Source: Pelotomaculum sp. (GTDB taxonomy: Bacteria; Bacillota; Desulfotomaculia; Desulfotomaculales; Pelotomaculaceae). From it: a DNA stretch of 64,000 bases. Shown here one piece after another: positions 1-64,000 of this stretch. A model generated the notes under the pieces. The model had not been told where the DNA came from. It did no database searches and was given only the letters and a program-made list of their open reading frames with translations. The stretch is from the NCBI GenBank assembly GCA_018435055.1, contig JAHDOA010000008.1, forward strand, positions 1 through 64,000, read 5' to 3'. Made by a program: the position numbers and the translations under genes. The stretch's first letter is position 1, and each line of letters opens with the position of its first letter.

Positions 1-95
1 AATCCGCGCAGCAGCAACTGTCCTATAGGTAATCCCATTTTGTATTTGCCGGCGTTTCCAGCTAAACATACTGTCATTACTGGAGGATTGGCCAT
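1..95 (-). CDS. 5' end of an unrecognised protein (partial)
   Basis: Only the first 31 codons are in the window; the gene runs off the left edge. It starts at an ATG at position 95 with a good ribosome site (GAGGGGG) about nine bases upstream. The visible residues begin MANPPVMTVCLAGNAGKYKM. I do not recognise the family. It lies downstream, on the same strand, of a probable molybdenum-cofactor riboswitch with a terminator. If that call is right, the gene is likely to concern Mo/W cofactor synthesis, metal uptake or a Mo/W enzyme; that is inference from context only. Confidence 0.55.
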   Translation of the reverse strand, partial: MANPPVMTVCLAGNAGKYKMGLPIGQLLLRG

Positions 96-240
96 ATCTT
101 TTAACCCCCTCTGTATTGTTGATATTTAATATTGCTCTTGATTTGCCGATTACCTCACTTCCAGGTTTGCTTAGACAGTCCACCCCCTCATGATCATGAA
201 TCTCAAAAAATGGCTTGGACCACCCCCTTTAAACACCAAC

Positions 241-281
241 AAAAAAAGGACAAAGTCAAGCTCTTTAAGCTAGCTCTGTCC
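241..281 (-). terminator. Rho-independent terminator, expression platform of the upstream riboswitch
   Basis: On the minus strand an 8-bp stem (274-281 with 248-255, one G-U pair) with a further AGCT/AGCT pairing in the loop is followed directly by seven U residues (241-247). It lies just after the riboswitch-like aptamer and about 150 bases before the start codon at 95, the arrangement expected of a transcription-terminating riboswitch. Confidence 0.7.
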
Positions 282-385
282 CCCTTTCCGCAATGGGAGG
301 CACTGCAGTTTCCCACGGCACCCTGACGTCCAGGCAACCTTACATTCAAATTTAGGCTTGCATGGCTCGGAGAACTTTGGTATTT
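282..385 (-). promoter_or_regulatory. Probable molybdenum cofactor (Moco/Tuco) riboswitch aptamer
   Basis: Read on the minus strand, the segment contains CTCCGAGCC (364-372), then a GGTTGCC element, a small CCTGGACGTCAGG hairpin, and GTGGGAAAC followed by GCCTCCC. This order and these short conserved strings match my memory of the Moco RNA motif found upstream of Mo-enzyme, Mo-cofactor and Mo-transport genes. A U-tract terminator follows immediately. I could not define the closing P1 stem with certainty. The call rests on remembered consensus, not on a covariance search. Confidence 0.5.
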
Positions 386-763
386 TATTTTGAATACACC
401 AAAAAGAAAACGGCAAAGCCGCAATTTCCACCTCTTAGTAAGTCAAACGCCTTGCATGGTAACCATTTCAGTGGGCGACCGGCTTTCGCATAGTTTTGCC
501 AAAAACGTCTGCAAACCCAATATTTACATTTTATAATTAACTATTCAAAAAATTAACCACATACATTTGGATGTTGTTTAATTCTAATATTCGATAATAA
601 TGCAATATATCCTTCAAAAATAAAAAATAATTTATCAAAACAGATAAGACTTATTACAAATAACTATAGGTGCAAATCCCAATATATTACAATTGGACAG
701 TTATACGATTACGATTGGTCCAAATATTCTCTATATTTAGATTAATCGATATTATCACAACCT
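386..763. other. AT-rich intergenic region, no gene seen
   Basis: No supported gene lies between the riboswitch and the end of nadE. The stretch 440-500 is less AT-rich and has small hairpins on the minus strand (GCGA/TCGC, and the palindrome ATGGTTACCAT), which may be part of the leader. From 520 to 760 the sequence is AT-rich, and I see no terminator for nadE in it. Confidence 0.5.
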
Positions 764-2668
764 TTAAACAAATCCATTTATTTTTTTCTTAAGTTTAAGA
801 TAATTTTCAGTAAAATACACTGGATTCTGCGCTTCCCGGTGGTCAAATCCATAGGCCCTTCTGCTTACGGTCAGAACAGGCGGCGTCTGTATTCTTTTTG
901 CAACGCCCATGCCGAGGTAAAGCTTCCACCACTTTTCCAAATCCTCAATAAATACATCTGGTTCGGGGAAAAGCTTTTTCACCAGGCCTGGGCGGCAGCC
1001 AATCTTTTCTTCCAGACAGCCCGCGGCGTACCAGGTAAGGATTTCCTCAGGAGTCGACCTGTCCCATTGCTCCATAAACGCCCGGAAAAGATAATCATGG
1101 TAAGGATATACTAATGGATCCCCTTTCCCCTGATCAACATCCTGCTCAAAGGATAGTTCGGCGCTGGGGACAAGGTCTATGATCTCCCGGGGAATTACCT
1201 CCCGGCAGTATATACATTCATTAAGGAATACTGCCAAATCATAAACCTGGTGCTTCCATAAATCAGCCAGGGCCGCCAGAAAACCGGCCAGATCACCATA
1301 GAGCGTGCCATAACCGACCGTCATTTCACTCTTGTTGGCGTTGCAGGTAAACCCGCCGCCAAAGGCTGCCGCCGTACCGGCGAGAACTCTGGCCGAGCGG
1401 TCCCGGGCCTGGATATTTTCCTGCACAAACGAAGAAACAGACAGGTTGAACTGGCTGCCGTCCTTGGAGTTCTGAATCGGAGTCTCACCGATCTGCCTGA
1501 CGGTATACTCAAAGACTTCTTGGATGGGCATGATGGTATAAAGGCATCCCAGGTTGTGCGCCAGCCTGGCCGACAGGTCTTTTGTAGTCTTAGAACTATA
1601 TATGCTGGGCATGTTTACCAGCAGTAGACGCTCTGGCTCAAGTATTTTGTTGTAAAGGCAGGCGCTCACAGCCGAATCGATCCCGCCTGATACACCTATT
1701 ACTACTTTTTCTATGCCTGCCGCTTGCAAAAACTTGCCGATACCGTAGTGCAGAGATTTGTATATGCTGTCAATTCCGCCGTCGTCCAGTTCTCCAAGCG
1801 CCGGTTGGCTTCTAAAGATTCCGTCTTGTTCCATTTTTACAATCTTTAATTCCTCAACAAAGGCAGGGCAGCTGTCTATAACTTCACCAGACCTGTTGTA
1901 CACAGTACTGCAACCGTCAAAGGTGTATACAGTTTTACCGTTATTTTGGATCCCGACATTGTCGACATAGATTAAGGGAACTCCTGTTTGCGAAACTTGC
2001 CGGGAAAATATCCTGTGACGCTTGTTGTTCTTCCCCCTTGTATAAGGCGAGGTGGAAATATTGACAAACAGATCGACCTGGTCTTTCCAGTTTATCAATG
2101 ATACCGGCTTAACGGCATGGTCCTCGCTCCAGACGTCCTCGCCCAGGATGCAGCCTAATCTGATCTCATCTCCGTCTATCACTAGATCAACCGGGCTCAG
2201 CATTTCCTCCAACCCGCTCCCTATTTCCTCCGCCAGCCGGCGCAGGCTGTAAAAATGCCGTGTTTCATCGAATGCACGATAACTAGAGTTGAGCATCTTA
2301 ATCCGGAAAGGATACGGAAAATTATCTCCTCCACACAGCCTGCCGTTTTTCGCTATAAAAAAAGCATTGTACTTGCGCACCCTGCCGTTATCACCAGTTT
2401 TATTCCAGTCCACCCCAACATTGCCGAAAAGTACACATATTCCATCAGAAGCTTTCACAATTTTACGGCCGAGGTTCTCGCAATCCCTCAGAAAAGCTTG
2501 CTGTTCCCATATGTCACCAATCAGATACCCAGGCACAGCCATTTCCGGAAATATCACCATCTGCGCGTTTTTCGAGCGTGCTTCAGCGATCATGTCCAAC
2601 ATCTTCCTACTGTTCAAATCAGGCCTGCCGGCGATGACCTCCATTTGACCGATTGCTATTCTAAGCAA
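764..2668 (-). CDS. nadE: NAD+ synthetase, glutamine-dependent type, glutaminase Cys apparently lost
   Basis: The product (about 634 residues) makes NAD from deamido-NAD and ATP. The N-terminal half is a nitrilase-fold glutaminase domain (FPEMAVPGY holds the usual Glu; FRIKML the usual Lys). The C-terminal half is the synthetase with the pyrophosphatase loop SGGIDS. In most homologues the nucleophile sits in a Cys-Glu-Asp string; here it reads LGEDVW, with Gly at the Cys position and a Cys three residues earlier. Glutamine use is therefore doubtful and ammonia may be the donor. I chose TTG at 2668 because GGAGTGAGG lies five bases upstream; an ATG at 2770 would overlap the end of adhE. The gene follows adhE closely on the same strand. 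Confidence 0.88.
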   Translation of the reverse strand: MLRIAIGQMEVIAGRPDLNSRKMLDMIAEARSKNAQMVIFPEMAVPGYLIGDIWEQQAFLRDCENLGRKIVKASDGICVLFGNVGVDWNKTGDNGRVRKYNAFFIAKNGRLCGGDNFPYPFRIKMLNSSYRAFDETRHFYSLRRLAEEIGSGLEEMLSPVDLVIDGDEIRLGCILGEDVWSEDHAVKPVSLINWKDQVDLFVNISTSPYTRGKNNKRHRIFSRQVSQTGVPLIYVDNVGIQNNGKTVYTFDGCSTVYNRSGEVIDSCPAFVEELKIVKMEQDGIFRSQPALGELDDGGIDSIYKSLHYGIGKFLQAAGIEKVVIGVSGGIDSAVSACLYNKILEPERLLLVNMPSIYSSKTTKDLSARLAHNLGCLYTIMPIQEVFEYTVRQIGETPIQNSKDGSQFNLSVSSFVQENIQARDRSARVLAGTAAAFGGGFTCNANKSEMTVGYGTLYGDLAGFLAALADLWKHQVYDLAVFLNECIYCREVIPREIIDLVPSAELSFEQDVDQGKGDPLVYPYHDYLFRAFMEQWDRSTPEEILTWYAAGCLEEKIGCRPGLVKKLFPEPDVFIEDLEKWWKLYLGMGVAKRIQTPPVLTVSRRAYGFDHREAQNPVYFTENYLKLKKKINGFV

Positions 2669-2766
2669 GAATGCCTCACTCCAATTGCTATAAATCTTCT
2701 GTTGAACATTAAAATTATACACCAAAGATAATTCAAATGGTAGTGGGCCGGACAGATAGCGATTTT

Positions 2767-5448
2767 TCACTGCAGCGTACTGACGATAGGAGTTGTACCA
2801 GGTTGAATTCCTATTGTTGAATACACAGTTTCATCTTCCACTACAACTTTATCCCCGGTATACGATTTACGCAGGATCTCCTCCAGCTCGCTGATCAAAG
2901 GCAGGCGCGGGTTGGTGGTTGTGGTCTGATCTGCAAAGACCTTTTCCGCTAGTTCCGGGATCTTGGACATAAATTCTTCCCGGTCTATACCCAGCTCGGC
3001 AAAGGTGGCCGGTATCCCCAGGGACCGGCTTAAACCGGAGACCGCCTCGATCAGGCTGTGTACACCCTCTTCCTGTGTCGCGGCGGGCAGGCCCAGGTGG
3101 GCGGCAATCTGCCGGTATTTTTCCGGCGCGATGTATTGCTCGTATTTCGGAAAAGAAACAAACTTGCTGGGCAATCCGGCGTTGTACTCTATAACATAAG
3201 GCAGCAGTACGGCATTTGCCCGCCCGTGGGTGACGGCGAACTCTCCCCCCACTTTGTGGGCCAGGGCATGGTTGATACCCAGAAAAGCGTTGGTAAAGGC
3301 CATCCCGGCTATAGCGGAAGCATTATGCATCTTTTCGCGGGCTGTCTGATCTTTTTCGCGCCAGGAAAGCGGCAGGTGGCTAAAAACCAGCTCAATAGCC
3401 TTTAAGCAAAGGGCGTCTGTGTAATCAGAGGCCATCACTGAAACATAAGCCTCTATGCCGTGCGCCAGCACGTCCATGCCGGTGTCGGCCGCCAGGCTGC
3501 GGGGGAGTGTCTCCACAAAGTCCGGGTCGATGATGGCCACGTCCGGCGTCAGTTCATAGTCCGCCAGTGGGTATTTGATATCTTTCCCCCTGTCGGTTAT
3601 TACCGCGAAGGCTGTTACCTCGGAGCCGCTCCCGCTGGTAGTGGGTATGGCCACCAGCTTGGCCCGGCGGCCCAATTTGGGGAATTTATAAGTGCGCTTG
3701 CGAATATCCAGAAACTTGAGCCGCAAAAACTCAAACTCTACCTCAGGATGTTCATAAAAAAGCCACATCCCCTTGGCCGTGTCTATGGCGGAACCGCCGC
3801 CCAGAGCGATAATGGTGTCCGGCTGAAAAGTGTTCATTAATTTGAGTCCTTTTGTCACCAGGGCCAGGGAAGGGTCTGGCACAACTTCACTGAACACCTC
3901 TATTGCCGGCCTGTTTTCCCTCCTGGCCAGATGGTATTTGATCTTATCCAGGTACCCCAGTTCAACCATTGATTTGTCTGTCACGACCAGCGCCTTCTCG
4001 ATCCCGGGCATCTTGGCCAGATACCGGATGGAGCCTCTCTCAAAATAAATTCTTTCCGGCACCCTGAACCACTGCATGTTCACCTGCCTCCTGGCCACCC
4101 TTTTAATATTGAGCAGGTTGACGGCGCTGACATTGGCCGTGGTGGCGTTTCTGCCGTAGGAGCCGCAGCCCAGGGTGAGCGAAGGCATATTGGTGTTGTA
4201 AATATCACCGATGGCGCCGTGGGTGGAAGGCGCGTTGACGATAATCCGGCCGGCCATAACCCTGCGGGCAAACTCGTCTACCAGCCTTTCATCAGCCGTA
4301 TGGATCACCGCCGAGTGCCCCATCCCGCCGTACTCCACCATTTTTTCGCACAATTTGATGCCTTCACCCGGATTGTCCGCCAGATAATAGGCTAAAACCG
4401 GGCTCAGCTTTTCCCTCGACAGCGGGTAATCCGGACCTACTCCGTCCTGCCTGGCTATGAGTATTTTGGTCCCCGCCGGCGCCGCAAAACCGGCCATTTG
4501 GGCAATCGCGCCTGCTGTCTTGCCCACTATTTCCGGGTTCAAGGAACAGGTCTTTCCGCAAGTGGCGAACTGTTCCAGCAATTCCGCTTCATTTTTATTC
4601 AGAAAATAGCAGCCGTTCTCAACCAATAGGGACTCTACTTCTCCGGCCACATCCCTGTCCACAATTAAACCCTGCTCCGAGGCGCAGATCATACCGTTAT
4701 CAAAAGTCTTGCTCAGGATCAGGTCCGTAACCGCCCGGCCCAGGTTGGCGGACTTCTCAATATAACATGGTACGTTGCCCGGCCCCACACCAAGGGCGGG
4801 CTTGCCGCAGCTATAAGCGGACCGGACCATGCCCGCCCCCCCCGTAGCCAGGATGAGAGATACTCCCGGGTGGGCCATCAATAGTTTTGTTGCTTCAATA
4901 GAAGTTTGTTCAATCCAGCTGATGCAGTTTTCAGGCGCGCCGGCTTTTGTCGCCGCGTCCAGCATTATTTTGGCCGCCGCAGCGCTGCACCGCTGCGCTC
5001 CCGGATGGAAGCTGAAGATAATCGGGTTCCTTGTTTTTATAGAAATCAGGGACTTGAACATAGTGGTTGAAGTGGGGTTGGTCACCGGTGTAATCCCTGC
5101 TATTACTCCGACTGGTTCCGCCACCTCTTCGTATTCATCTTCCTCGTCAACCTTAATAGTCCCTACGGTCTTGTTGTACTTGATACTGTGGTAAACATAG
5201 TCCGTGGCAAAAATATTCTTCACAATTTTATCTTCGTAAACTCCCCGGCCTGTTTCTTCTATAGCCATCCCGGCCAGATCCATGTGCCGGTCAAGTCCGG
5301 CCAGGGCCATGGCCTTGACGATCCTGTCCACATCTTTCTGACCCATTTCCATAAATTTATGCAAAGCCCCCTGGGCTTTTGCCGCCAGGTTATCGATAAT
5401 ATCCCTGCTGCCATTTTCGGTATTTTTCTCCATATCCTGTGTCAACAA
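2767..5448 (-). CDS. adhE: Bifunctional acetaldehyde-CoA/alcohol dehydrogenase
   Basis: About 893 residues. The N-terminal half is a CoA-acylating aldehyde dehydrogenase: the segment around AVEETGRG-like IEETGRGVYEDK and the catalytic Cys in GMICASEQ are present. The C-terminal half is an iron-dependent alcohol dehydrogenase with GGGSAIDTAKG for NAD binding and metal-ligand His residues in HGIEAY, INHALAHKVGG and THGRAN. It converts acetyl-CoA to ethanol or the reverse, cycling NADH. The start is uncertain: TTG at 5448 has AGGAG eight bases upstream; the longest frame begins at another TTG (5496) with no clear ribosome site. nadE follows within 100 bases. Confidence 0.93.
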   Translation of the reverse strand: MLTQDMEKNTENGSRDIIDNLAAKAQGALHKFMEMGQKDVDRIVKAMALAGLDRHMDLAGMAIEETGRGVYEDKIVKNIFATDYVYHSIKYNKTVGTIKVDEEDEYEEVAEPVGVIAGITPVTNPTSTTMFKSLISIKTRNPIIFSFHPGAQRCSAAAAKIMLDAATKAGAPENCISWIEQTSIEATKLLMAHPGVSLILATGGAGMVRSAYSCGKPALGVGPGNVPCYIEKSANLGRAVTDLILSKTFDNGMICASEQGLIVDRDVAGEVESLLVENGCYFLNKNEAELLEQFATCGKTCSLNPEIVGKTAGAIAQMAGFAAPAGTKILIARQDGVGPDYPLSREKLSPVLAYYLADNPGEGIKLCEKMVEYGGMGHSAVIHTADERLVDEFARRVMAGRIIVNAPSTHGAIGDIYNTNMPSLTLGCGSYGRNATTANVSAVNLLNIKRVARRQVNMQWFRVPERIYFERGSIRYLAKMPGIEKALVVTDKSMVELGYLDKIKYHLARRENRPAIEVFSEVVPDPSLALVTKGLKLMNTFQPDTIIALGGGSAIDTAKGMWLFYEHPEVEFEFLRLKFLDIRKRTYKFPKLGRRAKLVAIPTTSGSGSEVTAFAVITDRGKDIKYPLADYELTPDVAIIDPDFVETLPRSLAADTGMDVLAHGIEAYVSVMASDYTDALCLKAIELVFSHLPLSWREKDQTAREKMHNASAIAGMAFTNAFLGINHALAHKVGGEFAVTHGRANAVLLPYVIEYNAGLPSKFVSFPKYEQYIAPEKYRQIAAHLGLPAATQEEGVHSLIEAVSGLSRSLGIPATFAELGIDREEFMSKIPELAEKVFADQTTTTNPRLPLISELEEILRKSYTGDKVVVEDETVYSTIGIQPGTTPIVSTLQ

Positions 5449-5523
5449 TATCACATCTCCTAAAAAGTCTATTTGTCTAGGAAGTATCTCCGCCAAAACT
5501 GTTAATATTCCACTAATGACAAC

Positions 5524-5546
5524 AAAAAACCAGGTCCGTGACCTGG
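5524..5546 (-). terminator. Terminator of the ECF sigma/anti-sigma operon
   Basis: The minus-strand hairpin CCAGGTCACGGACCTGG (5530-5546) is followed by six U residues (5524-5529). It lies seven bases past the anti-sigma stop codon and separates that operon from adhE. Confidence 0.85.
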
Positions 5547-5552
5547 CGCTGA

Positions 5553-6686
5553 TTACTTAACTGATTCCGAAATTTTTATTATTTCTTCTGCCGGCAGATC
5601 CCCGGATACTGAGAAGGCCCAATCACCCTGACGCCATCTCAGCGTTGTGATGGCAGCTGAAACATGATCACCCGGTTCCGGCCTGCTTTCCTCGATAAAT
5701 CCCTGGCAACCATTAATATTAATATTGGCAACCTGTGCCGGCTTTTTAACAAATGCAGAATCATCTGCTATTGGCCGGCTCTGGCTTACTGTAAAATAAT
5801 TGGCGCCGGTCCGGTAGTCTTGAGTAATTACATCTGCAAGCCTGGTTATATTTACAAGTACGGATCCCGGGGGCAGGTAATCCGGTTTCGCCGGTATAAA
5901 ATCAACATGACGGGGAGCAGCTTCCAGTGTCCCATCATTGGCATCGTCCATGCTCCCACTCATCCCGGGGTCGGCAAATGTAGTAAAAGCAGTTTTTTGT
6001 TCCTCCGCCGGCTGTGATTCATTTAATCCCTCCGGGGCAGTTTCACCTGCAGGCGCCGATGGCTGGCCCCGCAAAATCCCAGACGTATCTCCGGGTTGCC
6101 CTTGCGCCGGCCCCATTAATGTGATTTCCGGCGCCCTTACCGTATTGTCTTGTTCCTTTCTCATTTGCTCATCAGGATTCCCGGCCGTATCAGTTTGCGT
6201 GACCTGTGTTTCTTTTAAACGGTCCTCTTTTTCCTGCACAGAGGCGCCTGTATTATCTACCGTCGGCGGCGCGGCGCTGTCACTGTATTTTCCGCCATCC
6301 TTTTCAGATATAGCAACTTTCTGCAGGTTAGCCGGGTTAAAATAATTATTGTAGGCGCCAAAACCCGCAGCCAGGACCATAAAGAGCAAGGCCGCCGCTA
6401 CTGCCGGTGTTTTCAGCAATATTGACAGGCGTGAGCGCAAGGTGTTACTTTTCCGTTGAGGTAAGATTTCCTCAATGCGTTCACTGAGGCGGCGGGGCAC
6501 ATCTATATCGGCAACCATTTCACAAATAACCTGCCTCAGAGCATTATCCGCATTTTCTAGACTATGGTATTCACTCCGGCAGGATGCGCATACTTCCAGG
6601 TGACGCTTTACTTTTCCCTCTTTGTTTTTAGATAAAGTTTTACTCAAAAAATCATTCAACATTTGCATCATATTATCGCAACTCAT
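5553..6686 (-). CDS. Anti-sigma factor, zinc-binding type, membrane protein
   Basis: 377 residues. The N-terminus has the zinc-finger anti-sigma motif HLEVCASC (about residues 29-36), followed by a cytoplasmic helix region. One membrane segment (around LLFMVLAAGFGAY) comes near residue 100, then a low-complexity Pro/Gln/Glu-rich linker and an extracellular C-terminal domain. It lies 44 bases downstream of an ECF sigma gene in the same operon. By family knowledge it should hold that sigma factor at the membrane until a surface signal releases it. The signal is unknown, and the outer domain was not recognised with certainty. Confidence 0.85.
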   Translation of the reverse strand: MSCDNMMQMLNDFLSKTLSKNKEGKVKRHLEVCASCRSEYHSLENADNALRQVICEMVADIDVPRRLSERIEEILPQRKSNTLRSRLSILLKTPAVAAALLFMVLAAGFGAYNNYFNPANLQKVAISEKDGGKYSDSAAPPTVDNTGASVQEKEDRLKETQVTQTDTAGNPDEQMRKEQDNTVRAPEITLMGPAQGQPGDTSGILRGQPSAPAGETAPEGLNESQPAEEQKTAFTTFADPGMSGSMDDANDGTLEAAPRHVDFIPAKPDYLPPGSVLVNITRLADVITQDYRTGANYFTVSQSRPIADDSAFVKKPAQVANININGCQGFIEESRPEPGDHVSAAITTLRWRQGDWAFSVSGDLPAEEIIKISESVK

Positions 6687-6730
6687 ATTCCCGTCCTCTT
6701 TTCATCTGATCTGCGGAAGCTGTATTCCCT

Positions 6731-7258
6731 CTAAAGAGGTTTTACTGTCAAGCTCCTTCTGATCATATTTCTTGCTGAATTCAACCTTGACTTTACTGTA
6801 CCGACAGGAACACCCAGTATATCCGCCACTTTTTGCACCCCAAAATCCATCCCGTAATACAGGGTGAGGACCAGGCGGTGCTCTGGTCTAAGACCCAGAA
6901 TGATTTCTCTTAAATCAAGCCTGCTTTCTATCCCATAGGAATCTTCACTGCCATTTTTTAAGTACAATGACATTTTTTTTATCGCTTCATTCTCCCGGTT
7001 AAGTTTTCGCAGCCTGTCGTAACACCTGTTGACAACAATCCTGTAAAGCCAGGTCTTAAAGGAAGATTCCATCCTGAATGATTTAATTTTGCGGTAACAG
7101 GTCAAAAAAGATTCTTGGACCACGTCTTCCACCTCATCGCGGTCGCGCAGAACCATGAACGCGGTACGATACGCGTCCGCTGAATATTTTCGGACCAGTT
7201 GGGAAAAAGCTTCATTGTCGCCCGACTGGGACAACAAGATTAGATTTTCATCAGACAA
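6731..7258 (-). CDS. ECF-type RNA polymerase sigma factor (SigW/RpoE group)
   Basis: 175 residues, normal for ECF sigma factors. Region 2 is visible as DVVQESFLTCYRKIKSFR with the -10 recognition helix SFKTWLYRIVVNRC. Region 4 is the C-terminal helix-turn-helix ending GVPVGTVKSRLNSAR. The start is TTG at 7258 with GGTGAG five bases upstream. The next gene is its zinc anti-sigma factor. A matching ECF promoter lies 48-76 bases upstream, so it probably activates its own operon. Confidence 0.92.
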   Translation of the reverse strand: MSDENLILLSQSGDNEAFSQLVRKYSADAYRTAFMVLRDRDEVEDVVQESFLTCYRKIKSFRMESSFKTWLYRIVVNRCYDRLRKLNRENEAIKKMSLYLKNGSEDSYGIESRLDLREIILGLRPEHRLVLTLYYGMDFGVQKVADILGVPVGTVKSRLNSARNMIRRSLTVKPL

Positions 7259-7305
7259 AATTACTCACCCGGTGTTTTAGTCTCGCTGGAAAGGCCTTCA
7301 TAAAC

Positions 7306-7334
7306 TTAGACGGCAGCTGTCCCGTAGCGGTTCA
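7306..7334 (-). promoter_or_regulatory. ECF-type promoter of the sigma/anti-sigma operon
   Basis: On the minus strand TGAACC (7329-7334) and CGTCTAA (7306-7312) are separated by 16 bases. This fits the AAC / CGTC pattern typical of ECF sigma promoters and lies 48 bases upstream of the sigma start codon. Autoregulation by the sigma factor is inferred. Confidence 0.7.
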
Positions 7335-7404
7335 CATGTGGATCAACCTGGCTATTGACACGGCAATCCCCAAAATGACATAATAAAGATGGAAATAAAT
7401 ACCT

Positions 7405-7502
7405 GGGGAGAGTGTCGGGAACACAGCGCGGTCCGGAACCCGCTATACGGTTCGACTCCGTGTCTCCCCAAAGAAAGGAAGCCCTGGCTTTTAGCTGGGG
7501 CT
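7405..7502 (+). ncRNA. Compact tRNA-like cloverleaf (66 nt) followed by a hairpin
   Basis: Positions 7405-7470 fold on paper as a cloverleaf. There is a perfect 7-bp acceptor stem (7405-7411 with 7463-7469), a 4-bp arm with a 5-nt loop (7412-7424), an arm with a bulged C and a 7-nt loop TCCGGAA (7425-7444), and a T-like arm with loop TTCGACT (7447-7461). The loop would place CGG as anticodon, but base 33 is C rather than U, there is no GG in the D loop, and 66 nt is shorter than any normal tRNA. A 9-bp hairpin (7480-7502) follows with only a weak T tract. It may be a tRNA-like RNA, a decayed tRNA or a leader structure. Confidence 0.4.
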
Positions 7503-7810
7503 CTCCGTATTTTCCGGCAGATAACAGCCATGGGCTGCGCGCCACACATTCATTTCATTATATCTTATAGTACCGCAAAAAAAAACATAATTCGCAGCGG
7601 GTCCCCGGTTGAAAGCAATACGGGTTTTCAATGTAAGATATTAACAATGCCTTAAAATAACTCTTTTGTGTCAAAGCAGCTGAAAAGACCATATTTTGTA
7701 TTATAAAAATTGTAAATAACTACTGCGTTTTGAAAGGGGGAATAGGGTTAATTCCAGGGGTTTTTGAATGGGACTTCCCCGTTCAATGACAACGAAAGGG
7801 GGGGTTTTTT

Positions 7811-8101
7811 TTGCACTGGCGGCTGTTTTTTTCCGCTCTGGGTATAGTTTTCTTATCAGAGATGGGGGATAAAACCCAGATCACCACTATGCTGTTGGCC
7901 GGCACAAAGCCGCTATATGTTTTTTATGTCGCGCTTGGTTCAGCTATGGCTTTAATAACTGCGTCCTTTATTGAAGTAATGATCGGGGCGCACTTTCTTG
8001 CCAAACACATAAAACCCGTTACAATCAAAATTATTTCAGGGGCAGCCTTTACCCTCATGGGTCTTCTACTGATTACTGGTGTAATCGGCAACGATTTCTA
8101 A
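7811..8101 (+). CDS. UPF0016/GDT1-family cation exporter, first half-size subunit
   Basis: 96 residues with about three membrane helices and one copy of the family signature E-x-G-D-K-T (SEMGDKTQ, residues 17-24). Full-length GDT1/MntX-type exporters carry two such motifs in one chain; here the second is encoded by the next gene. Together they probably form a heteromeric Mn2+ (or Ca2+) exporter in the cytoplasmic membrane. The start is TTG at 7811 after a long purine ribosome site (AAAGGGGGGG). The next gene starts 24 bases after the stop. Confidence 0.85.
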   Translation: MHWRLFFSALGIVFLSEMGDKTQITTMLLAGTKPLYVFYVALGSAMALITASFIEVMIGAHFLAKHIKPVTIKIISGAAFTLMGLLLITGVIGNDF

Positions 8102-8124
8102 TTTCCGCAAGGGAGATCTACCTA

Positions 8125-8493
8125 ATGCTTAGTATGGAATTGCTAACATGGATTACCACCTACACGCTGATCATTCTGTGTGAACTGGGAGACAAAACCC
8201 AGTTGGCGGTGCTGCTGCTGGCCAGCAACAACCCCACCAGGCGCTGGTTGATCATGGCCGCCAGCGCTATAGCGCTAACGGCATGTGTCCTGCTGGAGGT
8301 TACCGCAGGCGCATTAATTGCCAGGTATATTAGTCCGGGTATGATCAACCAGGGAACAGGCGTAATTTTCTTGTTGATTGGGGTGATTACCCTGGCCGGA
8401 CAGGCGGGCGCCAACCGCAAGGCGCGCATTGAGAAAACCAGCACACGGCAGGAAGATTTATCTATATTAAAATCTTGTGAAAAGAAGGTTTAA
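8125..8493 (+). CDS. UPF0016/GDT1-family cation exporter, second half-size subunit
   Basis: 122 residues with three hydrophobic helices and the signature CELGDKTQ, the second half of a GDT1-type exporter. A charged tail of about 30 residues follows the last helix. The start ATG at 8125 has GGGAG nine bases upstream. A terminator overlaps the stop codon, so the two genes form a complete two-gene transcript. The family is known for Mn2+ export, and yybP-ykoY riboswitches often control it. The riboswitch next door is on the opposite strand (see 8546-8648). Confidence 0.85.
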   Translation: MLSMELLTWITTYTLIILCELGDKTQLAVLLLASNNPTRRWLIMAASAIALTACVLLEVTAGALIARYISPGMINQGTGVIFLLIGVITLAGQAGANRKARIEKTSTRQEDLSILKSCEKKV

Positions 8494-8507
8494 ATACCTT
8501 CTTTTTT
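8483..8507 (+). terminator. Terminator after the UPF0016 pair
   Basis: AAGAAGGT (8483-8490) pairs with ACCTTCTT (8495-8502) and is followed by T residues. The loop contains the stop codon of the second exporter gene. Confidence 0.8.
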
Positions 8508-8519
8508 GCCGGGCTAAGC

Positions 8520-8554
8520 AAAAAAACCTTTACTCCACCTTATGAAGTAAAGGT
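8520..8554 (-). terminator. Terminator of the manganese riboswitch
   Basis: On the minus strand ACCTTTACT (8546-8554) pairs with AGTAAAGGT (8526-8534) and seven U residues follow. The 5' arm of this hairpin is also the 3' strand of the riboswitch P1 helix, so ligand binding and termination exclude each other, as in known Mn2+-activated switches. Confidence 0.85.
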
Positions 8555-8648
8555 CTCGCTTCCAGGCTACGCCCGTTATAAGACCGGGTGATGAACACCA
8601 GCATGTCGATCTTATTGCTTAAGGGTTTAAGCAAGCTACTCCCCTTTA
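8546..8648 (-). promoter_or_regulatory. yybP-ykoY manganese riboswitch, minus strand, no gene downstream
   Basis: On the minus strand the element starts TAAAGGGGAGTAGC, continues with ATAAGATCGACAT, then CCGGTCTTAT (pairing with ATAAGA), and ends GAAGCGAGACCTTTA. These are the conserved parts of the yybP-ykoY motif, including the GGGGAGUAG start and the GAGACCUUU end that closes P1. A competing terminator follows. The nearest genes on this strand lie more than 1.2 kb away (the ECF sigma gene). The expected targets, the UPF0016 exporters, run the other way and converge on it. Confidence 0.85.
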
Positions 8649-8839
8649 ATAAGTATTCTGTTACCTCATGATATTCCATCATATCCTGCCATGTGCATAT
8701 GTTTTGATCCGTTTCAAATATTTTTTATGTATACAGTATTATCAGAAAATTTAAATAATTCTGATTGCCAAATAATAGTGAGGCCTGGTATTATATATAT
8801 ACACATTAAAGTTTTTACCTCGCGAAAGGGGGTAAAAAT

Positions 8840-9190
8840 ATGCATCCATTATCGATATATGAATATGAATTTTTGTACGGGCACAGAATGGCGACAGTTT
8901 TTAAATTAAACGGGAGCATAAAAATAATCGGTTTTATCAAAGGAAATACTTTTGAACTAAGGGTCTTAACAATTGGCAATAATCCCCGCAGAAAAGGCCT
9001 GGGGAAAATGGCCTTGCAATTTTTAAGGCCCAAATTTAAAAAAATAACTGTGACGGAAATTTGTAAAGAAGCCCTGCCATTTTGGTTAAAAATGAAGGAG
9101 TACGGACTTGTAGATAAACTATGCACCATAAAAGACGGGAGGACCCTATATTTAATCAAGCGCACCACGAAACTGGGTAAAGTGGGTTAA
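8840..9190 (+). CDS. Small GNAT-like acetyltransferase
   Basis: 116 residues. The segment [16 protein letters not shown] (about 49-64) resembles the acetyl-CoA-binding motif A of GNAT enzymes (R-x-x-G-x-G/A). The later [12 protein letters not shown] resembles the region where these proteins place a side chain near the cofactor. The N-terminus is shorter than in most GNATs, so substrate and activity are unknown. A good ribosome site (AAAGGGGG) precedes ATG 8840. It converges with alr, the two stop codons overlapping by four bases. Confidence 0.6.
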
Positions 9191-10317
9191 CGAGATCCGA
9201 GATATTTACGGGGGACGCGGTGGCTGACCATGCATACAACTTCATAATTAATGGTACCCAGCATCCCTGCAACATCGCCGGCTGTAATTTCCTGATCCCC
9301 CTGGCGGCCGATCAGGACAGCCTCGTCACCCACCTTAACCCCGGGTATGTGGCCCACATCAACCATAATCTGGTCCATACAGACCCGGCCGATCACAGGC
9401 GCCCGCCGGCCGTGCAGCAAAGCGCATCCCTTCGCGGATAGCAGGCGGGAATAGCCGTCGGCGTAACCCAGCGGAAGCGTGGCGATAACGGTGCTTCTTT
9501 CAGTTGTATGGGTACACCCGTAGCTTACTTTAAAACCGGCGGGGACATTCTTGACATTAGCCACTCTGGCCTTAAGGCTCATTGCCGGTCGCAGTTCTAT
9601 TAAGCTTTTATCCACCTCGTCAGAAGGGTACAGGCCGTATAAAATAATTCCCGCCCTCACCATGTCCAGGTGAGTTTCGGGCATTTCCATCACGGCGGCG
9701 CTGTTAGCCGCGTGTTTTATGGGAATTTCCAGCCCGTTCCGGCGCAGTTCTTCAACCACGGCGGTAAACCTAAAAAATTGTTCCCTGGTGTAGCCCTTAT
9801 CGGCAGAATCGGCAGCGGCAAAATGGGTAAATATTCCTTCCGCGGCCAGGTGCCTGTTGCCGGCCAGATCAAGTATATCCCTTACCGCGTCCGGTCCGGC
9901 GAGCCAGCCGAGCCGGCCCATCCCGGTATCGATTTTAAAATGAACCCTCGCCCGCGTCCCCGCGGCGGCGGCCGCATCCGCCAGGTCCAGGGCCATAGCG
10001 CGGGTATAGACAGCCTGGGATAAACGGCCCCTGACCACATCATGTGACTGTTCAGGTGTCAGGTAGCCCAGCACTAATATCGGAACCTCAATGCCGGCCT
10101 CCCTTAGCAATAAACCTTCATCTGTTCTGGCCACTCCAAGCCAGTCAGCTCCGCCGGCCAAAACTGTCCGGCTGACTTCTACCGCGCCGTGGCCATAGGC
10201 ATCAGCCTTGACCACTGCCATCACTTTTGCTGAAGGGCTGGTTATCCTTCTAATTTCACTGATGTTGCCGGCTAAAGCATCTAAATCAATTTCCGCCCAA
10301 ACAGGTCTAACAGACAA
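9187..10317 (-). CDS. alr: Alanine racemase
   Basis: About 376 residues, normal for the family. The PLP-binding lysine is in [10 protein letters not shown] near the N-terminus. The catalytic tyrosine is in VSYGCTHT, and the C-terminal barrel has the conserved [10 protein letters not shown] and [12 protein letters not shown]. It interconverts L- and D-alanine for peptidoglycan. I take TTG at 10317 as the start because AGAGGTG lies seven bases before it; the ATG at 10350 has no ribosome site. Alanine dehydrogenase is encoded about 500 bases upstream. Confidence 0.93.
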
Positions 10318-10390
10318 AAATCTACACCTCTTTATAACAGAAAACTTCATAATAATATATTTTCATTTATAATAGTATTTCATCAAGAAA

Positions 10391-10419
10391 AAACAAAACC
10401 CTGTAAAAAAAACAGGGTT
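10391..10419 (-). terminator. Terminator after the 32-residue membrane peptide gene
   Basis: AACCCTGT (10412-10419 read on minus) and ACAGGGTT (10397-10404) form an 8-bp stem followed by a U-rich run. It falls 24 bases past the small ORF's stop and upstream of alr. Confidence 0.7.
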
Positions 10420-10442
10420 AAGGAAATCTGGTATTTTACTTG

Positions 10443-10541
10443 TTACCTGTGCTGTGGGTCTTGGCGGCTATCCCAAAGTAAAAAGAAGTATACGATTAAA
10501 TAGGCTGCCATTGTTGCCAGAGAGAATATAAAGTATTTCAC
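10443..10541 (-). CDS. 32-residue single-pass membrane peptide
   Basis: A short ORF starts with GTG at 10541, six bases after a strong AAAGGGGGG ribosome site, and ends at TAA 10443. The product has one membrane helix (residues 3-23, rich in Phe, Tyr, Leu) and a short charged tail DSRQDPQHR, so the C-terminus is probably cytoplasmic or interfacial. It has its own terminator and an upstream region with two perfect palindromes, which argues it is a real, regulated gene. Family not recognised; small subunits of transporters or oxidases look similar. Confidence 0.65.
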   Translation of the reverse strand: MKYFIFSLATMAAYLIVYFFLLWDSRQDPQHR

Positions 10542-10646
10542 TGGTGACCCCCCTTTCGTCCTGTCCGAAAATATCTGTGCTGATATGATAAATATTAGTG
10601 CCAGCCGAGATTTCCAGCCTGGTTATTTTTAAATTATCCTTTAATT

Positions 10647-10700
10647 AATATTGTATACAATATTTTATAATACGCAATACTTTATACTGAATTCAGTATA
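10647..10700. promoter_or_regulatory. Two perfect 18-bp palindromes, probable operator
   Basis: AATATTGTATACAATATT (10647-10664) and TATACTGAATTCAGTATA (10683-10700) are each perfect inverted repeats with centres 36 bp apart. They lie 106-160 bases upstream of the 32-residue membrane peptide gene and just past the ald terminator. Dimeric repressors such as GntR-type proteins bind sites of this shape. No regulator gene lies beside them. Confidence 0.5.
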
Positions 10701-10721
10701 ATTTTTTTAAATTGGCCCCAT

Positions 10722-10752
10722 AAAAAAAGGAAACCTTTTTAAAAAGGTCTCC
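10722..10752 (-). terminator. Terminator of the ald transcript
   Basis: A minus-strand hairpin of GGAGACCTTTTT with AAAAAGGTTTCC (10729-10752) is followed by seven U residues (10722-10728). It lies 55 bases past the ald stop codon. Confidence 0.8.
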
Positions 10753-10806
10753 ATTTTTTCTATTAATTATGTTATACCGGTTATGGCGCCTGGTACCGGC
10801 AGAACC

Positions 10807-11925
10807 TCAGCTCAAAACCTTGCCCAGTTCACTGTATTCCATATTCAGCGATTCCCCCACCGCCCGGCAGGTAATCCTGCCTTTATAAACATTGACGCCG
10901 CGGGCAAGCGCGCTGTTATTCATCACCGCGTTCAAAAAACCTTTATTGGTCAGCTCCAGGACGTACGGCAAAGTGGCGTTGGTCAGGCTATAACTGGAGG
11001 TGCGGGCCACCGCGCCGGGCATATTTGTCACCGCGTAATGAATAACCCCGTATTTCTCATAAACCGGGTTGCTGTGCGTGGTTGTCCGGTCCATAGTCTC
11101 TACTGTGCCGCCCTGGTCAATAGCTACGTCAATAATTACAGAACCGGGCTTCATTTGTTTGACAAAGTCTTCAGTTACCAGATTGGGTGTTCTTGCTCCC
11201 GCGATTAGCACCGCCCCGATTAAAAGGTCCGCGTAACGCACTGAACGTTCAATATTGCAATGGTTTGAGATCAGGGTCTTAATCTTGTTCCCGTAAATGT
11301 CGTCCAGATTGCCCAGCCTTTCTGTATTCCGGTCTATTATAGTAACCTGGGCGCCCATACCCACGGCGATTTTAGCCGCGTTTGCCCCTACTGTTCCGGC
11401 GCCGATAATTACCACATCCGCCGCAGGCACACCCGGCACACCGCCAAGGAGAATACCCCGTCCGCCGCACGGTTTCTCAAGATAGTGCGCTCCAATCTGC
11501 ACCGCCATCCTGCCGGCTATCTCGCTCATCGGCATCAATAGTGGCAGTGTACCGCTGGATAGCTGGACAGTCTCGTAAGCAATGGCAATTACTTTCTTTT
11601 CCATCAGCACACTGGTAAGCCCCGGCTCACTGGCCAGATGCAGATATGTGAACAGGACCTGACCCTCACGCAGCAGGTGATATTCCTCAGGAAGGGGCTC
11701 CTTTACCTTTAATATCAACTCTGACTGATCATATACCTGTGAGTGTTCAGTCATTATTTCAGCGCCCGCCACCGCAAAGGCCTCGTCGCTGATACCGCTG
11801 CCCAGCCCGGCGCCGGTTTCAATCAACACCTTATGACCGGCGCCAATTAAGGCCTGGACCCCTGCCGGCGTGATAGCTACCCGGTCCTCATTCAACTTTA
11901 TTTCTCTAGGTACTCCAACTATCAA
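10807..11925 (-). CDS. ald: Alanine dehydrogenase
   Basis: 372 residues, the usual length. It oxidatively deaminates L-alanine to pyruvate and ammonia with NAD. The N-terminus [18 protein letters not shown] is the family signature. The Rossmann motif is [20 protein letters not shown], and the AlaDH/PNT domain ends with an NAD-proximal stretch including [14 protein letters not shown] at 11925 has a strong AGGAGGAG ribosome site, so the longer in-frame extension is not used. nnr ends 49 bases upstream, probably in the same operon. With alr nearby it may feed alanine into cell wall or central metabolism. Confidence 0.93.
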
Positions 11926-11974
11926 GTTTGACTCCTCCTGTTGATCGGAATTTATTTTAGGATAAATAATACTT

Positions 11975-13534
11975 TTATGGCAGGGTCGCCAGTTCCTGCG
12001 CGGCAGCCGGCAGGACGGACACAATGTCACCGGCGATTAAGCCCATCATCCCTTTTTCCTTCGCAGCCATGTCACCAGCCAGACCATGGATGTATGCCCC
12101 GGCTGCAGCTGCGCGGCCCGGTTCAAGCCCCTGGGCGATCAGCGAAACAACAATCCCGGTAAGGACATCGCCACTTCCCCCGGTCGCCATTCCCGGATTT
12201 CCGGTGGGGTTAATGAATACAACGCCCTCCGGCGCCGCCACTACTGTCCGGGCGCCCTTCAGCAGCGTGGCCACGTTCCAGGTAGCCGCCGCTTTGATAG
12301 CGTTGCCAATCCTGTCCGCCTGTATATCCTTTGACGCTACCCCCATCATCCTGGCCATTTCACCCGGGTGCGGCGTTATTACCGCCGGCGCCTGCAGGCT
12401 GCCCAGTATACTACTGACTTGCCCGGCTAAGGCGTTGAGCGCGTCTGCGTCCAGCACAAAGGGGATTTTTATGGCAGGCAGCAACTCCCTTACCAGCGAT
12501 ATAGTTTCTGGCGCCAGGGAAAGTCCCGGCCCTATGGCCAGAGCATCCATGTTCTCTAGAAGTGACAGAATCCGCGAGCGGGCCTCCGCGCTCAGGCTGC
12601 CGTCGCCGGTATCCGGCAGCGGGACAGTCATTGCCTCAGTAAGTTTTCCTTCCATAATATCGTGAAGCGTTTCCGGTACCGCCACTGTGACCAGGCCCGC
12701 CCCGGACCTTAACGCGGCGGCGCCGGTCAGACAGGCGGCCCCGGTCATCCCCCTGGATCCCGCTATTATGAGCACTCTTCCAAAATTACCTTTGTGCGCC
12801 GAGGCCGGGCGGGGCGGCAGCCACCTTTTAACACATTCGTCTGTTAGCAGATATCTCCGGGGCGCTTCCTTTTCTACCAGGACAGCAGGCAGGGATATGT
12901 CCGCCACGGTAATCTCACCGGCATAGCCGGCGCCCGGCTCAAGATACAATCCCAACTTGGGCAGACCAAAGGTTACAGTATGACTCGCCCTGATACAAGG
13001 CCCGTTTACCCTGCCGGTACCGGCCTCCAGCCCGGAGGGGATATCAACAGCCACAACCGGCTTGCCGCTCTTGTTAATCACCTTGATCACACGGCCTGCG
13101 CCCTCCAACATTTTGCCATGAAATCCGGTCCCATAAATGGCGTCAACAACAAGATCCGTTTTCATCAAGGCCAGCTTGACAATGTTAATCCCATCGCCCT
13201 GGTGCACAGAAAAAATCTTTTGCCCCATTTTCCGCCATATATTAAGGTTAACAGCCGCATCCCCGCTAATTTCACCCACATTGACTATTGATAGCACCTT
13301 CACCCCGGCGCCCATATTCAAAAGGTGGCGGGCTATAACCAGCCCGTCCCCCCCGTTATTGCCCTTGCCAATAAAAACAGTAACCGACCTGCCCCGAAGC
13401 CCGCCTATTACGCGCCGGATCAGGTCTACAACCCGGATGCCCGCGTTTTCCATCAAAACCAGTCCAGGTATGCCATAGTTCTCTATAGCCGCCTGATCCA
13501 GCGCCTTCATTTCATCCGCGGTAACGATCCGCAA
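11975..13534 (-). CDS. nnr: NAD(P)HX epimerase/dehydratase, bifunctional
   Basis: 519 residues. The N-terminal YjeF_N domain (epimerase) starts TADEMKALDQ and contains FIGKGNNGGDGLVIARHL. The C-terminal carbohydrate-kinase-like domain (dehydratase) carries GSRGMTGAACLTG and the phosphate-binding NPTGNPGMATGGSGDVLTG. It repairs hydrated NADH and NADPH using ADP or ATP. The start is TTG at 13534 with GAGGGGG upstream, four bases after the acpS stop codon, so translation is probably coupled. Pairing of acpS with nnr is common in Firmicutes. Confidence 0.93.
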   Translation of the reverse strand: MRIVTADEMKALDQAAIENYGIPGLVLMENAGIRVVDLIRRVIGGLRGRSVTVFIGKGNNGGDGLVIARHLLNMGAGVKVLSIVNVGEISGDAAVNLNIWRKMGQKIFSVHQGDGINIVKLALMKTDLVVDAIYGTGFHGKMLEGAGRVIKVINKSGKPVVAVDIPSGLEAGTGRVNGPCIRASHTVTFGLPKLGLYLEPGAGYAGEITVADISLPAVLVEKEAPRRYLLTDECVKRWLPPRPASAHKGNFGRVLIIAGSRGMTGAACLTGAAALRSGAGLVTVAVPETLHDIMEGKLTEAMTVPLPDTGDGSLSAEARSRILSLLENMDALAIGPGLSLAPETISLVRELLPAIKIPFVLDADALNALAGQVSSILGSLQAPAVITPHPGEMARMMGVASKDIQADRIGNAIKAAATWNVATLLKGARTVVAAPEGVVFINPTGNPGMATGGSGDVLTGIVVSLIAQGLEPGRAAAAGAYIHGLAGDMAAKEKGMMGLIAGDIVSVLPAAAQELATLP

Positions 13535-13538
13535 AATA

Positions 13539-13955
13539 CTATACCCCCTCACCTGCTGCAATGGCAAAAGCCACTGCGTTTTCACGATTATGAGAAATGC
13601 TGATCAGTATCACGGCGATCCCCTTTTCCATTGCTACCTCAGCTGCCGCGCCGCGCAGCTTAATCTCCGGGCGACCGCCGCCCGGCCTTTGCACCTCCAC
13701 GTCCAGGAAGCCACATCCGGCCAGACCTGTGCCCAATGCTTTTAAAACCGCTTCTTTGGCCGCAAAACGGGCCGCGTAGCAGGAAAACCGGTCTTTTCTA
13801 GCTTCACAAAAATCCCTTTCACCGGGGGTAAAAACCCTCTCCAGAAAGCGGTTACCGCCGCGCTCAACAGCCTGTTTTATCCTTTCAATCTCAATAATAT
13901 CAGTTCCAGCGCCGATTAATCCAGCAGGCTGTATGTTTCGGGCAATCGCCAACAC
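13539..13955 (-). CDS. acpS: Holo-[acyl-carrier-protein] synthase
   Basis: 138 residues, slightly longer than the usual 120-130. It transfers the phosphopantetheine arm from CoA to apo-ACP. The Mg2+-binding GAGTDIIEIERI and the second motif FAAKEAVLKALGTGL are clear. The start is uncertain: GTG at 13955 or TTG at 13952, both about ten residues before the conserved core and with only weak ribosome sites. It is followed directly by nnr. Confidence 0.9.
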   Translation of the reverse strand: MLAIARNIQPAGLIGAGTDIIEIERIKQAVERGGNRFLERVFTPGERDFCEARKDRFSCYAARFAAKEAVLKALGTGLAGCGFLDVEVQRPGGGRPEIKLRGAAAEVAMEKGIAVILISISHNRENAVAFAIAAGEGV

Positions 13956-13982
13956 CCCATTCTTTAAGATCCTCGAAATTCA

Positions 13983-14105
13983 TCAAGTGATCCGCATTCG
14001 GGTTGCAATAATATTATTTTCTCCAGTTAATATAAAAAACCTGCCTGTTTCGATAGCAAATGTTTCAGCAGTCGCCAGGGGTTCTACTTGTATCCCCGCT
14101 GGCAT
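13983..14105 (-). CDS. Possible 40-residue ORF between the response regulator and acpS
   Basis: A minus-strand reading frame from ATG 14105 to TGA 13983 encodes a mixed-composition peptide. The frame stays open a further 15 or so codons upstream without a usual start codon. The ribosome site is weak. The residues (ETGRFFILTGENNIIATR) look protein-like rather than random, so this could be a small gene or the remains of one. Function unknown. Confidence 0.3.
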   Translation of the reverse strand: MPAGIQVEPLATAETFAIETGRFFILTGENNIIATRMRIT

Positions 14106-14148
14106 TGCATTAATCTTCAGGCAGGTCTCAATAATCTTCCGGCATTTT

Positions 14149-14949
14149 TTAAAAACCCAATATCTTCCTCAGTTTTTTGGCCTGAGCCCGGCTCACAGGG
14201 ACTTCGCTGCGTTCTTGGTCTTCAACTATCAAATTATAAGTACCATTGAAAAACGGCACAATCTCCTTAACCTTGTGCAGGTTAACCAGGTAGCAGCGAT
14301 GCGTGCGGAAAAACATCTGCGGATTAAGTCTTGCTTCCAGCTCTTTCAGGGTGAACCGCGTATAAAGCTTGTCAGCCGCTGTTTTTATATATACATTATC
14401 CTGTTCAGTAAACGCGTAGAAAATATCGGAACTGCCGACAAGGATTGTTTTACCCTGCTTTTCCGCAGGGACGCGGTCAATCTTAAACAGCAAATTTTCC
14501 GGCTGGATGGTTTTGGTTTCGCTTTTCTCCGGCGCACGTTCTTCCCGCATTGTTCCGTCAGCCGCCGCGTCTACCATTACCTCGCGGGTCAGTTTCAATA
14601 CCTTCTCGATGGCTTTTTTCAGACGTTTCGGCTCCACTGGTTTTAATATATAATCTACTGCATTAACATCAAAGGCAGATACTGCGAACTCATCAAAAGC
14701 TGTTACAAAAATGATATAAGGACGGTTCGGCAAATCTTGTATAGCCGCGCCCAATTCCAGTCCGCTCATGCCCGGCATGGATATATCCAGGAAAAGGACC
14801 TGGTAATCCAGGGCTTTGATCAGGGTTAACGCTTCCTGGGCATTGGCGGCCTCGCCAACTATCTCCACATTGTCAAATTCACTTAAAGCATACCTGAGTT
14901 CCTGTCTGGCGGGGTATTCATCATCTATAATTAATGCTTTCAATTTCAC
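14149..14949 (-). CDS. LytTR-family response regulator
   Basis: 266 residues. The N-terminal receiver domain has the acidic pocket (LIIDDEYPAR), phosphoacceptor Asp in VLFLDISMPGMSG and the switch Lys in YILKPVEPKR. A linker of about 50 residues leads to a LytTR DNA-binding domain (MFFRTHRCYLVNLHKV near the C-terminus). Its partner kinase gene overlaps by 29 bases upstream. GTG at 14949 has GGGGG eight bases upstream, which I prefer to ATG 14970. The LytST/YehUT group responds to pyruvate or cell-envelope state in other bacteria; the signal here is unknown. Confidence 0.9.
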   Translation of the reverse strand: MKLKALIIDDEYPARQELRYALSEFDNVEIVGEAANAQEALTLIKALDYQVLFLDISMPGMSGLELGAAIQDLPNRPYIIFVTAFDEFAVSAFDVNAVDYILKPVEPKRLKKAIEKVLKLTREVMVDAAADGTMREERAPEKSETKTIQPENLLFKIDRVPAEKQGKTILVGSSDIFYAFTEQDNVYIKTAADKLYTRFTLKELEARLNPQMFFRTHRCYLVNLHKVKEIVPFFNGTYNLIVEDQERSEVPVSRAQAKKLRKILGF

Positions 14950-16261
14950 TGGCGATTCCCCCTTTCTCATGGCTTTCCCCGCCCAGGGGGATTCTGACGT
15001 AAACCTTCGTGCCCTTGTCTATCTCGCTCTCGATGCGCAGGCCGTATTCTTCTCCGTAAAGGCTTTTAAGGCGTTCGTTGACATTGCTTAAACCAACCCC
15101 GCTGTCCGAACCGAAACCGGGCAGGAATACCATGGGCAGCCTTTCATTGTCTATCCCCACGCCATCATCCGTGATTACAAAAAGCATTTCTCCGTCAACA
15201 AGTTTGGCTGAGATCCGGATGACGCCGGGACCCATTTTCGGCTGTATACCGTGCTTCACCGCATTTTCCACCAGCGGTTGCAGGGTCAGTACAGGCACAT
15301 TATAATCAAGCAGGTCCGGGTCAATGTTCCTCTGTATCTTCAATTTTTCCCGGAAGCGGGCTTTCTCCAGGATAAGGTAAGTATTAACATATTCTATTTC
15401 TTCCCGTAACGTGTTAAAATGCCCGTGCCTTTTTAATGTCTGGCGAAAAAAAGAGGCCAGGCGGATTAAAAGCTTCCTTGCATTTTCCGGGTCTGTCCGG
15501 GTGTAAGTAATTATTGTGTTTAAAGTATTGAATAAAAAGTGAGGGTTGATCTGGGCGTGCAGGGCGTCCAGTTCTGCTTTTGTCACCAGCTGGGCGTGCC
15601 GGTCCAATTCCGCCAGTTCCATTTGCAGGCCAAGCAGCTGGGCTACGGCCAGCGCCAGTTTAACAACGGCAGGCTGGAGTTCCCCCTGGCTGGTTTGATA
15701 AAGCTTGACCGTACCGGCCACCTCGCCCTGGCATATCAGCGGCGCTATAACAGCCGACTGCAGCGTACAATTCTTATCCGGGCATTGCAGGCCTTTTTTA
15801 TCTTTTATGATAATTAGCTCCCCTGTTTCCACAGCCTGTTTTGTCGCATAAGTTATAATCGGCCCCCCGGCTTTATGGTGATCGGAACATTCCCCAATAT
15901 ATGCCAGCACTTTTTCGCGGTCTGTGATGGCCACTGCCGAAACATCGCTGAGTTTCAAGATAATTTCGGCGGTCTTATAGGCTGTTTCTTCATTAAGGCC
16001 GCGTCTGAGGTAAGGAAGTGTTTCGTTGGCAATCTGCAAGGTGGGATCGATAGGGTGTTCATCAAATTTTATTTTTATCACCCTGTGTTTCTGAATATAC
16101 TCCACGACTATGTACGTGGCCAGGGCGCTCGCCAGCAGCATCACGAAAACAGCCAACCACAAGGCAGGTTGAACCAGCATAACCAGTCCGGTTAAAAACA
16201 ATTGCACCAGGCTCCAGCGCAGTATGATACCGCCATTAATGCTTGTAAAATTTTTACTCAT
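14921..16261 (-). CDS. LytS-type sensor histidine kinase
   Basis: 446 residues. Two membrane helices near residues 12-55 are followed by a GAF-like domain (about 85-215, with CPDKNC Cys residues and VIAPLICQGEVAGT), which could bind a small ligand or cofactor. The kinase core is of the LytS/His_kinase family, with the phosphorylated His in INPHFLFNTLN (about 248) and ATPase motifs LQPLVENAVKHG and DDGVGI. The 3' end overlaps the regulator gene, so the two are translationally coupled. Confidence 0.92.
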   Translation of the reverse strand: MSKNFTSINGGIILRWSLVQLFLTGLVMLVQPALWLAVFVMLLASALATYIVVEYIQKHRVIKIKFDEHPIDPTLQIANETLPYLRRGLNEETAYKTAEIILKLSDVSAVAITDREKVLAYIGECSDHHKAGGPIITYATKQAVETGELIIIKDKKGLQCPDKNCTLQSAVIAPLICQGEVAGTVKLYQTSQGELQPAVVKLALAVAQLLGLQMELAELDRHAQLVTKAELDALHAQINPHFLFNTLNTIITYTRTDPENARKLLIRLASFFRQTLKRHGHFNTLREEIEYVNTYLILEKARFREKLKIQRNIDPDLLDYNVPVLTLQPLVENAVKHGIQPKMGPGVIRISAKLVDGEMLFVITDDGVGIDNERLPMVFLPGFGSDSGVGLSNVNERLKSLYGEEYGLRIESEIDKGTKVYVRIPLGGESHEKGGIASEIESINYR

Positions 16262-16352
16262 TTTCCTGCTCCCTGTTTATCAGTCAACAATAATTTCTCT
16301 ATCTATATACTACTATTCAAATTTATAAATAACAATTATCTACTATTGGCAA

Positions 16353-17300
16353 TTACCTCCCCAGGTAATGGTTTATACCAGCCGCATTAAGCCTGATATC
16401 AAGTTCCATGAACTTAATTGCGGGATGTTCGCTGTCTTTTAACCCGTATATTGCAACCTGGTCCATCACCATATCCCGGATGGCCCTTTCAATTTCCCTG
16501 GCGCCGCCGCCGGAGACGAGTACCCGCCTGCCTAACGCTTCAAAAACATGGAGCTGATCCTTGAGATAGGCAAGTATAGCGCTTACTCCCCCGGCCCGGC
16601 CGTAATGCGCAAAATATATATAATCGAGGTCCAGCCCGGCGACGCGATCAAGTGTTTCAATCATCCCGGCGGGGTCAAATTCCGGCGGCGGGGTAGAAAG
16701 CAGGATAATATCAGAACCCACCAGGCGGCTCAAGGCCTGAAAACGCACACCAAGAGTGTCGCCGCTGAAGACGCCCCGGCTGGCCGGGTCATGGATGATA
16801 AAATGATGGCGGGCGTGGCCTGGCGTGTGATAGAACGTCAGGATCCTGCCCCCGCCCAGGTCAAGGATTTCCCCGTCTGCCGGTGTACAGACTCTTTCCC
16901 CGGGCACGGGCAATACGGCGCCAAAAAGCCTGTCGAAGCTTTCCCCATAAATCGCCCTGGCGCCGGCCGCAAGCCTGGCCGGGTCGATCAGGTGCCTGGC
17001 GCCCCTGGGGTGTACACATACCTTTGCCCGCGGCAAATCCCTGGCCATAACACCGGCTCCGCCCGCATGATCCAGGTGTATATGGGTGACTATGATGTAG
17101 TCGACTTGTTCCGGCGGAATACCCAGTTTTTTTAATGCGTCTTTGATATGCACAGTACCCGGGGCAGGTCCGGTCTCAATCAACGCTACCTTATCCGCCA
17201 GGATCAGGTAGCAGGCAGTGCGTTCGGGTTCCTGGTCACAGACGTCGATCTGGTAAATGCTGCCCCCCAGATTGGTGATTACCGGCATGACAAACGACAT
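16353..17300 (-). CDS. MBL-fold metallo-hydrolase
   Basis: 315 residues. The beta-lactamase-fold metal motif is THIHLDHAGG, with further ligands in HTPGHARHH, FSGDTLG and a late His in FAHYGR. This fits the glyoxalase-II/RNase-Z-like hydrolase group; substrate unknown. The last 70 or so residues form a helical C-terminal domain. The ATG at 17300 directly abuts a GAAGGG ribosome site; ATG at 17288 may be the true start. The gene stands alone, divergent from the ferredoxin gene. Confidence 0.85.
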   Translation of the reverse strand: MSFVMPVITNLGGSIYQIDVCDQEPERTACYLILADKVALIETGPAPGTVHIKDALKKLGIPPEQVDYIIVTHIHLDHAGGAGVMARDLPRAKVCVHPRGARHLIDPARLAAGARAIYGESFDRLFGAVLPVPGERVCTPADGEILDLGGGRILTFYHTPGHARHHFIIHDPASRGVFSGDTLGVRFQALSRLVGSDIILLSTPPPEFDPAGMIETLDRVAGLDLDYIYFAHYGRAGGVSAILAYLKDQLHVFEALGRRVLVSGGGAREIERAIRDMVMDQVAIYGLKDSEHPAIKFMELDIRLNAAGINHYLGR

Positions 17301-17557
17301 CCCTTCTTTACAGGTTTTGCCAGCTGGCGCCTTGGATCCCTAATCAATCAACCAGTATAACTCATAACTCCAAGGGTATTATATTTTGCCTTCCTCAAAC
17401 CAAGGATATCTGAAAAATTTGAAGATTGTCAATATAAAAGTGTTTAAGTAAAAAGAGGATTATTATCTCTAATATAGAATTTTTTAAAATCAAATTGCAT
17501 AACTAATTAAATTCTAAGAACGGCGTATATACAAACAAACTCTTAAGGAGATCTACC

Positions 17558-17791
17558 TTGACCAAACAGGCTGCTTGCCCATCAGTAAACCTGAGGCTCT
17601 GCAAGAAATGTAAAATTTGCATCAATATCTGTCCCAAGAAAGTGCTGGAACCGGACGAAAATGGCTTGCCTCATGTGATCTATCCCAATAAATGCACTGC
17701 CTGCGGACTTTGCACTGCACACTGCCCGGATTTCGCCATAGAGATCATGCCGCTGCCTGGCGCCGGATCCGGCGAAGATCACACGGAATAA
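17558..17791 (+). CDS. Ferredoxin with two [4Fe-4S] clusters
   Basis: 77 residues with two cluster motifs, CKKCKICINICP and CTACGLCTAHCP, each C-x2-C-x2-C-x3-C-P. The layout and length resemble the small delta subunit of 2-oxoacid:ferredoxin oxidoreductases (KorD/PorD-like), but no other subunit is adjacent, so it may be a free electron carrier. The start is TTG at 17558 with AAGGAG seven bases upstream. The gene is flanked by minus-strand genes on both sides, and a 250-base AT-rich region upstream should hold its promoter. Confidence 0.9.
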   Translation: MTKQAACPSVNLRLCKKCKICINICPKKVLEPDENGLPHVIYPNKCTACGLCTAHCPDFAIEIMPLPGAGSGEDHTE

Positions 17792-17831
17792 GCCCGGGCG
17801 AACAAGATCAATGCTTATTTAACCAATTTGC

Positions 17832-18386
17832 TTAATGATCCCGGCTGTTTATTTCCTCCCAGGCGGTTTCAAACTCTTTCAGCACCGGGGCGCTGAAGAG
17901 GACGAAACGCACCTCTTCAAAACCCGGATTATTGCTGACAAAGTCCCTCACCTCGCGGAGGGCTATCCTGGCCGCCCGGTCCACGGGAAAACTGTAAATG
18001 CCGGTGCTGACGGAGGGAAAGGAAACAGAGCGTATGCCCTTTTCTTTGGCCAGGCTGAGGCTGCTCCGGTAAGCGCTGCGCAGCAGTTCATCCTCGCCTT
18101 TTTTGCCGCCGGACCATACCGGGCCGACCGTATGTATAACGTAGCGGGCTTTCAGTCGTCCGCCGCCCGTTATAACCGCCCTGCCGGTGGGCAGTGTTCC
18201 CTGTCTGGCACGGATTTCCTTACATTCAGCTAGTATTTGCGGACCGCCCGCGCGGTGAATGGCGCCGTCCACCCCTCCGCCCCCCAGCAGTCCCGAGTTC
18301 GCTGCGTTCACAATCGCCTCGGTTTCTTGCCGGGTAATGTCCCCCATGATTATCTTAATAAGCGTTTTTCCTACAAAAGCTTCCAT
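17832..18386 (-). CDS. Macrodomain protein (ADP-ribose/O-acetyl-ADP-ribose hydrolase type)
   Basis: 184 residues. The macrodomain signatures are all present: GDITRQETEAIVNAANSGLLGGGGVDGAIH, then YVIHTVGPVW and SFPSVSTGIYSFP. This is the YmdB-like group that binds ADP-ribose and removes it or the acetyl group from O-acetyl-ADP-ribose. GGGGGC precedes ATG 18386. The window also encodes a sirtuin-like protein (56363-57193), an enzyme class that makes O-acetyl-ADP-ribose, but the two are 38 kb apart. Confidence 0.92.
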   Translation of the reverse strand: MEAFVGKTLIKIIMGDITRQETEAIVNAANSGLLGGGGVDGAIHRAGGPQILAECKEIRARQGTLPTGRAVITGGGRLKARYVIHTVGPVWSGGKKGEDELLRSAYRSSLSLAKEKGIRSVSFPSVSTGIYSFPVDRAARIALREVRDFVSNNPGFEEVRFVLFSAPVLKEFETAWEEINSRDH

Positions 18387-18414
18387 AAAGTTTAGCCCCC
18401 TTTATGTTTTCTTT

Positions 18415-18990
18415 TTAACGCTGTTTTTCTTTTTTTGAATAACCATAATGTCCGATCTTTTTGGTTACCAGCCTGTACTCACCGGAGCAGTAACCGTAAG
18501 GCTCAATCAGTTCAAAATCGGGCCGGCCCTTTTCGTCAAGAATATCCTTATTATAATGGACCGCCAGGACGTCCCCGAGAAAAACATCGTGGCTGCCCAG
18601 GGGAATTACCTGCCTCACCCGGCATTCGACATTGACCGGGCATTCTGCGATTAGAGGAGCCTGCACATGTGATGCGGGTACAGGAGTCAGTCCTGTTTCT
18701 TTAAACTTGTTTACCACCCCGCCGGACACAGTGCCGCAGTAATCAACGACGCCGGCCTGGCCGGCTGCGGGTATGTTGATGACAAATTCTCCGGATTCCT
18801 TGATCAACCGGTAAGAGTGCCTGCCCACGGGACGCACGCTTATATAAACAACCGGAGGTTCCGAATTCATAATACCTGTCCAGGCTATGGTTATTATGTC
18901 AGGTTCGCCTCCTTCCAGGCAGGCTGTAACAAGTACAGCCGGAACAGGAAAAAGGGCTGTTGAGGGGCCTTTAGTAATTTTATTAATCAT
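18415..18990 (-). CDS. Flavin reductase-family FMN-binding protein
   Basis: 191 residues with the split-barrel flavin reductase fold: PVPAVLVTACLEGGEPDIITIAW at the N-terminus, then PPVVYISVRPVGRHSYRLIKES and EFVINIPA. Members bind FMN and act as NAD(P)H:flavin reductases or flavoredoxins. It lies upstream of the macrodomain gene on the same strand with a short gap. The physiological partner is unknown. Confidence 0.88.
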   Translation of the reverse strand: MINKITKGPSTALFPVPAVLVTACLEGGEPDIITIAWTGIMNSEPPVVYISVRPVGRHSYRLIKESGEFVINIPAAGQAGVVDYCGTVSGGVVNKFKETGLTPVPASHVQAPLIAECPVNVECRVRQVIPLGSHDVFLGDVLAVHYNKDILDEKGRPDFELIEPYGYCSGEYRLVTKKIGHYGYSKKEKQR

Positions 18991-19056
18991 GATCCACTCC
19001 TTTTGTTTATGTACTAGACACTATAAAACAAGGAATTCTGCGCCGTCAAAACCCAA

Positions 19057-20382
19057 TCACACAATATTAGTATGCCCGTTTTCACCCGGCAAATCAACCG
19101 CTTCAGCAGCGGGCAGTTCCTGTACGCCCTTTAATTTTCTTTCGATCGTCCGGGATTTTTTAGCAGCGCTATCAATAGTGTTACTGGCCTCCTGCAGCTT
19201 TTTATGGGTTTTTTCAAGTATTTCGCTGAATTTGCCGAATTCGTTTTTTACAGCGCCGAGCAGCGCCCAGACCTCGCTGGAGCGTTTTTCAATGGCCAGC
19301 GTCTGGAAACCGACCTGCAGGCTGTTCAGCAGGGCGGAGAGGGTGGTGGGCCCGGTCACAATCACCCGGCAGTCCCTCAACAGCGCGTCACAGAGGCCCG
19401 GCCTGCGAATAATTTCAGCAAACAGCCCCTCCGTGGGAAGAAACATGACGCCGAAATCAGTTGTATGCGGCGGATCTATGTATTTATCCTTGATTTTTTT
19501 TGCTTCAGCTTTAATCCTTAATTCCAGCTGTTTTGAAGCCTGGTCGGCAAGAACGGGATTGGCCTGTTCCTGTGCTTCTATCAGCCGCTGGTAATCTTCC
19601 TGCGGAAATTTCGCGTCTATCGGCAGCCAGATCACTTTCTTGCCGGCATCCCTGCCCGGCAGCCTGATGGCAAACTCCACCCGCTCAGCGCTGCCTTTTT
19701 TGGTGGCCACGTTCCTGCCGTATTGTTCATTAGTTAATATTTGTTCGAGCAGGCCGGCAAGAGAAATCTCTCCCCAGACACCCCTGGTTTTGACATTGGT
19801 TAAAACCTTTTTTAAATCACCCACACCGGCTGCTAGAGACTGCATCTCGCCCAGCCCCTGGTGGACAAGTTCCAGTCTTTCGCTAACCAGCTTGAATGAC
19901 TCGTCCAGGCGTTTTTCCAGGGTTTTGTGCAGTTTTTCGTCTACCGTAGCTCTCATCTGCTCCAGCTTTTGGTTATTATCTTGTTGCAGCAAGATTAACC
20001 TTTCCTCGAACGTGTCCCGCATCTTGTCCAGTTTTTGCTCATTGCTGCGTGTTAGGACATTAATCTGGCTGGAAAAGGTGTCCATCTGGTTCTTCTGCAA
20101 CACAGCGTTTTCAGTGAGGCGCGCCAGCAATGAATCGCCCAGCATTTTTAAAGAAATATTGACTTCGTCCCGGAGCCGCCTGGCATTATTGCCATCCTCA
20201 TCCCTGCTACGGGCTATTTCCTCCTTAACCGTTCGTTCAGTTTTTTCCTGGCTTTTTTCTATGGCGGTAAAATTGGCGGCAAAATCTGCAGCTCCGCCCC
20301 GCCTGCCCTGGAGTAATAAAACTATTAATAGCGCAACAATTATAAGCGCCAGGGCTGCCTGGATTAAAAGGCCGTCATTCAT
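19057..20382 (-). CDS. rmuC: RmuC-family DNA recombination protein
   Basis: About 441 residues from ATG 20382, which has AAGGAAG upstream. One N-terminal membrane helix (LIQAALALIIVALLIVLLL) is followed by a long coiled coil and the RmuC nuclease-like domain (around KTRGVWGEISLAGLLEQIL, FAIRLPG, WLPIDAKFPQEDYQRL). RmuC limits inversions at short inverted repeats in E. coli. The frame extends upstream to 20463, overlapping the next gene, but without a better ribosome site. Confidence 0.9.
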   Translation of the reverse strand: MNDGLLIQAALALIIVALLIVLLLQGRRGGAADFAANFTAIEKSQEKTERTVKEEIARSRDEDGNNARRLRDEVNISLKMLGDSLLARLTENAVLQKNQMDTFSSQINVLTRSNEQKLDKMRDTFEERLILLQQDNNQKLEQMRATVDEKLHKTLEKRLDESFKLVSERLELVHQGLGEMQSLAAGVGDLKKVLTNVKTRGVWGEISLAGLLEQILTNEQYGRNVATKKGSAERVEFAIRLPGRDAGKKVIWLPIDAKFPQEDYQRLIEAQEQANPVLADQASKQLELRIKAEAKKIKDKYIDPPHTTDFGVMFLPTEGLFAEIIRRPGLCDALLRDCRVIVTGPTTLSALLNSLQVGFQTLAIEKRSSEVWALLGAVKNEFGKFSEILEKTHKKLQEASNTIDSAAKKSRTIERKLKGVQELPAAEAVDLPGENGHTNIV

Positions 20383-20449
20383 AAGGTGTTTCACTTCCTT
20401 TACGTCAAGCGTCACAGTTATATGTTCAACCTTATTGAAGATAAATCCT

Positions 20450-22540
20450 TTATAGATGGTCATCCCGGCTTAAGTATACCGGCTCCTGCTGGAGCATATC
20501 AGCAAACTGTTGCAGATCGGTGACCGGCGCCCGGCAGGCGTAATTTTCACAAATATAGGCGGTTGCTTTTCCATCGATCGGGCGCTGTTCCTTCAGGAAA
20601 GGGATCACCTTTTCAATCTGCCGGCCGGTTTCGCCTGCCGGGTGAAAAAGCAGCGTCGCGTTCGGCAAAAAAGCCTGCCTGGCCGCATTTAGCATGGCCC
20701 CGGTGTCAGCAGCCCCTGCCTTCCCGGCAATCACTATCTCACGGGTGGGGCCAAGCATGAAGTCTACTCCCATTAGAAAGTGCGTATAACCCCACGGGTA
20801 TTGCCCAATACTTCCAGAGAATGCTTTTATCTGCTTTTCGGCTATTTCCATCAATTCCCCATCGGCGGTCAGCCGGGCAAGGCGCAGCAGGTCCAATAGG
20901 GCCACCGAATTTCCGGACGGCAGCGCTCCATCATAAACCTCTTTGGGGCGGGATATAAGCTGCTCGGTATCTTTTCCGGAAAAATAAAAACCTCCGTTTT
21001 CTGCGTCCCAGAAAAGATCGATCATTTGCCTGGTAAGCGCCAGGGCCTGTTCCAGGTGGGAGGCGGTAAAATCAGCCTCATACAATTCCCAAAGCCCCCA
21101 GACCAAAAAAGCATAGTCGTCCAGATAAGCCGGATAGGCTGCCTCCCCATCGCGGTAACGGGCCAGCAGCCTGCCGTCCGTCCGCCTTAGTTTTTGCATA
21201 ATAAATTCCACGGCTTTTGCCGCCGCCCGCCGGTAAAGATCTTCACCAAACACCGCCGCCCCCCTGGCCAGGGCGGCGATCATCAAGCCGTTCCAGGAGG
21301 TAAGCGTCTTATCGTCCTTGTGGGGATGCGCCCGCTTTTCACGGGCATCGAAAAGTTTATTTCGCAGCGACTCAATATAACCGGCAGTTTCTTCTGCTGC
21401 AAGTGTTAATTCCCCGGCGTCATTAAACGAAGGGGCATTGATCAGGTTAGGGATGTTCCGGCCCGCAAAATTTCCTTTAGCGGTTATGTCAAACAACCGG
21501 CAGTATGCGGCGCCATCCTGATCACCCAATACATCTTTAATTTCGGCAGGGGTCCAGACATAAAATTTCCCCTCTTCACCTTCTGAATCAGCATCTTCCG
21601 CTGAATAAAACCCCCCTTCCGGGGAAGTCATGTCTCTCAATACATATGTAAAGATTTCTTTTGCCACCCGGGCGTACAGTTTCCGCCCTGTTGCCTGGTA
21701 GCCTTCAATATACGCCAGGGCCAGCAGGGCGTTGTCGTACAGCATTTTTTCAAAATGGGGCGCCAGCCACTTTTTATCTGTTGAATAGCGGGAAAAACCA
21801 TATCCGATATGGTCATATATGCCGCCCCTGTACATGCGTTCAAGCGTGTGCGTTACCATATCCAGGGCTTCCCGGTCACCCTCGCGCCGCCAGTAGCGCA
21901 GCAGAAAGGCCAGGTTATGAGGAGTAGGGAATTTAGGCGCTGTCCCAAACCCGCCGTATTCTTTGTCAAATAGTTCTCCTGCCAGAGAAAAAGCTTTTAG
22001 CAGGGTTTCTTCATTTAGCTCCCCATCTTGACTATAATGTTTTTCCGCAAAGACAGAACTGCTTACTTTTTCAGCCATTCCAAGCAGCAAACCCGGGTCC
22101 TGCCGCCACTTTTCACTTACCTGTATAAGAATTTCCACCAGGCCAACTTGGCCCCATTTTTCATGCTTGGGGAAATAGGTCCCCGCGTAAAAAGGTTTTT
22201 TGTCGGGGGTCATTAATATGGTCAGCGGCCACCCCCCCTGGCCGGTCATGGCCAGGCACACGGACATATAGATATGGTCTATGTCCGGCCTTTCCTCCCG
22301 GTCTACCTTTATGGACACGAAATTATGATTGAGGATTGCAGCTACCTCTTCATCTTCAAACGACTCCCTTTCCATGACGTGGCACCAGTGGCAGGTCGAA
22401 TACCCCACACTGAGAAATATCGGGCAATTGCGCTCCTTTGCCTCTTCAAACGCCTCCTCCGACCAGGGATACCAGTTCACGGGGTTGTTGGCATGCTGGA
22501 GGAGATATGGGCTTTTTTCCTTTGCCAGCCTGTTTCCCAT
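20450..22540 (-). CDS. Thioredoxin-fold / six-hairpin glycosidase-like protein (YyaL, DUF255)
   Basis: 696 residues. The N-terminal DUF255 thioredoxin-like domain has NPVNWYPW, a Cys pair in [14 protein letters not shown] (about residues 49-54) and [16 protein letters not shown]. The C-terminal two-thirds resemble an alpha/alpha toroid ([26 protein letters not shown]). The family occurs from bacteria to mammals (SPATA20); its biochemical role is not settled. It reads directly into rmuC. Confidence 0.9.
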
Positions 22541-22713
22541 TAAAGAATAACCCCCAAATTAGTTTAAGGTTATTATCCCAAAAAAGATTCTATAATAATA
22601 TAATCGCCAATAAAATAGTTTTCCTGGTTTTTAAACAAAATACTTGCCGCAATAAAATTACAGCAGGCAATACTTGAGAGATCAAGAGAGCCTGGCAAAC
22701 CTGATGCGCCTGT

Positions 22714-22743
22714 AAAAAAGCGAAGCCCCTTTGAGGGGGCTTC
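22714..22743 (-). terminator. Terminator of spoVT
   Basis: Minus-strand GAAGCCCC pairs with GGGGCTTC (22722-22743) and a U-rich run follows (22714-22719). It begins five bases past the spoVT stop codon. Confidence 0.88.
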
Positions 22744-22747
22744 CCTT

Positions 22748-23284
22748 TTAGGACTCCATTTGTTTGGCCAGGAATCCCGCCGCAGTTTCAGCCAGTTTGG
22801 TTTCCAGGTTGCCCATCTGCACACCAGGCTCCTTGGTGGCGATAATAACAGCGCCCAAAGTGTCCCCTTCAGCTATAATCGGCGCTATAACAGCGGAATT
22901 GAAACTGACATCTTCATCAATAGTCAGGTAACATTGTTCATTAAAAACAGCCATCTTTCTTTCAGCCATAACCTTTTCGACGTCCGGGCTAATCTGCTTA
23001 TTCATAAGCAGCTTTTTAGGGGCGCCGGCTAATGCTATAATTGTGTCCTTGTCCGCGATGCATGAGATGTGACCCAGTGATTCGTTTAAAGAATCCGCAT
23101 ATTCCGTAGCAAATTCCCCCAGCTCCCCGATAGGAGAATATTTCTTTAATATGACTTCTCCTTCCCTATCAGTGAAGATTTCAAGGGGATCTCCTTCCCG
23201 GATCCGCATTGTCCGCCTTATTTCCTTCGGTATCACCACTCTGCCAAGGTCATCGATACGACGCACGATACCTGTAGCTTTCAA
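22748..23284 (-). CDS. spoVT: Stage V sporulation protein T
   Basis: 178 residues, the exact family size. The N-terminal AbrB-type swapped-hairpin DNA-binding domain reads MKATGIVRRIDDLGRVVIPKEIRR, followed by a GAF-like C-terminal domain. In Bacillus it tunes the forespore sigma-G regulon. The presence of this gene is the best evidence in the window for an endospore former. GGGGTGA precedes the start. CATATTA about 20 bases before the start resembles a sigma-G -10 element, but I could not fit a -35 with normal spacing. Confidence 0.95.
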   Translation of the reverse strand: MKATGIVRRIDDLGRVVIPKEIRRTMRIREGDPLEIFTDREGEVILKKYSPIGELGEFATEYADSLNESLGHISCIADKDTIIALAGAPKKLLMNKQISPDVEKVMAERKMAVFNEQCYLTIDEDVSFNSAVIAPIIAEGDTLGAVIIATKEPGVQMGNLETKLAETAAGFLAKQMES

Positions 23285-23750
23285 TCTTCTTCACCCCTTC
23301 TTATTAATATGCTTACCCATATATACTTATACGGATCCATTGAGTCCTTTAAGAGGCTTTTTATGCTTCATCCAGAAGGATCAGGGTATGTATACCGTTA
23401 AAAACCTGGAGACCTTACCATAGAAAAAGAAATTGCAGTTTTAGTAAGATTGCCGGGCGCCTGTCAGCAAGGTGTCACTTCTTAAAGACCTCAAATTATT
23501 CATCTCCGGACGTGTCGCAATCTGTCAGAGCTTGCTCATACATTGCTCATACTGGCAGGGCAGGGAAGGATTAATTGAAATAAGAGCCTGTAGAATAATT
23601 ACCGATCCCTATTGATATCCCCATAATTACCCGGAAGCCGTTATTAGTTTTAACAAAAATGGGATTTATATTAATAAAAATGTTACCAATTTATTTGGTT
23701 ACTGCAAAAAAACTACCCGCCATATGCTAAAAAAATTCCCCGTAAAAAGC
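23285..23750. other. Intergenic region upstream of spoVT, no gene seen
   Basis: About 470 bases without a supported gene. It should contain the spoVT promoter near 23300-23330. A short direct repeat (GCTCATAC twice, around 23535-23555) and several weak hairpins are visible. Neither a riboswitch nor an RNA gene was recognised. Confidence 0.4.
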
Positions 23751-23770
23751 AAAAAACCGGCGGCGCCGGC
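23751..23770 (-). terminator. Terminator of the cold-shock gene
   Basis: A GC-rich minus-strand hairpin CCGGCGCCGCCGG region (23757-23770) is followed by six U residues (23751-23756), 43 bases past the stop codon. Confidence 0.75.
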
Positions 23771-23812
23771 TGTCTGCTGAAAATCGTTAAATTATATTAA
23801 AGAAATTATTTT

Positions 23813-24010
23813 TTATAATTTAACAACGTTTGCGGCCTGAGGACCCCGCACGCCCTGGACAACGTCAAATTCCACACTTTCACCCTCATCCAGCGTTTTA
23901 AAGCCTTCTGACTGGATTGAAGAAAAATGCACAAAGACATCTTTGCCTTCCTCAGTTTCAATAAACCCAAATCCTTTACCCGCGTTAAACCATTTTACCT
24001 TACCTTGCAT
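23813..24010 (-). CDS. Cold-shock protein (CspA family)
   Basis: About 65 residues, a single cold-shock domain with both RNA-binding motifs, KGFGFIE (RNP1) and VFVHFS (RNP2). It acts as an RNA chaperone. ATG 24010 is 12 bases from AGGAGG; an in-frame TTG two codons earlier is at better spacing and may be used. A sigma-A-like promoter overlaps a 10-bp inverted repeat upstream, and the 5' leader is about 50 bases. Confidence 0.95.
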
Positions 24011-24062
24011 TAGCAAACATAACCTCCTAAATTTACCTTTCGGCGAATCACATACAGGTATA

Positions 24063-24105
24063 ACTATATACCTTTATGGTGTAAGATACAAGTCATATCT
24101 TACAC
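24063..24105 (-). promoter_or_regulatory. Promoter of the cold-shock gene with overlapping inverted repeat
   Basis: On the minus strand TTGTAT (24086-24091) and TATAGT (24063-24068) are 17 bases apart. A perfect 10-bp inverted repeat, GTGTAAGATA and TATCTTACAC (24079-24105, 7-base gap), covers the -35 and upstream side, a placement that would let a dimeric regulator block or activate the promoter. Confidence 0.55.
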
Positions 24106-24225
24106 AATTATATTTTAACCACCCGCCGCCGTGATTATACGTTCCGGGACTCCTCTTGGTTTACATTCTTCATAAATGAGTTTTTTGACTTTGGTATAAC
24201 CAAGCGCCGATATTTTAGCAGTGGG

Positions 24226-27200
24226 CTAACATCTGGACGCTCCGCAATTCCTGCACACCAGGCAGCCTTCAGCCCTTTCCAGGGCCGCTTCGCCACACGC
24301 CTCGCAGATTTTCCCCGTATCAATGTCTTTTTTAGCAGGGCAACCGCCGTTGCAGCGCTGGTCCAGCTCCGCCTTGACCTGGTTAAGCTGCTTGGCGATG
24401 GCTGAGGCGCATGATTTGCCTGGAGATACCTTTTTGCCCTTGCCCCGGGCCAGCATGTATGACGGGCAAGAGTGGGTGCCTTCCAGCTGCTCGGTGATAT
24501 TTTCAACAGAGATACCGCCCCGGATAGCCAGGCTGATTAACCGGGAGGCCGCCTCGGTGTATACCAGGCAGCCGCCGTCAGAGCCGGTGGTGATGAAGGT
24601 TTCCAGTATTTCCCCGTTTTCCGGCTGGTAGTTTATGGTCAGGTAGATCTTGCCGCAACCGGTGTCTAGCCGGTGGGTCATGCCCTGAGCGCACACCGGA
24701 CGGGGCAGGATTTCACCGCGCCGCAGCTCCGCTGACGGCCCGGCGTCCTGCCCGCCGCCTACCGTTACCGTCCCTTTCTTGCTGCCTTCCCTGAAAACTG
24801 TGACCCCCTTGAGGCCCAGATCATAGGCGGTCTTATAGCATGTCCCGATGTCTTCCGCAGAGGCTTCCTCAGGCAGGTTTATTGTCTTTGACACCGCGTT
24901 GTCCACATGTTTTTGTACCGCCGCCTGCATCAGGAGGTGGTCGATCGGAGCGATTTCCTGCGCGCCTTTGAAAATCCCGGCAACCTCCGCCGGTATCCCT
25001 GACATCCCCTGGCAGGAGCCTTTTTCTGCAACGGCAGCCAGCGTTTCCTCCGGGATTTCATAGCCCTTTATGGATTCCAGGAACAGGGGTGAGAACACCT
25101 TCAGGTCACCGGCCACGTTGGTGGATTTGGTATAAGCCACGGCAAATATCGGCTCTACCCCGTAACCCTCGCAGCCGGCCATGGTAGTCACCGAACCTGT
25201 CGGGGCAATGGTAATGCAGGCTGCGTTCCGGCGCCTTGCTTCCGGGTAAAAAACGCTCTTATCCCACAGCGGAAAGCACCCTTTTTCTTCTGCCAGCTGC
25301 GCTGAAGCGGTATGCGCCGCCTGTCGCATCAGCCCGGTGATGTTACCGGCCAGTTCCCTGCCCTCAGCGGAGTCATAAGCCAGCCCGGCTTTGATCAGCG
25401 CGTCCGCCAGCCCGGTAAAGCCCAGCCCGATCTTCCTGGTCGCCCTGGTCGCCGCGGCTATTGCAGGCAGTGGATATTCTGCCACATCGATGAGGTTGTC
25501 CAGGAAACGCACGGCCAGGGTGACAGTTTCTGCAAGCAGCTCTTTGTTAAACTCACCGCCTGTGGTAATCATCCTGTCCAGGTTGACGCTGGCCAGAAGG
25601 CAGGACTCGCCGGGGCTGAGCGGCTGCTCGCCGCAGTTATGGGCACAGACGCCGTTGGCGTCAAAGGCGTTTAAACCGGGTACGCATACATCGTACACGT
25701 CTTCGTTTCCCTGGTCCACTACTGATAGTACGGTTGCCAAAAATCTCTCCTTGTTCATTTTTCGTTTATAGTTACTGATTAGATTTTTTAATTTTTGGGA
25801 CTTCTCGCTGTCAAAGAAATTAACGCCTTCAGCAAATACCAGCACATTATCTTTACTAATTACCAGCTCATGCTGTGCTTTCGTATTATATTTCTTGTAA
25901 ACCTTGCTGGCGACACCCAGGCGCAGCAACATCCGTTGTACCGCGTACAGGATACCTGGATCCCTTTGTGAAAAACGGATGCTAATACCTTTTTTATGAT
26001 CACTGATCACAGTACCGTCCGAATCGAATAATCCACGCAAAAAACCGCGATAACCGTCGGAAGAAGCCATCTCTATTTCACGGGTAATGGTTTTACCACC
26101 CGGTAACATTCCCATTTTATGAGCGACGCTCAATATTGCCGCTTCTTGATTAAGTGTCCCATCTCCCAATAAAAGACCCAACTGGTAGCCTTCTTCTTCT
26201 GTAAGCACGCCGGGCCAACTGGCCAGGGCCCGGTGATTATGCAGAACTATTTTATCCCCAGGCGTCAAATCAGCTACAGGTGTCCATTCTTTTTTGATCA
26301 AATCGCGGGTTTTACTGACCGCCTTGAGGACCTTATGGTCAGCGGTGAGTCTAATGCTGTACCCTTCACAGGTATCCAGCCTCACCACTTGTTTTACCCC
26401 GGTCTTAAAAAAACCGCTACTGCTGGTTTTGTAAGGGAGGCCGTCGGCAATTACGTTAAACTGAAAACCCAGGAGATCCTCAACCTGCCGTGGGCCTCTA
26501 TCTGTCATAATCCATGTGTTGCCGGTAATACATGGGTTAGTGGCGTTGATCGTGTTCTCTGGGACAGGGTTGCCATCTTGCAGCCTGTCCAGGAAGATTA
26601 CACCCGGGTCACCGCAGCTGTGGGCGGCTTCAGTAATCATCTGCCACAGCCGGCGCGCGGGCAATTCCCGGCGCGCCTCGCCGTTGAAGACCAGCTGCCA
26701 GGGCAGGTCTTTATCCAGCGCCTCCATGAACTTGTCCGTCACTCCCACCGAAAGGTTGAAATTTGTTAGTCCGCCTTCTTTTTTGACCTCAATAAAGTCG
26801 ATAACCTCCGGATGGTCGATGTTCAATATGCCCATTATAGCGCCGCGCCTCACGCCGCCCTGTTTGACCATGCCGGCGGAGGCGTCGTACAGCCTGATCA
26901 ATTCGACCACCCCGGACGCCTTTCCCTTGGTGGTTGTTACCAGGTCCCCTCTGGGCCTGATCGACGAAAAATTGTAACCCACACCACCGCCGGATTTAAA
27001 AACAAGCGCCGTGTCTTTAAGGGTATCATACATAGACTCGAGCGTATCCCCCACCGAGAGCACAAAACAAGCCCCTGGCTGCCAGGGGCGGTCCGCCTTG
27101 CCCATGTTGGCCCAGATGGGGGTGGAAGGGATAAACAACAGTTCACCTAAAATGTGGCTGAATTTTTCTTCCCATGCTTTTTGATCTATTTTTTCCGCGC

Positions 27201-27324
27201 CCGCTGCTGTCCTGGCCAGGCGCGTAACAGCTTCCGCAAAGGTTTCACTGACTTGTCCGTTTTCATCTTTCCCGGCGTAGCGGGCGTCAAACACTTTTTG
27301 TCCGGCTGGAGTTAGCTGCCGCAT
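24226..27324 (-). CDS. nrdJ: Adenosylcobalamin-dependent (class II) ribonucleotide reductase, with intein
   Basis: 1032 residues as translated, 733 after intein removal. It reduces ribonucleotides to deoxyribonucleotides with B12 and needs no oxygen. Recognisable parts are FIPSTPIWANMG, the catalytic-site region with GACFVLSVGD, the loop FKSGGGVGYNFS, and NCGEQPLSPGESC, where the intein is inserted. The C-terminus carries a Cys-rich zinc-ribbon-like tail (CPAKKD, CEACG, CRNCG). No N-terminal ATP-cone is visible. The start ATG has AAAGGTGG upstream. NrdR-like boxes overlap the promoter. Confidence 0.95.
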   Translation of the reverse strand: MRQLTPAGQKVFDARYAGKDENGQVSETFAEAVTRLARTAAGAEKIDQKAWEEKFSHILGELLFIPSTPIWANMGKADRPWQPGACFVLSVGDTLESMYDTLKDTALVFKSGGGVGYNFSSIRPRGDLVTTTKGKASGVVELIRLYDASAGMVKQGGVRRGAIMGILNIDHPEVIDFIEVKKEGGLTNFNLSVGVTDKFMEALDKDLPWQLVFNGEARRELPARRLWQMITEAAHSCGDPGVIFLDRLQDGNPVPENTINATNPCITGNTWIMTDRGPRQVEDLLGFQFNVIADGLPYKTSSSGFFKTGVKQVVRLDTCEGYSIRLTADHKVLKAVSKTRDLIKKEWTPVADLTPGDKIVLHNHRALASWPGVLTEEEGYQLGLLLGDGTLNQEAAILSVAHKMGMLPGGKTITREIEMASSDGYRGFLRGLFDSDGTVISDHKKGISIRFSQRDPGILYAVQRMLLRLGVASKVYKKYNTKAQHELVISKDNVLVFAEGVNFFDSEKSQKLKNLISNYKRKMNKERFLATVLSVVDQGNEDVYDVCVPGLNAFDANGVCAHNCGEQPLSPGESCLLASVNLDRMITTGGEFNKELLAETVTLAVRFLDNLIDVAEYPLPAIAAATRATRKIGLGFTGLADALIKAGLAYDSAEGRELAGNITGLMRQAAHTASAQLAEEKGCFPLWDKSVFYPEARRRNAACITIAPTGSVTTMAGCEGYGVEPIFAVAYTKSTNVAGDLKVFSPLFLESIKGYEIPEETLAAVAEKGSCQGMSGIPAEVAGIFKGAQEIAPIDHLLMQAAVQKHVDNAVSKTINLPEEASAEDIGTCYKTAYDLGLKGVTVFREGSKKGTVTVGGGQDAGPSAELRRGEILPRPVCAQGMTHRLDTGCGKIYLTINYQPENGEILETFITTGSDGGCLVYTEAASRLISLAIRGGISVENITEQLEGTHSCPSYMLARGKGKKVSPGKSCASAIAKQLNQVKAELDQRCNGGCPAKKDIDTGKICEACGEAALERAEGCLVCRNCGASRC
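25636..26532 (-). mobile_element. Intein with LAGLIDADG homing endonuclease inside NrdJ
   Basis: Residues 265-563 of NrdJ (299 residues) interrupt the conserved active-site segment between ATNP and CGEQPL. The insert starts with Cys (CITGNT), has a TADHKVL block B, and ends with AHN followed by Cys, the standard protein-splicing junctions. Two LAGLIDADG-type motifs (LGLLLGDGTL at about 382-391 and LRGLFDSDGTV at about 429-439) keep their acidic residues, so the endonuclease may be active. Insertion at a catalytic motif of RNR is typical for inteins. Confidence 0.93.
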
Positions 27325-27379
27325 GCGATTACCACCTTTTTGACTTTTTGCCCAGTTTTATAAGGAAAAAAATATTGAT

Positions 27380-27426
27380 ACAATATATATTGGTATAATT
27401 ATACCAGATAACTATATATTGTGGTC
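27380..27426 (-). promoter_or_regulatory. nrdJ promoter flanked by NrdR-like boxes
   Basis: CTATATATTG (27412-27421) fits the core of the NrdR box, and CAATATATATTG (27381-27392) is a second, looser copy. Their centres are 30 bp apart, close to three helical turns, as known NrdR box pairs are. Between them a perfect 16-bp palindrome TGGTATAATTATACCA (27391-27406) contains an extended -10 (TGGTATAAT) on both strands. Repression by NrdR of the vitamin B12-dependent enzyme is inferred. Confidence 0.55.
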
Positions 27427-27450
27427 AATATTTTTTCAAGCTATATTATA

Positions 27451-28614
27451 TTATTTATTAACAGGGTAGGACTGGCCTTCCCCTAACACCGCGTGGGCTT
27501 TGGGCATCCATTCGCTGATACTTATTTTTTGCGGGCATTTTTCTTCGCACGCTTTACACTGCACACACGAGCCGGCCCGGCTGGCCTCTGCCATGTAATT
27601 GGCGTAGATGCCGCGGCTGGTTTCCACATCTCCATAGGTAAAGCCGTCGTTAAACAATTTAATAATTCTCGGTATGTTAACCTCATTGGGACACGGCAGG
27701 CAGTAACCGCACCTGGTGCACGGGATCAGGGTCATATCTTTGTATTTATCCCTGGCCCGCCCTATAACCGCTAATTCTTCAGGCCCCATGGCATTTATAC
27801 CGGACGTGTCCGCAGAGGCAATATTTTCCTCCACCTGGCGCATGGTGTGCATGCCGCTCAGCAGCAGCGACACTTCCGGCTGGTTCCATACCCACTGCAG
27901 GGCCGAATCAACAGGGGTTTTTCCTGTTTTTTTAAACACATTCAACACCGGCGCGGGCGGATTAGCCAGCCTGCCGCCCAGCAAAGGCTCCATAATCACC
28001 ACAGCCAGCCCTTTAGAGGCCGCGTACCGCAACCCCCTGGCGCCCGCCTGGTGTTCGGTGTTCATGTAATTATATTGGATCTGGCAAAAGGTCCATCCAT
28101 TATACCCATCGATAATTTCCTGGAAAACATCATAGCGGTCGTGAAATGAAAATCCTATATACCCTATTTTTCCGTCCCGCTGGGCTGATTCCGCTTTTTC
28201 CAGCAGATTCATTTTGATTACTACGTTATCCCATCTTTTTTTGTCCAGGCCATGAAACAGGTAAAAGTCAATATAATCAGTCTGAAGCTTTTTAAGTTGT
28301 TCATTTAAAAAGAGGTCGAAATCCTCTGTTTTTTTTATAGACCAGACCGGCGACTTGGTGGCAAGTCTTACTTTTCCTCTGTAACCGTCTTTTAGTGCCT
28401 TACCCGTGACAATTTCACTGTTTTTTTCGTGGTATGGATACGCTGTGTCGACATAATTGACGCCCCGGTCTATAGCGAAACGGATCATCTGTATGGATTC
28501 GGCTTCATCTATGTTGCCGCTTAAAGCTTTTCCGTCAACCGTCGGCAGGCGCATACACCCGAAACCCAGGGCCGAAGCCTGCCAATCAAGGCTGCCGAAT
28601 CTTCTATATTGCAT
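27451..28614 (-). CDS. Aldo/keto reductase with C-terminal ferredoxin domain
   Basis: About 387 residues. The aldo/keto reductase barrel begins MQYRRFGSLDWQASALGFGCMRLP and includes the tetrad Tyr in DTAYPYH and Lys in LATKSP. The last 100 residues hold [4Fe-4S] ligands in CTRCGYCLPCP and CVQCKACEEKCP. Such fusions are common in strict anaerobes and probably reduce an aldehyde or quinone-like substrate using electrons from the cluster. ATG 28614 has AAAGGGG upstream. A 24-residue peptide gene lies 70 bases upstream in the same direction. Confidence 0.9.
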   Translation of the reverse strand: MQYRRFGSLDWQASALGFGCMRLPTVDGKALSGNIDEAESIQMIRFAIDRGVNYVDTAYPYHEKNSEIVTGKALKDGYRGKVRLATKSPVWSIKKTEDFDLFLNEQLKKLQTDYIDFYLFHGLDKKRWDNVVIKMNLLEKAESAQRDGKIGYIGFSFHDRYDVFQEIIDGYNGWTFCQIQYNYMNTEHQAGARGLRYAASKGLAVVIMEPLLGGRLANPPAPVLNVFKKTGKTPVDSALQWVWNQPEVSLLLSGMHTMRQVEENIASADTSGINAMGPEELAVIGRARDKYKDMTLIPCTRCGYCLPCPNEVNIPRIIKLFNDGFTYGDVETSRGIYANYMAEASRAGSCVQCKACEEKCPQKISISEWMPKAHAVLGEGQSYPVNK

Positions 28615-28684
28615 TAATAAATGCCCCTTTACCGGTCTCATTCTCTGACAGCAGTTTTAACGAAAATCAATGGGCAGTTTTAGG

Positions 28685-28759
28685 TCATGCCCAGGACCAC
28701 AGTTTACATCCACCTTTGCAATGGGCTACCGGCCGCAGCATGTATCTTTTTCCGAGCAT
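28685..28759 (-). CDS. 24-residue Cys-containing peptide
   Basis: A very short ORF has one of the best ribosome sites in the window (AAAGGAGG, seven bases before ATG 28759). It encodes a basic N-terminal half and then the segment HCKGGCKLWSWA at the C-terminus, with two Cys separated by three residues. It sits 70 bases upstream of the ferredoxin-fused aldo/keto reductase on the same strand. It may be a leader peptide controlling that gene, a small metal-binding peptide or a modified-peptide precursor. No family was recognised. Confidence 0.55.
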   Translation of the reverse strand: MLGKRYMLRPVAHCKGGCKLWSWA

Positions 28760-28923
28760 TTTTATACCTCCTTTATTAAGATATAATTCTTAGTTTTTCA
28801 TGGGAGCATTCTATAACCGCTTAATACTGCTGTTTAGCAAAACTTCTAAAAAAGCAGCGGTCATACATAGTTAATATATCACGCTCGCTACCGGGATGGC
28901 AATTAATATTTATGGGAGCTGTT

Positions 28924-29526
28924 TTAACCTCCACAGGTACATTTACACCTGTCGTTTACCCCGTCCCAGTCAACCAGGTTCCACCAGGCTTCCACCCAGG
29001 CGGCGCGCTTATTCTGATATTTCAGATAGTATGCGTGCTCCCAGACATCCAGGGCAAGTATGGGCTGCACCCCCCACATGGTCAGGTCCTGGTGCTTTTC
29101 GGCCGTCAAAATCTCCAGCTTACCCAAAGCCGGGCTGCAGCATAATAGGGCCCACCCGGAACCTTCCACCGCTACTGCCGCAGCTGAAAACTGTTTCTTG
29201 AAATTTTCAAAGCCGCCAAAGTCCCTGTTGATCATCTCCGCTATTTTTCCTGTGGCCGGGCCGCCTCCGTCCGGTTTCATGCTTTCCCAGAATAATGCAT
29301 GTAAAATGTGCCCTGACCCATGAAAAGCCAGCTCTCTCTCCCAGTGTTTAACCAGGCTGAAATCTCCTTTTTCCCGGGCTTCAGCCAATTTTGCATCGGC
29401 ATTGTTGAGTCCGTCCACATAAGCTTTGTGGTGGGCGTCATGGTGCAGTTTCACTGTCTGCTCATCGTAATAAGGTTCCAGGGCGTTATAAGCGTAGGGT
29501 AGTTCGGGCAGTTGATATTTTGGCAT
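28924..29526 (-). CDS. sodA: Superoxide dismutase, Fe/Mn family
   Basis: 200 residues, normal length. Metal ligands are visible as the first His in KLHHDAHHKAYVDGL, the second in HGSGHILHALFW, and the C-terminal Asp and His in LALDVWEHAYYL. It disproportionates superoxide in the cytoplasm. The C-terminus is an unusual Cys-rich tail, CKCTCGG. A divergent second family member lies upstream; the pair is separated by a degenerate region. Confidence 0.95.
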   Translation of the reverse strand: MPKYQLPELPYAYNALEPYYDEQTVKLHHDAHHKAYVDGLNNADAKLAEAREKGDFSLVKHWERELAFHGSGHILHALFWESMKPDGGGPATGKIAEMINRDFGGFENFKKQFSAAAVAVEGSGWALLCCSPALGKLEILTAEKHQDLTMWGVQPILALDVWEHAYYLKYQNKRAAWVEAWWNLVDWDGVNDRCKCTCGG

Positions 29527-29596
29527 TTAATCGACCTGGTTTCTGAAACCTAGACATATCTGAGATATCAAGAATAACCCGGATTTGTTGAGGTTT

Positions 29597-29830
29597 CTCT
29601 CCCGCCGACTAACGGGAGGCAGTGTCACAGGATTCAACTGCCGGGCCCACAGGCTCTAGCCTGTGTTCCGGATGCTTTGCTTCCCTCCGGCAGTTCCCTG
29701 GCGCTTCCTAATGCTACGCGTACTGCCCGGAAGAAGGTGTTACCTCCACCTGGATATTTACTTGTGACAACGGCCTTTCGCTGCGTGTACCGTGTCACCC
29801 GCAATATCTTTAAAGGTTAACCTATACCTG
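29597..29830 (-). pseudogene. Possible remnant of an IS200/IS605-type element (TnpB C-terminus and end hairpin)
   Basis: The 450 bases between the two SOD genes hold no intact gene. A minus-strand frame running to TGA at 29634 has the feel of a TnpB C-terminal tail (ending TQARACGPGS), with no start codon. It contains ACAGGCT/AGCCTGT (29649-29664) and is followed by a hairpin CTCCCG/CGGGAG (29599-29618) of the kind seen at the right ends of these elements. The rest of the transposase is absent. This is a pattern-based guess. Confidence 0.25.
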
Positions 29831-29975
29831 GCATGTTTTTCCTGTAAACCTGCCATAAAACCAGGCTTTTCACCTTCCTTTTCGTTAATTTTTTAATTCC
29901 AGCTAATACGGCTTTTTTTACGGAGAACCACTGTTACCAATTGGTCATTAATTTGAACGCTGGTTATTTGACTTT

Positions 29976-30617
29976 CTACCTAGTATAACCGGGACTGTTT
30001 CTGCTTTTATACATCTGCAGGACGGCATGCAGTCTTTTACTTACCACCGCCCAGTCCACCCGTCTCAAAAATTCCCTGATATAATCCCGACGGGTTGGAA
30101 ACGTTGTACAGTAAGCGTGTTCATATAAATCCAAAACCAGTAGCGGCGCCACCGACCATACGCCTTCGGCGTGGCTGTCCGAAAAATAATTGTCCAGCGC
30201 GCCTTTCTCCAGATCAAAACCCAGTATCACCCACCCCCTGGCGCACATCGCCAGCGCAAAAAATTGCTTTTCCCATTCCTGCAGGGATCCGAAATTGCGC
30301 TCAAGCATGCCCAACATTTCCGTAGATGGTAAAGTTGGCATTTTTTTCGCAATATTTTCGAAAAAATATTTATGCAGTTTTACTGAATTTAGAGCATGTG
30401 TGTGCTCAATTTTCAGGGACCGGAGGGTGCAATACGTCGGGTTGGCCATGGATATATCCACCTTGAGCAGCCTGGCTTCAATTTCCTTTATCTTGTTTTC
30501 ATGTTCTGCGGGGTAGCGCGTATAATGCTCATCTAAAAGCTCCCTGGAAAAACCGCCGCGGACATCCCGTAAATTTTCCTCATCCATTTGCCCCAGCCCC
30601 CTTGTCATTAAAGCCAT
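29976..30617 (-). CDS. Divergent Fe/Mn superoxide dismutase family protein
   Basis: 213 residues. The overall fold is recognisable: HYTRYPAEHENKI corresponds to the first ligand helix, VKLHKYFFEN to the second, and LLVLDLYEHAYCTTF to the Asp-x3-His pair. It has an N-terminal extension of about 30 residues and differs from the neighbouring canonical SOD in most active-site surroundings. It may be a true dismutase or a SOD-like protein with another role. Initiation at 30617 is plausible but not marked by a strong ribosome site. Confidence 0.75.
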   Translation of the reverse strand: MALMTRGLGQMDEENLRDVRGGFSRELLDEHYTRYPAEHENKIKEIEARLLKVDISMANPTYCTLRSLKIEHTHALNSVKLHKYFFENIAKKMPTLPSTEMLGMLERNFGSLQEWEKQFFALAMCARGWVILGFDLEKGALDNYFSDSHAEGVWSVAPLLVLDLYEHAYCTTFPTRRDYIREFLRRVDWAVVSKRLHAVLQMYKSRNSPGYTR

Positions 30618-30665
30618 TATAGCCGTAGTTACTTACAGGCAAATTATAAAATCCTTAAAATTTTA

Positions 30666-30693
30666 TTAAAAAAAGACGTTATCAAAACGTCTT
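30666..30693 (-). terminator. Terminator of the QueG-like/dioxygenase/two-component operon
   Basis: Minus-strand AAGACGTT and AACGTCTT (30673-30693) pair around a 5-base loop and run into a U tract. The hairpin begins two bases past the response-regulator stop. Confidence 0.88.
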
Positions 30694-30694
30694 T

Positions 30695-31384
<690 letters not shown>

Positions 31385-31386
31385 AA

Positions 31387-33021
31387 TTAGCTCACCTTCC
31401 CTTTCCCTTCAGTCTCTCCCGTTGGCAACATGAAAGTAAATGTGCTGCCCTTATTTATTTTACTGTCTACCCTAATATTGCCGCCTTGCAAATCAACAAG
31501 TTTCTTGGCAAGCGCAAGACCGATGCCGGTACCGTTATATTTTCTGGAAGTGGTGCCGTCAACCTGCTGAAAAGGTTGGAAAATTTTTTCCTGGTCGACT
31601 GCTTCTATACCAATCCCAGTATCTGCAACAGATATGTAAACGCCGGTGGAATCATCCTGCCTGATCCCCACAGTTACCTGACCGCCCGGGGCGGTAAATT
31701 TTAAGGCGTTAGAAAGCAGGTTGGTCAGTATCTGCCCTGTTTTTTCCCGGTCCCCCCACATTTTTACAGGGTTACCGGCCCGGGGTACTGCGAGGATTAT
31801 ACTCTTTTGATTGAAAAGAGGCCTCATCTTGCTGGAAACCTCATTAATTAGTTCATAAACATTCAGAGCTTCTTTATATAATACCGTCTTACCGGCGGCA
31901 ATTTTCGACAAATCCAGAAATCCATTAATCCGGCCAAGAAGTTCTTTACCGCTGTCGCTAATCTCCTCCAGATAATCCTTCTGCATCTCGTTCAGTGTCC
32001 CGGTACGTTCATCTAACAGTATTTCAGTAAAAGCGATAATAGCAGAAAGAGGTGTTCGCAATTCATGGTTGGTGTTGGCAAGGAACTCATCTTTTAGACG
32101 GTCCGCTTCCAGCATCTGCTGGTTTTTTTCAGCCAGCATTTCCCGCTGCCTGGCCAGAGTCCTGTTTGTCTCATAAAGCATGCCCAGGGCATCATCTATG
32201 ATCGCCTTAAATATGAAGGCAAAGGAAAATACCTGGAATATGTGGCCCAGTAAATTATAGGTGTCATACGGGTTTAAATAATAGGTAAAGGCCAGATCGC
32301 TCATAATTATGATGATCAGCGCCATGCCCAGATAGAGACCCTGGCTTTGCGCCCATTTCTTCGTCAGGATCCAGAACGCGGCAATAGCTTCGATTGCTAT
32401 CACCAGGTAGCCTAAAAAGACTTTGGGGATAGTCTGGCTTCCAGCCGCCGCGTCATACATATCAGGCAGGACAGCAAGGTTCGTGACTATGAGATAAATC
32501 ACGCTGGCGCTTAATAGAAACGATAACGTGGGAATCAAGGCTGATTTGTGAATAACCACAATTCTTTCGCCGTAAACCACGGCAGCCAGCAATCCAATGG
32601 CCAGGAGCAGCTTGGTAATAATAAACAGGGTTGAGGCCTTATCGACTGTGTTGGGTGTAATAAAGTCAGGCATACCCATATAAGAAAGGGCATGCGCAAA
32701 TTCAAAAGGGGCTACCAGGCAGAAGGTCAGCGAAAATAACAGCATTTTCAGCTCATGTTTATATTTATAATCATACCAGCTCATCAAAGCGGCGCATATA
32801 GCCACAGCCACAATGACAAACTCGATGACCATGTGGAGTACAGGGTAGATTTCCGATCCGATAACTGTATAATATCGCCCTGCTAAAAATACAAGAAAAA
32901 TGAAAAAAAGAAACCAGGCGCCTGCTGCAGGCAAAAACCGCCCACCGGTTAACATGCGCTCTTTTATTGGGATTGTACGCATTACAGTCGCAGCCGCCTC
33001 CCTTCTCACGTAAACCAGCAC
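31387..33021 (-). CDS. Membrane sensor histidine kinase, MASE3-like sensor
   Basis: 544 residues. About eight membrane helices fill residues 25-280 in an arrangement like the MASE3 sensor domain (with GMPDFITPNTVDKAS and the later FSFAFIFKAIIDDALG). A short coiled coil leads to HisKA with the phosphorylated His in NTNHELRTPLSAI, then the ATPase motifs LLSNALKFT, DTGIGI and GTGIGLALAK. It has no separate extracellular domain, so the signal is probably sensed within the membrane. It sits between the dioxygenase-like gene and its response regulator. Confidence 0.92.
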   Translation of the reverse strand: MLVYVRREAAATVMRTIPIKERMLTGGRFLPAAGAWFLFFIFLVFLAGRYYTVIGSEIYPVLHMVIEFVIVAVAICAALMSWYDYKYKHELKMLLFSLTFCLVAPFEFAHALSYMGMPDFITPNTVDKASTLFIITKLLLAIGLLAAVVYGERIVVIHKSALIPTLSFLLSASVIYLIVTNLAVLPDMYDAAAGSQTIPKVFLGYLVIAIEAIAAFWILTKKWAQSQGLYLGMALIIIIMSDLAFTYYLNPYDTYNLLGHIFQVFSFAFIFKAIIDDALGMLYETNRTLARQREMLAEKNQQMLEADRLKDEFLANTNHELRTPLSAIIAFTEILLDERTGTLNEMQKDYLEEISDSGKELLGRINGFLDLSKIAAGKTVLYKEALNVYELINEVSSKMRPLFNQKSIILAVPRAGNPVKMWGDREKTGQILTNLLSNALKFTAPGGQVTVGIRQDDSTGVYISVADTGIGIEAVDQEKIFQPFQQVDGTTSRKYNGTGIGLALAKKLVDLQGGNIRVDSKINKGSTFTFMLPTGETEGKGKVS

Positions 33022-33037
33022 AGAATAATTCCTCGGT

Positions 33038-33871
33038 TCAATACCCCGGTAAACCTATCTTTATCGCTTCATACAGGTCTGCGAACCTTTCTTTTAAAGG
33101 AACCTCCCCTATCTTTTTCGTCTCCATATAATTCAATGCCGCCGCCTTGTCTGCCAGCGCCAGAGCCCGTAAAGCCTCATACTGCATGTAAGGCTTATCC
33201 ATAAGAGCTTGTTCCAGGATTTCGACCGGCCAGTCCTCCCTAATACTGCCCAGGGCTTTTAAAACATAGGCTCTGCCATATCTATAAGGAGACATCAGTC
33301 TGTAAACAGTATCCTTATGGATATTATAGCACTCCAGGTAACCCCGCCGGATTAATGGTTTTCCATAAAGATGCAGGCTGATAGAGGGGGTATCCTTGTA
33401 AATGCTTTCCATCTTATGGATACCTTGATTTAGCGGGAGCACAACAGTGGTTTCCCCGGGTTTTAATATGGCGCTTTTGACTTCACGGATCTTCGCGTAA
33501 CCAGGTTTGCTGCCGTCATCTACACGCTCGTATTTCCGTTCCAGTATTTCACCTGCCACACAGGAAACAATTCCCCAGGAACCGTGGTCGTGGGCCGGGT
33601 AGGATACGGCGGGATCCCAGATATACAGGCGGAGTGAAAAGAGCCTGTCCGGATCAATGTATAGGGTAACTTCATTGGGGTCCGGTGTTAATGCCCGGTT
33701 CATCAAAAAATCATCATCAACAGCAAATTTTTGAAAAATCTCTTTTAAAAAAACAGGTTTCAGCGCCAGGCCGCTGACAAGCATGCGGCCCCTGGAAAAG
33801 ATATCTCCCTGGTTGTCAGTTGTTTTAAGCATTTCCCTTACTTCATCGCATAAGGAACTGATCAAATCCAT
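33038..33871 (-). CDS. Cysteine dioxygenase-like cupin protein with helical C-terminal domain
   Basis: About 277 residues from ATG 33871 (AGGAGGTG ten bases upstream). The central cupin shows iron ligands in PAHDHGSWG and a later His in SISLHLYG, matching the cysteine dioxygenase type I fold. The last 80 residues are helical and look like HEAT repeats. Cysteine dioxygenases use O2, which is surprising in an organism with a B12-dependent RNR. A thiol-oxidising or oxygen-sensing role is possible. It starts two bases after the QueG-like gene and precedes a two-component system. Confidence 0.8.
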   Translation of the reverse strand: MDLISSLCDEVREMLKTTDNQGDIFSRGRMLVSGLALKPVFLKEIFQKFAVDDDFLMNRALTPDPNEVTLYIDPDRLFSLRLYIWDPAVSYPAHDHGSWGIVSCVAGEILERKYERVDDGSKPGYAKIREVKSAILKPGETTVVLPLNQGIHKMESIYKDTPSISLHLYGKPLIRRGYLECYNIHKDTVYRLMSPYRYGRAYVLKALGSIREDWPVEILEQALMDKPYMQYEALRALALADKAAALNYMETKKIGEVPLKERFADLYEAIKIGLPGY

Positions 33872-33872
33872 C

Positions 33873-34733
33873 TTATTTCTCACCTCCTGCATTAAAATCA
33901 AAAATTTTACCGTTTTTTATAGCCCAGCTGCCGTACTTCCTGAAATGGTTCCAAGATCTATATTCCGGGCTGTCGATGTCATTTTCAATGGCTTTCATCT
34001 CGGACTGATATTTTTTGGACATGCCCCTTTCCTGGTAAAGGCCCCTGTCTTCCCCGACCGGGCATACTTTGGTACAGATCCCGCACGGATATGCCCTCCT
34101 CCTGGTCAGTTCTTCGTGCCAGCGGGCACAGCCGGCCACGTCAAATTTAAAATAATAACCGTCCGTGTCTGCTTCTTTTTTTAAAACCCCGGCCGGGCAG
34201 CATTTCACACACATCATGCAGTTAATGCACAGATCTTTTTCCATGACCTGATCAGGTTCAAGTTCTGCCGCAGTAAACACGGACACCAGGCGGACCCTGG
34301 ACCCAAATTCCGGGGTTAAAAGATTATGGCTGCGCGAAACCGTACCCAGCCCGGCGTATTTTGCCGCAAAGGTATGTGAGAAAGCCGCGTAAGGTTTCTC
34401 GATAATGTTCTTAATCGAGCCGTAACCGTCCCTGGTAAAAAACATTGACGCGTGCCCTGCTCTATTTAAATAGCGGGTAAGGCCGTAAGCAAGGGAATCC
34501 AGCTCACGGTTACTGGTCTCGTATGTTTCCCGGTGTAAAATGGAAGGCGTCGTGTCTACTATGGGCAGCGGCATCTGCATTCCCATGACTATTACTGTTT
34601 TGGCCATGCTCCATAGTGATGCCGGCCAAAATTCCGGCGGGATTTCATTATATTGCGGCCACCTGTCCACACTGGCAAATCCGGTTATGTCCGCCCCACG
34701 GGAAGCTGCATACTTTATAATGTCTTCTTTCAT
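33873..34733 (-). CDS. QueG-like iron-sulfur protein (epoxyqueuosine reductase / reductive dehalogenase-related)
   Basis: 286 residues. Two [4Fe-4S] motifs, CINCMMCVKCCP and CGICTKVCP with an upstream Cys, are flanked by the conserved AKYAGLGTVSRSHNLLTPEFGSRVRLV, as in QueG and reductive dehalogenases. True QueG binds cobalamin and finishes queuosine in tRNA. This protein lacks the usual HEAT-repeat C-terminus and is encoded with a cysteine dioxygenase-like gene, so I prefer a paralogue with another substrate. It is first in a four-gene operon. Confidence 0.8.
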   Translation of the reverse strand: MKEDIIKYAASRGADITGFASVDRWPQYNEIPPEFWPASLWSMAKTVIVMGMQMPLPIVDTTPSILHRETYETSNRELDSLAYGLTRYLNRAGHASMFFTRDGYGSIKNIIEKPYAAFSHTFAAKYAGLGTVSRSHNLLTPEFGSRVRLVSVFTAAELEPDQVMEKDLCINCMMCVKCCPAGVLKKEADTDGYYFKFDVAGCARWHEELTRRRAYPCGICTKVCPVGEDRGLYQERGMSKKYQSEMKAIENDIDSPEYRSWNHFRKYGSWAIKNGKIFDFNAGGEK

Positions 34734-34770
34734 TCCAGCATCCCCTCCCTAAATATAAAATGAATTATCA

Positions 34771-34805
34771 CATGATTTACAGGATTATCAAGATTTACAA
34801 GATTT
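34771..34805. repeat. Degenerate GATTTACAGGATT-type repeat
   Basis: Two adjoining copies of the word GATTTACARGATT lie between the QueG-like gene and the small basic ORF. The same words occur in intergenic DNA near 40884-41090 and 63059-63200. They look like a dispersed low-complexity repeat family of this genome. Confidence 0.45.
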
Positions 34806-34819
34806 CAGCTAAAGCGTGA

Positions 34820-34960
34820 TTAGAGCTCGGGGTCGGGCTTTTTCTCTTCGCTTCTGCGTCCTTTGCGTTTGTATATCCTGGCGCTCTGTTTGACCTTTGT
34901 CTCAGGTTTACGCAGCCAAATGCCGCGCGCGCCAGAAAGAATTTTTTTTCTTATTTTCAT
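34820..34960 (-). CDS. Small basic protein, 46 residues
   Basis: An ATG at 34960 begins a short frame ending at TAA 34820. The product is strongly basic (MKIRKKILSG, then KRKGRRSEEKK) with a Trp near the middle and no hydrophobic helix. The ribosome site is weak (GTGAT six bases upstream). It lies just downstream of the YgjP-like protease gene on the same strand. No family recognised; a nucleic-acid-binding role is only a guess. Confidence 0.4.
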   Translation of the reverse strand: MKIRKKILSGARGIWLRKPETKVKQSARIYKRKGRRSEEKKPDPEL

Positions 34961-34991
34961 ACTATCACAACCGGTCAAATTATTCCAAATA

Positions 34992-35744
34992 CTATATTTT
35001 CAGCCTGTGGCCGTTCTTCTTCAGCCAGTCCCGGCAGTTTTTGTAATCGGGGCAGACAGACTCAACCAGGGCCCAGAATTTTTTGGAGTGGTTTGGTTCG
35101 ACCAGGTGTAAAAGCTCATGGGCCACTATGTAGTCCATCACTGGCAGCGGCGCCATAACCAGCCGCCAGTTGAAGTTTAAATTACCGAGGCTTGAACAGC
35201 TGCCCCAGCGTGTCTTCTGCCCTCTGATGGCTACCCTGTTGAAGCGCAATTTTAATACACTGTTTAACACCCTGATCCGCTGGTTGATCAGCAGGCGCGC
35301 CATACTTTTCATCCAGGATTCCAATACAGCCGCGGCGTCCTTTCCGTTGCCTTCATTCAGCAGGACCACTATTTTATTAACATCAACCTGCACGGCGCCG
35401 GCTGTGGTTCCCTCCGTCCGGATTTCTACCTGGTATTCCCTGCCCCGGTAAAGGACATACCAGCCAGACTGTTTGCCCGCCAAAGAGCTTTGTTCCAGCC
35501 GGGCGAAATAATCAAGCCTGGCCAGAATCCAGCCCTGGTTTTCCCTTAAAAATGTGTTTAAAATGCCTGAATCAAAGCATTCAGGCACTGTTATTACCAA
35601 ACCGTTTTCCAGGTCTACTTTAAGCCGGAAGTTCTTAGCTCTAGTACTTATTTTCAATGAATAGGCTACCTTCCTCCCAGCCAGGTTCACTGTCCCCCTG
35701 GACAACCTCTCACCGCCAGGCTTTTGTTTAACTGGCGGCCGCAT
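34992..35744 (-). CDS. YgjP-family metallopeptidase (M48/DUF45-like)
   Basis: About 250 residues. The zinc site is VAHELLHLVEPNHSKKFW, with the HExxH motif, a downstream His and conserved aromatic/Trp. Upstream are the family motifs KTRWGSCSSLGNLNFNWRL and DYIVAHE. The function of the family is poorly known. ATG 35744 sits just beyond the FmdB-type gene's stop codon; the longer frame to 35849 overlaps that gene. Confidence 0.85.
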   Translation of the reverse strand: MRPPVKQKPGGERLSRGTVNLAGRKVAYSLKISTRAKNFRLKVDLENGLVITVPECFDSGILNTFLRENQGWILARLDYFARLEQSSLAGKQSGWYVLYRGREYQVEIRTEGTTAGAVQVDVNKIVVLLNEGNGKDAAAVLESWMKSMARLLINQRIRVLNSVLKLRFNRVAIRGQKTRWGSCSSLGNLNFNWRLVMAPLPVMDYIVAHELLHLVEPNHSKKFWALVESVCPDYKNCRDWLKKNGHRLKI

Positions 35745-35745
35745 T

Positions 35746-36009
35746 CTAAGGAACCGGATTGCCGCAGCAAGCGCCTGGAGCGCCGCAGGCGTTCGCCCCC
35801 GGGCAGGCGTTGGCGGCCGCGCCGTCACAGCCCGCACAGCTGGTGTCATTGGCGGGTTTCCCCACGGAGCTGGGCAAAAAGGGCGCGGAGATGAGCTTTG
35901 TTAGATTAGCGCTCCCGCAGGCGCATCTTTTTTCACGGTTACGGCCGGGCAGTTGGAGAATTTCAAAAACCTTTTCACAATCGTTGCATTTGTACTCAAA
36001 AATTGGCAT
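35746..36009 (-). CDS. FmdB-type zinc ribbon protein with Cys/Gly/Ala-rich tail
   Basis: 87 residues. The N-terminal FmdB regulatory domain is MPIFEYKCNDCEKVFE, followed by CACG, a zinc ribbon. A low-complexity tail has eight Cys in CAGC, CPG, CGAPGACCG. Tails of this type are common in FmdB proteins of anaerobes. Roles in regulation of formamidase/Mo enzymes have been proposed for the family. AGGAGGAG precedes the start. Stop and start codons almost touch the YgjP-like gene. Confidence 0.88.
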   Translation of the reverse strand: MPIFEYKCNDCEKVFEILQLPGRNREKRCACGSANLTKLISAPFLPSSVGKPANDTSCAGCDGAAANACPGANACGAPGACCGNPVP

Positions 36010-36034
36010 TGTCAGACTCCTCCTAAAATATTGA

Positions 36035-36304
36035 TTAAATTGGGATCCTTGTTAGCTCAAAGATAACGGGCCGGTCCGGGTCGGGGCAGGCCCAGGTCGT
36101 CACATTGCTGTCCTCCATCCAGGGAAAACTGCCGCCGTACAGCAGCGCCGCCACCGCCGAACGCAGGGAATCATAGGCAAACTGGCAGAGTCCGCCCGGT
36201 GTGTACCCGGCAAATTCAAAAGTGTCGCCAACTTTGTGGCCATAGGAGCATTTCCCTTCGCCCCTAATCTCCACGATCTTCGCCACCACCTTGTATTTAT
36301 ACAT
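36035..36304 (-). CDS. TIGR04076-family protein
   Basis: 89 residues from ATG 36304 (GGGGTG six bases upstream). The sequence KYKVVAKIVEIRGEGKCSYGHKVGD and DSLRSAVAALLYGGSFPW with a C-terminal CPDPDRPVIFEL matches my memory of the TIGR04076 family, small proteins with conserved Cys residues found in anaerobes. The function is unknown. It is followed by the FmdB and YgjP genes in the same direction. Confidence 0.8.
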   Translation of the reverse strand: MYKYKVVAKIVEIRGEGKCSYGHKVGDTFEFAGYTPGGLCQFAYDSLRSAVAALLYGGSFPWMEDSNVTTWACPDPDRPVIFELTRIPI

Positions 36305-36613
36305 TGTTAACACCCCGCAAATTATGGCAATTTTTTAAACTTAAAAATATAAGCTGTTTAAATATTTTAATAAAAAATAAAATAAAATGAAAGCCTTAAA
36401 TCGATCCCATGGACTCCTGGTTCTCTGCGAACTGACCTTGCTGTAGAAAAAATTGCCTGTTAACCCAAAGCAGACCCGCAATTGGCGTTTAAAGCCAGTA
36501 AAATATAAAGCCCTTTGCAACAGGTGGTTTCCAAGCCCTTGTTTAAATATACAGGCGCCTTTTTATGTTTTGGTTAATGAATGATCCTGTGCAGCTTGAA
36601 ATATACTAATCAC
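36305..36613. other. Intergenic region, no feature recognised
   Basis: About 300 AT-rich bases between two oppositely oriented genes. They must hold promoters for both, but no clear -35/-10 pair with good spacing, terminator or riboswitch was found. Confidence 0.4.
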
Positions 36614-36811
36614 ATGAGCAAACATAAATCGCATGTGGATAGAAAACGAAATGAATACGGCAACGCGATGACAAAAATGCGCCTGGGCAAAATGGAGCGT
36701 CTGAATAAATCCGCGCCGCTGATTGAATATAATCTTGAAAGTTTTGCGGGAAAATTTGAAATATATGATCCGAATAAAAAAAAGGGGCGGAAAAACAACA
36801 TATATATTTGA
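36614..36811 (+). CDS. Small basic hypothetical protein
   Basis: 65 residues from ATG 36614, rich in Lys and Arg at both ends (MSKHKSHVDRKRNEYG, then NKKKGRKNNIYI). The middle contains SAPLIEYNLESFAGKFEIYDP. The frame has coding-like residues; the opposite-strand frame over the same bases is a shadow. There is no convincing ribosome site. An upstream in-frame ATG exists at 36581. Not recognised. Confidence 0.45.
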   Translation: MSKHKSHVDRKRNEYGNAMTKMRLGKMERLNKSAPLIEYNLESFAGKFEIYDPNKKKGRKNNIYI

Positions 36812-36861
36812 GACTGATAAGTCATAATCCCTAAACCCGGGACCTTTTGTGTATGTCAGGA

Positions 36862-38784
36862 TTAAATTCTTTCTTTCTCCAGTATCTCCACGAAGGAAGG
36901 GACTAAATAGGGATCAAACTGGGAGCCCGCACATTCTTTTAACTCCGCGACAGCTTTTTCATGGGGCATAGCCTGCCGGTAAGGGCGGTCGCTGGTCATG
37001 GCGTCATAAGCGTCCGCGATAGACAGGATACGGCATTCCAGCGGGATATCTTCTCCTTTCAGCCCCTGCGGATAGCCCTTCCCGTTCCACCACTCGTGGT
37101 GTTTTTGGATCCATTCGCCGACATTCATCAGCGCCAGAGCCGACTGGGTAATTTGGTAGCCAATCTCGCAGTGCTGTTTCATTATCCTGGTTTCTTCAGG
37201 CGTCAGTGGCCCCGGCTTAAAAAGGATCCGGTCGGGTATGCCCACTTTGCCGATATCGTGGAGCCAGGCCAGCAGGCGCAGATCAGCAATTCTTTTATTA
37301 TTCAGGCCCATTGTCCAGGCCATAGACTCAACCAGCTTCTGCAGCCTTTCCGCATGGCCTTCAGTGACAAAATTCCTTGCCTTCAGGGCCTTCATCAGGA
37401 TTCTCACAATAACGCTGCCGGCGCTCCGCCTGTGCAACATCTTCTCCCGGTACATGTTGTCGTCGGCCTCTTTAAATAGCCCGTCCATATCGTTTGGGAC
37501 CGCATCGGCAACAGAATATCCCAGGGACAGGCTTAAAGTAAAGCCTGAACTATTCACGTTGAAGGCGTGAATCGAATCCCGGATCCTGGCGCATATCCCT
37601 TCAATATCAGCTGTGTCGCTCCCGGATAGCAAAATAGCAAATTCATCCCCGCCGATCCGCGCTACCATACCACCCTGCCGCATGGCTTTTTTTATCACAT
37701 TGGCAGTTTCAATCAGCATATGGTCTCCCAGTTCATGTCCCAGGGTGTCATTTACCAGCTTCAGTTCGTCCACATCACAAAGGACAATCCCTACCGGGTT
37801 ATAGCGACCGCTTTCCAGGCGGCGCATTTCCTCTTCAAAGTATACGCGGTTGTATAGCCCGGTGAGGGCGTCGTGCAGGCTCAAGTAACGCAGCTGTTCC
37901 TCCATATGCTTTCTTTCTGTAATATCGATAAAGCTCTCCAGCAGGTAACTGCGGTTGCTTAAGGTTAATCGCCTCACAGTCTTGATAATAGATAAAGGTT
38001 TGCCGTCAAACCTGATCATGGTGCGCTCCGCATGGTTTACCTCTTGGCCCAGGTCGGTTATCGGGCATTTATTTTCCTCGGCCGGACAGATATAACTGTG
38101 GCAGTGTGAGCCGACAATTTTTTCTTTGGGCAGGCCGATTATTTCCATGGCCATTCTGTTTACGTCTTTTATTACATGAGATTCCTCGTCTATTAACACC
38201 ACTCCGCTGTGGATGGAGTCTAAAATAGTGCGCAGGTGCTTTTCACTTTCCTGCAGCTTTTCTTCAGCCAGTTTACGTTCAGTAATATCTCTGATTACAA
38301 CAAAAATTTTATTACTGAGCAAAGGCAGCAGCCTGGCTTCGAAAAATTTTTTAATGCCCTCCATCATAGAATAATATTCGATGCTTATTGCGGATTTATT
38401 TTGTTTTACCTGCTGAATAGCCTCATAAAACTTCTCCCCGATACATTCCTGGCTGATATCCTGAATTTTATTTCCCACCAGGTTTCCGTTTAAGGAGAGG
38501 TTGGTGTCGCTGCCAGCTTTGTAATCCAGTACCGTCCCTTGATAATCGATCCATAGAAACACGTCCGGAAAAGCCGTGATCACAGCCCGCATTTCAGAAT
38601 TGGCCTGGAGCAGTTCCTGGGAGCTTAAATCGAGGGCGCGCTCAAGCATACCGCGATCGGCATCTGATTCCCGGTAGGCGTCGTTTACCGCGTTTATAAA
38701 ACCCTGCCACTCCCCGGGCACAGCAAAGTTATCGCCGAAATGCTGTTTGAGCTGGCGCCTTAATAAATTATGAATCCCGTTCAC
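36862..38784 (-). CDS. PAS-PAS-GGDEF-HD-GYP protein (c-di-GMP turnover)
   Basis: 640 residues. Two PAS domains (about 60-170 and 180-295; the second has several Cys, GSHCHSYICPAEENKCP) are followed by a GGDEF diguanylate cyclase domain (RIGGDEFAIL, active-site residues intact, inhibitory RxxD absent) and an HD-GYP phosphodiesterase (HDIGKVGIPD, GKGYPQGL). It could therefore make and break c-di-GMP. The gene starts four bases after the FIST sensor gene stops, so the two are probably co-translated and functionally linked. Confidence 0.93.
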   Translation of the reverse strand: MNGIHNLLRRQLKQHFGDNFAVPGEWQGFINAVNDAYRESDADRGMLERALDLSSQELLQANSEMRAVITAFPDVFLWIDYQGTVLDYKAGSDTNLSLNGNLVGNKIQDISQECIGEKFYEAIQQVKQNKSAISIEYYSMMEGIKKFFEARLLPLLSNKIFVVIRDITERKLAEEKLQESEKHLRTILDSIHSGVVLIDEESHVIKDVNRMAMEIIGLPKEKIVGSHCHSYICPAEENKCPITDLGQEVNHAERTMIRFDGKPLSIIKTVRRLTLSNRSYLLESFIDITERKHMEEQLRYLSLHDALTGLYNRVYFEEEMRRLESGRYNPVGIVLCDVDELKLVNDTLGHELGDHMLIETANVIKKAMRQGGMVARIGGDEFAILLSGSDTADIEGICARIRDSIHAFNVNSSGFTLSLSLGYSVADAVPNDMDGLFKEADDNMYREKMLHRRSAGSVIVRILMKALKARNFVTEGHAERLQKLVESMAWTMGLNNKRIADLRLLAWLHDIGKVGIPDRILFKPGPLTPEETRIMKQHCEIGYQITQSALALMNVGEWIQKHHEWWNGKGYPQGLKGEDIPLECRILSIADAYDAMTSDRPYRQAMPHEKAVAELKECAGSQFDPYLVPSFVEILEKERI

Positions 38785-38787
38785 ATC

Positions 38788-39927
38788 CTAATCCTCCCGG
38801 AATGTGGTGATAGTCATGGTCTGGTTATGAAGTTCAGGGCCGGCGCCAGAAGCAAAAGGACAGATCTCCCCGTAAGAGTAAAACCCGGTCAGGACAGTAT
38901 CTGCGCCCAGGATATCCCTGACTCCCTCCACTTCTTCCTCAGTCCTCTGTTTTAGAAGAAGTTTCCGTCCCACACAGCTGATCAGGATCGCCAGTGCAGG
39001 GGATACTGAACCGGCTGATTTGAAACTGTTTTTGGCCGCCTCCACGGCGCCGTCGATGAGCCGGTCAAAATTGGCTTTCATTAAACGGGCATATTTGCCA
39101 TCGGGCATATCACCGGCAAAGGTGAGGCTCTGTTTTTCCTCGTTTATTGATAATATGGTACGGACCAGGCCTTTTTCATGATCTTTGACGCGGATGCTCA
39201 ACGGGAAAAGCAGGCCTGTCGCCGGCAGGCCTGCAGCGTGTTCGCCCAGGTACACCTTGTACAGCTCCAGCGCCGAACGTCCGTCCATTTCATATAAAAC
39301 ATTCCCGTCAGACCTGGTGATCAGGCGCTCAGGGCCAAAAGGATCCCAGCCTCCCACGGAACCGTACCCGATTTTTAAACGGTCTCCGTAAAAACCTATT
39401 ACAGCAACCGTATCCTTCTGCGGCGGTGTATTCAAAAAAGTCAGCGTCTCGTTAAAATCACTGCCGTCCCCGGCCAGGCCGCCTGTAACAGTCACTTTTT
39501 CGGGCAGACAGCGCATTAAACCCTTAACCAGTTCGCTGCCGTTTACCGCTAAACCGTCGGAAAGCACAAAGAGGTGCGACAGGTCCTCTTTGGGTATGGA
39601 TTGGGCAAGCAATACCCCCGCCTGGAAACTGTTTTTTACTTTGCTCAGTTTTATTTCCGTACCGTATAGTTTGGTATGCTTAAACTCTACTGCCGTGCTT
39701 ACCAGCGAGTTGTCCAGCACCCTGGCGCCTGAAATTTCACCGGCGGTGGAACAGCCCATTACATATGCATCCGGATACAACTCTTTAATTTCCTGAAGGA
39801 ATTCGCTGCGTCCAAGAGCTTTCCTGCATCCGAAAAGCAAAACCAGCTGGGCGCCCTGGCCGATAATTCCTGTAGTTTTTTGCGTCCAACCGCCGGCCCT
39901 GGTCCAGACTCTTTGTTCTACCCTCAG
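38788..39927 (-). CDS. FIST-domain sensor protein
   Basis: About 379 residues. FIST_N (VMGCSTAGEISG, HLFVLSDGLAVNGSEL, VTGGLAGDG) is followed by FIST_C (TGFYSYGEICP at the C-terminus). FIST proteins bind small ligands, possibly amino acids, and work with signalling enzymes. The frame without usual start codons continues upstream through VEQRVWTRAGGW, which belongs to FIST_N. The only candidate start there is CTG at 39927, nine bases after AGGGGG. If TTG 39840 were used, the first strand of the domain would be lost. Confidence 0.82.
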   Translation of the reverse strand: MRVEQRVWTRAGGWTQKTTGIIGQGAQLVLLFGCRKALGRSEFLQEIKELYPDAYVMGCSTAGEISGARVLDNSLVSTAVEFKHTKLYGTEIKLSKVKNSFQAGVLLAQSIPKEDLSHLFVLSDGLAVNGSELVKGLMRCLPEKVTVTGGLAGDGSDFNETLTFLNTPPQKDTVAVIGFYGDRLKIGYGSVGGWDPFGPERLITRSDGNVLYEMDGRSALELYKVYLGEHAAGLPATGLLFPLSIRVKDHEKGLVRTILSINEEKQSLTFAGDMPDGKYARLMKANFDRLIDGAVEAAKNSFKSAGSVSPALAILISCVGRKLLLKQRTEEEVEGVRDILGADTVLTGFYSYGEICPFASGAGPELHNQTMTITTFRED

Positions 39928-40141
39928 TTTTTTTAGCCCCCTCCCGGAATATTTACAAACTTCATACTATCGTGGAAATAAGTTCAACTTCCTCCAGATT
40001 CGTCAAGCAAACTAAAATTCCTTGCAGGTAAACCTGCATTAATTAATTATTTAATGTATCGGATTTTTTCTAATTAGTCTGAATACTAATTGAAATACAT
40101 TTTTTTCTATGTTACTATCACTTCAGGCAGGAGGTGGGAAA

Positions 40142-40900
40142 ATGAAAGTAGTTTTTCATGATTTATTCCGCAGTGTATATGATTATGACCCGGCCGCCGC
40201 CGCGGGCAGAATGGACTGCATCGTGGATGAGCTGAAAGGCCGCTACGAGTTTGCATCGCCGCACCCGGCGGCTGAAAAAGATATCCTGCTCGTACACAGC
40301 CAGGCTCACCTGGATTGGGTAAAACAACGGGACACACTTTATGAAGTCGCCCTGTTTTCCGCAGGTGGGGCAGCCATGGCGGCGCAAATGGCCATGCGGG
40401 GTGACCCCGCTTTCGCCCTGATCCGGCCGCCGGGCCACCATGCCGGCAGGGACTCGTGCTGGGGCTTTTGCTGGTTTAATAACGTTGCCATAGCGGTGGA
40501 GAAAATCCGCGCTGAGGGAACGGCAAAAAAGGTCCTGATTGTGGACACGGACCTCCATTTTGGTGACGGCACTGACAATATTTTTGAAGATGACTATGAC
40601 GTTAAATATTACCATGTCTATAATGTGGAAGGTCTGAAACAATTTTTGAGCATCAACCGTGAATGCGATTTAATCGCTGTTTCAGCAGGCTTTGACAAGC
40701 ATAAGTCCGACTGGGGATTGATCTACTCGACAGAGGACTTCCACACCATGGGCGGCATGATCTCCAACCATGCCCGCAAATACTGCGGAGGCAGGTTCTT
40801 TGCCGTTCTTGAAGGCGGCTACAACCACCATGTGCTGGGCAAAAACGTCAGGGCCATGCTGGAGGGATTTGATTCGGGCCTTAGTATTTCACAGGATTAA
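40142..40900 (+). CDS. Histone deacetylase/acetylpolyamine amidohydrolase family protein
   Basis: 252 residues, shorter than many family members. Zinc and charge-relay residues are seen in RPPGHHAGRDS, WGFCWFNNVAIA, DTDLHFGDGT, SAGFDKHK and LEGGYN. It should remove acetyl groups from small molecules or proteins. ATG 40142 has a perfect AGGAGGT site; the frame to 40109 is not needed. The gene converges with an MFS gene. Confidence 0.92.
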   Translation: MKVVFHDLFRSVYDYDPAAAAGRMDCIVDELKGRYEFASPHPAAEKDILLVHSQAHLDWVKQRDTLYEVALFSAGGAAMAAQMAMRGDPAFALIRPPGHHAGRDSCWGFCWFNNVAIAVEKIRAEGTAKKVLIVDTDLHFGDGTDNIFEDDYDVKYYHVYNVEGLKQFLSINRECDLIAVSAGFDKHKSDWGLIYSTEDFHTMGGMISNHARKYCGGRFFAVLEGGYNHHVLGKNVRAMLEGFDSGLSISQD

Positions 40901-41090
40901 GATGATTGAAACAATATTTAACAAGATTAATATTAATTGAATTATACTAATTATCAAAGAATGAACCTTTACGTTAAACTTTAATAAACCGCTATATAAA
41001 GCTTTAATTAATAAAAATATTACATAACAAATTTTAAGTTAAACAGGCGACTGGCTAATTATTAATTATAAATCCTGTTTAATCTTAAAA
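40884..41090. repeat. AT-rich intergenic repeat with inverted ends
   Basis: CACAGGATTAAGATGATT at 40889 and AAATCCTGTTTAATCTTA near 41071 are nearly inverse copies. They flank 160 AT-rich bases between two convergent genes. The same words recur at 34771 and 63059. The pair could end transcription from both sides or be a relic of a mobile unit. Confidence 0.4.
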
Positions 41091-41091
41091 G

Positions 41092-42267
41092 TCATTTAGA
41101 TCCTGTGATATTCTTTTTAAACAAACTTCCACTACTGATATCAGGTTTGCTCTGTTTAGCCGGCGCGGCGGCAAACATCCCCATCACGCCCAGCGCCGCG
41201 GCAAAATATAACACCCCCCGGTAACCCATCCCCTGGGCGATAATACCGCCAAAAAATGGCCCGAGAGCGCTGCACAAATTAAGGGTAGCCTGAAATATAC
41301 CCCCGGCGGTCCCTTTCTCTTCCCCGCTCCGCAGGACAATCAGCAAAGCGCCGACATACAGGCAGGACCAGGCCACGCCCAAAAGCGCCATAATGATGAT
41401 CAGGTGTGTGCGCCCGGTGAAAAAGGCCATAGCGGAGAATACCAGCACAGAAAGCAGCTGGCCGTAAAAAAATATCTTGTACTCGGAAAAACCGGCCAGG
41501 ACGCGCATGACCAGGAACTGCACAGAAAAGTTGATCACCCACAAAATGCCGATCCAGAACTTATCAAAACCCAGTGAAGCCAAATAAAGCGGCAGTATGA
41601 TCCACACCGCGGTAGCGCCCAGGTGACGCAGGAACACAGACAGGTAGACCCTGTAATCCCTGCGCAGGACCTGCCACAGGTTTGGCGGCCGGGTAAAGTC
41701 GTAGGGCTGTTTTTGGGGAAAAGCCAGCGATAACAGAAAACCCAGCAGGCAGGATATAAAGCTAAGCCAGAAAAGCAGCTGGATGTCGGCCACCAGAGCT
41801 CCCGCCGCGGCGCCGAATATCCAGCCCAGCGACCCGTATGAACTATATTTGCCCATGTCCGCGCCGGCCTCAAAAGCATAGGCGATTATAGCGGCGGTCG
41901 CTATACCCAGGGATAATCCCACTATCCCCCGCGCCAGCATCAAAATCGGGACACTATCGGCAAGAAGCTGGGTAGCGAAAGCAGCGCTGCTGATTAATAA
42001 TCCCCAGCGCACAAAGGGCAGCCTGCCCTGGCGATCTGACATCCAGCCTGAATAAAGGGATGACGACAAAAAAGCGGTCCCGTAAACAGCCCCGACCAGC
42101 CCGATCTGAAAGTCCGTGGCGCCCAGGTCGGCCCCCAGCAACGGTATAAAAATTATTGAACCCTGGGTAGCAAAACTGAGTAAAAAATTTACAAGTCCTA
42201 TCAACCAACGATAGGACGTTTTATCTGCCGTGTTTGCGGCCGAAAATTGCTCTTCATGTTCACGCAT
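41092..42267 (-). CDS. Major facilitator superfamily transporter
   Basis: 391 residues with about twelve membrane helices. The MFS motif after helix 2 reads GWMSDRQGRLPFVRWG, and helix 4-5 contains ARGIVGLSLGIATAAIIAYAFE. It is likely a drug or small-molecule exporter; nothing in the sequence defines the substrate. The N-terminus begins MREHEEQF with a soluble stretch of about 22 residues. It is divergent from the Mrr-like gene. Confidence 0.88.
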   Translation of the reverse strand: MREHEEQFSAANTADKTSYRWLIGLVNFLLSFATQGSIIFIPLLGADLGATDFQIGLVGAVYGTAFLSSSLYSGWMSDRQGRLPFVRWGLLISSAAFATQLLADSVPILMLARGIVGLSLGIATAAIIAYAFEAGADMGKYSSYGSLGWIFGAAAGALVADIQLLFWLSFISCLLGFLLSLAFPQKQPYDFTRPPNLWQVLRRDYRVYLSVFLRHLGATAVWIILPLYLASLGFDKFWIGILWVINFSVQFLVMRVLAGFSEYKIFFYGQLLSVLVFSAMAFFTGRTHLIIIMALLGVAWSCLYVGALLIVLRSGEEKGTAGGIFQATLNLCSALGPFFGGIIAQGMGYRGVLYFAAALGVMGMFAAAPAKQSKPDISSGSLFKKNITGSK

Positions 42268-42446
42268 AGTCGTATTCTAATGTTGTGTAACGCTGATGTC
42301 AATAATAAAGGGCCGGGTGTTTAAGCAATATCTTATGCTGCAAACAATGGTTTAAGTAGAAATGATTTGCCAACAATAAAGATGTGTTATATCTTAATAA
42401 TGGATTTTATGTTAAGCTGGATATTAAAGCGAAAGGCGGGTAAGCC

Positions 42447-43718
42447 ATGTATAAAGATAACGATCCAGATATCTTAGAGACAATAGGAATTGCTGGAGAA
42501 ACCCGGCCGGAAACATATATCAGGGCAAAGGCCGGGCAGGCCCGCCGGGAAAGGCTGGCAAGGATCCAACAGAAAAGAGAAAGTTTTGCAGACTTGAATG
42601 AACTGGCCGAATTTGAAACAAAACAAGCAGAAATTTTCTTGCAGGAATGTAAAAACATCCTCAGGGACAACCTGATCGCAGGCGTTAAGACAGACTGGGC
42701 GTCTCTTTATAATGACAGGCCTTATCCCCCTTTTGTATATAAAAATCCCGCTCCCCGCTACAATCAGATCGCCAGGGAAAGGGGCGTGCCGCAAAAAAAA
42801 TTTTTTTCTGAACTACTGTTCCCCTCTGTAAAAAAAGAGCGGCTGAAAAAAGAAAGCGAAGCTAAAATGGCCTACAATGTTAAATCGCAGCAATATGAAG
42901 AGGAAAAAGCAGCGGGGGCCGCCGCTCACGAAAAAAAGAGGGAAGCCTACATGGCCGCCCAGTCAGCCTATAACAGCAAAGTTGAAGAATTACAGTTTAA
43001 TTTTGCCAAGGGACAGCCGGCCGCTGTCGAAAGTTTTACCAGGATACTCCTGAATTGCATAGAAATGCCGGACCATATCAACATCTATTTTGACGCTGTA
43101 TGCCTGCCGGGGGAAAGACAGCTGATTATTGATTGCTTGCTGCCGGCCTATTACGATTTGCCTCGCGCTATTAGCTACCAATATTACAAAGATAACCAGG
43201 CCATAGCGCCAGTTGAAATGAGCGATCAGGATTATGACGCGTTCTACCTGAATCTCATTCAGCAAATTACCCTGACGGCGGTAAACACGGTTTTTAATGC
43301 GATACCCGCCCGGCTCGTCCAATGGGTTGCCTTTAACGGCTGGGTGGAAAACGACAAAATCGGGGACGTCCTGGAATCAAAGGCCTGCATCATATCCTGC
43401 CGGGCGTCGAGGGATGTTTTTGCGGCCCTGGATCTTCTAAATGTCCGGCCCGCAGACAATATCCGCGAACTTGGGGGGCTGACAGCAAATTCCCTTGCAG
43501 GGGCAGAAACAATACAGCCGGTTGTTTGCCCCGAAACATTTTTCCAAACAGACGAAACAAAGCAGGATCCTGATAATGCAAAAGAAGGGCTAAAACCGCT
43601 GGCGTACCACCCGGGTGAATTCAAGATGGCAACCACAAAACTCGTAGATGAGATGATGGACCAAATAGAAAAAAACCTGCTGCAGAACGCCGGGAACAAG
43701 GATGGTACGATCCACTGA
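42447..43718 (+). CDS. Protein resembling the N-terminal part of Mrr-type restriction proteins, nuclease absent
   Basis: 423 residues. Residues 1-180 are charged and coiled-coil rich. Residues 195-345 match my memory of the conserved segment that precedes the Mrr nuclease in a group of actinobacterial proteins: a DLPRAISYQYYKD-like strand, then LTAVNTVFNA, VAFNGWV and ISCRASRDVFAALDL. In those proteins a PD-(D/E)xK nuclease follows; here the chain ends after about 60 more residues with no QxK motif. The function is unknown; an anti-phage or DNA-binding role is inference. A ribosome site AAAGGCGGG precedes ATG 42447. Confidence 0.65.
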   Translation: MYKDNDPDILETIGIAGETRPETYIRAKAGQARRERLARIQQKRESFADLNELAEFETKQAEIFLQECKNILRDNLIAGVKTDWASLYNDRPYPPFVYKNPAPRYNQIARERGVPQKKFFSELLFPSVKKERLKKESEAKMAYNVKSQQYEEEKAAGAAAHEKKREAYMAAQSAYNSKVEELQFNFAKGQPAAVESFTRILLNCIEMPDHINIYFDAVCLPGERQLIIDCLLPAYYDLPRAISYQYYKDNQAIAPVEMSDQDYDAFYLNLIQQITLTAVNTVFNAIPARLVQWVAFNGWVENDKIGDVLESKACIISCRASRDVFAALDLLNVRPADNIRELGGLTANSLAGAETIQPVVCPETFFQTDETKQDPDNAKEGLKPLAYHPGEFKMATTKLVDEMMDQIEKNLLQNAGNKDGTIH

Positions 43719-43778
43719 CCCCTCTCCATAGGCGCGAAATATGTCAGATAATTCTGCAATGTAAATCATTTCAATTTA

Positions 43779-43824
43779 CCCCACCATGTGGTATCATAAA
43801 AGAAAGATAGTACCACATGGGGGT
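43779..43824 (+). promoter_or_regulatory. Inverted repeat covering the YkgJ ribosome site
   Basis: CCCCACCATGTGGTA (43779-43793) and TACCACATGGGGGT (43810-43823) are inverse copies apart from a two-base bulge. The right arm includes the GGGGGTGA ribosome site of the next gene. As RNA the hairpin would hide the site; as DNA it could be an operator. Confidence 0.45.
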
Positions 43825-43832
43825 GACACCGC

Positions 43833-44276
43833 GTGGAATCAATGTTGCATAATCTCGCAAAATTTTACGCAGCTCTGGACGAAGCGCTGCAGCCGTTAAA
43901 AAGAGCCTGCGGGGACTGCGGCGAATGCTGCCGGAGAGCTTCCAAGCTGCAGGTCTACCCGCTGGAGCTGCAGAACATCAGCAGGTTCGTAAAAAATGAT
44001 TACTTAATAAGGAAGTTCATTGATTTCGCAAATAACAAGGTGGTTAAAATATGGGGGGATGTAGAGGGACAGTGTCCCTTCCAGGATGGAGATCGCTGTT
44101 CAATTTACGCCGTGCGCCCGTATTTCTGCCGCGTATATGGCCCTTACAACTACCGGGGCAAAAATTTGCTCAAGGGATGCGTCTACTGCGGCCATTCCAT
44201 CATCTATTTTTACAGGGAAGAACTGCCCCTTTATAATGAATTTGTGAACTACCCACCACTTAACCTGCCGGTTTGA
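43833..44276 (+). CDS. YkgJ-family cysteine cluster protein
   Basis: 147 residues. The Cys set is ACGDCGECCRR at 26-36, then GQCPFQDGDRCSIYAVRPYFCRVY and a late GCVYCGH. The family (formerly DUF/UPF0153) is thought to bind Zn or an Fe-S cluster. GTG 43833 follows GGGGGTGA. A hairpin-forming inverted repeat overlaps the ribosome site. Confidence 0.88.
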   Translation: MESMLHNLAKFYAALDEALQPLKRACGDCGECCRRASKLQVYPLELQNISRFVKNDYLIRKFIDFANNKVVKIWGDVEGQCPFQDGDRCSIYAVRPYFCRVYGPYNYRGKNLLKGCVYCGHSIIYFYREELPLYNEFVNYPPLNLPV

Positions 44277-44340
44277 AGCGGGGGCTTCCTGATTCTTGAA
44301 CCTCTCATGACTGAAGTCACGATTCTTAGACTCCGATCAA

Positions 44341-45396
44341 TCACTGCCTTCTACCACTAAGAAGATTCATAATCCTGCTCGGAATACTGGCAAGCGGCAC
44401 AAGACATTCCGCCCCGCCCAACTGGTAAGCCACCTTCGGCATGCCGAAAACAACTGAAGTGGCCTCATCCTGGGCCAGGGTCCTGGCGCCGGCCCGGCGC
44501 ATGGCCAGCATACCCTCAGCCCCGTCCCCGCCCATGCCGGTAAGCATTACCCCAATCGCGTTTGCTCCCACGTATTTCGCCACCGATTGGAAAAGCACCT
44601 CAACTGAAGGGCAGTGCCCGTTGACGTTTTCTCCTTTCTGGCAGTTCACCTGGTATATTCCACCGGACCGGCGCACTTTCATATGAAGGCCGCCTGGCGC
44701 GATCAATACCCGGCCGGGCATAACCCTATCCCCTGTTTGCGCTTCCTTCACCTCCATCCTGCTGATACTGTCCAGGCTTTCAGCAAAATGCCGTGTAAAA
44801 CTTGCGGGCATATGCTGCACTATGACGATGCCGGGCATGGTTGAAGGAAAGCCCTGTATAATCCGGCGTATGGCCTGGGTCCCTCCAGTTGAGGCGCCGA
44901 TGGCAATGACTTTATCTGTAGACTCAGCCAGGGCATGGCTATCGACTTTGGCCGGTTTAAGCGCCGTCCGCTGATTTTTTTTCCAGGCGCTGACGTTGAC
45001 GGACGCCGCTATTTTGACCTTATCCCTTAAATCGCCCAGCATGGCGCTTAAACCGCGGGCAATATCTGTACTGGGTTTGGTAACCACTTCCACAGCCCCC
45101 GCCTCCAGGGCCGCCAGGGTAATCTCCGCTCCTTTTTTGGTCAGGGCGCTGACCATAACCACCGGCAGGGGGTACTGCGGCATCAACCTGCGCAAGAATT
45201 CGACACCGTCCATCCGGGGCATCTCCACATCAAGGGTCAGCACATCCGGCTTAAGCTGAACAATCTTATCCCTGGCCACATAAGGATCAGAGGCTGTACC
45301 CACCACCTCGATCCGGGGATCCCCGGCCAGCCCACGGGATAAAATTTCCCTGACCAGCGCGGAATCGTCTACAACCAGCACCTTAATCTTCTTCAT
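44341..45396 (-). CDS. cheB: Chemotaxis protein-glutamate methylesterase/deamidase
   Basis: 351 residues. The receiver domain has VVDDSALVRE and the phosphoacceptor in LTLDVEMPRMDGVEF. The C-terminal esterase has the catalytic Ser in IGASTGGTQAI, His in VQHMPASFT and Asp in LTGMGGDGAEGM. It removes methyl groups from chemoreceptors when phosphorylated by CheA. It is the last gene of the operon; cheR is 68 bases upstream. Confidence 0.95.
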   Translation of the reverse strand: MKKIKVLVVDDSALVREILSRGLAGDPRIEVVGTASDPYVARDKIVQLKPDVLTLDVEMPRMDGVEFLRRLMPQYPLPVVMVSALTKKGAEITLAALEAGAVEVVTKPSTDIARGLSAMLGDLRDKVKIAASVNVSAWKKNQRTALKPAKVDSHALAESTDKVIAIGASTGGTQAIRRIIQGFPSTMPGIVIVQHMPASFTRHFAESLDSISRMEVKEAQTGDRVMPGRVLIAPGGLHMKVRRSGGIYQVNCQKGENVNGHCPSVEVLFQSVAKYVGANAIGVMLTGMGGDGAEGMLAMRRAGARTLAQDEATSVVFGMPKVAYQLGGAECLVPLASIPSRIMNLLSGRRQ

Positions 45397-45464
45397 TCAC
45401 GGCATCACCCCCGCTGATATTAAACAATTCTATGGCAGTCCGCAAAACGCTTTTTTCTGGTATG

Positions 45465-46307
45465 CTATATTTTCTGGTATATGGAAGGCCTTATATATTT
45501 ATACAGCCCCGATGAGCGATCCAGTGTCTCGGAATGCCCGATGAAAAGATACCCGTCAGGCGCCGTGTAGCGGTGAAACCTGTTGATCAGATCCCGCTGT
45601 GTGTCTCTGTCAAAGTAAATCATCACATTCCGGCAAAATATCAATTGGAAAAGACCTTTAAAGGGAAAATTCTGACGGATCAGGTTTAAACGCCGGAAAA
45701 GGACCATCTTTTTTATATTTTGTTTAACCCCCCATTTTCCGTCCTTCAAGGGTTCAAAATACTTATTCCTGTAATAGATGGGGACCAGCTCCATCCTCTC
45801 AAGCGGGTATATGCCGGCCACCGCTTTTTCCAGGGCGCTTATCGAAATATCCGTAGCCAGGATGCCAATATCCACATCATCGACATGGTTTTTGAAAAAT
45901 TCGCTGATAACCATAGCGACGCTGTACGGCTCCTCGCCGGATGAACAACCGGCGCACCAGATCCTGACAGCAGGTTTCCGCTTGCCCGGCGTCCCTTCAA
46001 GAATACGCGGCAGAATATTGCCGGATAAAAAATCAAAATGTTCATTTTCGCGAAAAAAGAAGGTGTGGTTAGTGGATATCTTATCCACCAGGGTGAGCAG
46101 GGCTTTCCCGCTCGGCTCGCTAACAACATGATTATAGTAATCCTTAAAACTAAGGAAACCCCCGGTATGCAGGACCTTTTGCAGGCGGCCGATAATCAGG
46201 GCTCTCTTTTGTTCGCCCAGTTTGATGCCAAACTTATCATACACCAGGCGGCTGATCAATTTGAATTCTTCGTCGTTAAGACTCAGCGCCTCCATCAATC
46301 TTACCAC
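45465..46307 (-). CDS. cheR: Chemotaxis protein methyltransferase
   Basis: 280 residues. N-terminal CheR domain (ISRLVYDKFGIKLGEQKR) and S-adenosylmethionine-binding domain with WCAGCSSGEEPYSVAM, LATDISISALEKA and LIFCRNVMIYFD. It adds methyl groups to receptor glutamates. It lies 145 bases after the receptor gene, and that gap contains a repeat with strong inverted arms. Confidence 0.95.
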   Translation of the reverse strand: MVRLMEALSLNDEEFKLISRLVYDKFGIKLGEQKRALIIGRLQKVLHTGGFLSFKDYYNHVVSEPSGKALLTLVDKISTNHTFFFRENEHFDFLSGNILPRILEGTPGKRKPAVRIWCAGCSSGEEPYSVAMVISEFFKNHVDDVDIGILATDISISALEKAVAGIYPLERMELVPIYYRNKYFEPLKDGKWGVKQNIKKMVLFRRLNLIRQNFPFKGLFQLIFCRNVMIYFDRDTQRDLINRFHRYTAPDGYLFIGHSETLDRSSGLYKYIRPSIYQKI

Positions 46308-46324
46308 CTCCTGCAGCTACAATC

Positions 46325-46405
46325 GCGGACATTCCTCCCACTCCAGAGGAGCGCCCATCTGAGAGATATGTCCCCGCTCTGCTTTACAGATCGGGGACAT
46401 TCCTC
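46325..46405. repeat. REP-like repeat: GGACATTCCTC direct copies and GGGGACAT inverted arms
   Basis: GGACATTCCTC appears at 46327-46337 and 46395-46405. ATGTCCCCG (46368-46376) and CGGGGACAT (46392-46400) form a perfect 9-bp inverted repeat, and CTCC/GGAG (46341-46351) forms a smaller one between. Such words are typical of palindromic repeats spread by REP-associated transposases. Confidence 0.4.
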
Positions 46406-46452
46406 GCCCCTTAAGTAATACCTGTTAGCGATGTCTTATGCACATTTTTACT

Positions 46453-49400
46453 CTAGAAATTACCGTAATCCACGTCATCCAGTGAAATTATATCCCGTGG
46501 CTTTATTTTATCCCCGTCTAACGCCGCCGCGACCATTCGCTTTACAGCGCGACCGGATTTTTTATGGGCCGGCTGCAGGCGCCCCGGGTTATACTGACCT
46601 GCCGCCGCTTCGGCAACCTGCCGCTTTAGTTTGAACCTGGCGAGCATCTGCCTGACCACCTCAGACTGGCTCGACATCTCTTCGCTGGCGGCCGCAAGCT
46701 CTTCTGAGCTGGCCGAGTTCTGCTGGGTAACCTGGTCGACCTGGCCCAGGCCTTCGTTAATCTGCTCGATGCCCTGAGCTTGCTCCTTGGAGGCGGAGGC
46801 AATCTCACTGATCAGGTCGGTTACTTTGGCCGAACCGGCTACAATCCCCTCCAGCGCCCGGGATGTTTCTTCCGCTATCCTGGTCCCAACCTCGGTCTTT
46901 TTAATCGAGCCTTCGATCATCTCGGCTGTCTCCTTGGCCGCTTTGGCGCTGCGCTGGGCCAGGTTCCTTACCTCTTCGGCTACCACGGTGAATCCTTTGC
47001 CGTGCTTGCCGGCGCGGGCGGCTTCGACTGCCGCGTTCAGGGCCAGCAGGTTGGTTTGAAAGGCGATTTCATCAATGGCTTTGATGATTTTGGAAATATT
47101 GGAGGCCGATTCGTTGATATCCGACATGGCGTTTACCATCTGGGCCATCTGCTCATTACCCCGTTCGGCGTTTGCCCTGGCTTCAACTGAGAGCTGGTTG
47201 GCCTGGGTGGCGTTCTCGGCGTTTTGCCTGGTCTGGACGTTCATCTGCTGCATAGAGGAGGTGATCTGCGCCATCGTGCCGGCCGACTCGGCAGCGCCCT
47301 GGGACAGGGCCTGGCTGGAGTCGGAAACCTGCTGCGCCCCTGTGTTAACCTGTTCGATGGCTATGGAAATCTGCCTCATTGTCTCATTTAGATCGTCGAT
47401 TGTGGTATTGAGCGCGTCTTTGATGATCGCGTAGTCACCTTTGTAATTGCCGGTAACTTCAACATCGAGGTTCCCTCTGGCGACCTCCTGCAGGCACCGG
47501 ACGGCTTCTTTTTTGATGATTTCATTAAGGGCTTCCAGGGTGGTGTTAAGGGCGTTCTTGATAATGGCGTGGTCGCCCTGGTAGGTCCCCGTCATCCTGA
47601 TGTCGAGGTTGCCGTCGGCCATTTCCTTCAGGCAATTCGCCGCCTCGTTGATCGGGTTGATCACGGCGTCCATCATTTTGTTGACGCCTTCGATAATCTT
47701 CCTGTATTCGCCTTCATGTTGCCCGGCTTCAGCCCGTGTACCCAGTTTGCCTTCAACTGCGGACCCGGCCAGCATGTTGGCGTCGTCCAGCAGCTTTTGG
47801 ATGGCTTCGTGCATCCGGATGAACCCGGGTACCAGATCATCATTTTCACTCCTGCGCCCTACTTTCTTATAAAACTCATAATCAGTTAAATCGCCCATGC
47901 CAACCTTGCCTACAGTCCTGTGAATGTTAACCAGTCTCTGGTATACTTCGTTAGTAGCGTTCTTTAGATCTTTCCAGGCGCCTGAGTAGTCTTTTTCCAT
48001 CTTCTTACTGAGATCGTTAACAGCAATCTGACGTAGAACTGCCATCAGTTCCTCAACCGGCTCCGCCACTTCTTTCATCAGGCCGTTCATGCCGTCCACC
48101 AGCTTGCCCCAGTCGCCGGCAAAGGCCGCCGCGTTGCCACGGACTTCCAGGTTGCCTGCCCCGACTGCTTTGATCAGGCCCTCAACTTCTTGCGCCAGGC
48201 CGTCTAGCGAGTCGATGCAGGTATTCAGGTTGTTCTTGATTTCGTTGAAATCACCGTTGTAGTTGTCGGTAATCCTGGGCGGGATATCGCCTTTGGAGAT
48301 CCTGTCCACGTATTCAGCCGCCATGTTCAGCGGTCCGATTACGGCGTCGAGGGTGCTGTTGACGCCCTCGACCACCTTGCGGTAGTCACCGTCATGCTTG
48401 TTCACATCAGCCCTGGTGTCGAGCTTTCCTTCCATTGCCGCCGCGGCAAGCATCCCGGCGTCTTCCACCAGGTTTTGAATGGCCTCGATCATCCTGATAA
48501 AACCTGGTATAATTTCATCGTTTTCGCTACTCTTGCCTATTTTCTTTAAGTCGTCTAAATCAGTGAGATCTCCGTTACTGACATTAACTAATATCCTGTG
48601 AATGTTCGCCAGGCGGGCAATAACATCGTTGGTGGCATTCTTGAGGCCGTTCCAAATGCCGGTGTATTCCTTGACCATCTTTTGACTGATGTCATTTACC
48701 GCCATCCGCTCAAGGACCGCCATCAGCTCATCAACCGGCTCGCCCACCGCTTCCATCAGGGCGTTCATGCCGCCCACCAGTTTACCCCAGTCGCCGGCAA
48801 AGGCGTCTGCGTCACCGCGTTCATCCAACCGGCCCTCCCGCACGGCCAGGATCAGACCGTCGGTTTCTTTGAGCAAGCCGTTCACGGCGTCGATGCAGCC
48901 GTTGAGGTTGTTCTTAATCTCATTGAAATCGCCTTTGTATTCATCGGTAATCTTCGGCGGGATGTCACCCTTGGCAATACGGTCGACATATTCAGCCGCC
49001 ACATTCAGCGGAGATATTACTCCGTCCATGGCATGGTTCACGCCTCTTAAAATCTTGCGCCACACGCCGCCCGTCCGGTCCGCGTTGGCCCGCTGGTCAA
49101 GTTTTCCCTCGCTGCCGGCGCTGATGACCACTCCTACTTCGTCGACAAGTATGTGGATATTGTCAATCAGCGAGTTCAGGTTGTTCTTGATTACGTTAAA
49201 GTCACCTTTGTACTCGTCCGTAATCTCTGGCGGGGTGTCTCCTTTAGCGATCCGGTCGATATATTCCGCCGCCATGTTCAGAGGCCCGATAACCGCTTCC
49301 AGCATCATGTTGACGCCGTCCACCAGGTTCTTGTAATCCCCGCTGGCGGCAACACTGGCACGGGCCGAAAGGTCGCCCTCCCTGGCCTTTTCCACCAATT

Positions 49401-51135
49401 CCTGCACCGCTTTGAGGACTACTTTCTGCTCGGTGATGTCGTTAATGACACCGAAGCAGCCGATTATTTCACCTTTTTCGTTCTTTACGGCGTCGCTGCA
49501 CAGTATGGCAGGGATAATCCGGTTGTCCCGCGTGCGCAGTTCCAGTTCGTTCTGCCAGGTTTTCCCGCTCATAATGCTCTTCCAGCAGTCACGTCCGGTC
49601 GCGGCATTAACGAAGATGGCGGGCATGCCGCCGGCGGCGTTAATTGCCTCTATGCTGTACTTGAACAGCTCGGTGAACGCCTTGTTCTGAGAAAGCAGCT
49701 TGACTCCCTTTTTGTCGGTGATCACAATGGGCGCGGCGGACGCTTCCACTGCCCCCTTGATGCGCAGCATTTCTTCCGCGCGTTCCTTATTCTCCGCGGT
49801 CACGTCAATAAGTGTGTTCAGATTATTCTTGATTTCGTTAAAGTCACCGCTATAAGCTTCAGTTATTTTCGGGGGAATTTCTCCCCTGGCGATCTTGTCC
49901 ACATATTCGGCAGCCATGTTCAACGGACCGGTCACACCGTCCATGGCGTTGTTGACCCCCCTCAAGATCTTGCGCCAGACGCCGGTCGTCCGTTCGGCGT
50001 TGGAGCGCTGGGCCAATTTTCCTTCGACGCCGGCGCCGATAACCACGCCTACCTCATCTACCAGGATACCGATGGTGTCAATGCATTCGTTCAAGTTGTT
50101 TTTGATCTGGTTGAAATCACCTTTGTATTCTTCGGTGATCTTCGGCGGTGTGTCGCCTTTGCTGATGCGGTCAATATATTGGGCTGTCAGGTTGATTGGT
50201 TCCACAAAGGCGTTGATCAGGTTGTTCGTGCCGGTAAGCATCACGCCCCAACTGCCTGTGAAAGCAGCCGCATTGGCACGGGCGCTCAAATTACCTTCCC
50301 GCACCGCCCTGTTAAGACTGTTTGTCTCTTCTACCAGTGAGTTGACTGTCTCTATCATTTTCTTAAATGAACAGGTCAGCCGCCCAATTTCATCATCTGT
50401 TTTAACCTCCACAGCTTCGGATAAATCGCCGCCGGCAACCTTGTCGGATAACGCGACAAGGTAATCCAGCGGTTTAGTCAGTATCTTCGTAATGATCAAC
50501 CGGAAGGCAATCATCACCAGGATCAGTATAGCTAGCGAAACAAGGGCGACAGCGGTAAGAGCGCCGGAAACAATGTTGTCGGCAAGTTTTTTGGGCGCGC
50601 CAACGTACCAGATGCCGATTGTTTCTCCGTTTGAATTTTTTATGGGGGTATAAGCGGTCTGGTACTTATTGCCCACAACGTCGGCTTCACCGTAATAGTC
50701 CTGACCCTGTTTTAAGACAATATCGGCCACGTTCTCGGCAACTGGCGTCCCAACCGCTCTTTTCCCCTCGTTCATAACATTGGTGCTGACACGTATATTG
50801 CCGCAAAAAATTGTAACCGTGTCACCGGTCAATTGACCTATCTTGTCAACAATTCCATAGTTGTCATTCATTAATGTATTGCCTTTATAAAGTTTATTCC
50901 CCTCAAGCCGCCATTCTCCAGGGTATTCTTTGTCCAGTATTTCATATCCCGTGGCCAGGTCCGTTTTGGCCTTGTCCACTGCTACTGTTTCGGCTTCCTT
51001 TTTAACCACAAAGTCAACTGATAGAATTATTGCTCCAAGCGCCACGACCAAAGTGACGGCAAATATCAGTCCAAATTTAAGCTTCATGGACATATTGCCA
51101 AAACTCGCTACCCCACCTTCTTTTTTAGCTTTCAC
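46453..51135 (-). CDS. Giant methyl-accepting chemotaxis protein with poly-HAMP array and PAS domain
   Basis: 1560 residues, about three times the usual receptor length. A membrane helix (20-42), a Cache-like outer domain (50-185) and a second helix (195-216) lead to a HAMP domain. Then a long chain of HAMP-like modules follows, interrupted by one PAS domain at about 455-570. Five modules are near-identical, each with the phrase [11 protein letters not shown] preceded by a KGDxPPKIT-type string. The C-terminal signalling hairpin contains [21 protein letters not shown]. No CheR/CheB-docking pentapeptide is seen at the C-terminus. Start GTG with GAGGGGGGAG upstream. Confidence 0.93.
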
Positions 51136-51216
51136 CGCTCTCCCCCCTCTTTAATACAAAAATATAATTTTGCACTCTATCTCCCGATATATTTTCATGC
51201 TAGCCGTCAGCCATTA

Positions 51217-51720
51217 CTAATCCTCCCCTTTATTGAAGTCGAATAGCAGCTGGTACTCGTTTAAGAGTATTTTGACCCGCTCGCCTACCTTACCCATGCC
51301 CTTGATAAAGCGGCTGCTCTCGCCTTTTTTGACCTTGGGCGGCGGCGCCACTTCGCTTTTGGGTATGTCCAGCACCTCCGATACCCGGTCAACGATCATC
51401 CCCACCGACTGCTCCTCGATGTTGATCACGATGATGCAGGTGCGGTCGTCGTAATCGCGCTCTGCTACGCCGAACCGCAGGCGCACGTCCATCACCGGGA
51501 TTACTTTGCCGCGCAGGTTGATTACTCCCTTGATGTAATGGGGCATGTCCGGCACCTCTGTTATGTTCTGAATGCCAATGATTTCGGTCACGTGCCTGAT
51601 CTCGATGCCATACTCTTCCCTGTTCAGAACAAAGGTTAAAAATTTGTCCTCCTGAGTGTCCTCGTCCTCCTCATACTCATCCTCCAACAGATCATTGTTC
51701 AGTCTTTCTTTAACGCTCAA
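51217..51720 (-). CDS. cheW: Chemotaxis coupling protein
   Basis: 167 residues. A CheW domain (TFVLNREEYGIEIRHVTEII, INLRGKVIPVMDVRLRFG) follows an acidic N-terminus (LEDEYEEDEDTQED). It bridges receptor and CheA. TTG 51720 has GGAGGTGAGG upstream. The gene is 67 bases after cheA and 81 bases before the receptor gene. Confidence 0.95.
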   Translation of the reverse strand: MSVKERLNNDLLEDEYEEDEDTQEDKFLTFVLNREEYGIEIRHVTEIIGIQNITEVPDMPHYIKGVINLRGKVIPVMDVRLRFGVAERDYDDRTCIIVINIEEQSVGMIVDRVSEVLDIPKSEVAPPPKVKKGESSRFIKGMGKVGERVKILLNEYQLLFDFNKGED

Positions 51721-51787
51721 ATATCCTCACCTCCGTTTGTTAATGAATGTGCGGCTTAAAGCCGCGCCTGCGTTCCCTCACGTCCCA

Positions 51788-54058
51788 CTAGCGCTTAACC
51801 TCCCCGGCGTTTATGATCAAGTCGTTTATGTCCAGGATCATGCTTATGTCTCCGTCCCCCAGGATGGCGCACCCGGATATGCCCTGGACGCGGCCCAGGT
51901 AGCTGGAGAGACCTTTGATCACAATCTGCTGCTGGCCGATTACTTCGTCCACAAACAGGCAGCATTTCTTTTCGTCGTTTTCTACGACTATGAGTATGCC
52001 TTCTTCCAGGTCCAGGCATTCCGTCTTGACCTGATAGAGATGATGCAGCCGGATTACGGGCAAAAGCTCGCCCCTGATGCTGACTATTTCCAGCCCGCCC
52101 GGGGTGCGGGTGATCTGACCGGCCCTGGGCTGAAGGGATTCTTTGATCGAGTTGATTGGGATAGTGTAGCGGTTGGCGCCGACTTTTACCACCATCCCTT
52201 CGATGATCGCCAGAGTCAGCGGTATGCGCACGGCGAACATGGCGCCGGCCCCGGGTCGGCTGCGCACGTCTATTTTCCCCCGCAGTTTTTCGATATTTCT
52301 TTTTACAACGTCCATGCCGACGCCCCGGCCTGATATGCTGGAGATTATTTCGGTAGTGGAAAACCCCGGCTCAAAGATCATTTTCCAGACTTCTTCGTCT
52401 TTCATTTCGCGATTTTCGCTGCTGATCAGACCCCTTTCTATGCCTTTTTTGATAATTTTTTCACGATCAAGACCGCGCCCGTCGTCTTCTACTATAATCC
52501 AGACTTCGCCGGCGGAGTGCTTGGCCTCTAAAGTGACCAGACCGGTCTCGGGCTTGCCGGCGGCAAGCCGTTCATCAACGCTCTCCAGTCCGTGATCGAC
52601 AGCGTTTCTGATCAGGTGCACAAGCGGGTCTGAGATCTGTTCTATTATTGTCTTGTCTACTTCGGTCTCTTCGCCGGTTATGTTCAGACTTACTTTTTTG
52701 CCTGCCTTGTGGGCCAGGTCACGCACGAGCCGCTTCATTTTGCGGAATGTGCCGGAAAGCGGGATCATACGCATAGACATGGCTACTTCCTGAATATCTC
52801 TAGTTATTTTATCCAGCTGCAGCACGGCTTTTTCAAAGCGGTCGAGCTGCAGCCCTTTCAGGTCGGGATTATTGGCGACCATGGCTTCTGAGATTACGAG
52901 CTCGCCGACTAAATCCAACAGCTTGTCCAGTTTATCCAGGTCTATGCGGATGGCCTGCTGGCCGCCGGCGCCGGTTTGTTTTTCCCTGGCTTCGTACTCT
53001 GCCTCGCCTGCTGCAATATTTTCTTGACCATTTGCCGCTGCTGTTTCTTTAACGGCTTTGCCGCCTTTTTCTCCACCGTTCTTTTCTTTCTGTGCGCCGC
53101 CTGCGGCGGTTCCGGCAGTTAGCTTTTCGAGGTAGGCGCACACTTCTTGTTTGCCGGGCAGCTCGGGCGCGCTTCCTGCCTCAACCTGGCGCACCCCTTC
53201 TCTGATGATGTCTATGGCGATTAGCAGGAATGACACGTCCACAGGGTCGCAGTCCTTTTTCTGCTCTTTTATCTGCCCGAGCAGGTTTTCACCGCACCTG
53301 CTAATTTCCTCTATGCCGGAATAGCCTAGAAATCCCGCGTTTCCCTTCAGACTATGGAAGGCCCGGCAGGCGGCTATGGCGCTCTCTTGATCGCCGGGCG
53401 CTTTTTCGAGGGCTAAAAGGGTGCTTTCTGCTTCGTCCAACAGCTCGTTGCTTTCTTCCACAAAATGCTTCAGGATCTCCGGTGTTATCTCTATGCCCGG
53501 ATCGCCGCAGTTTGCCCCGGGCATGTTTTCTATTGCTTCCGCCGCCGCAGCCGCCTCTGCCGCTGTTTTTTCTTCCGGCAGGCGCGGCGCCAGCTGTCCG
53601 TCAGCCGCTTGTTCCTGATCTTCCAAGACGTTTACAATTGTCTTTTTGAAATCTGCTATGATCTCTCCGGCGCTTTCTTCGTACCCTTCGTCGCTTAACT
53701 GCTGCTCTACGACATCCAAAATGTTGCGGATATAATCGGTGGTCCTGATCAAAAGATCCACATGGGCTGGTTTTATTACAGCCCGCCCGCTCCTGAATAT
53801 TTCAAGCAGGGTCTCAGCCTCATGGGTTACGCTAATGATAGTCTGCAGGTCTAAAAACGAAGCCGACCCTTTGAGTGAGTGGAACAGCCTGAATATGGCG
53901 TTTAGTATAGCTTCGTCTATTTCTCCCACGGTCAGGGCTTTCTCTTCCATGGCTATTATCTGCGGCTCTACGGCGTCCAGCATCTCCCGGCTGTCGTTCA
54001 AAAAACACTTGACCAATTCCAGTTTTTCTTCAAAGTCACCGTATGCTATAGTCGCCAC
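51788..54058 (-). CDS. cheA: Chemotaxis histidine kinase with two Hpt domains
   Basis: 756 residues. Two phosphotransfer domains have His at about 60 (RLFHSLKGSASF) and about 235 (AFHSLKGNAGF). A linker rich in Ala and Gly leads to the dimerisation domain (KLDKLLDLVGELVISEA), the ATPase (HLIRNAVDHGLE, DDGRGLD, GRGVGMDVV) and a C-terminal CheW-like domain. The second Hpt is unusual for a simple CheA. GTG at 54058 has only a weak ribosome site. A sigma-28-like promoter lies about 54 bases upstream. Confidence 0.95.
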   Translation of the reverse strand: MATIAYGDFEEKLELVKCFLNDSREMLDAVEPQIIAMEEKALTVGEIDEAILNAIFRLFHSLKGSASFLDLQTIISVTHEAETLLEIFRSGRAVIKPAHVDLLIRTTDYIRNILDVVEQQLSDEGYEESAGEIIADFKKTIVNVLEDQEQAADGQLAPRLPEEKTAAEAAAAAEAIENMPGANCGDPGIEITPEILKHFVEESNELLDEAESTLLALEKAPGDQESAIAACRAFHSLKGNAGFLGYSGIEEISRCGENLLGQIKEQKKDCDPVDVSFLLIAIDIIREGVRQVEAGSAPELPGKQEVCAYLEKLTAGTAAGGAQKEKNGGEKGGKAVKETAAANGQENIAAGEAEYEAREKQTGAGGQQAIRIDLDKLDKLLDLVGELVISEAMVANNPDLKGLQLDRFEKAVLQLDKITRDIQEVAMSMRMIPLSGTFRKMKRLVRDLAHKAGKKVSLNITGEETEVDKTIIEQISDPLVHLIRNAVDHGLESVDERLAAGKPETGLVTLEAKHSAGEVWIIVEDDGRGLDREKIIKKGIERGLISSENREMKDEEVWKMIFEPGFSTTEIISSISGRGVGMDVVKRNIEKLRGKIDVRSRPGAGAMFAVRIPLTLAIIEGMVVKVGANRYTIPINSIKESLQPRAGQITRTPGGLEIVSIRGELLPVIRLHHLYQVKTECLDLEEGILIVVENDEKKCCLFVDEVIGQQQIVIKGLSSYLGRVQGISGCAILGDGDISMILDINDLIINAGEVKR

Positions 54059-54111
54059 CCCATTTAAACCATTTAATTTCTTTCAAATTTCTTTAGGTAA
54101 CCCTGGTATAA

Positions 54112-54139
54112 TTATCGAGATTTTTCTCCAACATCTTTA
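54112..54139 (-). promoter_or_regulatory. Sigma-28 (SigD/FliA)-like promoter of the che operon
   Basis: On the minus strand TAAA (54136-54139) and CTCGATAA (54112-54119) are 16 bases apart. The sigma-28 consensus is TAAA, 15-16 bases, GCCGATAA. It lies 54 bases upstream of cheA. Confidence 0.6.
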
Positions 54140-54313
54140 GCATCTTTGGCGGATCTTTGTAACTCTGTTTTTAAGTTGACGCGTGCGCTGAAAAAAGAAC
54201 ATGAACTGGAGTTAAAGCGTCGATATCTCAGATTGGGGGCGTTTTATGCGCCAGCAGAACAAATTCATTTGGGGCGGCCTGCAGGCTATCCACAATTTAC
54301 GAAAAATTTCCAT

Positions 54314-54355
54314 AAAAAAATACCTTGTGGTATCGCGCACGATAGCCAAGGTATT
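54314..54355 (-). terminator. Terminator of the rubrerythrin gene
   Basis: Minus-strand AATACCTTG (54347-54355) pairs with CAAGGTATT (54319-54327), with an inner paired arm, and U residues follow (54314-54320). It is about 30 bases after the rubrerythrin stop codon. Confidence 0.88.
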
Positions 54356-54383
54356 TTCAACGAAATATTAGTTATGCTGTTTA

Positions 54384-54875
54384 CTAACCTACATTTTTAA
54401 AAGCTTTTGCCGGGGCGCCGCAAATCTGACACCTGCCGGGAGCGTCATTTTCCACGATATTGCCGCAGACCGTGCAAAGATAATATTCAACCTCGGGTTT
54501 GGATTCCAGATCATCAAGTAGTTTCTGATATAACGCTGCGTGGACCTTTTCCGCCTCATTAGCAAAGTTAAAGACCCTTTTTGCCGTGTTGTTTCCTTCT
54601 TGTTCCGCCTCTTTGATAAACCCCGGGTACATCGTAGTAAATTCATAGGTCTCACCTTCTATGGCGGCCTTAAGATTTTCGGCGGTGGTTTTCACCGCCC
54701 CCAGAGCCTTTAATTCAGATAATGCATGGATTGCTTCCGCCTCTGACGCTGCTCTGAACATTTTAGCAACAGCGCTATAGCCTTCGTCCTCAGCTTTTTG
54801 AGCAAATGCCGCATACTTGCGGTTAGCCTGGGATTCACCTGCCACTGCGGTTTTTAAATTGTCAACTGTAGCCAT
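54384..54875 (-). CDS. Rubrerythrin
   Basis: 163 residues. The N-terminal ferritin-like diiron domain has ExxH-type ligands in GESQANRKYAAFA, EAEAIHALSEL, EGETYEF and NEAEKVHAALY. The C-terminal rubredoxin-like Fe(Cys)4 domain has CTVCGN and CQICGAP. It reduces hydrogen peroxide in anaerobes. It has its own terminator, so it is probably a single-gene transcript. Confidence 0.95.
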   Translation of the reverse strand: MATVDNLKTAVAGESQANRKYAAFAQKAEDEGYSAVAKMFRAASEAEAIHALSELKALGAVKTTAENLKAAIEGETYEFTTMYPGFIKEAEQEGNNTAKRVFNFANEAEKVHAALYQKLLDDLESKPEVEYYLCTVCGNIVENDAPGRCQICGAPAKAFKNVG

Positions 54876-54976
54876 AAATTTTCCCCCCCTGAAAATTTTT
54901 ATCTAATTCTAATAAATAATTATTATTGAATTAGATAATTTTTCTTAAATATTTATTAAATATTGACTTATATTTA

Positions 54977-56092
54977 TTAGGATTTACTGTTTTTAGTATT
55001 TTTATAAACATTACTAATAGCTGACAGCCTTTTTAGCGCTTCCATGTTTGACTGGTCGCCTGTTTTAGCCCGGCGCAAGGCATTTTCCAGCATGGCGATG
55101 GTACGGTCATAGTCCAGGCGCTTGACTGGGAACGGGTGGCCATCTTTACCGCCGTGGGCGAAGCTGTAGCGAACGGGATCGCTGCGGCTGGCCCCGGTGT
55201 TATACACCACCTCCGCCACCAGCGCGAAAGCCCTCACCGTTGCCGGACCGACACCTTCCACGGCCAGCATCCCCTCGTAGGTAGACGGCTGGACTTCATA
55301 GAGCCCGGCCAGGGCCTTTTTAATACGGCCGGCCTGCGGTACCGGATGCGCAGCAGGCAGGTCCAGAACCCTGAGACGCCCGGCAGGCAACCCGGCTAAT
55401 TTTTTCAGGACACTGTCCACCTCAGCCGGCCTGCCGGCCAGATAGAGAGAGGCATCCCTGGCAGCGGCGCTCTCCCCGGCAACCATGTTTAATATTTCAC
55501 CAACCGGTTGGCCGCACACCGCCGCATGAGGTTCCTGAATAAAGGTGTCCACCTCGTCGCCAAGCCAGTGATAGCGTCTGGCCCAGCCGGAGCTCTGGTC
55601 CATGCCCTGCTGCACCACCGCCCAGCTGCCGCCGGCGGTGAAAGTAAAAACATGGTGGTAGATCTGAAAGCCGTCCTGCACCGCCGCATTATCTACCTTG
55701 GCCGACATCCTGCTGGCGTACTGCAGCAAACCCACGTTTACCGGCAAGGCAAAGCGATCGGCGTATTTCTCAATCTCCAGCGGTGTTTTACGGGAGGCCA
55801 TAGCTTTCCCGCCGGCCAGGTAAAGACCCAGCGCGTGCTGTTTGGGGCGCAGCCCTTCCTTCAAAGCGCCGCACAATACGGTGGTCAGGCCGGAGGAATG
55901 CCAGTCAAAACCAACCACGCAACCGAGCGCCTGGAACCAGAAAGGGTCGGCGAATCGCTTCAGTACTTCACCCGGTCCATATTCTTCCACTATCGCCTCA
56001 ATTATGGCCGAACCAAGTTTCACCATCCGGTCAAAAAGCCAGCGCGGACAGTGGTGGCCGTGCAGCGGCAGGTTTGCAACACCGGTCCTCAT
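54977..56092 (-). CDS. DUF763 domain protein
   Basis: 371 residues from ATG 56092 (CAGGGG seven bases upstream). The N-terminus RTGVANLPLHGHHCPRWLFDRMVKL and the segment LPVNVGLLQYASRMSAKVDNAA with FTAGGSWAVVQQGM are diagnostic of DUF763, mostly found in archaea and thermophilic bacteria. A late VEGVGPATVRAFALVAEVVY resembles a helix-hairpin-helix motif that binds DNA. The function is unknown; DNA repair has been suggested for similar folds, but that is inference here. Confidence 0.85.
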   Translation of the reverse strand: MRTGVANLPLHGHHCPRWLFDRMVKLGSAIIEAIVEEYGPGEVLKRFADPFWFQALGCVVGFDWHSSGLTTVLCGALKEGLRPKQHALGLYLAGGKAMASRKTPLEIEKYADRFALPVNVGLLQYASRMSAKVDNAAVQDGFQIYHHVFTFTAGGSWAVVQQGMDQSSGWARRYHWLGDEVDTFIQEPHAAVCGQPVGEILNMVAGESAAARDASLYLAGRPAEVDSVLKKLAGLPAGRLRVLDLPAAHPVPQAGRIKKALAGLYEVQPSTYEGMLAVEGVGPATVRAFALVAEVVYNTGASRSDPVRYSFAHGGKDGHPFPVKRLDYDRTIAMLENALRRAKTGDQSNMEALKRLSAISNVYKNTKNSKS

Positions 56093-56362
56093 AACAATAC
56101 CCCTGAATATAATTATACACAGAACACAGGTTCTGCGCAAAGACTTTCGTGTTAACTGCTCCACGTACTTTTTTATATAATATCTTCGACAAACAAGAGA
56201 AATTTTGCCTGAAAAGCGTCCCCGGCTATCTAAAACTGCAGGGCAAGCATCCTGGCGTGTTTTTTAATCAAAATAGTGAAATTTTTAAAAAATTTAAAAG
56301 GAATTACTATTATATCTTGAATCGTTTATATTAAGGAAATAGATTTTTTGAGGGGAATAAAT

Positions 56363-57193
56363 ATGGTTCTACAAAAAATATTTACAGATATCGGCAGGGT
56401 TATAAGGGAATCCAGGGCCCTGGTTGTCACCGCCGGGGCCGGCATGGGCGTGGATTCGGGCCTGCCGGATTTCCGCGGCGACAAGGGCTTCTGGAACGCC
56501 TACCCCATGTACGAACGGCTGGGGATCAATTTTATTGAAGCGGCAAACCCCATCCATTTTGCCATGGACCCTGCTTTTGGCTGGGGCTTTTACGGCCACC
56601 GCGCCAACCTCTACCGCGACGCTTCTCCTCATGCCGGTTTCCAAATCATACTGGATTGGACAAGACGTTACAACCTGGACTATTTTGTCGCCACATCCAA
56701 TGTCGACGGGCATTTCCAGCGGGCCGGCTTTGCTGAGGACAGGGTATACGAGGTCCATGGCTCGATCCTTTACATGCAATGCCTAACTCCGTGCAGCGAC
56801 GAAATATGGGAAAGCGATGAAATCGTCCCCGTCGACCTGAACACTATGAGGGCGCAGCATATACCACAATGCCCCCGCTGCGCCGCGGTAGCCAGGCCCA
56901 ATATCCTGATGTTCGGAGATTTCTCCTGGATCAGCGAACGCTCGGACCAACAGAGCTACCGTTTCAATCATTTTTTGTACGAACACCGGCACGAAAACCT
57001 GGTGGTTGTGGAAATTGGCGCCGGCACGGGAGTGCCGACAATCAGGAGGATGAGTGAACACCTTGGGGCCCGGCGCAATACTACTGTGGTCCGGGTCAAC
57101 CTGCGCGAGCCGCAGATACAGTTTCCGCATATATCCGTACCATGCGGGGGCTTGAAGGCGCTGCGCGGCATAGATGAGACTCTGGGGGGTTGA
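56363..57193 (+). CDS. Sirtuin-like (Sir2-family) protein, divergent
   Basis: 276 residues. The NAD-binding GAGMGVDSGLPDFRG replaces the usual GAGIS-x-ESGIP-x-FRG, TSNVDGHF replaces the TQN-x-D motif, and the catalytic His is in YEVHGSI. A zinc set is CLTPC and CPRC. The changes may affect deacetylase chemistry. The group includes defence-related and ADP-ribosyl-type sirtuins. A gene of unknown type starts four bases downstream. ATG 56363 has GAGGGG upstream. Confidence 0.85.
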   Translation: MVLQKIFTDIGRVIRESRALVVTAGAGMGVDSGLPDFRGDKGFWNAYPMYERLGINFIEAANPIHFAMDPAFGWGFYGHRANLYRDASPHAGFQIILDWTRRYNLDYFVATSNVDGHFQRAGFAEDRVYEVHGSILYMQCLTPCSDEIWESDEIVPVDLNTMRAQHIPQCPRCAAVARPNILMFGDFSWISERSDQQSYRFNHFLYEHRHENLVVVEIGAGTGVPTIRRMSEHLGARRNTTVVRVNLREPQIQFPHISVPCGGLKALRGIDETLGG

Positions 57194-57197
57194 TAAT

Positions 57198-57680
57198 ATG
57201 CGTCGTTTTACTCTAATCGTGCCGGATTGCGCCAGGGTATACAGCAGCGCGTGGGAAAACACCAGTTTTAAGCTGGTGGAAGCCGGAACGTGGGATGAGC
57301 CCGGGCAGAGGCCGGACGTTTTCCTCTGGCACTGGTCGGGAAAAAATGACCTGCCGGTCCCGGCGGTCCTGTCACTACTCCCCGGGCTGATAGTTATTGT
57401 CTGCGCCAGGGGTGAACAAATTACCATTTCTCCAGACTTGTCAGAGATATACAGCCTGCAGTCATTTGCCGGCCGGGACACCGGCTTTACCATTTGCAGC
57501 AGGCTCGAGGGCGAGGTTAGCCTGCCTGACTGGGACTTGTACAGCAATCAGGGCGAAATAACCAGGGAAGAACAAATAAAGGCTGTCGCCGGTACGGTCT
57601 ACCGCTTCCTGCTGGACGACGTGATCCGGGAGACAGCTGAATGGTGCGGCCATATGTCGAGCGTAGTAGGACATATGTAA
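57198..57680 (+). CDS. Unknown protein encoded directly after the sirtuin gene
   Basis: 160 residues from ATG 57198, with GGGGGG nine bases upstream and only a four-base gap to the sirtuin stop. The N-terminal half has hydrophobic strands (RRFTLIVPDCARVYSS, PAVLSLLPGLIVIVCARGE), and the C-terminal part is helical (EEQIKAVAGTVYRFLLDDVIRE). I recognise no family. Co-translation implies that it works with the sirtuin, for example as a partner, substrate or inhibitor. Confidence 0.65.
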   Translation: MRRFTLIVPDCARVYSSAWENTSFKLVEAGTWDEPGQRPDVFLWHWSGKNDLPVPAVLSLLPGLIVIVCARGEQITISPDLSEIYSLQSFAGRDTGFTICSRLEGEVSLPDWDLYSNQGEITREEQIKAVAGTVYRFLLDDVIRETAEWCGHMSSVVGHM

Positions 57681-57695
57681 ATTGCTGCAGATGCC

Positions 57696-59402
57696 TCAAC
57701 ACTCCCATAAATCCACAGGCGCAAACCTGTTTACGTCCACCAGCCCCCTGTCTGTGATTTTTAATTCCGGAATCACGGGAAGCGCTAGAAAAGACATGGT
57801 CATGAAAGGTTCAGTCAGGCTGCAGCCGGTTTCCACAGCAGCCTTCTTTACGTTTTCGTGCTGTCCGGCCACAGTTACAGCATCCTGCTCGGACATCAGC
57901 CCCGCCACCGGCAGCGGCAGGGTTGCCATCACTTTGCCGCGGGATACTACGACCAGCCCGCCGCCCATTGCCGCGGCTGTTTCTGCGGCCAGTTCCATAT
58001 CTAACGACTCTGCGCCGATCACTATTAAATTATGGCTGTCGTGGGCCACCGTCGATGCCAGCGCCCCGTGTTTCAACCCGAACCCCCTGACAAAACCCAG
58101 CGCCACATTGCTGTTTTTGCCGTATCGTTCCACCACCGCCACGCGAACGATATCATTTGCCGGGGTAAGCTGTCCGGCAGGGACCAGGGCCTGCCTGGTG
58201 ATAATTTGGTCCGGGATAATTTCGATCACCCTGGCCCTGGCATTATTGGCAGGCGCTTCGATATCCAGCCTGCCGCGCAGCTCCGGCAGGATAACGGAAC
58301 CGGGCGCCTTATTCCGAACATTCCGGGGCAGCGCGCTGAGAAGTTTGCCGCTACGGGCCACCAGCCTGCCCCCCTTAAAAACCATATTTGCCTGAAAATC
58401 CCGCAGGTCATCCATTACTGCAAGGTCGGCCCGGTAACCAGGCGCGACCGCGCCCATTCCCCGCAGATGATAATGGCGGGCCGGGTTTGCCGTGGCCAAC
58501 CGCACAGCTGTTACCGGGTCAAGGCCGCGGGAGACCGCCCGGCGCAGGATATGATCGATTTCCCCTTCGGCGACCAGATCTGCCGGACTGCGGTCGTCGC
58601 AGCAAAACATAATATTGGGATAATTCTTTTCTGTTATGACGGGAAGCAGCGCAGACAAGTTCCTGGCCGCCGAACCCTCACGAATAATTACCTTCATGCC
58701 CAGGCGAAGCTTTTCCAGGGCTTCTTCCAGCACTGTGCACTCGTGGTCGGTCGTTATGCCGGCGCCGATATAAGCGTTCAGGTCCCTGCCGCTCAGCAAC
58801 GGGGCATGCCCGTCGATCAAACAGCCGATCTTTTGCGCCAATTTGATCTTTTCCATTACTTCCGGCGCCTTAAGGTAAACACCTGGGAAATTCATCATTT
58901 CTGCAAGCCCGGGGGCATTCCGGTTTCCTATTAGACCTTGCCGTATCTGTTCCGTCCCGATAACCGCTCCCGCTGTTTCCAGCATTGTCGACGGCACACA
59001 GGAAGGCATCATGTAAAATATATCTAGCGGCAGGCTACGGGAGGAATCCACCATGTACTGCAGGCCATCGAGGCCGGTGACGTTGACAATCTCGTGCGGG
59101 TCGGCGACAACCGCCGTCACCCCGCGTGGGACAACGGCAGCGGCAAAGGCGGGGGGAGTGAGCATGGTGCTTTCAATATGGATGTGGGCGTCTATCAAAC
59201 CGGGGATAAGATATTTGCCGGTCAGGTCGAATATTTCCTCAGCCAGTTCATAATCACCCACACCGGCGATTACGCCGTCCTTGACAGCCACGCTTTGTTT
59301 CAGGATTTCCCCGGTAAAAACGTTCACCACAAAAGCTTCCTTCAAAAGTATATCCGCCGGGGCGTCTCCCCTGGCCACATCGATTATACTTTCAATTTTC
59401 AT
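57696..59402 (-). CDS. ade: Adenine deaminase
   Basis: About 568 residues. The amidohydrolase metal motif is IDAHIHIESTML, with further ligands in DGHAPLLSG, TTDHECT and CCDDRSPADL. The C-terminal domain is VVSRGKVMATLPLPVAGLMS. It converts adenine to hypoxanthine. I take ATG 59402 (TGGGGTG upstream) as the start; other in-frame starts lie up to 59552. The gene follows the thiamin operon within 91 bases, an unusual neighbour. Confidence 0.92.
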   Translation of the reverse strand: MKIESIIDVARGDAPADILLKEAFVVNVFTGEILKQSVAVKDGVIAGVGDYELAEEIFDLTGKYLIPGLIDAHIHIESTMLTPPAFAAAVVPRGVTAVVADPHEIVNVTGLDGLQYMVDSSRSLPLDIFYMMPSCVPSTMLETAGAVIGTEQIRQGLIGNRNAPGLAEMMNFPGVYLKAPEVMEKIKLAQKIGCLIDGHAPLLSGRDLNAYIGAGITTDHECTVLEEALEKLRLGMKVIIREGSAARNLSALLPVITEKNYPNIMFCCDDRSPADLVAEGEIDHILRRAVSRGLDPVTAVRLATANPARHYHLRGMGAVAPGYRADLAVMDDLRDFQANMVFKGGRLVARSGKLLSALPRNVRNKAPGSVILPELRGRLDIEAPANNARARVIEIIPDQIITRQALVPAGQLTPANDIVRVAVVERYGKNSNVALGFVRGFGLKHGALASTVAHDSHNLIVIGAESLDMELAAETAAAMGGGLVVVSRGKVMATLPLPVAGLMSEQDAVTVAGQHENVKKAAVETGCSLTEPFMTMSFLALPVIPELKITDRGLVDVNRFAPVDLWEC

Positions 59403-59493
59403 CTGCGGCACCCCAATTTTATTATCCAGCCAATCATTGTCCATCTTACTCCTGGCGTAATAATAATTGTTTGAAAACTTCACCTTGTAGCCT

Positions 59494-60138
59494 CTACGGA
59501 ACGGGCTGCTTGTAATGAAAAACGGCGAGCATACCCGAATCCAGCCGGACAACCGGGTTTTTCCCGGTTATGATGTTAGAAACAGCCCACTGCCAGTTCA
59601 ATTCCAGGGTGGCTTTGTCCAGCGGGTACTTGAAACCGCTGAGGTCCACCCCGAAAACCCGGTTGCCCAGCGCAATCAGAGAAACCGTGTCCCCGGGCGC
59701 GCCAGGGACAACCAGCTGTTTATTAACAAAATAAACAGAAAGGTCTGGCGATTCAAATACGATGTTAATACCCCGCTCCAGGAAGGACGATGCACTGAGA
59801 ATATTGGAAAGGTTATGGTCCAGCCGGGAACCGGTCCCGCCCCAAATTTCTATTTCCCGGCCGCCTTCCCTCTCCGCCAGCCTCAGAGCGATCTGCGTGT
59901 CGGTGAAGTCTTTTTCCGCAGGATGCAGTTCAAAGCTGACACCGGCCTCTTGCATGAAACAGCGGTCTTGTTCGCTGATAGAGTCCATGTCGCCCACTAT
60001 CCAGTCCGGTATTATGCCCAATTCACGGGCGCGCCGGGCGCCGCCGTCAACTGCGATTTTTTTAGCAAATCTATTGATCCTGCTTCTGTACCAGTCCAGG
60101 TCACCGTATGTCCCGTTGGTAATCACCAGGTATTTCAT
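59494..60138 (-). CDS. thiN: Thiamine pyrophosphokinase
   Basis: 214 residues. Signatures are AVDGGARRARELGIIPDWIVGDMDS, followed by DFTDTQIAL and WGGTGSRLDHNLSNI. It makes thiamine pyrophosphate from thiamine and ATP. It lies downstream of the ThiXYZ transporter genes, 23 bases from thiZ, in a TPP-riboswitch operon. Confidence 0.93.
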   Translation of the reverse strand: MKYLVITNGTYGDLDWYRSRINRFAKKIAVDGGARRARELGIIPDWIVGDMDSISEQDRCFMQEAGVSFELHPAEKDFTDTQIALRLAEREGGREIEIWGGTGSRLDHNLSNILSASSFLERGINIVFESPDLSVYFVNKQLVVPGAPGDTVSLIALGNRVFGVDLSGFKYPLDKATLELNWQWAVSNIITGKNPVVRLDSGMLAVFHYKQPVP

Positions 60139-60161
60139 CGCCCATAAACCGTTCCTTTCTT

Positions 60162-60902
60162 TTATATCTCCAGCGCCTCCATAACCTTATCCCGGATTGC
60201 CCCATATTCCGAGTGGGCAATTGTGCGGCCGTGCGGCGGCCGGCAGAAGGGAACACGTATCTCCAGCCTGACATCCGTGGGACAATCCGACAGCACATAA
60301 ATCCTGTCGCACAGGTATAGCGCCTCGTCGACATCATGCGTTATATACATGACAGTAGGGTTAATCATGTTGAAAACATCGATCAGCCAGGCCTGCATCT
60401 TCCTTTTAGTTATGGCGTCCAGCGCTGCGAAGGGTTCATCCAAGAGCAGGATATCGCTGGAAAAAAGGTAGGTCCTCAGCATGGCCGCCCTCTGTCTCAT
60501 ACCGCCGGACAGCTGCCTGGGATAATATTTTTCAAAACCTGCCAGCCCGAACTGCTTAAAATGCGCCGCCGCTTCCGCGCAGGCCTGTTTCTTCGGCATA
60601 CCTTTTAAAACAAGCGGGATACTGACGTTCTCCACGATGTTCAGGGACGGCAGCAGCAGGTCTTTCTGGCGCATGTAGCTTACCCGCCCGGTCCGGCCCG
60701 TGACGTCCCGGCCGTCAATTAGAACGCGCCCCCGGTCTGGCCGCAGCAAACCGGATATGATGTTGAAGAGCGTGCTCTTGCCGCAGCCGCTTGGGCCAAG
60801 GATACCGACAAAATCCCCGGCGCCGGCTTTTATATTTATTTTCCCCAGGGTCAGCAGGCCGCCCAGGGTCTTGCTGATGCCCTCAACTACAATTTCCGGC
60901 AA
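60162..60902 (-). CDS. thiZ: Pyrimidine-precursor ABC transporter, ATP-binding protein
   Basis: 246 residues. Walker A GPSGCGKST, signature RQLSGGMRQRAAM, Walker B DILLLDEPFAALD and a switch His in YITHDVDEAL. The subfamily is the nitrate/taurine type (SsuB/TauB/ThiZ). Its neighbours are a THI5-like binding protein and permease, so the ThiXYZ system is favoured. The gene starts six bases after the thiY stop. Confidence 0.92.
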   Translation of the reverse strand: MPEIVVEGISKTLGGLLTLGKINIKAGAGDFVGILGPSGCGKSTLFNIISGLLRPDRGRVLIDGRDVTGRTGRVSYMRQKDLLLPSLNIVENVSIPLVLKGMPKKQACAEAAAHFKQFGLAGFEKYYPRQLSGGMRQRAAMLRTYLFSSDILLLDEPFAALDAITKRKMQAWLIDVFNMINPTVMYITHDVDEALYLCDRIYVLSDCPTDVRLEIRVPFCRPPHGRTIAHSEYGAIRDKVMEALEI

Positions 60903-60908
60903 TCTTAT

Positions 60909-61904
60909 TTACTCCTTGGGCAGAAATTCGTTGGTAAAGGCCTGCTGGCAGTCGAGCGGTTTTTCAATGAGCCCCTGGCTGTACATCCAGTCGGCGTACT
61001 TCTGCCAGCGCAGTTCTGTCATCTGGCCCCATACAGGCGCGTCACCCTTGTATTCATGGGCCAGGTACTCCTGGCTGGCCATAACCAGTTCCTTGTTCAG
61101 CTCGGGCACGCTGTCAAGCAGGATCTGCCCGGCTTCTTGCGGCTCCCTGATGCAATCGGCGTACCCTTTGGCCGTGGCTTCCATAAAAGCTACAACCAGC
61201 GCCGGGTTGTTGTTTACGGTATCGTCGCTGGCAATCAGCAGCGGCGTGTAAAAATCAAGGGCATCGTTATAATCTATCAGGCGAATAAAATTGAGGGGTA
61301 TCCCCTTTTGTTCAGACTCAATGCCGGTCCATCCCCAGAAAATCCAGGCAAAGTCAACATCTTTACTGATGCTGGTAAAAAAGTCGGCCGTACCGATGTT
61401 AATCATTTCCACCCTGGCAAAATCAGCGTTTTCCCCGCTCATCAGCGCCTTGATCATCGCTTCCTCGGCGGGTGAACCCCAGCCTCCGTATTTTTTGCCG
61501 GCAAAATTCTCTGGCGTCTTGATTCCCTTTGCCGCCGGAGAAGCAAAGCCCGAGGTATTATGCTGGATCACCGCTGCCAGCGCCTTTACGGGCACTCCCA
61601 TAGTGCGGGCGATGGTGGCCTCTTCCTGATAGCTGAAACCGAATTCAGCCTGGCCGGCCGCTACCAGCTGGGCGGCGCCCCCCTCGCTGGGCTGGACAAT
61701 TTCCACATCAAGCCCCTGTTCTTTGTAATAACCGCGCTTTTGCGCCACATAAACCCCGGTATGGTTGGTGTTCGGCGTCCAGTCCAACAGGACAGTAACC
61801 TTCTTTAGATCCTTTTCCTGCCCGCTCTCTTTGGCATTGTCGCACCCCAGCAAAAGCAGCAGCAAGGATGACAGCAGAACAGCGACAAACAAAAATTTTT
61901 TCAT
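60909..61904 (-). CDS. thiY: Pyrimidine-precursor ABC transporter, substrate-binding lipoprotein
   Basis: About 331 residues. A lipoprotein signal (KKFLFVAVLLSSLLLLLLGC) precedes an NMT1/THI5-like domain: LDWTPNTNHTGVYVAQKRGYY and GAAQLVAAGQAEFGFSY. The family binds formylaminopyrimidine or related hydroxymethylpyrimidine precursors of thiamine. ATG 61904 has GGGGGGG upstream; the longer frame to 61943 is not used. It lies between permease and ATPase genes. Confidence 0.93.
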   Translation of the reverse strand: MKKFLFVAVLLSSLLLLLLGCDNAKESGQEKDLKKVTVLLDWTPNTNHTGVYVAQKRGYYKEQGLDVEIVQPSEGGAAQLVAAGQAEFGFSYQEEATIARTMGVPVKALAAVIQHNTSGFASPAAKGIKTPENFAGKKYGGWGSPAEEAMIKALMSGENADFARVEMINIGTADFFTSISKDVDFAWIFWGWTGIESEQKGIPLNFIRLIDYNDALDFYTPLLIASDDTVNNNPALVVAFMEATAKGYADCIREPQEAGQILLDSVPELNKELVMASQEYLAHEYKGDAPVWGQMTELRWQKYADWMYSQGLIEKPLDCQQAFTNEFLPKE

Positions 61905-61966
61905 AAATACAGTCCCCCCCGTAAAACAAATTTTACATTGCAATATCTATTTATAAATTGGCGGGT

Positions 61967-62734
61967 TTATTTTTCGCCAAGCCTGTTCCAGGGAATTACA
62001 AGCCGTTCAACAAGGCTTACCAGCAGAAAAAGCGCGGCGCTGAGAACCGTAACCGCCAGGATAGCCGCGAAAACACGGTCGATCTGAAACGATCGCTGGG
62101 CGAGGGTCATATAAGTCCCCAGTCCCTGTTTCGCCCCCAGCCATTCACCGATAACCGCGCCCATGACGCTGTATGCCGCAGATATCCTGAGTCCGGCGAA
62201 AAAGGACGGCATGGAGAGGGGCAGCTTGACCATGCGGAATGTTTTAAGCCGGGAGGCCTGCATAGATCGGAACAGCTCCAGGTAGTCATTGTCTACCGCC
62301 GCTAGACCGCTCAGCAAGCTGATCGCTACCGGAAAAAAACATACCAGTACCACAACAATAATTTTAGGCAGCATCCCGTAGCCGAACCAGATAATAAAGA
62401 GCGGCGCTACAGATACAATCGGTATGGTCTGTGAGGCGACTATCAAAGGATATAGCGCCTTTCTGAGCAATGCTATTTCATCCATCAGGAAGGCTACGAT
62501 AAAAGAAAACAGTATGGCCACGGCAAAGCCGGCCAGGCATTCGATCAGGGTGCTCTGGGTGTGTTTGATAATCAGCGGCGCGTTGTCTACAAGGGTGCGT
62601 ACAATCTGCGCCGGTCCCGGCAGGAGCCAGTCCGGTATGGATCGCAGCCTTACGATGTACTCCCATCCCGCCAGTATTAAAATGATAAAAGCCAGCGGGA
62701 TAAAAATGTCAGCGGTAATTCTTGATTTTTTCAT
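61967..62734 (-). CDS. thiX: Pyrimidine-precursor ABC transporter, permease
   Basis: About 255 residues with six membrane helices. The binding-protein-dependent permease loop reads EYLELF-like LELFRSMQASRLKTFRMVKLPLSMPSFFAGLR. Its N-terminus overlaps the end of the thiamine-binding protein gene by 26 bases (ATG 62734), so the genes are translationally coupled. Confidence 0.92.
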   Translation of the reverse strand: MKKSRITADIFIPLAFIILILAGWEYIVRLRSIPDWLLPGPAQIVRTLVDNAPLIIKHTQSTLIECLAGFAVAILFSFIVAFLMDEIALLRKALYPLIVASQTIPIVSVAPLFIIWFGYGMLPKIIVVVLVCFFPVAISLLSGLAAVDNDYLELFRSMQASRLKTFRMVKLPLSMPSFFAGLRISAAYSVMGAVIGEWLGAKQGLGTYMTLAQRSFQIDRVFAAILAVTVLSAALFLLVSLVERLVIPWNRLGEK

Positions 62735-62993
62735 CGATACTGACACCACCGGCCTTGTAATCAATCTTTACCACCGAAATTATCCGTGAAGCCCCGTTTG
62801 CAACGCATATTTCCTGCGCCCTGGCGACAATATCCAAAAGCGTCCGGAGTTCCCCTTCCATAGTTGTCTCCATCGGGCCAACTATATATTTAACCCCGGA
62901 CTCCCTGATTATATCGATCACCTTGTCCACAACCGGGTACAGGTCTTCTTCCAGCACGTTTGGAATTACCTGCAAGCTGACATTACAGTTCAT
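62709..62993 (-). CDS. Thiamine-binding protein, MTH1187/YkoF-like family
   Basis: 94 residues from ATG 62993 (GGGGGTGAGGG upstream). The sequence NVSLQVIPNVLEEDLYPVVDKVIDIIRESG and YIVGPMETTMEGE matches the MTH1187 family of small ferredoxin-fold proteins that bind thiamine. It is the first gene after the TPP riboswitch, which supports the call. Confidence 0.88.
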   Translation of the reverse strand: MNCNVSLQVIPNVLEEDLYPVVDKVIDIIRESGVKYIVGPMETTMEGELRTLLDIVARAQEICVANGASRIISVVKIDYKAGGVSIDEKIKNYR

Positions 62994-63058
62994 ACCCTCA
63001 CCCCCAATCTCCCATATTATTAAATAAACAATATATAACATATAACAAAATAACATAT

Positions 63059-63205
63059 CGCATGATTTACAGGATTTTAAGGATTTACAGGATTATTAAA
63101 TTTATTTAACTGGTGTACCGTCAACATCTTTATCAAATAATTTATAAAAATTGTTTTTATCTTGTTGATCTTTTTTAAATCCTGTTAATCCTGTTGATAT
63201 GTTTT
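63059..63205. repeat. GATTTACAGGATT direct repeats with inverted copies
   Basis: CATGATTTACAGGATT then GGATTTACAGGATT (63060-63096) are partly inverse to AAATCCTGTTAATCCTG (63176-63192). The region lies in the leader between the riboswitch and the first thiamin gene, so the transcript could fold it into a long imperfect hairpin. Related words occur at 34771 and 40884. Confidence 0.45.
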
Positions 63206-63210
63206 TATTT

Positions 63211-63238
63211 AGGCCTCCACCCGCAGGGATGGAGGCCT
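63211..63238 (-). other. Strong hairpin of the TPP riboswitch leader, no U tract
   Basis: AGGCCTCC (63231-63238 on minus) pairs with GGAGGCCT (63211-63218), and the inner CCC/GGG extends the stem. The next bases are AAATAAAAA rather than U, so it is not a classic terminator. It may be the switching or anti-anti-structure of the leader. Confidence 0.45.
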
Positions 63239-63264
63239 TGTTGCGCAAACTTCCGCATTCTTTA

Positions 63265-63345
63265 ATCCCTACGCTGGCATTACCCAGATCAGGTCAGTGG
63301 GTCAGAATAAGTTCTTTCTCAGCCGAATCTCTTCAGCTCCCCTGT
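63265..63345 (-). promoter_or_regulatory. Thiamine pyrophosphate (TPP) riboswitch
   Basis: On the minus strand the thi-box elements appear in order: GGGGAGCTGA, GGCTGAGA, ACCTGATCTGGGTAATGCCAGCGTAGGGA (split here as CTGATCTGGGTAATGCC and AGCGTAGGGA). This is the standard TPP aptamer. It precedes the thiamine-binding/transport/ThiN genes and should switch them off when TPP is plentiful. Confidence 0.95.
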
Positions 63346-63436
63346 ACGTATTATATTGTCCTTTGATTATCTGTCTATAGAATATATGCAATTACATAAT
63401 TTATCAACATGTTATTTGCCCTTAAAGCCAATATCG

Positions 63437-64000
63437 TTAAACAACAATAGATTTAACAGCTTCAATGAGCTGGTTTTCATTGGGGATGTAGAACTTCTCC
63501 AGCGGCGGGCTGAACGGGACCGGGATATCCGGCGCGGTCACCCTTTTAACCGGCGCTTTGAGGTAACTGAAAGCCTCTTCCGCCGCCAGCGCGGCAACCT
63601 CGCCGCCAAAGCCGCCGGTCCGGGTGGCCTCGTGCAGGACTACCAGCCGGCCCGTTTTCTGCACGGATTTAATCACGGCTTCCTTATCCAGCGGCAGCAG
63701 CGTCCGCAGGTCCAAAATTTCAACGTCTATGCCCTCCTGGCCCAGGGCGGCTGCTGCTTTAAAGGCGACGCCGAGCATCTTGGACCAGGTCACCACAGTC
63801 ACGTCGCGCCCTGGTTTCTTGATGTCCGCGACGCCGATCGGGATCGTGTAGTCACCTTCAGGCACAGGCGAAGGGAAAAAGAATAGCCCCATATCCTCAA
63901 TGAAAATAACCGGGTTGTCGTCGCGGATGGCTGCTTTCAAAAGGCCCTTCGCGTCCGCGGCAGTACCGGGCATGACTACTTTCAGCCCCGGGCAGTGCGC
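63437..64000 (-). CDS. 2-oxoacid dehydrogenase E1 component, beta subunit (partial)
   Basis: The last 187 residues of the protein; the start is beyond the right edge. The transketolase C-terminal half reads VTVVTWSKMLGVAFKAAAAL and VEILDLRTLLPLDKEAVIKSV with the conserved LVVLHEATRTGGFGGEVAA and PVKRVTAPDIPVPFSPPLEKFY. It pairs with an E1 alpha subunit, expected upstream outside the window, in pyruvate, acetoin or branched-chain dehydrogenase complexes. Confidence 0.93.
   Translation of the reverse strand, partial: AHCPGLKVVMPGTAADAKGLLKAAIRDDNPVIFIEDMGLFFFPSPVPEGDYTIPIGVADIKKPGRDVTVVTWSKMLGVAFKAAAALGQEGIDVEILDLRTLLPLDKEAVIKSVQKTGRLVVLHEATRTGGFGGEVAALAAEEAFSYLKAPVKRVTAPDIPVPFSPPLEKFYIPNENQLIEAVKSIVV

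Follow-up and report, generated by a model that had tools for sequence, protein, structure and literature searches.

Results

A Mn2+ riboswitch oriented towards a pair of GDT1 genes

The window analysed here is a stretch of 64,000 nucleotides from Pelotomaculum sp. (contig JAHDOA010000008.1). It carries two adjacent genes for single-domain GDT1/UPF0016 proteins, gdtA and gdtB, and a yybP-ykoY riboswitch on the opposite strand that converges on them (Table 1). The initial annotation had proposed a complete yybP-ykoY aptamer on the minus strand, a competing U-tract terminator and convergence on GDT1/UPF0016 genes, and all three are borne out: RF00080 matches the minus strand only, the terminator overlaps the 3' strand of P1, and both plus-strand genes match PF01169.

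Table 1. Features of the gdtAB-riboswitch locus, in window coordinates.
Feature	Position	Strand	Basis and remarks
Lineage-specific segment, ~1.13 kb, with gdtA, gdtB and the convergent riboswitch	7593..8722		absent from G004, G005 and G002
gdtA leader	7593..7810	+	lacks the TTAG-N6-CTAA operator present in many other gdtAB leaders
gdtA, single-domain GDT1/UPF0016, 96 aa, TTG start, one EMGDKT motif	7811..8101	+	PF01169, E 7.8e-19
gdtB, single-domain GDT1/UPF0016, 122 aa, one ELGDKT motif	8125..8493	+	PF01169, E 2.3e-18
Terminator-like hairpin at gdtB end	8479..8507	+	fold; U6 tail on plus strand, weak U4 tail on minus strand
Intrinsic terminator of the expression platform	8523..8557	-	terminator scan and fold; shares GAGACCUUU with 3' strand of P1
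yybP-ykoY (Mn2+) riboswitch aptamer	8549..8647	-	R1 and RF00080 scores, fold with four-way junction, every invariant column retained
Weak promoter-like site for the riboswitch transcript, TGCACA-18-TATCAT, 9/12	8668..8697	-	consensus scan only

The RF00080 match spans 8656-8504 and scores 30.4 bits (E 5.5e-6 in the 2.2 kb searched); a genome-wide search returned the same aptamer at E 2.0e-6. Because this score falls under the Rfam gathering score of 45 bits, a default Rfam scan misses the element. Is that cut-off informative here? Across 60 related genomes, RF00080 gives a match at E <= 0.001 in 21 and exceeds the gathering cut-off in 4; it is a weak guide in this order, where most sense aptamers score below it. 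For a second model, R1, we took 25 aptamers from related genomes and left out the window copy. R1 places the window aptamer at 8647-8549 with 58.4 bits (E 2.5e-13), and detects aptamers in 70 of the 113 genomes of the order (E <= 0.001), many more than RF00080 does. The window also holds ordinary Moco (265-384, minus strand) and TPP (63249-63353, minus strand) riboswitches, both above the Rfam cut-offs.

The minimum-energy fold arranges P1, P2, P3/P3.1 and P4 around a four-way junction, both in the window and in a second genome, G094, described below. Every column that is invariant across 20 aligned aptamers is retained. L1 is the conserved GGGGAGUAG, and L3 is a loop of 7 nt, ACAUGCU (8606-8600). 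In the crystal structure of the Xanthomonas oryzae riboswitch, L3 reads ACAUACU and A48 is the Mn-sensing base (PMC6754395); its equivalent is kept at 8604, the predicted Mn-sensing A of the window aptamer. Sequence and fold confirm the element as an intact minus-strand yybP-ykoY aptamer that overlaps its terminator and converges on gdtAB, and we infer that it binds Mn2+. The other yybP-ykoY aptamer of the host genome (contig C5) precedes a CaCA exporter in the ordinary sense arrangement. We considered the window aptamer as a copy of this CaCA riboswitch and rejected the idea: the L3 types differ, and the window aptamer has no DNA match elsewhere in the genome.

The terminator consists of 16 pairs (8557-8523) followed by a U tract (-18.7 kcal/mol, z -6.5), and lies 30 nt from the gdtB stop. 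The hairpin at the end of gdtB folds at -12.5 kcal/mol on the plus strand versus -11.0 on the minus strand, where, with its weak U4 tail, it could stop much of the riboswitch read-through in the window. Promoter-like sites at the riboswitch are weak, and matches of such strength also arise by chance. What might this riboswitch control? The initial annotation had allowed for a missed gene directly downstream on the minus strand, and we found no recognisable gene and no Pfam match there before the closest same-strand gene, an ECF sigma gene (7258-6731) 1.2 kb away. The riboswitch is not followed by the same-strand transporter or manganese gene of a canonical cis-acting leader. It lies at the 3' end of a ligand-related gene and is transcribed against it, the placement of an antisense element.

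The gdtAB pair and its control elsewhere

The start of gdtA lies directly behind a G7T8 run (7797-7813, plus strand), and the TTG start is plausible; a change of +/-1 base in the run would join the upstream ATG frame, so that the run may be prone to slippage or reflect an assembly error. The region upstream of gdtA folds no better than its shuffles (z 0.23), and we found no structured leader there.

The pair is present in 9 of the 113 genomes of the order, twice with a convergent aptamer and never with a sense one. These half-length genes belong to another GDT1 subgroup than the full-length ones found behind sense aptamers. Upstream of other gdtAB pairs, TTAG-N6-CTAA palindromes occur 13 times against 0.18 expected, at 8 of 21 loci (L089, L090, L150-L152, L179-L181), often with a DtxR-family gene nearby; they are probable metal-regulator operators of gdtAB. 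The riboswitch loci of the window and G094 have neither such a site nor a nearby DtxR-family gene, and RNA control may replace protein control at these two loci. The initial annotation had called gdtAB the "expected exporter genes" of the riboswitch. The GDT1 family assignment stands; "expected" was too strong, as the half-length pair is a different subgroup, found elsewhere with DtxR-like operators or regulators.

Probable gain of the module in the window's lineage

Three congeners (G004, G005 and G002) have the same flanks as the window, namely the sigma gene, a conserved tRNA-like RNA, a small acetyltransferase-like ORF and alr, and lack segment 7593-8722. In G004 the sequence is contiguous across it: window positions 7592 and 8723 abut at G004 positions 4929/4930. 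We found no match to gdtB in any congener. The most likely history, given three congeners with matching flanks and no segment, is that the window's lineage acquired it as one unit in which the riboswitch already faced gdtAB; loss from the other congeners is possible and would need more events. Inspection of the insertion borders by eye revealed no target-site duplication or terminal repeats. A plasmid or viral origin of the module was considered and dropped, there being no match in plasmids or viral contigs.

The tRNA-like RNA in the left flank (7404-7506, plus strand; GGGGAGA...GGTTCGACTCC...TCTCCCC) appears to be a small RNA gene; a strong promoter-like site, TTGACA-18-CATAAT, lies at 7355-7384, and the gene has a terminator-like hairpin. 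Five relatives (G002, G004, G005, G007, G008) conserve it at this place, with the sigma gene on one side and the small ORF on the other, yet it received neither a tRNA call nor an Rfam match. The small ORF of the right flank (8840-9190) has a paralogue divergently upstream of an aptamer-CaCA operon in two genomes of other genera (L016 in G021, L018 in G018).

A second convergent module in another family

Searching the DNA of the order with the window segment led to G094, a genome in a single contig from another family. There, gdtA and gdtB (locus L178, 4381-5060, plus strand) converge on an aptamer at 5233-5127 on the minus strand (R1 57.3 bits, E 4.9e-13). Its terminator, of 19 pairs, overlaps P1 in the same design as in the window and lies 33 nt from the gdtB stop, and in both genomes gdtAB has its own plus-strand terminator. 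The flanks are unlike those of the window: a CadA-type ATPase gene on the left and the acetate kinase gene on the right. In the sister species G093 and G092, cadA adjoins ackA, with neither gdtAB nor an aptamer between them. By these sequence comparisons, the same module is at two unrelated sites in two families, both sites being empty in relatives. Along the sense path of the riboswitch, no recognised gene follows for more than 1 kb in the window or in G094; in the latter, the next same-strand gene is ribD, some 3.9 kb off and with its own FMN riboswitch ahead. A scan of genome contigs by back-translated patterns had missed G094, and more convergent cases may therefore exist.

How unusual is this arrangement? 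Leaving out the window and G094, we read the downstream gene of 42 aptamers of the order, and each is followed on its own strand by a transporter gene, an HtpX gene or what is left of such a gene. For 41 of them this is a gene close by, of the full-length GDT1, CaCA, TerC, HtpX or (L119) P-type ATPase kind; one GDT1 gene among these is visibly decayed (L125). Downstream of the remaining aptamer, L115 (at the site of L011), there is just a GDT1-like remnant. The aptamers L011 (G035) and L125 (G076), intact-looking and in sense ahead of decayed GDT1 genes, look like orphan riboswitches in the making.

The backward riboswitch looks selected

The aptamers of the window and G094 are reciprocal best matches among 44 distinct aptamers, identical at 74 of 97 aligned bases (76%); their match score is 105, the next best being 80-85, and they form a clade with a support of 0.976. 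The GdtAB proteins of the two genomes are 62% identical. The fourfold-degenerate sites of the genes agree at only 17 of 63 positions (27%), that is, they are saturated, yet the terminator stem and all invariant aptamer positions are retained. Because an unconstrained aptamer of such age should be unrecognisable, while core and switching terminator are both still in place, the riboswitch looks selected in its convergent orientation, an argument that draws on the two genomes with this arrangement. In the gdtAB tree, the two riboswitch-bearing pairs are not exclusive sisters, and G387, whose contig ends too early to show whether an aptamer adjoins gdtAB, falls between them. Had the aptamers of the two loci been joined to gdtAB on separate occasions, this orientation would have arisen twice, a further argument for function.

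Discussion

Could a riboswitch that turns transcription on serve to turn its neighbours down? We propose that the locus encodes a Mn2+ ON riboswitch that acts in antisense and reduces gdtAB at high Mn2+, a reading we hold with somewhat better than even confidence. A minus-strand transcript would start near 8660 and fold into the yybP-ykoY aptamer. At low Mn2+, the terminator would capture the 3' strand of P1, and transcription would end near 8523. At high Mn2+, the aptamer would hold P1, the terminator would fail, and RNA polymerase would read through, reaching the 3' end of gdtB within 30 nt and continuing through gdtA on the opposite strand. Collision, pairing of mRNA with antisense RNA, or both would then lower gdtAB, so that an ON riboswitch would be an OFF switch for the genes that face it, and genes and switch would travel as one module of about 1.1 kb. 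Promoter use, read-through, interference with gdtAB and the sign of that interference are all steps predicted from the arrangement. A distant relative shares this back-to-front arrangement, transplanted there as a unit, and the circuit, which would turn gdtAB down when manganese is plentiful, is therefore probably real. Of the two explanations in the initial annotation, its "Mn2+-controlled antisense switch" is now the better one, given that a second family carries the same convergent module and that the module has persisted beyond the saturation of synonymous sites.

A fall of gdtAB at high Mn2+, the sign predicted here, would be wrong for an exporter and right for an importer. Bacterial GDT1 exporters such as MneA are known to respond the other way; inward transport also occurs among GDT1 proteins, for example in CMT1, whose expression falls in Mn excess (PMC7380456). 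As the predicted sign does not fit a detoxifying exporter, the pair may transport in either direction. A further and more tentative proposal, which we consider possible though rather unlikely, is that the module is a transferable cassette in which convergence makes a Mn2+ ON riboswitch an OFF switch, replacing the DtxR/MntR-type control of other gdtAB pairs. If true, the half-length GDT1 pair would act when Mn2+ is scarce, for instance as a Mn2+ importer, contrary to its exporter label.

The convergence might instead be without regulatory meaning, the aptamer being an orphan that arrived alongside gdtAB by accident, having lost its exporter or never brought one. The order does contain sense aptamers before decayed GDT1 remnants (L011, L125), and an aptamer accompanies gdtAB in just two of the nine genomes that have the pair, and so is not essential to it. 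We nevertheless regard this as doubtful: another family has, at an unrelated site, the same convergent module with an aptamer from the same clade, and aptamer and terminator are intact despite saturated synonymous sites. Less probable still is that the product of the riboswitch is a short terminated RNA, or that its terminator insulates gdtAB from the next gene, in place of antisense transcription. The predicted terminated RNA of roughly 120-140 nt would be stable, and a second hairpin stands between switch and gdtB in the window, in keeping with such a role; an insulator would, however, be superfluous beside the plus-strand terminator that gdtAB has in both genomes, and a plain insulator would not retain a Mn2+-binding core.

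Inversion of the exporters away from a sense riboswitch, the other explanation in the initial annotation, is very improbable: full-length GDT1 genes of the order do carry sense yybP-ykoY aptamers, but none of the half-length gdtAB loci scanned has one, and the convergent order is common to two families. The comparison of related genomes that the annotation had suggested, for a varying exporter orientation, turned up no pair with a sense aptamer: no congener matches gdtB, and among the nine genomes of the order with the pair two have a convergent aptamer. Regulation of the ECF sigma operon, 1.2 kb away, by way of a long leader, akin to the long transcript suggested at the outset, is scarcely credible even though the sigma gene is the next real gene on that strand: congeners have the same sigma gene and upstream region without the module, so that control of the sigma gene predates the riboswitch, and in G094 the corresponding gene is the distant ribD behind its own riboswitch.

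Computed antisense riboswitches are hard to tell from accidents of rearrangement. Two distant copies at unrelated sites that are empty in relatives, next to genes with saturated synonymous sites, offer evolutionary evidence that selection keeps the backward orientation. The reading also makes a sharp prediction, that gdtAB falls rather than rises at high Mn2+, which would question the exporter label of paired GDT1 genes.

Comparison with known systems

Paired single-domain UPF0016/GDT1 proteins have been described as the products of two adjacent genes with one E-x-G-D-K-T motif each, expected to form an antiparallel heterodimer (PMC4067407). The window gdtA and gdtB represent this "pair" form. 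In the literature searched, we found no report of paired single-domain GDT1 genes with a Mn2+ riboswitch, nor of a conserved, transferable Mn2+/gdtAB module. Antisense-acting riboswitches as such, yybP-ykoY included, are already known or predicted. PMC9943018 gives only two as previously described, a SAM riboswitch behind ubiG-mccBA in Clostridium acetobutylicum and a cobalamin riboswitch behind pocR in Listeria, and adds computed cases, five of them yybP-ykoY, with one at a Mn2+ transporter gene of Carboxydocella. Judged against that survey, what is new here is a conserved, transferred module with paired GDT1 genes, together with evidence of selection on the backward switch; overlap with the Carboxydocella case is possible.

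In its L1 GGGGAGUAG, the invariant A of L3 and the four-way junction, the window riboswitch resembles the yybP-ykoY ON riboswitch of the Lactococcus lactis type (PMC6754395, PMC11087558). In the transcriptional ON riboswitch of Lactococcus, the P1 switch helix overlaps the terminator (PMC11087558), and the window terminator likewise uses the 3' strand of P1. It differs from canonical yybP-ykoY elements in facing the antisense strand of its neighbour genes. With the antisense-acting riboswitches, as described in PMC9943018, it shares the position at a 3' end, transcription against the neighbour and a reversal of the usual sign; lowering of the target by collision or duplex formation has been proposed there for other members of the group. 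The SAM and cobalamin cases terminate at high ligand, whereas the window has an ON riboswitch with a half-length GDT1 pair, and, in contrast to those cases, its module occurs as one unit in two families at sites unrelated to each other.
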